A stretch of DNA of 33,614 nucleotides from Actinospica acidithermotolerans. Its GTDB lineage: Bacteria; Actinomycetota; Actinomycetes; Streptomycetales; Catenulisporaceae. Positions 1-33,614 of the stretch are shown here, one piece after another (the first letter of the stretch is position 1; each line of letters begins with the position of its first letter). Position numbers and translations under genes: made by a program. The stretch is taken from assembly GCF_018139625.1 (NCBI RefSeq), contig NZ_JAGSOH010000081.1, positions 1 through 33,614 on the forward strand, given 5' to 3'. Under the pieces are notes generated by a model. The model worked only from the letters and a program-made list of their open reading frames with translations, made no database searches and was not told the origin of the DNA.

Positions 1-2
1 CG

Positions 3-218
3 GCGGCCGTGATGGTCGCGGTCTTCTTCACCTTCGCCCTCTCGGGACCGCTGCCGCCCAAGGAGATGGGAGTGATCCTCGGGGTCGCGGTCTTCCTCGA
101 CGCCGCCCTGATCCGCCTCGTGCTGCTGCCCGTCCTGCTGCGCCTGATGGGGCGCGCGGCCTGGTCCTGCCCGAGATGGCTCGCGCGCATCCTTCCCGAC
201 ATCCACTTCTCCCACTGA
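3..218 (+). CDS. MMPL/RND-family membrane transporter, C-terminal end (partial)
   Basis: The reading frame is open from the window edge and stops at 218, so only the last ~71 residues are present. Two hydrophobic stretches are visible: one around the start (VAVFFTFALSG) and one containing GVAVFLDAALIRLVLLPVLL. The latter matches the typical last transmembrane segment of MMPL proteins, where D-A-x-x-I/V-R-x-x-L-L-P is strongly conserved, followed by a short tail (RLMGRAAWSCPRWLARILPDI). MMPL proteins are proton-driven RND exporters of lipids or other hydrophobic compounds in the actinobacterial envelope. The substrate cannot be inferred from this end alone. A hairpin follows 8 bases after the stop. 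Confidence 0.8.
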   Translation, partial: AAVMVAVFFTFALSGPLPPKEMGVILGVAVFLDAALIRLVLLPVLLRLMGRAAWSCPRWLARILPDIHFSH

Positions 219-226
219 CACCAGGT

Positions 227-276
227 TGTGGCTGTGGTGTGGGCAGCCGGCATCGGCCGCTTACACCACAGCCACA
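227..276 (+). terminator. Hairpin after the MMPL gene, probable terminator
   Basis: A perfect 14-bp inverted repeat (TGTGGCTGTGGTGT at 227-240; its complement at 263-276) has a 22-base loop that could itself fold. It begins 8 bases after the MMPL stop codon. No U-tract follows, as is usual for actinomycete terminators. It probably separates the MMPL transcript from the downstream DUF2892 gene. Confidence 0.6.
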
Positions 277-350
277 CCCGGGCCCGGCGCTGTCCGCACC
301 GGCTGGTCTCGTAGCTCCCTCACCGATATCGACCCCGTAAGGATGCTCCC

Positions 351-566
351 GTGCGCTTCCTCGAGTACATGTCCACCCGTATCGGCCGCGCGATCCGCGC
401 CGTTTTCGGCCTCGCTCTGATCGCCGTCGGCGTCGTCCTCGGCGGCAACTGGGTCGCGCTGGCGGTCTTCGGCCTGCTGCCGCTGGCCACCGCAGTGTTC
501 GACGTCTGCCCGGTCTCCGTGTTCTTCGGCGGGACCTGCCGCAGCGACTCCTGCTCACCCCGGTGA
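351..566 (+). CDS. YgaP-like small membrane protein (DUF2892)
   Basis: A 71-residue protein. A basic amphipathic N-terminus (TRIGRAIRAVFG) leads into two closely spaced hydrophobic segments (LALIAVGVVLGG and VALAVFGLLPLATAVF). A cysteine-containing tail follows, with C-P near residue 53 and two more cysteines (GTCRSDSC). This is the usual layout of DUF2892 proteins, which resemble the membrane part of the rhodanese YgaP and are linked to sulfur handling or redox. The GTG start is supported by TAAGGA about 7 bases upstream. The protein stands alone, with no rhodanese domain nearby. A transposase remnant abuts its 3' end, so the downstream neighbourhood has been disturbed. Confidence 0.7.
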   Translation: MRFLEYMSTRIGRAIRAVFGLALIAVGVVLGGNWVALAVFGLLPLATAVFDVCPVSVFFGGTCRSDSCSPR

Positions 567-641
567 CCGGCGCACGATCCGCACCAGGCGCTTGCCCTCG
601 TCATCATCGATCTCACGTAGCCTGACACGCTCAGCCAGCAG
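567..641 (-). pseudogene. IS630-type transposase N-terminal scrap
   Basis: Reading leftward from 641, the frame gives about 24 residues containing ERVRLREIDDDEGKRLVRIV. This resembles the extreme N-terminus of actinobacterial IS630-family transposases. The expected ATG is replaced by CTG with a stop just upstream, and the similarity ends at RRS before the helix-turn-helix. It is a dead fragment left by an insertion sequence. Recognition is from memory of the family and the fragment is short. Confidence 0.45.
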
Positions 642-851
642 CTAAGTCTCACGGACCAGGGTCCGAGACCAAGCCGACCGGCCGAGCAAGCTCGACAGGG
701 CGTACAGATCGACTAGGAGCAAGCACGGTCCGCAGCGGCGGACGGGATCTGATGCCGACCGTGATCGCGGGCCAACGCCGGGCATCCCGGTGTGACGCAC
801 ACAGGCAACTCTGCTAGCCGGTCTGCGTCCGAGGTCTGCAGACTTGGTCGG

Positions 852-3800
852 TTATGCCCTGGCTGCGAGATCATGGACGTGGATCCTGTCGGCTGGCAAG
901 GCGTGGCGGGCAATGTCGCCGATGTGGTCATGGTGGGTCAGAACGATGATCTGGAACCGGTCCGCCATACCGTCGAGGAGCTGAAGGGTGGCCCGCGTGC
1001 GCTGATCGTCGAACGTCATCAGCACGTCGTCCAAGACCAACGGCATCGAGCGACCCTGGTCCGCATAGTGCTGCAGAGAGGCGAGGCGGAGCGCGAGATA
1101 GAGCTGGTCGAGCGTGCCCTCGCTCATTTGGCCGACGCCGACCCGCGCGCCGTCGGCCTGGCGCGCCTGAAGTACGACCTCGTTCTTCTCGTCGGTGGCC
1201 ACCAACTCGCTGTACTCGCTCAGGGTTAGTCCGGCAAACAGCTGTTGGGCCGCTCGCAGAACCGGCGCTTGGTGCTCTTGACGGTACGTCTCGATGCAGC
1301 GCAGCAGGATTTGCTCTGCGAGTCGGAGCCGCAGATAGTCCAGGGCGTGTCTGGTGATCGCCGCACGTTCCTGTTCTACCGCGTCGGCTGCCTCGGCTGC
1401 GGCTGCGGAGCCGTCCATCCGGTCAAGCTCGCTCTTCGCGTTGGTCAGTCGTTCGACAGCTGACTCGCGATTTGCCTCCGTCCGGGAGATGACCTCATCG
1501 AGATCCTTGATTGAGGCGGCGAGTGCGTCCGGGTCATCCAGATCGGCGATCTCGCGCTCGAGTTGCGCAAGGCTGACGCCCTCGCGCATCAGGCCGTTCT
1601 CGGCCACCTTGAGCTGCTTGCCCAGGTCTGTCAGCGCGACGGCGCGGCGGGACGCCTGAATCAGCTCCTGCTCGTCAGCGACGCACGCCCGCCGAAGTAG
1701 AGCGTTGAGCACATCAAGGTGGGCTTGGCGCTGCGCTGCACCCTTAGCTTGCTTGGCCCGCTCGGCTGCCAGCTCCTTCGTCAGCCGGTCAAGCTCCCGC
1801 TTGTCCTTGATCTCGGCGTCGAGCGCGGCCTTGAGCGACTTCGCGGTGCTCTGGTGTTTCTGGGGGTCGGACACCGGCGACCGTCCGCAGCCCGCGAGTA
1901 CCTCCGCGAGGAGTTGAGAGAAAGCGGCGACCTGAGCCGCGGCTGAATCTGCACGCTTCTCAGCGGCGTCGGCCTCGCGACTGCATCGTGCCGCCTCGTC
2001 GAGCGCAGCCAGCGTTTCCGACACCTCATCAGGTTGCCCGGACAGTCCGTGCTCGGCAAGGAGGCGTTGCCACCGCTGCTCGCATGTGGTGAGCGCGTCT
2101 TCAAGCTGCGCAACCTCTTCCGCGCCGTCGGCCACTTCGCTACGTAGCCGCTTTGTGAGGGCGGCGGCTTTGTCGCGCTCGCCGATCTGCTTGGTGAATG
2201 CTTCGCGCTGGGTTGTCGCGAGTGCAATCAGTTCGCTGAGCGTCGCCTTGGCAGTCGGTGGCGCCACCCCGGTCTCGTTAAGGATTGCGCGCAGCCGGTC
2301 AGCGCAATCCTCGGCCAGAGCCTGGTCTGCTGAAAGAGTCGTGCTTAGCGTGTCGCGTAGATCAGAGAGCTCACGGAGTTTAGCGATCGCAATGAGCAGT
2401 TCGCGTGCGGCCTCGTACGCGGGCGGCTGAATTCCGCTAGCTGCCCACAGCGTGATCCAAGCGTCTTCGATTGCGGTTCGCTCCTGCATCGCCTGGTTGA
2501 GCCGCGTCTGAGCAGCGGCAAGGCGGTCGATCGTCTGCTGAAGGTCGGTTTCGAGGGCTCGGCGATCCGCGAGACGCTGCGCCTCGCGCCGGATGCGGTC
2601 GACCGTCAGGTCGGCTGCATTGACCGCGTCCTCGAACTCGCCGACTGGAAGCGGTACTGCCAACTCGGGCTGTGCGGTGGATGCAAGCCGCGGACGTAGA
2701 GCGGTCCACAGGTGCTCGCGCTCATCACGAGCCCGTTCCAGCTCCATCTCGCTAGGCGGCGGATCCGCTGCGAGGAAGTGGTCCAGAGCCTCGCGGTCGC
2801 GATCGCGATCCGCAGTGAGCTCCGCAGCCTTCTCCTGCAGCTTCGTGACCGACCTGTCTGCGGCATCCCACGACTTCCGATGCGCGTTGACTTCTTCCTC
2901 ACTCGGGAACGTCCGCTCATCGACATCATCGGGCAGCGCGAATCGCTGGTAGCGCCTACGTGCTTTGTTGAGCTCACGGACTGCGTCGTCGAGCTGCTTA
3001 GAGGAAGTTCGATTCCGCTCGTCGAGCGTGGTCGGGACAGAGTCGATTACGGCGCGCAGCGCGGTCGTGTCCGGTGGCGAGGGGATGTCGGCGAGTTTCT
3101 CCTCCTCTTTCTCAAGACTGCGGCGCTGCTTGGCAAGGCCCTTTTTCGCACCGGCCAAGGCGGTGGCTGCTTGGACTAGTTCGCCGCGCAGATCGTCGAC
3201 TCGCGTGCGCACCAGAGCGGATACAGGTGCGGCCGACTCCGACTCCTGGTACTGGGGGAGCCCGGCCAGCATTTCGGCTGCCTCGAGGCGGAGCTGTCTG
3301 GCTTTCTCGCGATCGCCGGTTTCGGCCTGTCGTGCTTTGACCGCCGAGTTGGCGTCTGCGAAGAGCTCGTTGATCAGATCGCTGTGGTCGATCAGGCGCT
3401 GATCAGGGTCGAGCTCCGAGGTTTCGCCCTCAAGACGCGAGATCGCCGAGGTGTGGGCCTCCAGCTCGCGCTCAACTTCATCGATGGAGCGGCGGACGCG
3501 CTCATACTCGCGAGTTATCTCGGCATTGACAGAGGTCTCGGCTTCCAGCTCCTTCTTCTCCTCCAGCAGTTGGCTACGGTTGATCATGCCGGGGAGACAT
3601 TGCTGGATCCGCATGAGGCGTTCCCGCTCCTGACGCGTATGAGTCAGTTGCTCCGCGATTTGAGCACGCCGCTTCTCAGCTTCGGCCACAGCGGATTGCG
3701 CCTGCTGGTAGTGCCGTGGACTGAGCAGCGCCTCATCACGTCGGCGCAGTGCGGTCCGGTACGGCCCCGCATCGTGGAGGGCCGCGTTGAGGACCGGAAG

Positions 3801-4325
3801 CTTCCCACCGGAGACCCAGAGCTTCCTGATCTGCTCGGCCAGTTCCTTGTGAAGCGAACTCAGATGTGCGCTCGACTGACTCTCGAATAGCGCTTGGCCG
3901 ACTTCTCCGTTGACGTCGAGCAGGCGCTTCCCGCCAGCGCGCAGTTCGTTGTGATCGATCGCGAATGTTCGCGTGAAGTCGTCCCGCGAGACGCCAACGA
4001 GGATCCGGTCCAGAACGACCTGCTCGAGAATCTCGTCGCCTGGTCCGCGCAGCGCCGCCTTGTTGCGCTTGAGGCGCACGATCTCTTGAACTCCGCCGTC
4101 CGATGCGCGCAGCAGCGCAGCGAGCCGCAGGCTCGGCATGTCGTGGACGAAGGCATAGGGGGTATGCAGCTTGATTCCGTACAGCAGGTCTGCGATGGCG
4201 TTGCGCAGAGTGGACTTGCCGGCCTCGTTCGGACCCACGACGAGGTGGACTCCGGGGCCCGACAGGTCCAAGCTCGTCCCGCTGAACCGGCCATAGCGAT
4301 CCAGGTCGAATCGGTCGATGCGCAT
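852..4325 (-). CDS. Rad50/SbcC-like (YhaN-type) coiled-coil ATPase
   Basis: A 1157-residue SMC/Rad50-like ATPase. The first ~45 residues carry MRIDRFDLDRYGRF and a Walker A (GPNEAGKST, residues 31-39). Residues ~190-1000 are largely charged heptad-type helix, i.e. long coiled coils. The C-terminal lobe has an ABC signature in the variant form GQMSEGTLDQLYLALRLA (~1065-1082), a Walker B PLVLDDVL (~1095-1102) followed by a D-loop, and a switch histidine in LTHHDH (~1129-1134). The MSEGT signature and lack of an obvious zinc hook favour YhaN over classical SbcC. The ATG at 4325 shares its A with the stop of the upstream nuclease gene and has GGAGGAG nearby; a longer start at 4391 would overlap that gene. 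YhaN/YhaO pairs are predicted ATP-driven DNA-end processing complexes. Here the pair is divergent from a TerB-BrxD-helicase arm. Confidence 0.85.
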   Translation of the reverse strand: MRIDRFDLDRYGRFSGTSLDLSGPGVHLVVGPNEAGKSTLRNAIADLLYGIKLHTPYAFVHDMPSLRLAALLRASDGGVQEIVRLKRNKAALRGPGDEILEQVVLDRILVGVSRDDFTRTFAIDHNELRAGGKRLLDVNGEVGQALFESQSSAHLSSLHKELAEQIRKLWVSGGKLPVLNAALHDAGPYRTALRRRDEALLSPRHYQQAQSAVAEAEKRRAQIAEQLTHTRQERERLMRIQQCLPGMINRSQLLEEKKELEAETSVNAEITREYERVRRSIDEVERELEAHTSAISRLEGETSELDPDQRLIDHSDLINELFADANSAVKARQAETGDREKARQLRLEAAEMLAGLPQYQESESAAPVSALVRTRVDDLRGELVQAATALAGAKKGLAKQRRSLEKEEEKLADIPSPPDTTALRAVIDSVPTTLDERNRTSSKQLDDAVRELNKARRRYQRFALPDDVDERTFPSEEEVNAHRKSWDAADRSVTKLQEKAAELTADRDRDREALDHFLAADPPPSEMELERARDEREHLWTALRPRLASTAQPELAVPLPVGEFEDAVNAADLTVDRIRREAQRLADRRALETDLQQTIDRLAAAQTRLNQAMQERTAIEDAWITLWAASGIQPPAYEAARELLIAIAKLRELSDLRDTLSTTLSADQALAEDCADRLRAILNETGVAPPTAKATLSELIALATTQREAFTKQIGERDKAAALTKRLRSEVADGAEEVAQLEDALTTCEQRWQRLLAEHGLSGQPDEVSETLAALDEAARCSREADAAEKRADSAAAQVAAFSQLLAEVLAGCGRSPVSDPQKHQSTAKSLKAALDAEIKDKRELDRLTKELAAERAKQAKGAAQRQAHLDVLNALLRRACVADEQELIQASRRAVALTDLGKQLKVAENGLMREGVSLAQLEREIADLDDPDALAASIKDLDEVISRTEANRESAVERLTNAKSELDRMDGSAAAAEAADAVEQERAAITRHALDYLRLRLAEQILLRCIETYRQEHQAPVLRAAQQLFAGLTLSEYSELVATDEKNEVVLQARQADGARVGVGQMSEGTLDQLYLALRLASLQHYADQGRSMPLVLDDVLMTFDDQRTRATLQLLDGMADRFQIIVLTHHDHIGDIARHALPADRIHVHDLAARA

Positions 4326-5566
4326 CAGTCGCGCTCCTCCATCATCGCGGCCAGCAGTTCGGACGCCTCCCCGAGGAGGTCGGCGCACCATTGGTCGTCA
4401 TCGGGAAACTGCCCTCTGTCGTCGCGAACCTGCGATGGGAGGCGCCCCCAAAGGGGGTCCTTCTTGATTAAGTCGCGCAGAAGATCGCCGTTCTCGCCCA
4501 GCTGCTTCGCAGTACGTACGACGCTCTCCGCCAGCTCGGTACCGATGTTCCGCCCCGGCCCGCCGGAGGATTCGGGCTGCGTCTCGACCCGTACCTTCTC
4601 CACCCACACATCGCCCACGTCATAGCCGAGCGTGCGGATCTCGTGGGTGAGCCTCTCGCGGTCGCCCCATAGCCGCAGGTGCGCGCTCGAGCGGCCGGTC
4701 AGGCGTACTCGGGCAGCCAGGAGGCGACCGTCTGCCGACGACCTGGCTCCCGCCAATGCGTTGCGCACTGACTCGCACGCGTCATCCACGCCCGTGGCCT
4801 TCGACACATCCACGAGCACCTGCTCCCAGCGGACCACGTCGAGGGCTCGGTGCTCGACGCTCACGCTTTCGGATTCGACTGTGATCAGGGCGCACCCCTT
4901 TGGACCCCTCTCCTTGGCGTGCCGGCCTTGGATGTTGCCCGGAAACACGATGAACGGCTCGCGTGAGACCTCTTCTCGCGCGTGGACGTGTCCAAGCGCC
5001 CAGTACCCGTAGTCGTGCGCGGCGAGCTGATCGACCGTGCAGGGGGCATAGCGGTCATGCCCCTCCCTGCCGTTAAGTGCCGTGTGCAGCAGTCCGACGT
5101 TGAAGTATCCGGCACGCGCGGGTGGGTAGTGCACTGCGAGGTTCTCGGTGACATCCCGGCGCACGTAACCCTGGCCGTGGACGGCGAGACCGAGTTCATC
5201 GTCAAGGATGGTTTCGGGCCCGTGAATGTCGAACACTCGTACGTTCGGCGGCAAGCTCAGCGTTCTGCTGATCTGGCTTGCCGCATCATGATTCCCTGAG
5301 ACGAGGTACACGGGAATGTCGGCATCGTGGAGCCTGTGCATCTGACGCTGAAAGAAGATGCCTGTATCGAACCCCCGCCACTCGCCGTCGTAGATGTCCC
5401 CGGCAAGCAGCACACTGTCGACTCCTTCGGAGAGAGCCAGCGCGACCAGGTTCTCCGTGGCCTGTCTGGTCGCCGCTCGGATAGATGCGGCGGGCGCGTC
5501 GGGATACCTCTCCAATCCCTGCAGAGGACTGTCGATATGCAGATCGGCGGCGTGCAGCAGCTTCAT
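4325..5566 (-). CDS. Mre11/SbcD-like (YhaO-type) metallophosphoesterase nuclease
   Basis: A 413-residue calcineurin-like phosphoesterase. All metal-binding motifs are present: D8-x-H10 in AADLHID, GD at 57 with D60 (LLAGDIYD), GNHD at 91-94, H161 (LLHTAL) and GHVH at 192-195. This is the Mre11/SbcD/YhaO set for a two-Mn DNA nuclease. The C-terminal ~130 residues would include the capping and ATPase-binding region. The start at MKLLHAADLHID is preferred because it gives the canonical family N-terminus; an upstream start would add nine unrelated residues. The stop overlaps the ATPase start by one base, so the two are translationally coupled and likely form a complex. A promoter probably lies in the ~170-bp gap shared with the divergent terB-like gene. 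Confidence 0.88.
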   Translation of the reverse strand: MKLLHAADLHIDSPLQGLERYPDAPAASIRAATRQATENLVALALSEGVDSVLLAGDIYDGEWRGFDTGIFFQRQMHRLHDADIPVYLVSGNHDAASQISRTLSLPPNVRVFDIHGPETILDDELGLAVHGQGYVRRDVTENLAVHYPPARAGYFNVGLLHTALNGREGHDRYAPCTVDQLAAHDYGYWALGHVHAREEVSREPFIVFPGNIQGRHAKERGPKGCALITVESESVSVEHRALDVVRWEQVLVDVSKATGVDDACESVRNALAGARSSADGRLLAARVRLTGRSSAHLRLWGDRERLTHEIRTLGYDVGDVWVEKVRVETQPESSGGPGRNIGTELAESVVRTAKQLGENGDLLRDLIKKDPLWGRLPSQVRDDRGQFPDDDQWCADLLGEASELLAAMMEERD

Positions 5567-5739
5567 GGCAGGCACCCTAAGCCCTTCGGCCATAGGCTGT
5601 CCGGGCTTTGTTCGAACTCATACTCGTTCGTCATCAAGACAGCGTGCAACTGCTGGCCGACTTCGTTCATCTCAGTGACTCGGACGCGGTATGCTCGCTG
5701 GACCGACGTTGGTGGCGTCGGCGCACGAGGAGGGTCTGG
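5567..5739 (+). promoter_or_regulatory. Divergent intergenic region with likely rightward promoter and strong RBS
   Basis: This 173-bp gap separates two oppositely transcribed operons. For the rightward arm, TATGCT at 5690-5695 with a weak TTCATC at 5666-5671 (18-bp spacing) is a possible sigma-70-type promoter. A strong Shine-Dalgarno sequence (GAGGAGGG, 5727-5734) precedes the chosen GTG start at 5740. No clear palindromic operator was seen. The promoter assignment is tentative; the ribosome site is convincing. Confidence 0.45.
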
Positions 5740-7947
5740 GTGGGACTGCTCGACCGTTTCAAGGCTCAACCGCGCGGTGGACCCGCTCAGTCGGCCATGC
5801 GCGTTTCACCGCCGATCGCTCCTGTGCGGCCGATCGCACCGGGTAAGCGCGAGAGGCCTCCGTTGCATGCAGCCCAGTGGTTGCCGGCCGGAGCGTCCGT
5901 GGTCATCGGGGGATACACCATCGTCGGCGGGCTACTTTACGTGGGCAGCAGCCTTCCGGTGGCGCGTCCGGGCGTCGGCTCGGATCCGGCGCTCATCAAC
6001 CCCGACCTCCCGATCGGTCGACGGCCGGACATATCGGGGCAGGAGTTGAGTTACTGGCCGGGCTACGGGTCGATCTCCCCGGACCAGAGGACGGCCTATC
6101 TCGCGTGGCTCTCCACCGGGCGAAGCAACCCCGAGGTCCCGATCGGATATGTGTTCCTCTACTTCTACGGCCTTGAGCGCCGCATCCTCATCGACTGCGC
6201 CGCATCGGCGGCGCTGCGTGCCGAGGTCCCCGCACTCCGCGCCGAAGTAGAGCGCCTGCTGTCGATCTATGGCGGCTACCACCCTTTCCGGAGATACGCG
6301 ACGAGCCTTCTCGGTCTGGTCGGCCTCATGCTCGGCGGACAGAACCGAACGCCCCCGGAGTACACCGGTGAGAAGTGGCCTGTGCCGGTCCAATTGCGTG
6401 TCGTGCTCGGTGAGTACGGCCGCGCACGCGCGCCGATCCCGGCGTCGTGGGCTATGGCCTGGGCGCTGTTCGGTCCCGAGATCTATCCGCGAACGCCCGT
6501 CGTGCGGTGCCCCGATGAGTTCGCCCGGCTCTTCCACGCTCGATACACGGCCAGGTTCGGACCCGGGATGGTGATTCCCGTCGCGCGCAAGACCGTGACG
6601 GTTGAGTACATGCCTGCGAGTTCAGGACTTGCGCAGACCGCGTGGGACACGAAGCTGCCGGACGTGTTCGAGCTCGAAGCACCGTTGAAGGTCCTCGGTG
6701 CGATCGTCGACGAGGTGACGGACGAGCTCGACTCCTATAGCCGATGGCTGGGTCGCCATCCCGATGGGAAGGACACACTGGCCGCGCTGGCGTGGCTGCC
6801 GGCCGCATTGATCGACCCGAGAAGGGAACCCGTCAGAGGGCTGCTCGGATTGATCGAGCGCCGGTTGTCCGGGGCTGACCAGGCGCTGATCGACGGTCTG
6901 GATCTGGTTCGCGCCTGGGGTGCTAGCGGGAGCTCCAAGCTTACGAAGCAGGAGTCGAGCGCTCTGGCTCAGCTGCTCGCAGGCCAAGGATTCGGGCTCG
7001 AACCTGACCCGCGGTTCGGCGGGTCCCCGCTCGGAGCCAGTCCAGCCGTGGTCTTCCGCGTCGATCGGGACAACGCACCGCAAGTCGCCTCCAGCGCCTA
7101 CACCTCGGCGACGACCGTGATCCGGCTCGCGGCTGCCGTTGCGTCTGCAGACAGGTCGTCTGTCGCCGAACAGGACTATCTCACCGCCCACGCCGAATCG
7201 GCGCTGGGGCTCTCGCCGGAAGAACGAAAGCGCCTTCGCGCCCACCTGCACCTGCTCTTGTCGTCAACAGTGAAATTGACTGGGCTGACCGCCAGGATGG
7301 CCGACCTCGCCCAGGGCGAGCGTGAGCAGACCGCCGCCTTGTGCCTGGCCGTCGCAGCAGCCGATGGAGTCATCGCTCCCGCGGAGATCTCGACGCTCAC
7401 GAAGATCTACAAGCTGCTCGGCCTTCCCGACTCTCGAGTCTTCCAAGACATCCACGCCACCACGGCAGCCGAGAGCGAGCCGGCCCGGGAGCCGGTCACC
7501 GTCAGCCCCGGAAGGCCGCGGGAAGAGACTGGATACCTGTTACCGGCCCAGCCTCCGGCCAATCCGACCGCGAGCAAAGAGCTCGGCCTCGATCGTGCGG
7601 CGATCTCAGCCAAGATCGCCGATACCGAACGGGTGAGCGCTCTACTCGGATCGATCTTCGTCGAAGACGAGGCTCAACCGCAGCAGGTCCAACCGACGCA
7701 GATCACGGAGTCCGCGCCCATCGCGAGCCTCGATGGGCCGCACTCAGCCCTGCTCCGTGACCTCGCGCGTGCCGACTCGTGGTCGCGCGCAGCCGTAGAA
7801 GACATGTGCGCGAAGCTCGGCCTGCTCACGGACGGCGCTCTCGAAGTCCTCAACGACGCCGCATTCGACTGCGTCGGCGATCCCGTTGTGAACGGCGCGG
7901 ACCCCCTGGAAATAGATCTCGACGTCATGGAGGAGATGCAGCGATGA
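5740..7947 (+). CDS. TerB-N / TerB / TerB-C domain protein
   Basis: A 735-residue protein. GTG at 5740 is chosen because GAGGAGGG lies 5-6 bases upstream and the product then begins VGLLDRFK; an earlier ATG at 5608 would add 44 residues that read as noise. Residues ~25-190 resemble the TerB-N domain (VVIGGYTIVGGLLYVG, SYWPGYGSISPDQRTAYLAWL, FLYFYGLERRIL). A TerB domain lies at ~525-570 (ALCLAVAAADGVIAPAEI, with the conserved DG and E of the metal-binding helical fold). The final ~110 residues match TerB-C (HSALLRDLARADSWSRAAVEDMCAKLGL, then the acidic DPLEIDLDVMEEM tail). TerB modules are metal-binding and often membrane- or DNA-linked. Without terC, terD or terZ partners this is unlikely to be tellurite resistance. 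It heads an operon with BrxD-like and helicase genes (ATGA overlap), so a sensory or scaffold role in DNA processing is inferred. Confidence 0.82.
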   Translation: MGLLDRFKAQPRGGPAQSAMRVSPPIAPVRPIAPGKRERPPLHAAQWLPAGASVVIGGYTIVGGLLYVGSSLPVARPGVGSDPALINPDLPIGRRPDISGQELSYWPGYGSISPDQRTAYLAWLSTGRSNPEVPIGYVFLYFYGLERRILIDCAASAALRAEVPALRAEVERLLSIYGGYHPFRRYATSLLGLVGLMLGGQNRTPPEYTGEKWPVPVQLRVVLGEYGRARAPIPASWAMAWALFGPEIYPRTPVVRCPDEFARLFHARYTARFGPGMVIPVARKTVTVEYMPASSGLAQTAWDTKLPDVFELEAPLKVLGAIVDEVTDELDSYSRWLGRHPDGKDTLAALAWLPAALIDPRREPVRGLLGLIERRLSGADQALIDGLDLVRAWGASGSSKLTKQESSALAQLLAGQGFGLEPDPRFGGSPLGASPAVVFRVDRDNAPQVASSAYTSATTVIRLAAAVASADRSSVAEQDYLTAHAESALGLSPEERKRLRAHLHLLLSSTVKLTGLTARMADLAQGEREQTAALCLAVAAADGVIAPAEISTLTKIYKLLGLPDSRVFQDIHATTAAESEPAREPVTVSPGRPREETGYLLPAQPPANPTASKELGLDRAAISAKIADTERVSALLGSIFVEDEAQPQQVQPTQITESAPIASLDGPHSALLRDLARADSWSRAAVEDMCAKLGLLTDGALEVLNDAAFDCVGDPVVNGADPLEIDLDVMEEMQR

Positions 7948-9329
7948 CGGACAGCCGTATCAGGCCCCGCGAGCGAGACGCGATCGTGCAGTCGCTGCGC
8001 GCGGGCGTCGTGCCGCGCAGCGGCCACCAGCACATTCAGGTCGGGCGCGCGGATGAGGTGCTCGCGCTCGTCAGTGACATCCAGCGTATCGCCGACGGCG
8101 GTTCGGCCGTGCGCTTCGTGATCGGGGAGTACGGCTCAGGCAAGACGTTCTTCCTGCAACTGGTTCGCGCCATCGCGCTCGAGAAGCGGCTGGTGACGAT
8201 GCACGCCGACCTCGGGCCGGATCGTCGGCTGCACGCGACCGGAGGCCAGGCGCGAAGCCTCTACGCCGAACTGACCCGCAATCTGGCCACCCGTTCCAAG
8301 CCCGAGGGAGGGGCGCTGGCCAGCATCGTCGAGCGCTTCGTGAGTCAAGCGCTCGCAGAGGCCCGCACGTCCGGCGGCACGCCGACCACCGTGATCCACG
8401 ACCGGCTTTCTCAGCTGTCCGAGATGACCGGCAAGTACGACTTCGCTGAGGTTGTCGCCGCGTACTGGACGGGCCACGACACCGGTAACGAGCAGCTCAA
8501 AAGCGATGCTGTCCGCTGGCTGCGGGGAGAGTTCGCGACACGCACTGACGCACGCCGCGCCCTCGGCGTGCGCACGATCGTCGACGACGCGAACGTCTAC
8601 GACCAGCTCAAACTGCTGGCCCGCTTTGTGCGCCACGCGGGCTACGAGGGCGTACTCGTCGGCTTGGACGAGATGGTCAACCTCTATAAACTCGCCAACA
8701 CACAAGCCCGCAACTCTAACTACGAGCAGATCCTGCGCGTCCTCAACGACTGCCTCCAGGGATCCGCCGCACACCTCGGTTTCATCTTCGGCGGAACACC
8801 CGAGTTTCTCCTCGACACGCGGCGCGGCCTGTACAGCTATGCCGCGCTACAGTCGCGTCTAGCCGAGAACTCCTTCGCTTCCAACGGCCTAGTGGATCAC
8901 AGCGGGCCAGTGTTGCGGCTCGCCAACCTGAGCCCCGAAGACTTCTACGTGCTCCTGACGAAGCTCCGCCACGTCTATGCCGCAGGCGACCCCGCCGCCT
9001 ACCTCCTTCCGGAGCAAGGCATCGAGGCCTTCATGCAGCACTGCTCCTCCCGCATCGGAGACGCCTATTTCAGAACGCCGCGCAACACCATCACCGAGTT
9101 CATCAACCTGCTCGCCATCCTCGACCAGAATCCTGGGGCCGACTGGCGGCGGCTGGTCGGAGAGGTATCGATCCCGCAGGACGTCAATCCCGACCTGCTC
9201 CCGCTGGAGGGCGAGCCGCTCGAGCAGAAGCAGGAAGCGTCGACCGACTCGTCGCCTGGGTTCCAGGGTCATACCGCCGAGCCGGACCGCCCGCACCAAG
9301 ATGGCAGTCTGGCGACGTTCCGCCTCTGA
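7944..9329 (+). CDS. brxD: BrxD-like P-loop ATPase (DUF2791)
   Basis: A 461-residue P-loop ATPase starting MTDSRIRPRERDAIVQSLRAG. This N-terminus, with GVVPRSG and IQVGRADEV shortly after it, is characteristic of BREX ATP-binding protein BrxD. Walker A is GEYGSGKT (61-68) and Walker B is GVLVGLDE (236-243). FGGTPEFLLD followed by RGLYSYAALQSRL is also family-typical. The ATG overlaps the terB stop as ATGA, with GGAGGAG at 7929-7935; the longer in-frame start lies inside terB and gives an arginine-rich shadow sequence. In BREX types that contain it, BrxD is paired with the helicase BrxHI, as here. No PglZ, PglX or PglY/BrxC is present, so it appears to have been recruited into a TerB-based module. 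Its biochemical role is unknown beyond ATP binding. Confidence 0.85.
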   Translation: MTDSRIRPRERDAIVQSLRAGVVPRSGHQHIQVGRADEVLALVSDIQRIADGGSAVRFVIGEYGSGKTFFLQLVRAIALEKRLVTMHADLGPDRRLHATGGQARSLYAELTRNLATRSKPEGGALASIVERFVSQALAEARTSGGTPTTVIHDRLSQLSEMTGKYDFAEVVAAYWTGHDTGNEQLKSDAVRWLRGEFATRTDARRALGVRTIVDDANVYDQLKLLARFVRHAGYEGVLVGLDEMVNLYKLANTQARNSNYEQILRVLNDCLQGSAAHLGFIFGGTPEFLLDTRRGLYSYAALQSRLAENSFASNGLVDHSGPVLRLANLSPEDFYVLLTKLRHVYAAGDPAAYLLPEQGIEAFMQHCSSRIGDAYFRTPRNTITEFINLLAILDQNPGADWRRLVGEVSIPQDVNPDLLPLEGEPLEQKQEASTDSSPGFQGHTAEPDRPHQDGSLATFRL

Positions 9330-9331
9330 CG

Positions 9332-11521
9332 ATGCCAGGTTCCGCAGCGTTCGAACTGCTCCACCCCGTCGTCCGGAAATGGATCTGGTCTCATCAGTGG
9401 ACGCAGTTGCGTGACGCCCAAGAACGCGCCGCGGCGCCGATTCTCACGGGCGACCGCGATGTCATCATTGCCGCGACGACCGCATCGGGAAAGACGGAGG
9501 CGGCGTTCCTGCCGATCTGCTCGGCGCTGCTTTTCAGCGAGGATGAGCCGCGTAGCGGCGTCCAAGCGCTCTACGTCAGCCCCCTCAAGGCCCTGATCAA
9601 CGATCAGTACGGGCGCCTCGACAACTTGTGTCGCGACGCCGAGATACCGGTTCATCGTTGGCACGGTGACGTGCCGGGCACACAGAAGCGCAAGCTGCTT
9701 GCGAAGCCGTCGGGGATCCTGCTGATCACGCCGGAGAGCCTCGAAGCGCTCTTCGTCGTGCATGGCACTGCCGTCGCGCGGATCTTCGGCGAGCTCCACT
9801 ACGTCGTGATCGACGAGGTCCACACATTCATCGGATCCGAGCGCGGCGCGCAGCTCCAGTCTCTGCTTCACCGCGTCGAACTCTCCGCGCGGCGGCATAT
9901 TCCGCGTGTTGGTCTGTCGGCCACCCTCGGCGACATGTCCGCCGCGTGCGACTGGTTGCGTCCCGGCAACGGCGAGCGTGTGGAAGTCATCGTTGCCCGG
10001 GACGGTGAAACCGAGATCAGACTCCAGGTGCGCGGCATCCTTGAGACGCCGCCTGAGGTGGGGAAGAAGTCGGATGAGGGCGGCAGTGCCGTCCGTATGG
10101 CTGCGGACGCCCTGTTTACGACCCACCGTGGCAACGACGGACTCGTATTCGCCAACTCGCGGGCCTCTGTCGAACAGCTGACAGATCTCCTGAGCCGCCG
10201 CAGCGAACGCGATCGTGTACCCAACGAGTTCGTTCCCCATCATGGCAGCCTCTCCCGCGCACTGCGGGAGCACGTCGAAGCGCGGTTGAAGGACCGCAGC
10301 AGTCCGATCACCGCGGTATGCACGTCCACGCTGGAGATGGGTATCGACATCGGCTCGGTGGCGGCCGTGTCCCAGGTCGGCCCACCGCCGTCGGTATCGT
10401 CGCTGCGCCAGCGCATCGGCCGATCTGGGCGGCGCGGTGCTCCCGCAGTGCTCCGCGCCTATGTCATCGAGCGGGCAGTGACGGAGCGGACAGCGCTGGT
10501 CGATCAGCTCCGAGTCGGCATTTTTCAGACTGTGGCTATGGTCGAACTGCTTGTACGCGGGTGGTGCGAATCGCCCGACAACGGAAGCCTGCACCTGTCG
10601 ACCCTCGTACAGCAGGTTTTATCTCTGATCGCACAGCACGGCGGAGTAACACCGCAGGAGGCTTATACGACACTCTGTGGCCGAGGGCCCTTCTCGAACG
10701 TTTCCGCTGACGTCTTCGCGAAATTCCTGCGTTGCCTCGGAAGGCATGACCTCATCGTCCAGCAGGCCTCGGACGGCCTACTACTCCTCGGGCAGGCAGG
10801 CGAGCGGCACGTCAATCACTACACCTTCTACTCGGCGTTCCAGGCCGCGGATGAGTACCGCCTGCTCGCAGAGGGCCGGCAGTTGGGATCCCTGCCGATC
10901 GGCTTCCCGATCAGCGAGGGGACCTTGATCATCTTTGCGGGTCAACGCTGGAAGATCACTGCGATCGACGACCGTGGCAAAACGATCGAACTGGTGCGGT
11001 CTGCCGGCGGGCGGCCGCCGATGTTCGAGGGCGGCATCGCACCGGTAGCCGACATGGTTCGCCGCGAGATGTACGAACTTTATCTCGGACATGAGCTTCC
11101 CGCTTACCTGGACGAGCACGCGCGGGAACTTCTGGGTGAGGGCCGACGCAACTTCGCCCGGTACGCGCTGAACGGTAGGTCGATCCTCGCGTCGGGAGGC
11201 GAGACACATCTGCTCGTATGGCGCGGCGATCGCGTCGTCTCGACCATCGCGATGGCCCTCGCCACCTGCGGGCTCGAAACGAGTCGGCAAGCGATGGTAC
11301 TGAGCGTGATGGCGGATGAAGACACGCTACGGCATGCGATCAAGAGCCTCGCGGGCCAACCGCCGCCGGATGCGCGGCACCTGGCAGGGATTGTCAAGAA
11401 CAAGGCCGTGGAGAAGTGGGACGGTGTCCTTGACGAGAAACTGCTTACGCTAAGTTGCGCCGCGCGAGACGTCGATGTCGCTGCCGCATGGGAGGAGCTC
11501 GCCCTCATCGCGGATGCCTGA
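9332..11521 (+). CDS. brxHI: BrxHI/Lhr-like DEAD/DEAH-box helicase
   Basis: A 729-residue superfamily 2 helicase with complete motifs. These are a Q-like region (WTQLRDAQ), motif I ATTASGKTEAA (48-58), Ia (VSPLKALIND), Ib (TPESLEAL), motif II DEVH (161-164), III (LSATLGD), IV (LVFANSR), V (TSTLEMGID) and VI QRIGRSGRRG (360-369). The remaining ~350 residues are the Lhr-type C-terminal region, including LIIFAGQRWKITAID, a fold seen in Lhr-core helicases. The ATG lies 2 bases after the brxD stop with no strong Shine-Dalgarno, so translation is probably coupled. It likely unwinds or translocates on DNA together with the BrxD-like ATPase and may supply substrates to the divergent YhaO/YhaN nuclease. 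It is the last gene of the rightward operon. Confidence 0.85.
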   Translation: MPGSAAFELLHPVVRKWIWSHQWTQLRDAQERAAAPILTGDRDVIIAATTASGKTEAAFLPICSALLFSEDEPRSGVQALYVSPLKALINDQYGRLDNLCRDAEIPVHRWHGDVPGTQKRKLLAKPSGILLITPESLEALFVVHGTAVARIFGELHYVVIDEVHTFIGSERGAQLQSLLHRVELSARRHIPRVGLSATLGDMSAACDWLRPGNGERVEVIVARDGETEIRLQVRGILETPPEVGKKSDEGGSAVRMAADALFTTHRGNDGLVFANSRASVEQLTDLLSRRSERDRVPNEFVPHHGSLSRALREHVEARLKDRSSPITAVCTSTLEMGIDIGSVAAVSQVGPPPSVSSLRQRIGRSGRRGAPAVLRAYVIERAVTERTALVDQLRVGIFQTVAMVELLVRGWCESPDNGSLHLSTLVQQVLSLIAQHGGVTPQEAYTTLCGRGPFSNVSADVFAKFLRCLGRHDLIVQQASDGLLLLGQAGERHVNHYTFYSAFQAADEYRLLAEGRQLGSLPIGFPISEGTLIIFAGQRWKITAIDDRGKTIELVRSAGGRPPMFEGGIAPVADMVRREMYELYLGHELPAYLDEHARELLGEGRRNFARYALNGRSILASGGETHLLVWRGDRVVSTIAMALATCGLETSRQAMVLSVMADEDTLRHAIKSLAGQPPPDARHLAGIVKNKAVEKWDGVLDEKLLTLSCAARDVDVAAAWEELALIADA

Positions 11522-11820
11522 AAGCCGCGGTTGAGCCAGCTGTTGCGACGACGGCGAGGGCAGTCAGGAGGGTGAATGTAGCTGCCGGCAGGACGGCAAT
11601 CGTATGGTCGGTCATGTGCGTCCGCTCTTCGGGTGGGATCCGGTTGTGACGGTCAATCTCGTAAAAGCGGCTCGCCGTAGTTCGGCCGGTCGAAGATAAA
11701 CGATGTCGAACTGGTGGACCGGACTATGGCGTCCGATGGTGAGAGAATCGGCCCGCCGAGTCGGTTCGGTGCGGCATGCTGTAGGTGGATGGCTGGCTGC
11801 GGTTGGAGAGGGCGGCGCGG
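11522..11820 (+). other. Intergenic gap between the helicase and the STAND gene pair
   Basis: No convincing coding potential was found in any frame. The next gene could start as early as a GTG at 11785, but that codon has no ribosome site. GGAGAGGG at 11805-11812 is the probable Shine-Dalgarno of the next gene. No clear terminator hairpin was found. Confidence 0.4.
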
Positions 11821-12324
11821 ATGGTGATCGAGGCCGGGGTGGTGGCCGGGTATGTGATCGCGTGGGCGGTGCGCAAAGGCCGCCGGGTGGCCGGGGGTGT
11901 GGACGAAGAGATCGATGAGGCTATCGATGCGGGGCTTGAGAAGCTGCACACGGCGGTAGCCGCAAAGCTCAGTACGCATCCGGCGCTGGAGGATCTGACC
12001 GAGGAGGCAGCCGATGGCGAAGGTCATGTCAGCGAGCTGACCCGGCAACAGATCGAGTTGGCAGTGACGGCGGCGGCGAAAAGGGATCAGGAGTTCGGCC
12101 AGACGGTGAGCGATTTGGTGGCCGCGCTACGGGCCGCCGAGCAGACCGGCGGCGTGTCGGTGGTGGCCGGTGCCGGATCGCGGGTGTTCGCCGGTGATGC
12201 CGCTGTCGATGCCCGAGAGGGCGGGATTGCGTTCGGGCAGGTCGGGGGAGATGTGCACGTGGATCGCGATGCTGCCGGGGGGCGAGGGCCGGACCCTACG
12301 GAGCCGGGCCGGTCGCGCCCCTGA
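11821..12324 (+). CDS. Small helical protein upstream of the STAND ATPase, candidate effector
   Basis: Not a family I can name. The ATG at 11821 has GGAGAGGG 8 bases upstream and gives 167 residues; a GTG at 11785 would add 12. The N-terminus is a hydrophobic helix (MVIEAGVVAGYVIAWAV) followed by a basic patch (RKGRR). A helical acidic region (EEIDEAIDAGLEKLHTAVAAKL) and a second helical stretch (SELTRQQIELAVTAAAKR) follow. The last ~50 residues change character to short glycine-rich beta-like segments (SRVFAGD, GGIAFGQVGGDVHVD, about residues 119-150). A similar G-Q-V-x-G segment lies at the N-terminus of the next gene, 23 bases downstream. The layout (membrane-prone helical domain plus C-terminal beta motif beside a STAND ATPase) resembles Bell-domain effectors that pair with bacterial NLR-like receptors. 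That function is inferred, not shown. Confidence 0.6.
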   Translation: MVIEAGVVAGYVIAWAVRKGRRVAGGVDEEIDEAIDAGLEKLHTAVAAKLSTHPALEDLTEEAADGEGHVSELTRQQIELAVTAAAKRDQEFGQTVSDLVAALRAAEQTGGVSVVAGAGSRVFAGDAAVDAREGGIAFGQVGGDVHVDRDAAGGRGPDPTEPGRSRP

Positions 12325-12347
12325 CCGCGTCCGGTGCATCCGTCGCA

Positions 12348-15300
12348 GTGCAGCGCGCACACGGCGAGACGGTTGGGCAGTCGTCTGCGAGCGTGATCGC
12401 ACAAGACGGTGCGGCCGGTATCGGGCAGGTCGTTGGAAACGCCGAGGTGACGATCAACAATCACTACGGGTCGGCTGGCGCGCCTCGGCCGGTACGTTCT
12501 GCGTATCGGCGGCAGGTGGAGCGGATCGCGCCGCCCGTACTCCGGGACCGTGGCGAAGAGTTAGCCGAGCTGGCCGGGTTCTGTGTGCAGAAGGGCCGTG
12601 GCCCGTACGTGTGGTGGCGCGCCGGGCCGTGGGCTGGCAAGTCCGCGCTACTTTCGACCTTCGTCCTGAACCCGCCCGAGCCGGTCGCTGCCCGTGGAGT
12701 GGTGCTTGTCTCGTTCTTCATCACCGCCCGGCTGGCCGCCCAGGACACCCGCGAGGCGTTCACGAGCGCGCTGACCGAGCAACTGTGCGCGTTGCTTCAC
12801 AGGGACCTGCCGGTCGTCGGAGATGAGGCGGGCAGGGAAGCAGCCCTCTTGGATCTGCTGGCCGACGCTGCGGCCGACTGCCGGCAAGCGGGTGGCCTGC
12901 TTGTGCTGGTAGTCGACGGGCTCGACGAAGACCGCGGGGTGACCACCGGGCCCGGGGCGCACAGCATCGCCGGGCTGCTGCCGGCCTGCCCGCCGGATGG
13001 CATGCGAGTGATCGTCGCTGGCCGGGCCAACCCTCCGATTCCGGATGACGTGCCGGACTGGCATCCCCTGCGCGACGCGGGCATCATCCGTCTACTCGCC
13101 GACTCCCCCCATGCTCGAGACCTTCAGCGCCTCGGACAGTCCGAACTCAAACGCCTACTGAAGGGCACGCAAACCGAGCAGGATCTACTCGGACTGCTTA
13201 CGGCCGCCCGTGGCGGGCTGTCCGGCCCCGACCTTCGGGAGTTGACCGGCACGGACCTGGTTGTAGTGGAGGAGATCCTGCACACTGTGGCCGGACGCAC
13301 CTTCAACCGCCGTCCCTCCAGGTGGGCCCCGGACATCGGTTCGCAGGTGTACCTGCTTGGTCACGAAGAGCTGCATAACGCCGCGCGCCACTACATCGGG
13401 CACGCACGCCTGGCCGCCTACCGGCACAGGCTGCACGCCTGGGCGGAGCAATACCGCGCTCCCGACGACGGCTCTCCGGCATGGCCGGAGAACACTCCCG
13501 AGTACCTTCTCACCGGCTACCCCCGAATGCTCGAGACCGCTAAAGACTCCGATCGGCTTACGGCCTTGGCCATCGACCCGGCACGCCACGACCGTTTACT
13601 GGATCTGACTGGCGGAGACACGGTCGCGCTCAACGAGGTCGCGGCCTGCCAGAACCTCCTACTCGAGCGTGTACAGCCGGACCTCTACGCTCTGGCTAGG
13701 CTCTCTTACCACCGCGGACAGCTCGAGACCCGCAATGACAACATCCCGGCCCAACTCCCAGCCGTGTGGGCCGCCCTCGGCCAGCCGACCCGTGCCGAAC
13801 AGCTCGCCCGAGCCATCACTGACCCAAACCGGCAGGTGCAGGCGCTGGCCGCCCTGGCTGGGGCGGTGGCTGCGACAGGTGGTGCGGGAGCGTATGCCCA
13901 CAGCGAGCAGATCGCCCTAACCGTCGCCGACCCGTACTGGCGGGCGCGCGCGTTGGCCGCCGTGATCAGGGCGGTGGCTGCCGGGGGCGATCACGAGCGT
14001 GCCGAGCAGCTCGCCCGAGCCTCCCCCGACCCAGACGGGCAAGTGGAGGCGCTGGCCACGGTGGCCGGGGCGGCAGCGGTTGCGGGCGAGCATGATCGCG
14101 CCGGGCAGGTCGCCGCCGACGCTGAGCAGATCGCCTGGGCTATCACCGACCCATACCAGCAGGCGAGAGCGCTGGCCGCTGTAGTCGGGGCACTCGCCGC
14201 CGTCGGCGACCACGAACGCGCCGGGCAGGTCGCCGCCGACGCTGAGCAGATCGCCTGGGCCATCACCGACCCATACCTACAGGCGAGAGCGCTGGCCGCT
14301 GCAGTCGGGGCACACGCCGCCGTCGGCGACCACGAACGCGCAGAGCGGGTCTCCCGCGAAATCACTGACCTGTACCGGCAGGCAGAGGCGCTGGCGGTGG
14401 TGGCCGCGGCGGTGGCATCTGCGGGCGGGTACGAACGCGCTAAGCAGATAGCCCGGACCATCGCCAACCAGTATCGACAGGTGGAGACGCTGGCTGCGAT
14501 AGCCGGGACGGCGGCTGCCGCAGGCGAGTACGAACACGCTGGTCAGATCGTAGTCTGCGCTGAGCTGATTGCCCGGGACATCATTGACCCGGATCGGCAA
14601 GTGAAAGCGCTGGCCATGGTGATCGAGGCTGCGGCGGCTGGGGGTCAGCACGAACGCGCCAAACAGATGGCCGGTCGCGCCGAGCAGATCGCTCGAGATA
14701 TCACCGACCTGAGTCGGCAGTCGGCTGCACTGACTGCGGTGGTCGCTTCGCTGGCCGCCGCGGGCGAGCACGAGCGCGCCAAGCAGCTCGGCCGGTCCAT
14801 CACCGACCCGAGCCGGCAGGCAGCCGCACTGACTGCGGTGGCTGGATCGGTGGCTGCCGCGGGCGAGCACGAGCGAGCCAAGCAGATCGCGGCGTGCGCC
14901 GAGCTGATCGCTCGAGACATCACCAATCCGGTTCTGCAGGCGGGGGCGATGGCTGAAGTAGCCGGGTCGCTGGTTGTAGCGGGCGAGTACGAGCGCGCCG
15001 AGGGGCTCGCCCGGTCCATCACCGACCCGATCCGACGGGCGGAATCTCTCGCTGCCCTTGCAGAGGCGCTGGCTGCCGTAGGCGAGCATGAGCGCGCGGG
15101 GCAAATCGCCCTGTCCATCACGGATCCGGGTACGCGGATGGCGGCAGTAGCTGCGGTGGTCAGGTTGGCGGCCGCTGCGGGCGAGTACGAGCGCGCCGAG
15201 GGGCTCGCCCGGTCCATCACCGACCCGATCCGACGGGCGGAATCTCTCGCTGCCCTTGCAGAGGCGCTGGCTGCCGTAGGCGAGCATGAGCGCGCGGGGC

Positions 15301-16427
15301 AAATCGCCCTGTCCATCACGGATCCGGGTACGCGGATGGCGGCAGTAGCTGCGGTGGTCAGGTTGGCGGCCGCTGCGGGCGAGTACGAGCGCGCCGAGGG
15401 GCTCGCCCGGTCCATCACCGACCCGATCCGACGGGCGGAATCTCTCGCTGCCCTTGCAGAGGCGCTGGCTGCCGTAGGCGAGCATGAGCGCGCGGGGCAA
15501 ATCGCCCGGTCCATCGCCACCGCTCCTGATGACTCCGAGGACTCCGAGGAGTCAGACCACTTCGACCGCGTCGAACTGAACGCCTATGCAGAAAAGCGAA
15601 TGGAACCCCTCGCCGCCTTGGCAGAGGCGCTGGATGCCGCAGGCGAGCACGCGTACGCCGGACGGCTTACCAGCGCTCTGGCTGGCGACTATTACCAGCG
15701 TGCAGGAGCGCTGGCCAAGCTGGCCAAGGAGATGGCTGCCGCTGGGAACTACGAACACGCCAGCGAGATCGCCTCGGTGATCGATGATCGGGTTCTCCAG
15801 GCGCGGGCTCTGGCCGCGGTGGCTGAGGCGGCCGCGATGGCCGGTGCTTACGAACGCGCTGGGCAGATCGCCCAGGCCATCACCAAGTCGGACCAGCTCG
15901 TGGAAGCGCTGGCCGCGGTATCCAAGGCCACGGCCACTGCGGGTGAGTACGAATACGCGCGCCGGTTTGCGGCCCACGCCGAGCAGGTCGCCCGCGACCT
16001 CTCGCACCCAAACGAGCAGGCAACAGCGCTGACTGTCGCAGCCGAGGCCGCTGCGGTTGCGGGTCAGTACGAACGTGCCAAGCAGATCGCCCTCGCCATC
16101 ACCGATCCGTATGGGCAGGCAAGGGCGCTGGCTGCGGTGGTTGGGGCAGTCGCAAACGCCGGAGAGCACGAACGCGCCAAGCGAATCGCCCGGGCCATCA
16201 GCAACCCGAATCGCCAGGCGGCAGCATTGGTCGAGATAGCTATGGTGATTGGCCCGCCGATGGCCGGCCACTTGCTGGGAACGGCATTTGCGCTGGGTTC
16301 ATGGCTGACGCCGCTTCCAGCGTTAGCGAAACTGTACCCGCACGAGGTAGCGCGGATCGCTGACGCAGTGTACGCAATGAATCCGGATCGTTCAGCGTCC
16401 GGTGCAGTCGGACCGCTGCAGCGATGA
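12348..16427 (+). CDS. STAND/NACHT-like ATPase with long alpha-alpha repeat array
   Basis: A 1359-residue protein. Residues ~13-40 hold a glycine-rich beta-like segment (VIAQDGAAGIGQVVGNAEV, then INNHYG). A P-loop NTPase follows, with Walker A GPWAGKSA (93-100), Walker B LLVLVVDGLDE (184-194) and a sensor-like strand MRVIVAGRANPP (219-230), as in NACHT/STAND proteins. After a winged-helix-like linker, residues ~474-1290 are tandem 33-residue units of the form (G-E-x-E-R-A-x-x-I/L-A-x-x-I-T-D-P, then R/Q-A-x-A-L-A-A-V-A). Some units have 7 extra residues, such as VAADAEQ. Each unit reads as two helices and should stack into a TPR-like superhelix, the usual sensor part of such proteins. The GTG start has no clear ribosome site, so coupling to the upstream gene is possible. 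Role inferred: intracellular receptor of an immune or regulated-death system. Confidence 0.75.
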   Translation: MQRAHGETVGQSSASVIAQDGAAGIGQVVGNAEVTINNHYGSAGAPRPVRSAYRRQVERIAPPVLRDRGEELAELAGFCVQKGRGPYVWWRAGPWAGKSALLSTFVLNPPEPVAARGVVLVSFFITARLAAQDTREAFTSALTEQLCALLHRDLPVVGDEAGREAALLDLLADAAADCRQAGGLLVLVVDGLDEDRGVTTGPGAHSIAGLLPACPPDGMRVIVAGRANPPIPDDVPDWHPLRDAGIIRLLADSPHARDLQRLGQSELKRLLKGTQTEQDLLGLLTAARGGLSGPDLRELTGTDLVVVEEILHTVAGRTFNRRPSRWAPDIGSQVYLLGHEELHNAARHYIGHARLAAYRHRLHAWAEQYRAPDDGSPAWPENTPEYLLTGYPRMLETAKDSDRLTALAIDPARHDRLLDLTGGDTVALNEVAACQNLLLERVQPDLYALARLSYHRGQLETRNDNIPAQLPAVWAALGQPTRAEQLARAITDPNRQVQALAALAGAVAATGGAGAYAHSEQIALTVADPYWRARALAAVIRAVAAGGDHERAEQLARASPDPDGQVEALATVAGAAAVAGEHDRAGQVAADAEQIAWAITDPYQQARALAAVVGALAAVGDHERAGQVAADAEQIAWAITDPYLQARALAAAVGAHAAVGDHERAERVSREITDLYRQAEALAVVAAAVASAGGYERAKQIARTIANQYRQVETLAAIAGTAAAAGEYEHAGQIVVCAELIARDIIDPDRQVKALAMVIEAAAAGGQHERAKQMAGRAEQIARDITDLSRQSAALTAVVASLAAAGEHERAKQLGRSITDPSRQAAALTAVAGSVAAAGEHERAKQIAACAELIARDITNPVLQAGAMAEVAGSLVVAGEYERAEGLARSITDPIRRAESLAALAEALAAVGEHERAGQIALSITDPGTRMAAVAAVVRLAAAAGEYERAEGLARSITDPIRRAESLAALAEALAAVGEHERAGQIALSITDPGTRMAAVAAVVRLAAAAGEYERAEGLARSITDPIRRAESLAALAEALAAVGEHERAGQIARSIATAPDDSEDSEESDHFDRVELNAYAEKRMEPLAALAEALDAAGEHAYAGRLTSALAGDYYQRAGALAKLAKEMAAAGNYEHASEIASVIDDRVLQARALAAVAEAAAMAGAYERAGQIAQAITKSDQLVEALAAVSKATATAGEYEYARRFAAHAEQVARDLSHPNEQATALTVAAEAAAVAGQYERAKQIALAITDPYGQARALAAVVGAVANAGEHERAKRIARAISNPNRQAAALVEIAMVIGPPMAGHLLGTAFALGSWLTPLPALAKLYPHEVARIADAVYAMNPDRSASGAVGPLQR
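14101..14340 (+). repeat. Two tandem 120-bp near-identical copies inside the STAND repeat array
   Basis: Copies at 14101-14220 and 14221-14340 differ at 5 of 120 positions by direct comparison. Each encodes one 40-residue unit (the 33-residue repeat plus a 7-residue insert). The reading frame is preserved. This is a relatively recent in-frame duplication, older than the perfect repeats further downstream. Confidence 0.9.
14982..15507 (+). repeat. Perfect 198-bp tandem repeat, 2.66 copies, inside the STAND array
   Basis: Copy 1 (14982-15179) and copy 2 (15180-15377) are identical base for base. Copy 3 (15378-15507) is identical for its first 130 bases and then diverges. Each full copy encodes 66 residues, i.e. 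two 33-residue units, so the frame is kept. Identity at synonymous positions implies very recent duplication or active homogenisation. Confidence 0.95.
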
Positions 16428-16780
16428 CGCCACCCTCAAAGCCCGAAGTCGCGTTCATTATGTCATGCTGATCTACCCGGCCCGGCCGGTGGGGTGCCCC
16501 TTCCAGAACGGTGAACCCGACTGCGAACCGCAGGGGATGCGATCGGCGGACGTTCGGGTCATGCTTGATTCATGAGGTTCGCGACTCCAGGCTCTGCTCC
16601 GATTGACGCCGTTGAAGGCGGTGCGGCGGACGGTGGCTTCCGGGCTGGCGGCTGCGACGCTCTGGGACCAGCTTGGGACCACACGTCCTACGCGATCATG
16701 AACGACCTGCGATTGGAGGCTCGACATCCGCGACTGTCCGAGCATTTACATCGTGCCTGACGTGCAGGGATGGCTTTCGG
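16428..16780 (+). other. Non-coding stretch between the STAND gene and the attachment scar
   Basis: No gene supported. Short open frames on both strands here (for example 16572-16760 forward) have no ribosome site, no recognisable motif and a composition unlike the neighbouring genes. The tRNA 5' half that should precede the tRNA-Pro 3' end is not found. Confidence 0.4.
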
Positions 16781-16843
16781 ACTTGACTGGGGGTCAGGGG
16801 GTCGCAGGTTCAAATCCTGTCAGCCCGACAGATGAAGTTGCAG
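16781..16843 (+). other. Attachment-site scar: 3' part of tRNA-Pro(GGG) plus element-side flank
   Basis: From 16781 the sequence reads as an anticodon arm (CTTGA, then loop CTGGGGG, then TCAGG, with one G-T pair), a variable region, a T-arm (GCAGG/TTCAAAT/CCTGT) and the acceptor 3' strand CAGCCCG followed by A. The anticodon would be GGG (proline). The D-arm and the 5' acceptor strand (expected CGGGCTG) are missing, so this is not a working tRNA. It is the tRNA 3' half that tyrosine integrases carry as att core. The flank at 16831-16843 (GATGAAGTTGCAG) recurs at the second scar near 25.4 kb. Confidence 0.75.
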
Positions 16844-16889
16844 GTCAGAGCCCTACGCTTATCAGTAGACGTAGAGCACATGACTGCTG

Positions 16890-16911
16890 CTGAGTGACTA
16901 CTGAGTGACTA
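16890..16911 (+). repeat. Two tandem 11-bp repeats beside the att scar, possible integrase arm sites
   Basis: CTGAGTGACTA occurs at 16890-16900 and again at 16901-16911, immediately adjacent. It lies about 60 bp from the att core, on the element side. Direct repeats at this distance are typical of arm-type binding sites for tyrosine integrases. The role is inferred from position only. Confidence 0.5.
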
Positions 16912-16975
16912 AGTCCGGCGTAGTGACACCTGACTCGAGCAAGACAGTCTGGTCGTCAAACACGCTGGTCGGTGA

Positions 16976-17335
16976 GCAGGCCTGGCCGAGGTCGAGGTGC
17001 TGCGCACCGTGGCCACCAACGTCTTCGGCACGCGCAACGTCCTGCAGGCCGCGGCGCGCTGCGGCGCCGGCACCGTGGTGACCGCCTCGACCGGCAAGGC
17101 CCTGCGGCCCTACTCGCCGGACGTCTACGCCGCCTCCAAGCGGATCGGCGAGTGGATCCTCGCGAGGACCGCCGCGACCGGCGAGCTGCGCCTGGCCGCC
17201 TCCCGGTTCACGCACGTGGTCGATAATTCGATCATCGGCGAGCGGCTGCGCTCGTGGTGCGCGAAGGACGAGCCGATCCGGCTGCACAGCGCGGAGATCG
17301 GCTTCTACATCCAGTCAGCGCTGGAGTCCGCGCAG
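16976..17335 (+). pseudogene. Nucleotide-sugar epimerase/dehydratase fragment (CapD-like SDR)
   Basis: About 120 residues of an extended short-chain dehydrogenase (NAD-dependent epimerase or polysaccharide biosynthesis CapD type). Recognisable pieces are VLRTVATNVFGTRNVL, the catalytic-region pattern TASTGKALRPYSPDVYAASK (Y-x-x-x-K), then ARFTHVV-type strands and EPIRLHS. The N-terminal NAD-binding Rossmann segment (GxxGxxG) is absent, and a stop sits just upstream at 16973. The 3' end breaks off after FYIQSALESAQ, where the sequence becomes the antisense of a DedA gene. The fragment is a deletion or recombination remnant next to the att scar. Confidence 0.75.
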
Positions 17336-17529
17336 CTGCCGACGAGGTTCCCGGCGACCCCTGCGGCGACTACCGCCTCGAGGTTCAGGTGCGTGCCGGC
17401 GACCGCGCCGGCGGCAAGTGCCCCGCCGAAGAGCATGATCGGCTCGGAGGGGACGGGGATGCAGGCGGACTCGGCCAGCATGAGCACGAATATCGCCAGA
17501 TACCCGTAGTCCGCGATGAAACTCTGCAC
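17336..17529 (-). pseudogene. DedA-family membrane protein, N-terminal fragment
   Basis: Reading leftward from a GTG at 17529 (GAAAGG about 8 bases upstream) gives roughly 64 residues that match a DedA/SNARE-associated protein N-terminus. It includes VQSFIADYGYLAIFVLMLAE, the P-V-P-S-E motif and GNLVGS. DedA proteins are inner-membrane lipid or ion transport-related proteins of about 200 residues; here the gene is cut after GNLVGS, exactly where the oppositely oriented epimerase fragment ends. Start and ribosome site are intact, so a short peptide may still be made, but it lacks most of the fold. Confidence 0.75.
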
Positions 17530-17768
17530 GTCGGTGGCCTTTCTCGCAGCCGCGCGATGAGGTGGGTCGAGACGGTTCGGGGAAGCGGCGCGGAGGGGAG
17601 CGCCGGTCATTCCCCGAACCGCCGGTGATTTTACAGGATTGTAGATGTTCACCGTGGGTTCAGTCCGGCTCTGCGGCCGCGATGTCCGGGACCGCGAGGC
17701 TTCCGCGGTATCTACGCGCGCGGCCATCCGGGTTCCGGGCCGGGGCCGCTCAACTTTCGGGAGCTTTG

Positions 17769-18854
17769 ATGAAGCGCACACCCACGCTCGCTGCGCTGGC
17801 CGCGGTCGCCGGCACCGCCGCGATCACACTGGCCGGTTGCTCGTCCTCCACCACGGCGGGTTCGTCTAGTTCAACCGCAACGTCGACTCCGACCGCGACG
17901 ACGGCGCTGACCGTGCGCACGGTCTTCAGCGGCAAGACGCAGGGCTGGACCCAGCCGGACGACCTCGCCGCAGTCGGAAGCCACCTGTTCGTCGCATTCC
18001 AGAACGGCGTCGACTCCAAGGGCGGCACCGCCGGAAAGCCCCTGAACAGCACGCTGGTCGAGTTCGAGCTCAACGGCACCATCGACCACAGCTGGCCGAT
18101 CACCGGCAAGATCGACGGCCTGGGCGCGGACTCGGCGAACTCGCGAGTGGTCGCCACGGTCAACGAGGACGGCAACTCGAGCCTGTACACGATCGGCCTC
18201 GACGGCACCGTCAAGCACTACACCTACAGCCAGAACCCGCTGCCGCACGGCGGCGGCACCGACTCGGTCGTCGCTGAAGGCGGGGCGCTGTACATCTCCG
18301 CCTCGGCCCCCTCGGGCTCTACCGGCCCCGCCGTGTTCAAGGTGACGCTCTCGGGCAGCACCGCGCAGATCGCCAGCCCCGCCCCGTTCAACATCAACAG
18401 CGCGGCCACGGCGATCGGCTCGGGTAAGCAGACCACGCTCGCGCTCACCGACCCCGATTCGAGCACGATGGTGCCCGGCAGCGTGCCGGTGGTTGGCGGC
18501 GAGTTCATGCTCAACTCGCAGGGCGATGACCAGCTCATCTTCGACAAGCTCGGCCAGTCCGGTGCGCCGCAGGTGCTGAGCATCAAGCAGTCGGTCGACG
18601 ACGTCGCGTTCCCGACCGCGACCGGCGGCACGCTGCTGAGCGCGGACGCGAAGACCGACTCGGTCGACGCCATCACCGGCACCTTCACCGCGAACGCGGC
18701 CTACACCGCCGTGACGCCGGGCAACGCCAACAACGCACCGGCGAACGCCGCGCCGAACTACTTCGGCACCATCGACCTGGCCACCGGCGATGTGACGGCT
18801 GTCAAGACCCAGGGCGTGAAGCTGACCCCGCACAGCCTGATCTACCTGCCCTGA
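17769..18854 (+). CDS. Secreted lipoprotein, unknown function, propeller-like repeats
   Basis: A 361-residue protein with a classic lipoprotein signal: basic start MKRTPTLAAL, hydrophobic core and lipobox LAGC at about residue 26. A low-complexity Ser/Thr linker follows (SSSTTAGSSSSTATSTPTAT). The mature part has strand-rich segments with D-G and N-G turns (VEFELNGTIDHSWPI, GKIDGLGADSANSRVVATVN, LYTIGLDGTV), suggesting a beta-propeller such as NHL or YncE type. The ATG at 17769 is chosen over earlier in-frame starts because GGGAG lies 5 bases upstream and it begins the signal peptide. It is transcribed alone. No ligand or enzymatic motif was recognised. It is likely anchored to the outer face of the membrane. 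Confidence 0.8.
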   Translation: MKRTPTLAALAAVAGTAAITLAGCSSSTTAGSSSSTATSTPTATTALTVRTVFSGKTQGWTQPDDLAAVGSHLFVAFQNGVDSKGGTAGKPLNSTLVEFELNGTIDHSWPITGKIDGLGADSANSRVVATVNEDGNSSLYTIGLDGTVKHYTYSQNPLPHGGGTDSVVAEGGALYISASAPSGSTGPAVFKVTLSGSTAQIASPAPFNINSAATAIGSGKQTTLALTDPDSSTMVPGSVPVVGGEFMLNSQGDDQLIFDKLGQSGAPQVLSIKQSVDDVAFPTATGGTLLSADAKTDSVDAITGTFTANAAYTAVTPGNANNAPANAAPNYFGTIDLATGDVTAVKTQGVKLTPHSLIYLP

Positions 18855-19031
18855 TCCTCTGACGCGGGACGTACCGGCCGGTTTCTCGATCGACAGAGCG
18901 TTCGAGTAGATGCGTCAGCGGAGCTGTTTCAGGTTGGGCTTCCTTGAGAACCCTGCTGCTGGCGGCTCCGCGTTCCGCATCGTAAGCGCCCGCGGAATCT
19001 TGAGGCTGGGTGTGCCGTGGGTACCGTGTGG

Positions 19032-19400
19032 TCAGGTGGGGTCATCGATCAGGGCGGCGCGGGCGAAGGCGCTGAACTCCTCGTCGGGGATGGCGGCCGC
19101 GTCCTCGGGGCGTAGGCGGATGGTGCGCACGCCCGCGGCGAGATCCGGATGGCGTTCGACGAAGCCGGCGTCGCGACCCAGCGGCCACCCGTAGATGGAC
19201 ACCCCGTGGCGCCACGCGGCGAGGAACAGCTTGCGGTTCCCGCGGACGAACGTCGGCATCTGGTAGCTGAGGGTCACATGGACTCCTGGACACGCGTCGA
19301 GGATCAGGGTGTGCAGCCGGTCGAACAGCGGCCGGTTTTCGGCGTCGACGGCATCGATGTAAGCACGGACCCGCTCTTCCACTCCTCCATTGTCCGCCAC
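19032..19400 (-). CDS. DUF1801 / YdhG-like domain protein
   Basis: A 122-residue protein matching the DUF1801 (YdhG/iron-chaperone-like) fold. It has an N-terminal helix (VRAYIDAVDAENRPLFDRLHTLI), then the diagnostic segment LSYQMPTFV, then LFLAAWRHGVSIYGWPLG and a C-terminal TIRL strand with a short helix. Members are small cytosolic proteins; a frataxin-like iron role was proposed for some, but the function of most is unknown. The start is GTG at 19400; a second in-frame GTG 18 bases on is possible. It is convergent with the upstream lipoprotein gene and divergent from the response regulator, with about 70 bp between them. Confidence 0.75.
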   Translation of the reverse strand: MADNGGVEERVRAYIDAVDAENRPLFDRLHTLILDACPGVHVTLSYQMPTFVRGNRKLFLAAWRHGVSIYGWPLGRDAGFVERHPDLAAGVRTIRLRPEDAAAIPDEEFSAFARAALIDDPT

Positions 19401-19471
19401 GACGGGCCTGCGTGCAGCTTGGCTGATCAGGGCGGATGGAGATCCGTAGCGGAAGCATCTAGGGTCGGCGC

Positions 19472-20125
19472 GTGGCTTTTATCATGGTGTGCGAAGATGA
19501 TGCGTCGGTCCGCGGCGTCCTCAAGCGTGCCCTGGAGCACGATGGCCACACGGTCTCCGTCGCCGCCACCGCCGGCAGCCTGTTGCGGCAGCTCGAACCG
19601 GTGCCTGAGTTGTTCGTCTTGGATCTCGGGCTTCCGGACGCCGACGGCCGCGACGTGTGCCTGGCCCTTCGCGCGCGCGGCCTCGATGCGCCGGTGGTGA
19701 TGCTTACCGCGTTGGACGGCCTGCATCACAAGGTGGGCGGTTTCGAAGCGGGCGCCGACGACTATGTGACAAAGCCCTTCGATATCCCGGAGTTGCTGGT
19801 CCGCGTTCGGGCGCTGCTGCGCCGGGCCAGGTTGGCGCCCGCGCCGCGCGAGGTCGTGCTCGATCCGGCGAAGCACGTGGTCACCTACGGCTCGGTGAGC
19901 GAGAGCCTGACCCCGACGGAGTTCCGGTTACTGGGCCGCCTGATCGCGGCCGAGGGCGACGCGGTGCGCCGCCATGCCCTGATCGCCGCCGGTTGGCCGC
20001 ACGGGGCGCAGGTGAGCGAGAACACGCTCGACTCGTTCGTGCGTCGGTTGCGGACCAAGCTCGGTCCGCTGGGTGTGGCCGAGCGGCTGGCGACCGTGCG
20101 CGGGGTGGGGTACCGATGGCAGTGA
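19472..20125 (+). CDS. OmpR/PhoB-family response regulator
   Basis: A 217-residue two-domain regulator. The receiver domain has the acidic pair E8-D9-D10 (VCEDD), the phosphoacceptor D51 (FVLDLGLPD), T79 (MLTA) and K101 (VTKPFD). The C-terminal winged helix includes LTPTEFRLLGRLIA, a recognition helix region (SENTLDSFVRRLRTKL) and the closing VRGVGYRW. The start is taken as GTG 19472 because AGGG lies 7-8 bases upstream; an ATG at 19484 is also possible. It overlaps the kinase gene by 10 bases, so the two are co-translated. It likely controls the downstream COG4705-like membrane gene and itself, by the usual two-component logic; no direct-repeat operator was identified. Confidence 0.92.
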   Translation: MAFIMVCEDDASVRGVLKRALEHDGHTVSVAATAGSLLRQLEPVPELFVLDLGLPDADGRDVCLALRARGLDAPVVMLTALDGLHHKVGGFEAGADDYVTKPFDIPELLVRVRALLRRARLAPAPREVVLDPAKHVVTYGSVSESLTPTEFRLLGRLIAAEGDAVRRHALIAAGWPHGAQVSENTLDSFVRRLRTKLGPLGVAERLATVRGVGYRWQ

Positions 20126-21384
20126 CGGGACTGCGTGGAAGGATCGTTGCGCTCACGGTGCTGATCGCCACGGCCGTGGTGGCGATACTGGTCGTGCTGC
20201 TGCACGTGCTGCTGAGTCGGGTGCAGGATGCCGACGCGCACGATCTGGCGCGCACCCGCGCCGAGGCGGTCGTCGCGAACGTCACCGTCGCGGGCGGCCG
20301 TGTCGTGCTCACGGAGAACGGCAGCGAGGCGTTCGACGCGGTCGCCTGGGTGTACGCCGACGGCCGCCTGATCGACGGGAACGTGCCGACGAGTGTGGTC
20401 GATCGCGTCGAGCAGTTGGCCGCCTCGGGCACGTCGCAGACCGTCGTCGTCGACAACTACCTCCTGTACGCCCAGGAGGTCCCGATCGATGGCCACCACG
20501 TCATAGTCATCGTCCGAGTGGACCTGACACCGTATGAGACGGCCGAGCAGCTCAGCCTGACGTTGTCGCTGATTCTCGGCGGCATCGCGGTCCTGCTTGC
20601 CGGCGGTCTCGCGCATCTCGTGGTACGTCGTGCGCTGCGGGTCGTGCGGGAGATGGCCGCCCTCGCCGAGGACTGGAGCCATCACGAACCCGGACGCCGC
20701 TTCGAGCTCGGCGTCCCCCGCGATGAGTTCGGGCAGTTGGGACGGACGCTGGATCACCTGCTGGAGCGCGTCGAGAACGCGCTGGCGGACGAGCGCCGGC
20801 TCACCGATGAGATCGCCCACGAGCTGCGGACCCCGCTCACGGCGCTGCGGGGCGAGGCGCAGTTGGCGCAGCTGTCCGGAGAGCCTGTGGCGCCGGAGGC
20901 AGTGCTGGGCGAGGTCGACCGCCTCAACGCGGCCATCACGACGATCCTGCGTGCCGCGCGCGCACGCATCGACGCAGGCACCCAGTGTGATCTGAGCTCG
21001 GCCGCGCGGCAGGCGATCGCCGGTCGCCCGGTCGAGGTCGCCTTTCCGGCGAGGCTCGAGGTCGCCGTTACGACCGAGGTCGTCGTGGCGCTGCTCTCGC
21101 CCCTGTTGGAGAACGGCCTGCGCCACGCCCGCTCGCGCGTGTGGATCAACGCACGAACCCAGGGCGAGACGGTCGTGGTCGACGTCCTCGATGACGGCCC
21201 CGGGTTCGATCCCGCGGAACTCGACCGGGTCTTCGACGCGGGGGTGACCGGCGTCGACGGGTGCGGTCTGGGCCTGCCCGTGGTCCAGCGCGTCGCCGGG
21301 CCGGCCGGGGTGCGGGTGCGCGCGATCGCCGACGGACGCGGCCACGTCGAGGTGACGCTGCCCGCGCCGCGCACGGCCACGTAG
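20116..21384 (+). CDS. Membrane sensor histidine kinase
   Basis: A 422-residue HPK of the OmpR-partner type. TM1 spans about residues 10-33 and TM2 about 149-172, enclosing a ~115-residue extracytoplasmic sensor with no named fold. A HAMP-like linker (RRALRVVREMAAL) leads to the H-box DEIAHELRTPLTAL with H235. The ATPase core has an N-box variant (LLSPLLENGLRHA), G1 DDGPGF and G2 GCGLGLPVV. The ATG at 20116 follows GGGG; a GTG at 20122 would leave only a 4-base overlap and cannot be excluded. It is cognate to the preceding regulator by overlap. The signal is unknown; the neighbouring COG4705-like gene suggests a role tied to a membrane process. Confidence 0.92.
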   Translation: MAVTGLRGRIVALTVLIATAVVAILVVLLHVLLSRVQDADAHDLARTRAEAVVANVTVAGGRVVLTENGSEAFDAVAWVYADGRLIDGNVPTSVVDRVEQLAASGTSQTVVVDNYLLYAQEVPIDGHHVIVIVRVDLTPYETAEQLSLTLSLILGGIAVLLAGGLAHLVVRRALRVVREMAALAEDWSHHEPGRRFELGVPRDEFGQLGRTLDHLLERVENALADERRLTDEIAHELRTPLTALRGEAQLAQLSGEPVAPEAVLGEVDRLNAAITTILRAARARIDAGTQCDLSSAARQAIAGRPVEVAFPARLEVAVTTEVVVALLSPLLENGLRHARSRVWINARTQGETVVVDVLDDGPGFDPAELDRVFDAGVTGVDGCGLGLPVVQRVAGPAGVRVRAIADGRGHVEVTLPAPRTAT

Positions 21385-21422
21385 TCAGGTTGGTTGCAGG
21401 TTCCCTGCGAAAGCCTTCCCGC

Positions 21423-22700
21423 ATGACGACTACGACAACGGAAGCACGCACGCATAGCGGGCGGCTCATGCTCAACAAGGTCCCCGAGGTCACCGTCTGG
21501 TTCTGGCTGATCAAGGTCCTGTGCACGACGGTCGGCGAGAGCTTCGCCGACTGGATCAACATGCAGCTCGGCGTGGGCCTGGTGAACACGGCCTGGATCT
21601 TCACCGCGGTCCTCGTGGTGGTCCTCGCCGTCCAGCTGCGGCTCAAGCGGTACGTCCCTTTTCCCTACTGGCTGACCGTTGTCGTCGTCAGCGTGACGGG
21701 CACCCTCTACACCGACATCCTGACCGACCAGCTGAACGTGCCGCTGTGGGTCAGTTCCGCGGTCTTCTCGGTCCTGCTCGCGGTGGTCTTCGGCACGTGG
21801 TGGTGGCGCGAGCGCACGCTGTCGATCCACTCGGTCACCACCCGGGCGCGCGAGTCGTTCTACTGGCTGACCGTCCTGGTCACCTTCGCGCTCGGCACCG
21901 CGACCGGCGACTGGACGCTGGAGCTGACCGGCTGGAGCCCGGGCGTCTCGGTGCTGCTGCCGCTCGGCCTGATCGCGGCGATCGCGGCGCTGTGGCGCTT
22001 CGGTGCGAACCCGGTGCTCTCCTTCTGGCTCGCCTACATCCTGACCCGCCCGCTGGGCGCCAACATCGGCGACTGGCTCGCCTCCCCGAAGGTTGCGCAG
22101 AACCCGGGTGACCCGACCGGTCTGGCGCTGGGTACGTTCACCACCAGCCTGATCTTCCTCGGCCTGATCCTTGCGACGGTCGTCTACCTGACCGTGACGC
22201 GCTCGGATGTGACCGAGACCTACGAGGCGACCCACGACTCCGCAAACGCCACCACCCGTGGCAAGGAGCGCGTCGCGCTGGCCGGCTTCGGGCTCCTGGC
22301 CTTCGCCACGGCGGGCTTGCTGGTTTGGGCCCACGGTCAGCCGCACACCGGCCCGGCGCCGGAAACCGACACCACCTCCACCGTCCAACTCGCTCCCGGC
22401 CAGGCGGTGAAGAAGTTCCCGGCGGCGAAGGTCAACGCGCTGCGCACCCTCGCGTCGACCGCGCTCACCGACGCACGCTCGGGGGACGCGGCCGGTGCCC
22501 ACACGGCCGCCCAGTCGCTGCGTGACCTGTGGGACGCCGACCAGGACACGCTCGAGCCACTGGACGAGACCGGCTGGACGTCCATCGACGCCCAGATGGA
22601 CAAGGTGCTCAAGACCTTCGGTATCGACCACCCCAACGCGCCGCTGCCTGCGGCGCAGCAGGAGAGCGAACTGAGCGCCCTGCTCGCGGATCTGGGCTGA
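21423..22700 (+). CDS. COG4705-like polytopic membrane protein
   Basis: A 425-residue integral membrane protein. After a threonine-rich start it has repeated motifs typical of the COG4705 group: NKVPEVTVWFWLIKVLCTTVGESFADW near residue 17, and a similar pattern later (SFYWLTVLVTFALGTATGDW, then LSFWLAYILTRPLGANIGDW). These internal repeats of the (F/Y)W-x-x-x-(L/I)...T-x-G-(E/D) type suggest a duplicated fold with about eight or nine transmembrane segments. The C-terminal ~120 residues form a soluble, helical tail after a last TM (LAGFGLLAFATAGLLVWA). Genes of this group often follow two-component systems and have been linked to metal or acid stress, without a known mechanism. It lies 38 bp after the kinase and is probably in the same operon. 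A strong hairpin follows the stop. Confidence 0.7.
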   Translation: MTTTTTEARTHSGRLMLNKVPEVTVWFWLIKVLCTTVGESFADWINMQLGVGLVNTAWIFTAVLVVVLAVQLRLKRYVPFPYWLTVVVVSVTGTLYTDILTDQLNVPLWVSSAVFSVLLAVVFGTWWWRERTLSIHSVTTRARESFYWLTVLVTFALGTATGDWTLELTGWSPGVSVLLPLGLIAAIAALWRFGANPVLSFWLAYILTRPLGANIGDWLASPKVAQNPGDPTGLALGTFTTSLIFLGLILATVVYLTVTRSDVTETYEATHDSANATTRGKERVALAGFGLLAFATAGLLVWAHGQPHTGPAPETDTTSTVQLAPGQAVKKFPAAKVNALRTLASTALTDARSGDAAGAHTAAQSLRDLWDADQDTLEPLDETGWTSIDAQMDKVLKTFGIDHPNAPLPAAQQESELSALLADLG

Positions 22701-23925
22701 CACGAACCGCAGCAGGCCCCGGCGGCAAGGTGCGCTCGCGTGCCGTGAATCCCGCCGGGGCCTGTGCGGGACCGAGCAACAGCGCCACGGTGAACACGGC
22801 GACCAGAGCGAGCCGCAGCTCACCGAGCAACGATTCGTCCGATATCAGCATCGGTGACACGGCCAGTGCCGCGCCGGATATCAGGGTCCAGAGCGGCATG
22901 GGGCGGCGATGCCCGAGCAGGTCCCAGATCAGCGCCCCGAGCAGTACCCCGGCGGTGTAGTACCCGTATACGCCAGGGTCCAGGGCGATGCGTGCGCCGA
23001 CGCCGAGCAGCATCAGTGCGGGCCATCGCCGGCGCCGCACCGCCACGGCGCCGAGTCCGCAGCCCAGGACTATCTGCGCCGCCCGGTCCCAACTCGGCGT
23101 GCCGGAATCGCTCACGCCGAGTGCTCGCAGCGCGGATGACGGCTCGTTGGTGATGGTGAACGCCGAGGCCGCCGAGAGCGTGTGCGGGTCGGCGATCACA
23201 AAGGGCAGGTAGGCGACCAGGATCGTGACCACAGTCCACACCGCCGCGTGCCGTCGGGTATGAGCGGGCACGGTGAGGATCAGCGGCAGGAATACCAGCG
23301 CCCACGGCTTGGAGTCCACGGACAGCCCGATGCAGATCCCTGCAATGGCAGGCAGGTCCGCGCTCGCCGCCCAGAGCGCGAGCACCGCCAGGGTCAGGGC
23401 GAGCGCGTCGTCAAGGTGGCTGATGGCGACACTCAGATCGGTCCACCCGATCATGAAGGCGCTGCCGCCGATGAGCATCGTCAAGTGCAGCCGGTCATCA
23501 CCCGCCAGTTCCGGGCGCACCGCCTCGACGATCCGCTCCAGGACGTAGAGCACGACCAGGCCCAGCGCCGCCATGAACACGCAAGCCGCGAAAAGCCCGT
23601 TGGTGCCTCCGAGGTGACGCAGGACCTCCGCGACCGCGAACGTGAACGGCCCGATCTGCAGCTGCGGATAGTTCGCGTACAGATCCAGACCCCCGGCGGC
23701 AGCCGACCCCGACGCGCCGTGGAACAGCAGAGTGCTGCCCTGCACGAAGTAATGCCACGAATACCCGCCGTGCCGGGCGAAGATGACCGCCCAGAACACC
23801 GTCACCCCGCCGAGGATGGCGAACCGCCGCCGCTGCCGCCGATCCGGGCCAGGGAGGTCCACCAACGTCCGGGACAGCCCCTCGGCCCGCGCGTCCGTCC
23901 ACGGCGCGTCCAGTATCTGCGTCAT
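22609..23925 (-). CDS. Polytopic GT-C/GT87-like membrane protein (possible glycosyltransferase)
   Basis: A 438-residue protein with about nine or ten hydrophobic segments. An early periplasmic-type loop (YSWHYFVQGSTLLFHG, then GGLDLYANYPQLQIGPFTF) and SHLDDALALTLAVLALWAA with SVDSKPWALVFLPLIL fit polyprenol-dependent GT-C glycosyltransferases (DUF2029/GT87-like). The substrate is unknown. The start is ATG 23925, which overlaps the previous gene as ATGA and has GGGAG 6 bases upstream. The last ~45 residues after LLLGPAQAPAG are Arg/Pro-rich. They are encoded across a strong hairpin and then antisense to the COG4705 gene for 92 bp, so the original stop was probably lost by mutation. Family assignment is moderate. 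Confidence 0.65.
   Translation of the reverse strand: MTQILDAPWTDARAEGLSRTLVDLPGPDRRQRRRFAILGGVTVFWAVIFARHGGYSWHYFVQGSTLLFHGASGSAAAGGLDLYANYPQLQIGPFTFAVAEVLRHLGGTNGLFAACVFMAALGLVVLYVLERIVEAVRPELAGDDRLHLTMLIGGSAFMIGWTDLSVAISHLDDALALTLAVLALWAASADLPAIAGICIGLSVDSKPWALVFLPLILTVPAHTRRHAAVWTVVTILVAYLPFVIADPHTLSAASAFTITNEPSSALRALGVSDSGTPSWDRAAQIVLGCGLGAVAVRRRRWPALMLLGVGARIALDPGVYGYYTAGVLLGALIWDLLGHRRPMPLWTLISGAALAVSPMLISDESLLGELRLALVAVFTVALLLGPAQAPAGFTARERTLPPGPAAVRVSPDPRAGRSVRSPAAPQAAARWGGRYRRS
22713..22764. terminator. Strong hairpin between convergent genes, probable bidirectional terminator
   Basis: A perfect 13-bp GC-rich stem: CAGGCCCCGGCGG at 22713-22725 and its complement at 22752-22764, with a 26-base loop. 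It starts 12 bases after the stop of the COG4705-like gene. On the other strand it lies inside the open C-terminal tail of the GT-like gene, which supports the view that the tail is a read-through extension. Confidence 0.75.
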
Positions 23926-24176
23926 CTCCCGCTCCCGATCGCGTCCGTGACCGCACACTCACTACACGGACGACGACCGGGCCCGCCGAAAAGCTCCCGC
24001 ATTTCGTAATGAATACGTGCAGACTGGTTGTGGCAGTCGTTACACACTGCGTAGGCTTGCGTTTCACCGCTCAGCGCCTTCGCGGCGCCGGAGCCAAGTG
24101 TCCCCAGCGCCTCCCCGGCCTCGGCCCTGCCCTTGATCGCGGGTCTCGATAACGCCCTCTCAGAGCGGCGGCCCAT
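23922..24176 (-). CDS. Small CxxC...CxxC protein, coupled to the GT-like gene
   Basis: An 84-residue open frame not assigned to a family. A basic, alanine-rich N-terminus is followed by CNDC and, about 22 residues later, CSEC; four cysteines in two CxxC knuckles could bind zinc. CNDC is followed by histidine, so CxxCH also fits a c-type heme motif, but no signal peptide is seen and zinc is likelier. It overlaps the 3' end of the protease gene by 17 bases, and its TGA overlaps the ATG of the GT-like gene, as expected for a translationally coupled operon. There is no clear ribosome site, so this could still be a chance frame. Confidence 0.4.
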   Translation of the reverse strand: MGRRSERALSRPAIKGRAEAGEALGTLGSGAAKALSGETQAYAVCNDCHNQSARIHYEMRELFGGPGRRPCSECAVTDAIGSGR

Positions 24177-25299
24177 AAGCAAGGGTCACCGTGCCGTGAT
24201 GGGGCCGACCGTCCGCTGACGAAATCCAGTCGACGCGGATCGACTGCCCGGGCGAGAACTCGGTCATGGCGGCGATCTCGCCGCTGTACGAGGTGATCTT
24301 TCGTCCGTCGAGCGCGACGATCACGTCGTCGACGCCCACGCCCAGCGAATCCGCCGGGCTGCCCGGCGCCACGTCATCGACGCAGACCCCCGGGATGGCC
24401 AGGCCGGCCCGTGACGGAGCAAGCGAACCGTCCGGGGCGGCGGTTGCAAGATTGGTGCAACTCGGTCGGGCATCTGGGTCCAGGTACAGCTGATCGGCTT
24501 GATCACCGAGGAACGCCGTGGGGCCGATGTGAACCGTGTCCGTGGGGATGCCGGCCCGGATCTGCGCGGCGATGGCGCGTGCCCCGTCGATGGGGATCGC
24601 CAGGCCCGTGATCGGCTCACCGGAAGACCTCCATTCGCTGTTGCTGCCGACCGTGATCCCGACGACCCGGCCGTTCGCGTCCAGCAGCGGACCACCGGAA
24701 TCGCCGTCGACGACGTCTGCACCGTGGATGATCAGCCCTTTGAGTGACTCTGATTGCAGGCCCCCATCCAGCGTCGCGGTCTGTCCGGTGGCGAGCACGG
24801 AGCCGGCGGTGTCGATCAAGCGGCCGTTCCCGTTCGCGTTGCCGACGGCCGTCACGCGCTGTCCGGGACGAACGGATTGGGAATCTCCCAGCGGTGCGGG
24901 GGAGAGGCCCGAGGCGTCGGCGAGCTGGATGACGGCGAGATCGTCGGCTACCGAGTAGCCGGCGACAGTACCGCGGTATCGCTTTCCAGTGGCTGGATCG
25001 GTTACGGTCACGCTGGTCGCGCCGCTGATCGCGTGATTGTTCGTGAGGATCTCGCCGTCGGTGCTTAGCACGATTCCGGTGGCGTCACCGCCGCTGTTCA
25101 TCGTGCCGCCACCACTCAAGGCTTCCTCAGACCGCGTCGAAACGAGAACCACGCCGCGGTGCGCCGAGTCCTGCTGTGGGCTGGTCGCAGAATACTGCGA
25201 CATCACGCCTCCGGCCGCCGCCACAGCGACGGCCAAGCCGACCGCCGACAAGCGCCATGCCGGCCGCAAAAACGCAAAACGTCGGGACGTGCCCCCCAT
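24160..25299 (-). CDS. HtrA/DegP-like serine protease with PDZ domain
   Basis: A 379-residue S1C-type protease. The N-terminus has a basic stretch and one hydrophobic anchor or signal (LSAVGLAVAVAAAGGVM). The trypsin-like domain has its triad in TNNHAI (His), DDLAVIQL (Asp) and GDSGGPL (Ser). The C-terminal ~110 residues form a PDZ domain, recognisable by VAPGSPADSLGVGVDDVIVALDGR, after a linker containing a possible disulfide pair (SCTN, GVCVDD). Such proteins act outside the membrane in quality control of damaged or misfolded proteins. ATG 25299 (MGGTSRRF) is preferred over a TTG at 25335, although neither has a strong ribosome site; a short or leaderless message is possible. It heads a leftward operon with the CxxC and GT-like genes. 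Confidence 0.88.
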   Translation of the reverse strand: MGGTSRRFAFLRPAWRLSAVGLAVAVAAAGGVMSQYSATSPQQDSAHRGVVLVSTRSEEALSGGGTMNSGGDATGIVLSTDGEILTNNHAISGATSVTVTDPATGKRYRGTVAGYSVADDLAVIQLADASGLSPAPLGDSQSVRPGQRVTAVGNANGNGRLIDTAGSVLATGQTATLDGGLQSESLKGLIIHGADVVDGDSGGPLLDANGRVVGITVGSNSEWRSSGEPITGLAIPIDGARAIAAQIRAGIPTDTVHIGPTAFLGDQADQLYLDPDARPSCTNLATAAPDGSLAPSRAGLAIPGVCVDDVAPGSPADSLGVGVDDVIVALDGRKITSYSGEIAAMTEFSPGQSIRVDWISSADGRPHHGTVTLAYGPPL

Positions 25300-25367
25300 A
25301 GCCACTAGATCAGAGTAAAGAGATGCTTTGGGCAACGCAAGGGCCTGCCGCAGGTTCCGCAGCCCCG

Positions 25368-25410
25368 GGTCGCAGGTTCAAAGCCTGTCAGTGCGACGAT
25401 GAAGTCGCAG
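25368..25410 (+). other. Second, diverged tRNA-Pro att scar
   Basis: This 43-base stretch matches 16800-16843 at 39 of 44 aligned positions: one change in the T-loop side, two in the acceptor strand, one gap, and one in the flank. It has the same orientation, and the shared part includes the non-tRNA flank GATGAAGT. No tRNA 5' half is present. It sits at the 3' side of a decayed integrase, the normal position of attP-derived sequence. Confidence 0.7.
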
Positions 25411-25530
25411 CCCGGACGCCGCTTCCGCCGGCGGGCGGGGCGGCCACGCCGCCGCGTGCTCCCTCGGCACAGCGGCGGCCCAGGTACTCGGCATGGGCAT
25501 CGAGATGTGGCGCGTTGCCGACGGCCCTAG

Positions 25531-25965
25531 CCGGGCAGCGTTGGACTTCCCGACGCCGTCCGCAATCCACGCGTGGACGGCCCGATCGGTGATGCCGATG
25601 GACTGATCGCGGACGTCAATGTGGCCGATCGACGGCGCGACGAGCTTTCGCTATCCAAGTCCGTACGGATCCAGCGTCTTCGGCTCGAGCCCACGGCACG
25701 CCAGGTTCCAGACGGACTCCCCGTATTCCTTGAGCGCCATGGCCGCCTTGTCGGGGTCGACGCCAACCGACGCCTGCCGGACAAGCCCGTCGAGCCAGGC
25801 TTTGGCCTCGTCTTCGGCGCCGAACGACTCGGAGGCAGATCGGCGGCGCTTCTCCGCCGGATCCCGCCAGCGAGCACGAGCGCGATACGGGCTGGGGTAC
25901 GGGCCGCGATACTCGATGTCTGTCGAGAGGGTGACGCCGAGCGGAATATCGATCTTGGCGACCAT
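25531..25965 (-). pseudogene. Decayed tyrosine integrase, N-terminal part (pSAM2/AICE type)
   Basis: From ATG 25965 the frame gives MVAKIDIPLGVTLSTDIEYR, then YRARARWRDPAEKRR and FGAEDEAKAWLDGLV. This is the arm-binding/SAM-like N-terminus of actinomycete integrative-element integrases. The expected GWRK tryptophan is a TAG stop at 25651-25653. Beyond it the same frame continues recognisably (RKLVAPSIGHIDVR, then TDRAVHAWIADGVGKS) before similarity ends near 25531. The catalytic domain (R...HxxR...Y) is not found, so the gene is dead by nonsense mutation plus deletion. It overlaps the HAD fragment stop as TGATG and points toward the att scar, which is the usual order. Confidence 0.8.
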
Positions 25966-26168
25966 CAGTGGCCCACCCGCTTGGGAGCCGGGCTGGCGGT
26001 CAGTACAGGGTCGTTGGCCTGGGGGTATCCGAGCGTTCCGCGGCGGACGTGGACGGTGCGCAATCCATTTGGTTTCGTCGGGATGATGTCGTTGTCGCGG
26101 TGGTCGCCGACGTACGCGCGTCGGGCGGGAGGCGTAGTCTGAAACCTAATCCGATCGTAGTACGGCAA
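25965..26168 (-). pseudogene. HAD-family hydrolase C-terminal fragment
   Basis: The sequence VGDHRDNDIIPTKPNGLRTV followed by RRGTLGY matches the last conserved block of HAD hydrolases (G-D-x-x-x-N-D, motif IV, then the A/K-x-x-G-x-x-T strand). The nucleophile motif DxDxT and the cap domain are missing upstream; the frame opens only at a TTG at 26168. This is therefore the 3' remnant of a gene that lay directly upstream of the integrase and was translationally coupled to it. Likely cargo of the decayed integrative element. Confidence 0.7.
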
Positions 26169-26269
26169 ACCATATGCGGCTGCTCGAGCGTCATCGCTAC
26201 CCGCCGGCTGTAAGCGCCCTGTCCCTATGAGGAAGCCGGGCCTCGACCCCGGCGACTTCGGGAGGCCGT

Positions 26270-26716
26270 CTACGACGCCTGTGCGACCGCCGTGCGGACC
26301 TTCGCCAGCAGCGCGCGCAACTGCTCTCGCTCGGCTCCGGTAAGCGTGCCTGTGGCTTCGGCGAGGGTTCGGGCGTCCATCGCCTCCGCCTGTTCGTAGT
26401 GCGCGCGACCGGATTCGGTGAGGGTGATCAGGAACGCCCGGCGGTCGTCGAGCTGGCGTACGCGCTCCACCAGCCCGTCCTGTTCAAGGCTGTCGACGAT
26501 CGTCGTGGTGGTCCGCGCAGCGATGCCCAGCATCTCGCTCAAGTCGCGCATGCGCAGCGGCACGGCTTCGCGGGCGAGCATGCGCAGCGCGCGCAGACGA
26601 GCCACCGACGAGCCCGCCGGGCGCAGCCTGCGCTCGGCGAAGGTGCGCAACGCCACCGTGGTTTCGAACAATTCGTCGACCAGGGCATCGCTGCTCCCAT
26701 GACGTTGCCGTGCCAT
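26270..26716 (-). CDS. MarR-family transcriptional regulator
   Basis: A 148-residue winged-helix regulator. Dimerisation helices (DELFETTVALRTFAERRL and the C-terminal EREQLRALLAKVRTAV) flank the DNA-binding core LRMRDLSEMLGIAARTTTTI, followed by the wing with the typical D-D-R-R (LDDRRAFLITLTESG). The ATG has GGAGCGGG a few bases upstream. It is divergent from an efflux pump gene across a 59-bp gap containing two palindromes. It is probably an autorepressor that also represses the pump and is released by the pump's substrate or another phenolic-type ligand. Confidence 0.9.
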   Translation of the reverse strand: MARQRHGSSDALVDELFETTVALRTFAERRLRPAGSSVARLRALRMLAREAVPLRMRDLSEMLGIAARTTTTIVDSLEQDGLVERVRQLDDRRAFLITLTESGRAHYEQAEAMDARTLAEATGTLTGAEREQLRALLAKVRTAVAQAS

Positions 26717-26742
26717 TCAGCCCGCTCCCTCGAATCCATTTC

Positions 26743-26769
26743 TGAGCTAGCTCATAGTGAGTATGCTCA
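26743..26769. promoter_or_regulatory. Two TGAG-N4-CTCA operator-like palindromes between marR and the pump gene
   Basis: TGAGCTAGCTCA (26743-26754) is a perfect palindrome. TGAGTATGCTCA (26758-26769) has the same half-sites with a different centre. Their starts are 15 bp apart, about one and a half helical turns. Both lie in the 59-bp gap between the divergent genes, the second only 6 bp before the pump ATG. They are the likely MarR binding sites. Confidence 0.7.
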
Positions 26770-26775
26770 GTAATC

Positions 26776-28299
26776 ATGAGCATCCACCCGCCGGGTCCAT
26801 TCCGCGACCAGCGTGTCATCGTGCCGATCATGGCAGTGTTCACCGTCTTCATGGTGATCGTCGATGGCGCGATCACCACCGTGGCGCTTCCGTCGCTCGC
26901 GCGCCAGTTCCACCTGACCCCCGGCCGCCTCGACAGTGTCGTCGTCATCTATCCGGTCTGCCTGGGGATGGTGATCCCCGCCTCCGCCTGGCTGCTCGAA
27001 CGCCACGACGGCCGCCGCGTGCTGCTCCTCGGCCTGACATTGTTCACCCTCGCCTCCGGACTGTGCGGCGCCGCGCAGAATCTGCCGCAACTGGTCCTCT
27101 TCCGCGCTCTGCAGGGCCTGGCGGCCGGGGCGCTCACACCCGTCTCGCAGGGGCTGATATTCAGGACCTTCACGCAGCACGAGCAGATACGGATGTCCCG
27201 GATCATGATCATCCCCCAGCAGATCGCCCCGGCGATCGCGCCGCTGCTCGGCGGCTCGCTCGTCGTGGCGCTCGACTGGCGCTGGGTCTTCTATGTGAAT
27301 GTGCCCGTCGGGCTCGCGGCCGTCGTGTTCGGGCTGTTCTTCCTCGGAGAGCACCGCGATGGCCGCGCATCGCGACTGGACCTGGCCGGTCTGCTCCTGA
27401 GCGCCGCCGCGATGGGCTCCCTGATGTACGGGGTGTGCGCCGGCCCGGACCGGGGGTGGGCCACGCCCGCGGTCCTCGGGTCGCTGGCGTCCGGCGCCGT
27501 CCTGCTCGGCATCGCCGTCCACCACCAGTTGCGCACAGACCAGCCCGCACTCCGGCTGCGGCTGTTTGCCGACCGGATGTTCCGCAGGGCCTGCCTGGTC
27601 AGCCTCCTCGGACTCACTCCCACGATCGGCGCGATGTTCCTGGTGCCGCTGTTCGTCCAGCAGGCTCAGGGGCACAACGCCTTTGCGTCCGGCAGCACGA
27701 CCTTCACCGAGGCCTTCGGCGTGCTGCTGACGACGCAGTTGGCCAGCATCCTCTATCACCGAGTCGGCCCCGGCCCGATCGTCGGGTGCGGGCTGCTCGG
27801 CGTGGCCGGCGTTGAGTTGCTTTTCGCGACCAGCGACGCGCACACCGGGCTGTGGACGCTGCGCCTGTTCATGTTCCTGCTCGGCATCATGATGGGCGCC
27901 TTCTTCGTGCCGGTGACCATCGCCTCGCTCACCACGCTCGACCGTGCCGACTCGGCCCAGGCCGCAACCCTGGGATCGGTCGTCCGGCAGACCGGCATGG
28001 CACTGGCGCCGACGGTCGTGAGCTCCGCCCTCGTACTCGGTGCACGTTCTGAACGGCAGACCGCGGGGACCTCGCCGCCAGTAGCCGCCTACCAGGCGGC
28101 CTTCCTCGTCCTCGCCGGATTCGCGGTGCTCGCCGCACTCTTCGCGCTTCGGCTGGGTCGTCCTCGCCCGAATCCGGGGGTCGAGTCGGATGGGTCGGCG
28201 AGCCCGCAGGCCTCCGCCGACGAGGACGCACGTACCGCCGGTCTTCCCGCCCCGGTCCTCGGCGTCGAAGACAGCGAATATCCTCGTGCCGCGGCATGA
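26776..28299 (+). CDS. DHA2-type MFS multidrug efflux transporter (EmrB/QacA-like)
   Basis: A 507-residue protein with about 14 hydrophobic segments, typical for DHA2 drug:proton antiporters. Motif C-like and motif A-like regions are visible: DGAITTVALPSLARQF near residue 30 (the D1 motif of 14-TM transporters) and ERHDGRRVLLLG between TM2 and TM3. RALQGLAAGALTPVSQ and PLLGGSLVVALDWRWVFYVN are further family signatures. The C-terminal ~50 residues are hydrophilic. The ATG at 26776 has no Shine-Dalgarno and lies 6 bp from an operator-like palindrome, so the message may be leaderless or very short-leadered. It exports an unknown toxic compound under control of the divergent MarR gene. Confidence 0.9.
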   Translation: MSIHPPGPFRDQRVIVPIMAVFTVFMVIVDGAITTVALPSLARQFHLTPGRLDSVVVIYPVCLGMVIPASAWLLERHDGRRVLLLGLTLFTLASGLCGAAQNLPQLVLFRALQGLAAGALTPVSQGLIFRTFTQHEQIRMSRIMIIPQQIAPAIAPLLGGSLVVALDWRWVFYVNVPVGLAAVVFGLFFLGEHRDGRASRLDLAGLLLSAAAMGSLMYGVCAGPDRGWATPAVLGSLASGAVLLGIAVHHQLRTDQPALRLRLFADRMFRRACLVSLLGLTPTIGAMFLVPLFVQQAQGHNAFASGSTTFTEAFGVLLTTQLASILYHRVGPGPIVGCGLLGVAGVELLFATSDAHTGLWTLRLFMFLLGIMMGAFFVPVTIASLTTLDRADSAQAATLGSVVRQTGMALAPTVVSSALVLGARSERQTAGTSPPVAAYQAAFLVLAGFAVLAALFALRLGRPRPNPGVESDGSASPQASADEDARTAGLPAPVLGVEDSEYPRAAA

Positions 28300-28338
28300 G
28301 GTCATGGGTGTCGCGCCGACCTGCGGCCCGCTCGCCGC

Positions 28339-28379
28339 GGGGGTCAAGATTCGACCGGCGCCAAGGGGTCAGTTTTCAG
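28339..28379 (+). repeat. Orphan IS21-like terminal repeat
   Basis: The sequence GGGGTCAA...TTC...ACC...GCGCCA followed by CAGTTTTCAG resembles the inward end of the terminal repeats of the complete IS21-family element at 31.1-33.3 kb. There is no IS21 gene next to it, so it is a leftover end of an earlier insertion. It abuts the IS256-type remnant. Confidence 0.4.
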
Positions 28380-28469
28380 GTTCTGTCCCTGATCTTGTGG
28401 AGCGGTGAGGGAGCGTGCGATCGAGGTCTGAGATACTCGTCGACAGTGCGATCCTTCGATCTTCGATGT

Positions 28470-28939
28470 CGCTGATGGTGGAGATAGTGGTCTTGGATAC
28501 CTCGGCACCGTAGACCTCGGCCGGGTGCGCGGAGATCTCCCCGTGCGTCAGGCCGCGGGCGGAGAGCGAGAGCACCATTTCGTCCACGCCCGACAGCCGC
28601 CGCTGCCGCTTCTTGACGATCTGCGGCTCGAACGTGCCCGCTCGGTCGGACGGCACCTTGACCTCGACCGGGCCGACGTCGGTCAGCACCGTCTTGGCAC
28701 GCCGCCCGTTGCGAGAATTGCCCGATCCGTCAGCGGAGCCGTCGTGCTTGTCGTAGCCGAGGATCAGTGATCTCGCCCTCGAGCGCGGACTCCAGCAGCC
28801 GCTTGGTCAGCGCCTGCAACAGTCCGCCCTCGCCGGCGAGCTTTACCCCGCGCTCCTTCGCCTGCCCGACGAGCTGGTCGAGCCACCGCTCATCGAGCCC
28901 ATCGAACCCCACCGGATCCTCGCCGGCGAACTGCTCCAC
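28470..28939 (-). pseudogene. IS256-family transposase remnant with frameshift
   Basis: The N-terminal part (LAGEGGLLQALTKRLLESAL, then EGEITD) and the next block (TVLTDVGPVEVKVPSDRAGT, FEPQIVKKRQRRLSGVDEMV, then SLSARGLTHGEISAH) are standard Mutator-type (IS256) transposase sequence. They lie in different frames: after EITD the expected His codon is broken, and LGYDKHD resumes in a second frame near 28770. Similarity stops after KTTISTIS, so all DDE catalytic residues are gone. The downstream GGTTCTGTCCC at 28379-28389 may be the IS256 end. Inactive. Confidence 0.85.
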
Positions 28940-28992
28940 CCACGGACTGCTCCACCACGGACTGATCCACTTCCATCGCGCTTATCGAATAG

Positions 28993-29934
28993 TTAGATCG
29001 CCGCCTCCAGCACTGCCAGATCCTCTTGCGTGAGCCGGATCCCTCCCGCAGCGACGTTCGCTTCCAGGTGCGCCAGATCGCCGGTCCCCGGAATGGCCAG
29101 GACATGTGGCCCCTGGGCGAGGGTCCAGGCAAGCCGGATCTGCGCAGGCGTCGCACCGTGGGCTCGAGCGATCGCCAGCATCTCGCTGTCTTCTTGCGCA
29201 ACGGTGGGCTTCGGCGCGGCTCCCGAGGCCCGAGACCCGGCGATCGCGAAGAACGGCACGAACGCGATCCCCGCCTGCCCGCACGCCCGCAGTACCTCGG
29301 CCGCTTCGCGGTGTGCGAGGCCGAACCGGTTCTGCACCGCTGCCACCGGTGCGATGGCCTGGGCCTGCGCAAGCTGCTCCGGCGTCACACCCGAGAGCCC
29401 GAGCTGCCGGATCAGCCCGGCTTCCTGCAGTTCGGCCAGGGCGCCGAAGTGCTCGGCGATCGACTCGAACCGCATGTTGCGCAGGTACACCAGGTCCAGG
29501 TGGTCCCGGCCGAGCTGCCTGAGGTTCTCCTCGACGTCGCCACGCAGCTGCTCTGGTCGTGCGGCCTCGGCCCAGCCTCCGCTGCTGTCCCGGCGCGGGC
29601 CGACCTTCGTGGCGACCAGTACCTCGTCGCCGAACGGCGCGAGCGCGGCGTTGATGATCTCGTTGGCCGAGCGCAGCGACGAGAAATAGAACGCGGCGGT
29701 GTCGATGTGGTTCACGCCGAGCTCGACGGCACGGCGCACGACCGCGATCGAGGTGCCGCGTTCGCGCGGTGACCCACCATGGAAGGCCGCGGTGCCGGTC
29801 AAACGCATCGCGCCGAAGCCAAGGCGACGAACGTCACGCTCGCCGATCCGCCACGCACCCGAGTCTGCGGCGTTCGATGAGCCTGGGCTGCTGGAAAGCG
29901 AGGACACAGAAGTAGTCACAACGACTTCTATCAT
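28993..29934 (-). CDS. Aldo/keto reductase family oxidoreductase
   Basis: About 313 residues of a TIM-barrel AKR. Seen are the N-terminal RLGFGAMRLTG, the catalytic region GVNHIDTAAFY (Asp and Tyr), the active-site lysine in VATKVG, and the C-terminal NADPH-binding part (AIPGTGDLAHLEAN). The usual active-site histidine (QLH or similar) is replaced by LRN in LDLVYLRNM, as in several bacterial subgroups. AKRs reduce aldehydes and ketones with NADPH; the substrate is unknown. The start is uncertain: ATG 29934 has no strong ribosome site, and a GTG at 29907 would leave a near-palindrome upstream as an operator. Transcribed alone. Confidence 0.85.
   Translation of the reverse strand: MIEVVVTTSVSSLSSSPGSSNAADSGAWRIGERDVRRLGFGAMRLTGTAAFHGGSPRERGTSIAVVRRAVELGVNHIDTAAFYFSSLRSANEIINAALAPFGDEVLVATKVGPRRDSSGGWAEAARPEQLRGDVEENLRQLGRDHLDLVYLRNMRFESIAEHFGALAELQEAGLIRQLGLSGVTPEQLAQAQAIAPVAAVQNRFGLAHREAAEVLRACGQAGIAFVPFFAIAGSRASGAAPKPTVAQEDSEMLAIARAHGATPAQIRLAWTLAQGPHVLAIPGTGDLAHLEANVAAGGIRLTQEDLAVLEAAI
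29908..29929. promoter_or_regulatory. 22-bp near-palindrome at the aldo/keto reductase start
   Basis: Half-sites AGAAGT (29908-29913) and ACTTCT (29924-29929) flank a 10-base centre that is itself partly symmetric (GT...AC). It lies over the 5' end of the reductase gene, either within its first codons or just upstream if the start is GTG 29907. It looks like a repressor operator; the regulator is not identified. Confidence 0.5.
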
Positions 29935-30074
29935 CCAGGCGGCTGCTTCCGCACCCGAAAGGTGTCCCCTCCACATGCCAGATCTACCTCCGGCAAGCAG
30001 ATCCCCGCAGGTGCGGACCGCCCATCGTCACCATGGCGTCGGACGTGGTCGGCGATCTCCGACCGCCGCACAGA

Positions 30075-30767
30075 TCAGAGCCGGATCGTGCGAGAATGCC
30101 GTGCCCGTGGAAACAGAAGCCTGGCTACCTGCCTTGCCTCGGCGTCGTACTCGCAGGCCACTTCATAGACGCGAAACGGCACTCCTGCGGACTTCAGGAC
30201 ATCGACCACTGCGGCCGGCGTGCACGAAACCCCGACTACGACGAGAACCGTGAATCCCTGCGAATTCAGAAAGTGCATGGAACCACGCCATTGTGCGGCG
30301 CCCACCCGATGACCGGACTGTCTGCGCGTGTGGCCCTGCGGTCCTGTCGCGGCGAGCACCGCGACCTCTGCGATCCGGTCCGATTCACGCTCCTCGCCTG
30401 CTTTCCCGTCAGTCTCACGGGAGGCGAGCGGCAGGGGGAACGCGCGACCGTCGATTCCCGTCGACTTCAGGATCAGGGCTCGCCCGGTCCAGTGGAGTAC
30501 CGCTACGCCAAGCGAAGCGGTCACGGCACTCGGCTTTGGGTGTCCACCTGGAAAGGTGAACGCGGCCGAGGGCCGCCCCGATGCACCGGAGCCCGGGTCG
30601 AACACGATCGTGGGGATCGAGTCACCTAGCACCGCTATCTCGTAAAGCTTTTCGGCCAACCGCTCTGCGCGCCTGGCACGCCGAGCCCCCGGGGGAGCCA
30701 GCGGCCCCAAGAATCGCACCAAATCCAGGCCGCTGCCCCGGGCAGCGCTTCTGAACGTGTCCTGCAC
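30075..30767 (-). CDS. Unrecognised protein with a strong ribosome site
   Basis: A 230-residue open frame. The GTG at 30767 is preceded by AGGAGG with 5-base spacing, the strongest translation signal in this part of the window, which argues for a real gene. No family was recognised. The N-terminal third is basic and helical (RSAARGSGLDLVRFLG, RRARRAERLAEKLYEI), followed by strand-like segments (IPTIVFDPG, LGVAVLHWTGRALILKS). Near residues 170-215 a pattern GFTVLVVVGVSCTPAAVVDV followed by LKSAGVPFRVYEV suggests an alpha/beta fold. No signal peptide or membrane segment. Shadow frames exist on the other strand but lack start signals. It could carry an undetected frameshift. Confidence 0.45.
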   Translation of the reverse strand: MQDTFRSAARGSGLDLVRFLGPLAPPGARRARRAERLAEKLYEIAVLGDSIPTIVFDPGSGASGRPSAAFTFPGGHPKPSAVTASLGVAVLHWTGRALILKSTGIDGRAFPLPLASRETDGKAGEERESDRIAEVAVLAATGPQGHTRRQSGHRVGAAQWRGSMHFLNSQGFTVLVVVGVSCTPAAVVDVLKSAGVPFRVYEVACEYDAEARQVARLLFPRARHSRTIRL

Positions 30768-31086
30768 CCCGCCCTCCTACACCCTCACGCTCGCGAAGGT
30801 CACGCTGCTTCACCCCGTACCCGGCGTGCGGGCCAGAGTCATCGGCCAACCTTACGAGGCAGCCCGATGGACGATCGGACAGCCTGGCACGATGATAAGC
30901 AGCCTGACCTGGTCTGCGAAGTTCGAATGCGGTCCACCGGTCCACCGGTCCAAAGACACCCACTGCCGTGAAACCATGTGCTACCGCCACGAGCGAAAAC
31001 GCCTCACGGTTGGTGCGTGACACCGGGCCTCGGGCTGTCGAGAACGCGCCATTGGTTCTGTCCCAGGGACGTCAGCGGCCACCATC
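30768..31086 (+). other. Gap before the IS21 element; no gene supported
   Basis: Short frames on both strands lack start signals and recognisable content. A small tandem repeat of CCACCGGT units lies near 30934-30950. GGTTCTGTCCC at 31049-31059 matches the sequence at 28379-28389 and may be another IS256-type end. The last six bases (ACCATC) are one copy of the IS21 target duplication. Confidence 0.35.
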
Positions 31087-31178
31087 TGTCGGCGGCGGCT
31101 GAAAAGTGGACCGGTGGCGGCGGGTGAAAGTTGACCCCTTCCGAGGGTCTGGCTCGTTGAGTCAGACCGGGAGGAGTG

Positions 31179-32429
31179 GTGATCAGCGTGGAGGATTGGG
31201 CGGAGATCCGTCGGCTTCATCGGGCCGAGGCGATGCCGGTGCGGGCGATCGCGAGGCAGTTGGGGATCGCGCGGAACACGGTGCGCAGGGCGATCGCGGA
31301 CGACGCGCCGCCGAAGTACCGGCGGGCGTCGAAGGGTTCGATCGTGGACGCGGTCGAGCCGCAGATCCGTGAGCTGCTCGAGTCGTGGCCGGAGATGCCG
31401 GCGACGGTGATCGCCGAGCGGATCGGGTGGGAGCGTGGTCTGACGGTTCTGAAGGAGCGGGTGCGGGAGCTGCGGCCGGTCTACCGGCCGGTGGATCCGG
31501 CCTCGCGCACGGTGTACGAGCCCGGGGAGTTGGCCCAGTGCGATCTGTGGTTCCCGCCGGTGGATGTCCCGCTCGGGTTCGGGCAGGTCGGGCGGCCGCC
31601 GGTGTTGGTGATCGTCAGCGGGTATTCGCGGTGGATCGCGGCGAGGATGCTGCCGTCTCGCTCGGCGGCCGATCTGATCGCGGGGCACTGGCGGCTGCTG
31701 GCTGATCTCGGGTCGGTGCCGCGGGCTTTGGTGTGGGACAACGAGGGTGCGGTCGGTTCCTGGCGGCCGGGTGGCCCGCGGCTGACCGAGCAGTTCGCGG
31801 CGTTCGCCGGGCTGTTGGGTGTGAAGTTCGTGCTGTGCAAGCCGCGTGATCCGGAAGCCAAGGGCCTGGTCGAGCGGGCCAACGGCTATCTGGAGACCTC
31901 GTTTCTACCGGGCCGGGTCTTCGCCAGCCCGGCGGACTTCAACATCCAGCTCGCCGACTGGCTGGCCAAGGCCAATCGGCGCATCCACCGGGCTCTGCAG
32001 GCCCGGCCCGCCGACCGGATCGAGGCGGATCGCTCCCGGATGCTCGCCCTCCCGCCGATTGCGCCGCCGGGCTGGTGGAAGGCGTCGCTCAGGCTGCCTC
32101 GGGACCACTACGTGCGCCTGGACACCTGCGACTACTCGGTGCACCCCCTCGCAGTCGGTCGGCGCATCGAGGTTGCAGCCGACCTGGACCAGGTGCTGGT
32201 GACGTGCGGTGAGATCGAGGTCGCCCGGCATGTGCGGTGCTGGGCGAGGCATCAGACGATCACCGACCCCGATCACGCCGCGGCCGCGGCAGCCGCTCGA
32301 AGCATCGCGGCGGTCGGCAGGCGCCGGAGCCCGGAGTTGACCGAGGTCGAGGAGCGCTCTCTCGCCTCCTACGACCGGATCTTCGGGGTCATCGACGGCG
32401 GGCTGAGCACGGGTGAAGGGGCGGCGTGA
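31179..32429 (+). CDS. istA: IS21 transposase IstA
   Basis: About 416 residues. The N-terminal helix-turn-helix is EIRRLHRAEAMPVRAIARQL then GIARNTVRRAI. The DDE integrase core has Asp in AQCDLWFPPVDVPLG, Asp in ALVWDNEGAVG, and Glu in AKGLVERANGYLE. The C-terminal beta-rich domain (HYVRLDTCDYSVHPLAVGRR) is usual for IstA. GTG starts at 31176, 31179 and 31188 compete; GGAGG at 31170-31174 fits 31179 best. The TGA overlaps the istB ATG by one base. It catalyses strand transfer together with IstB. Confidence 0.93.
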   Translation: MISVEDWAEIRRLHRAEAMPVRAIARQLGIARNTVRRAIADDAPPKYRRASKGSIVDAVEPQIRELLESWPEMPATVIAERIGWERGLTVLKERVRELRPVYRPVDPASRTVYEPGELAQCDLWFPPVDVPLGFGQVGRPPVLVIVSGYSRWIAARMLPSRSAADLIAGHWRLLADLGSVPRALVWDNEGAVGSWRPGGPRLTEQFAAFAGLLGVKFVLCKPRDPEAKGLVERANGYLETSFLPGRVFASPADFNIQLADWLAKANRRIHRALQARPADRIEADRSRMLALPPIAPPGWWKASLRLPRDHYVRLDTCDYSVHPLAVGRRIEVAADLDQVLVTCGEIEVARHVRCWARHQTITDPDHAAAAAAARSIAAVGRRRSPELTEVEERSLASYDRIFGVIDGGLSTGEGAA

Positions 32430-33232
32430 TGAGCAACCAGCACACCAAGGCCGGCACGGCGGGCCGGGACGTCTCCTCGGAGATCGCGTATCTCACCAGG
32501 GCTTTGAAGGCGCCGGCGTTGCGCGAGGCGGTCGAGCGCCTCGGGGAACGGGCCCGAGCCGAGGGCTGGTCCCATGAGGAGTACCTGGCCGCCTGCCTGC
32601 AGCGGGAGGTCGCCGCGAGGGATGCGCACGGAGCCGACGGGCGCATCCGCGCCGCCCGCTTCCCCTCCCGCAAGTCTCTGGAGGACTTCGACTTCGACCA
32701 TCAGCGCTCGATCAAACGCGAGACCATCGCGCACCTGGGCACCCTCGACTTCGTCGCCGGCAAAGAGAACGTGATCTTCCTCGGGCCGCCCGGTACCGGC
32801 AAGACCCACCTGGCCACCGGGCTCGGGATCCGCGCCTGCCAGGCCGGTCACCGGGTCGCGTTCGCCACCGCCGCCCAATGGGTCGCCCGCCTCGCCGAGG
32901 CCCACACCACGGGCACCCTCGGCGAGGAGCTGACCCGGCTCGGCCGGATCCCGCTGATCGTGGTCGACGAGGTCGGATACATCCCCTTCGAGCCGGAGGC
33001 GGCGAACCTGTTCTTCCAGTTCATCTCCGGCCGCTACGAACGCGCCTCGGTAATCGTGACCAGCAACAAGCCCTTCGGCCGCTGGGGCGAGGTCTTCGGC
33101 GACGACACCGTCGCCGCAGCCATGATCGACCGCCTGGTCCACCACGCCGAGGTCATCTCCCTCAAGGGCGACAGCTACCGCATGCGCGGCCGCGACCTCG
33201 GCCGGGTTCCAGCAGCCGGCACCGGGGAATGA
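32429..33232 (+). CDS. istB: IS21 helper ATPase IstB
   Basis: A 267-residue DnaC-like AAA+ ATPase with Walker A GPPGTGKT, Walker B LIVVDEVGYIPF, and the sensor region VIVTSNKPFGRWGEVFGDD, all diagnostic of IstB. The N-terminal region (LTRALKAPALREAVERLGER) is the helical IstB domain. The ATG overlaps the istA stop (TGATG) with GAAGGGG upstream, so it is coupled. IstB assembles on target DNA and activates the IstA transposase. The terminal inverted repeat begins 18 bases after the stop. Confidence 0.95.
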   Translation: MSNQHTKAGTAGRDVSSEIAYLTRALKAPALREAVERLGERARAEGWSHEEYLAACLQREVAARDAHGADGRIRAARFPSRKSLEDFDFDHQRSIKRETIAHLGTLDFVAGKENVIFLGPPGTGKTHLATGLGIRACQAGHRVAFATAAQWVARLAEAHTTGTLGEELTRLGRIPLIVVDEVGYIPFEPEAANLFFQFISGRYERASVIVTSNKPFGRWGEVFGDDTVAAAMIDRLVHHAEVISLKGDSYRMRGRDLGRVPAAGTGE

Positions 33233-33338
33233 CCAACATCAACGACGACCGGGGGTCAGATTTCAACCGTCGGAAGTGGTCCACGATTCAAGCGTCGCCG
33301 ACAACCATCTGCCGCAACGGGGAAAAGGAGGAAGCAGT

Positions 33339-33392
33339 ATGGCGATCGAGCGGATGGACAACGTCTGTCGGCATCGTCGTCGAGGACATGGA
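33339..33392 (+). pseudogene. VOC/glyoxalase-like gene start, frameshifted fragment
   Basis: ATG 33339 with an excellent ribosome site (AAGGAGGA, 33325-33332) begins MAIERMDNV. The expected continuation GIVVEDMD is present but shifted by a 4-base insertion (TGTC) after the DNV codons. Similarity to VOC-family proteins ends a few residues later, so the rest of the gene is missing. The IS21 element sits about 35 bp upstream. Non-functional remnant. Confidence 0.6.
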
Positions 33393-33614
33393 CGGACCAG
33401 AACCCGAACACCGAACCACTCAGCCGCGAAGGCCAAGCCAGGCGAACGGCGCGGCGCGCTGGAGGTGGCGATTGCGCGGTTACCGCGTGGCTGTGACGTC
33501 TTCTGCGGAGCCCGCTTTGACGTCCTGATCTGAGCCCATCGAGGGGGCGTGCGCGGGGGTACGCCATGTGTGTCGTTTCGAAGTGGACCCGGACTTTCTC
33601 TTGCGGTGCAATGC

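Follow-up and report, generated by a model that had tools for sequence, protein, structure and literature searches.

The locus described here, five genes at positions 852 to 11,521 of a 33,614-nucleotide stretch of DNA from Actinospica acidithermotolerans (hereafter the window), would be, as we believe with moderate confidence, a Shango anti-phage system to which a DNA-end nuclease of the Mre11-Rad50 type is attached. This reading is based on the identities of the genes, on their intact motifs, on a recurrent and independent adjacency of the two parts in other genomes and on a five-gene cassette that is kept whole in three species. We infer in addition that the nuclease pair YhaO/YhaN may act in the same pathway as Shango and be physically coupled to it, and the same holds for the sequence of steps and for the function of the protein SngA that are proposed below.

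Layout of the locus

The window comprises the entire contig C402, part of a GC-rich actinobacterial genome of 7.9 Mb, and everything upstream of base 1 lies beyond the contig end. Its five genes form two divergent operons, with yhaO and yhaN on the minus strand and sngA, sngB and sngC on the plus strand (Table 1). The genes are tightly packed, as yhaO and yhaN overlap in TGATG, sngA and sngB overlap in ATGA and the gap between sngB and sngC is only 2 bp. The first-pass annotation of this DNA had described the same five genes, overlaps, gaps and 173-bp spacing, and was correct in every detail checked. For sngA a GTG start codon was picked by comparison. A scan of the 173-bp intergenic region for a sigma-70-like promoter, a terminator and an inverted repeat found none of these.

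Table 1. Features of the divergent locus in the window.
Feature	Positions	Strand	Description
yhaN	852..4325	-	Rad50/SbcC-like ABC ATPase, 1157 aa; Pfam AAA_27 199 bits
yhaO	4325..5566	-	Mre11/SbcD-like nuclease, 413 aa; Pfam Metallophos 42 bits; ATG start at 5566
divergent intergenic region	5567..5739	.	173 bp between the start codons chosen for yhaO and sngA
sngA	5740..7947	+	TerB_N - TerB - TerB_C protein, about 735 aa; Pfam 173/46/84 bits; PADLOC SngA 295.5 bits
sngB	7944..9329	+	BrxD-like AAA+ ATPase, 461 aa; Pfam BrxC_BrxD 517 bits; PADLOC SngB 599.3 bits
sngC	9332..11521	+	BrxHI/Lhr-like SF2 helicase, 729 aa; Pfam DEAD and Helicase_C; PADLOC SngC 890 bits

Further features are present in the same contig. 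A gene for a STAND NTPase of 1359 aa that contains TPR-like repeats (353 bits for PADLOC STAND_TPR) follows 3′ of sngC on the plus strand (12348-16427), and the region with this gene may be a small defence island. Genes for an IS21-type transposase and its IstB helper are located close to the right end of the contig (31176-33232, plus strand). A Wadjet-type gene is found elsewhere in the same genome, on contig C111.

Assignment of the plus-strand arm to Shango

Judged from its profile matches, the plus-strand arm is Shango, a published three-gene anti-phage system. Its three proteins have their best PADLOC matches in SngA, SngB and SngC, with TerB_N, TerB and TerB_C domains in SngA, an AAA+ ATPase in SngB and an SF2 helicase in SngC, and the genes follow each other in the order sngA-sngB-sngC. 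A Walker A (GEYGSGKT) and a Walker B motif (GLDE) are encoded by sngB, and a Pfam search of the three Shango proteins of the window found no nuclease domain. The discovery of Shango in immune islands of E. coli is reportedly the work of Millman et al. in 2022. According to the accessible text of PMC10250203, Shango consists of a TerB-like protein, an ATPase and a helicase and protects Pseudomonas aeruginosa against several phages; the same text demonstrates anti-phage activity for other Shango loci and mentions that the system was also found by others in E. coli immune islands. The window shares with this system the same three proteins in the same order as well as the overlapping or near-overlapping genes, but adds a divergent Mre11-Rad50-type pair, as the accessible text of PMC10250203 describes a three-gene system only.

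The first-pass annotation had taken the ATPase and the helicase for BrxD and BrxHI, an identification that has to be given up, as the PADLOC models for SngB and SngC score far higher than those for BrxD and BrxHI (599 vs 152 bits and 890 vs 402 bits, respectively). The score of the window SngB against the NCBIfam BrxD equivalog is also below the curated cut-off (150.8 against 350 bits). With BREX type 2 the window has a homologous ATPase and helicase in common, which occur there as a tight pair and of which BrxD was suggested to load or activate BrxHI (PMC12839542, accessible text). Unlike BREX type 2, it encodes a TerB protein, and none of PglZ, PglX, PglY/BrxC, PglW or a methylase was found among the 21 window ORFs scanned. 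The absence of PglZ, PglX and a methylase that the annotation had noted is borne out for these ORFs, and its idea of a defence locus without a methylase appears to be right. A PglZ search of the genome gave matches on other contigs only. On contig C422 (G000 C422:5050-9852; L002, L051, L138) a separate BrxD-like and BrxHI-like pair is present at which a PglZ match scores barely above the family cut-off (26.7 against 25 bits), and this set probably represents a BREX type 2 system. Within the limits of the assembly, the five genes are therefore not part of a split BREX locus, a case that had been raised against the first-pass reading by its own author. A BREX remnant was likewise ruled out by the Shango scores, the BrxD score below the cut-off and the restriction of PglZ matches to other contigs. 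In the accessible text of PMC12278908, SngC, BrxHI, DruE and DpdJ are placed together in one potentially distinct SF2 clade.

Structure and N-terminus of SngA

A search by sequence found no close solved structure for SngA or SngB. The structural model of SngA has a mean pLDDT of 84.9, with residues 1-41 being below 50. Residues 451-580 of the model match TerB structures (2ou3; Z 12.2, rmsd 3.2 over 123), and its C-terminus gives weak matches to winged-helix folds (Z 5-7.6) which may reflect just a common arrangement. A hydrophobic, membrane-spanning-like segment is present at the N-terminus in 30 of 79 aligned SngA proteins, or in 35 of 80 if a longer stretch is considered. Among the remaining 49 proteins, 16, including that of the window, carry a GLFDRLR-like motif, compared to a mean of 0.39 for shuffled sequences, with the motif having been defined after the sequences were viewed. 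This motif presumably resembles an amphipathic membrane anchor of the MinD type. In the window it takes the membrane-tether-like form GLLDRFK and lies within the low-confidence N-terminus of the model. SngA is thus probably held at the membrane.

The minus-strand arm as a Mre11-Rad50-type pair

The minus-strand arm is predicted to encode a Mre11-Rad50-type pair with intact catalytic motifs. In an alignment of five YhaO proteins D8, H10, D57, N92, H93, H161, H193 and H195 are invariant, which we take to be the metal-binding and cutting residues of Mre11, and a YhaO profile matches solved Mre11 and SbcD structures in the PDB. YhaN contains the motifs of a Rad50-type ATPase, with Walker A GPNEAGKS, signature MSEGT and Walker B LVLDD. 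The names YhaO and YhaN are, as we assume, those of the Bacillus pair which the window pair resembles.

With SbcCD and Mre11-Rad50 the pair thus shares the Mre11 metal site and the Rad50 ATPase motifs, but it differs from SbcCD in three respects: YhaO stays below the cut-off of the canonical SbcD family (TIGR00619; 65.6 against 77.65 bits), no CxxC zinc hook was found in the YhaN sequence, and the pair adjoins a defence system. To our knowledge, YhaN proteins generally lack a zinc hook. The SbcD family search of the genome recovered the window YhaO below the cut-off together with two further sites of lower score (35 and 34 bits), and no second match to the window YhaO was found in this genome at E 0.001. 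YhaO was without any match in PADLOC.

Linkage of Shango to Mre11-family genes

Shango loci were collected by an alignment scan with SngB of 84,980 species genomes, from which the best 80 of 543 loci by similarity to the window SngB were taken. Five plasmid loci, out of 695 plasmid records matching SngB, and one genome of the window's class (L035) were added by hand, resulting in a sample of 86 loci, of which 20 are shorter than 15 kb and may therefore hide neighbours. SngA, SngB and SngC are complete in 78 of these 86 loci. One locus is without SngA, which is cut by a contig end, and seven are without SngC; two of the seven are cut, and the other five have at least 2.3 kb after SngB and all come from records labelled as cyanobacteria. 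In these five (L082, L083, L086, L087 and L094), SngA and SngB are present and no SngC match occurs within 2.3-10 kb after SngB, which perhaps represents a variant with another third gene. In one plasmid record (L055, 10001-13506) the reading frames of SngB and SngC are each in two pieces.

A Mre11-family gene was found in the flanks of 13 of the 86 Shango loci (the sample including the best 80 of 543) and of 10 of the 31 actinobacterial ones, the latter being tallied by hand from record titles. All three Shango genes are present in 12 of the 13 (12 of the 78 complete loci), the thirteenth being L086 without an SngC match. The recurrent linkage of both arms across genomes, on which the first-pass annotation had staked its reading beforehand, was thus found. 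With the same model, none of 40 Wadjet loci and none of 20 PglZ loci from the window's class had a Mre11-family gene. All controls come from this one class; the 40 Wadjet loci were drawn from the higher entries of a list of 71 genomes (TIGR02680), and the PglZ loci are all 20 matches, including several ORFs of around 370 aa from small genomes that possibly do not belong to BREX. Fisher tests gave p = 0.009 for 13/86 against 0/40, p = 0.0008 for 13/86 against 0/60 and p = 1e-4 for the actinobacterial 10/31 against 0/40, values that serve as guides, as the loci are partly related and the sample is skewed toward relatives of the window. The Mre11 model used for this count was derived from Shango-linked matches; a second model built from 27 YhaO sequences unlinked to Shango returned the identical 13 loci and again no control.

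Clustering of the neighbouring ORFs without any prior choice led to the same genes, as two of the three most recurrent clusters were of the Mre11 type, with six loci each. One is YhaO-type (L056, L062, L072, L074, L075, L115) and the other SbcD-type (L065, L068, L079, L100, L122, L124), with L086 bringing the total to 13. The third cluster, also of six loci, by eye resembles an abundant dehydrogenase family. Of six further genomes with Shango in the class sample, a single one (G521, judged to be the same record as L100) had a Mre11 gene. Strong SngB-like matches in the phylum, 18 in number, were considered as additional Shango loci; tblastn detected SngA in the window and G085 alone, and the remaining 16 were not used. 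The 16 loci (L032-L034, L036-L048; mostly family f41) contain strong SngB homologues, most of them with an SngC homologue up to several kb away, and tblastn with the window SngA as query detected no SngA there. They perhaps belong to a different Shango- or BREX-related system.

Adjacency, independent origins and a five-gene cassette

In nine of the 13 linked loci the nuclease module directly adjoins Shango, without any intervening ORF being called. The two are divergent in L072, L074, L075 and L100, on the same strand in L115 (upstream) and in L062, L065 and L122 (downstream), and convergent in L079. In L124 a distance of 508 bp, in which one short antisense ORF was called, separates Shango from the SbcD gene downstream of it. 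The modules are further apart in L056 (two genes between them), in L068 (four ORFs between them) and in L086, the locus without SngC, where the distance is 5.6 kb. Outside the 86 loci, plasmid pTK1 of Sphingobium carries a convergent YhaO-YhaN pair only 35 bp from SngC.

In a tree of 41 YhaO proteins the presence of Shango requires at least five changes, all five of which are forced by well-supported branches; the branches leading to L056 and to the L062/L193 pair are very long. A Mre11-Rad50-type pair thus appears to have been placed beside Shango several times independently. The window YhaO clusters with L201-L204 (support 91/91), apart from the syntenic copy of its own genus, and the idea that it is the fixed chromosomal copy of the genus is accordingly unsupported.

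Three Pseudonocardiaceae species, one Saccharothrix and two Lentzea (L072, L074, L075), have an 11.6-kb divergent cassette with 86-87% nucleotide identity in common, which was counted as one event. The shared stretch extends from the end of yhaN to the end of sngC and its flanks are different; blastn at E 1e-10 matched nothing in them, whereas tblastx gave scattered flank matches which were taken as frame noise of GC-rich DNA. As the shared stretch ends at the edges of the cassette and the flanks are unmatched in blastn, the five genes seem to behave as one unit in these three species.

Other nucleases beside Shango

At four Shango loci (L065, L079, L100, L122) a HerA-NurA-Mre11 module is present. 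Profiles from three sequences each match HerA (E 5e-177) and NurA (E 1e-34) of 7f6d, and the module, which resembles the HerA-NurA-Mre11-Rad50 end-resection module, occupies at these loci the place that YhaO/YhaN has in the window; in contrast, no HerA- or NurA-like gene is found in the window ORFs scanned. In L056, the YhaO/YhaN pair follows DUF4297 and HerA genes.

A third type of nuclease is fused to SngC itself. A C-terminal DnaQ/RNase_T exonuclease domain was called in 17 of 78 SngC proteins, all from actinobacterial loci (L035, L052, L053, L057, L059, L063-L065, L067, L069, L072, L074, L075, L078-L080, L098), with PF00929 confirmed in L072 and L035 and the remaining fusions called by a model built from those two. 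The window SngC is without such a tail. The tail and a Mre11 gene are both present in five loci, which rules out a strict slot taken by one or the other and never by both; the nucleases therefore do not simply fill one position.

YhaO/YhaN without Shango and other readings of the locus

In an even draw of 394 genomes from the window's class, a YhaO-type gene was found in 22 (E 1e-20) and SngB in seven (E 1e-100), with both being present in the window's genome only; at the threshold used, 21 of the 22 YhaO genomes are without SngB. Within the window's family, YhaO is present in six of the 13 genomes other than that of the window, and Shango in none of the 13. Conserved chromosomal YhaO/YhaN loci exist in the families f91 and f90 and in the window's own genus (L205, L206). 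In four loci of the window's family, namely L202-L204 and the second copy of G752 (L207), YhaO lies 3-4 kb from Wadjet II genes (for L203 by clustering only), although no such neighbour was seen at any of the 40 Wadjet control loci. On plasmids, 253 records match YhaO, and seven of the eight YhaO/YhaN regions opened have no Shango, pTK1 being the eighth. These Shango-free pairs (L144-L150) are on proteobacterial plasmids; one is beside BREX-1 and GajB genes, one is near genes that we take to be Bil-like, and five have no Shango, BREX-1/GajB or Bil-like genes, some of them with toxin-antitoxin-like neighbours. It is possible that the plasmid pair is a stand-alone defence pair. The Shango-free plasmid and chromosomal pairs rule out YhaO/YhaN as an exclusive partner of Shango. 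Overall, YhaO and YhaN give the impression of a roaming pair for end processing which associates with defence systems, in this sample most visibly with Shango. The first-pass description of the five genes as one module holds only in part, for they are not an obligate set, as 73 of the 86 Shango loci show no Mre11 gene and the two arms mostly occur apart in the class.

These data also fit two independent modules in one defence island, namely Shango and a self-contained mobile YhaO/YhaN which travel together as both are useful against foreign DNA, an explanation that we regard as rather unlikely. Shango-free plasmid pairs, some of them beside BREX-1/GajB or Bil-like genes, the proximity to Wadjet II genes in the window's family and the 73 of 86 Shango loci (including the best 80 of 543) without a Mre11 gene would all be expected from it. 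Yet plain clustering of defence genes falls short of the rate seen for Shango, because none of the 60 other defence loci of the class carries a Mre11 gene, and neither the direct adjacency in nine of 13 loci nor the conserved five-gene cassette is in favor of modules that merely share an island.

A chance neighbourhood, in which a mobile Shango landed next to a YhaO/YhaN-type repair complex on the chromosome, appears improbable. The conserved chromosomal loci in f91, f90 and the window's genus would provide such a landing site, and the window YhaO is nearest to family members without Shango. However, it groups with L201-L204, three of which are near Wadjet II genes, and not with the syntenic copy of the genus. 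Moreover, chance alone would place a YhaO-type gene 0.016 times in the DNA examined, where six were observed, the expectation being rough as the loci are related, the density comes from one class and a mean genome of 5.5 Mb was assumed. A remnant or split BREX type 2 locus, finally, can be dismissed as extremely improbable despite the homology of SngB and SngC to BrxD and BrxHI, given the far higher Shango scores, the BrxD score below the cut-off, the lack of PglZ, PglX and PglY in the scanned window ORFs and the separate BREX-2-like set on C422.

A probable mechanism

For a Shango system with an attached Mre11-Rad50-type nuclease the following order of events appears most likely. SngA, as a membrane-held TerB scaffold or sensor, would gather SngB, and SngB, an ORC/Cdc6-like AAA+ ATPase, would load the SF2 helicase SngC on phage DNA that is entering the cell or being replicated. 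YhaN might then grip the DNA ends that arise from unwinding or breakage, and YhaO might cut them. Anantharaman et al. are said to have predicted Ter-linked DNA-processing complexes in 2012. A review (PMC12926258, accessible text) lists the mechanism of Shango as unknown. In its way of working, and only in this, the proposed scheme is similar to Hachiman HamAB, in which recognition of damaged DNA by a helicase sets a separate nuclease to work; unlike there, where HamB is described as Hel308-like, Shango has an additional AAA+ ATPase and a TerB protein (PMC12278908, accessible text). The nuclease pair would be dispensable for defence, as 73 of 86 loci show no Mre11 gene, although some such genes may be hidden in the loci under 15 kb, and Shango as published works with three genes (PMC10250203).

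More tentatively, Shango could form one half of a modular, membrane-located machine for end resection, namely the half that loads the helicase. SngA would serve as its tether, SngB and SngC would open incoming phage DNA, and the work would be finished by nucleases that can replace each other, such as YhaO/YhaN, HerA-NurA-Mre11 or the DnaQ exonuclease fused to SngC. If this were true, the window would hold a five-gene Shango-Mre11 holo-system, in which end processing of the repair type is turned on phage DNA.

Novelty and significance

The first-pass annotation was aware of no characterised system with this exact set of genes. For the trio of TerB protein, ATPase and helicase this does not stand, as it is Shango (PMC10250203, accessible text); for both arms together it may stand, as no paper linking them was found in the open-licence PMC literature. 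Searches of this literature, which did not target HerA or the exonuclease by name, returned no account of a connection between Shango and Mre11-Rad50, YhaO/YhaN, HerA-NurA or a fused exonuclease. The trio as a system is therefore already known, and its link to a Mre11-Rad50-type pair, which was not found in print, would be new.

The Mre11-Rad50 pair, the HerA-NurA-Mre11 module and the helicase-fused exonuclease all point to DNA-end processing as the output of Shango. The linkage suggests which nuclease Shango may work with, and the five-gene locus of A. acidithermotolerans offers a direct test case for this. YhaO/YhaN, in turn, is a possible roaming accessory of several defence systems.
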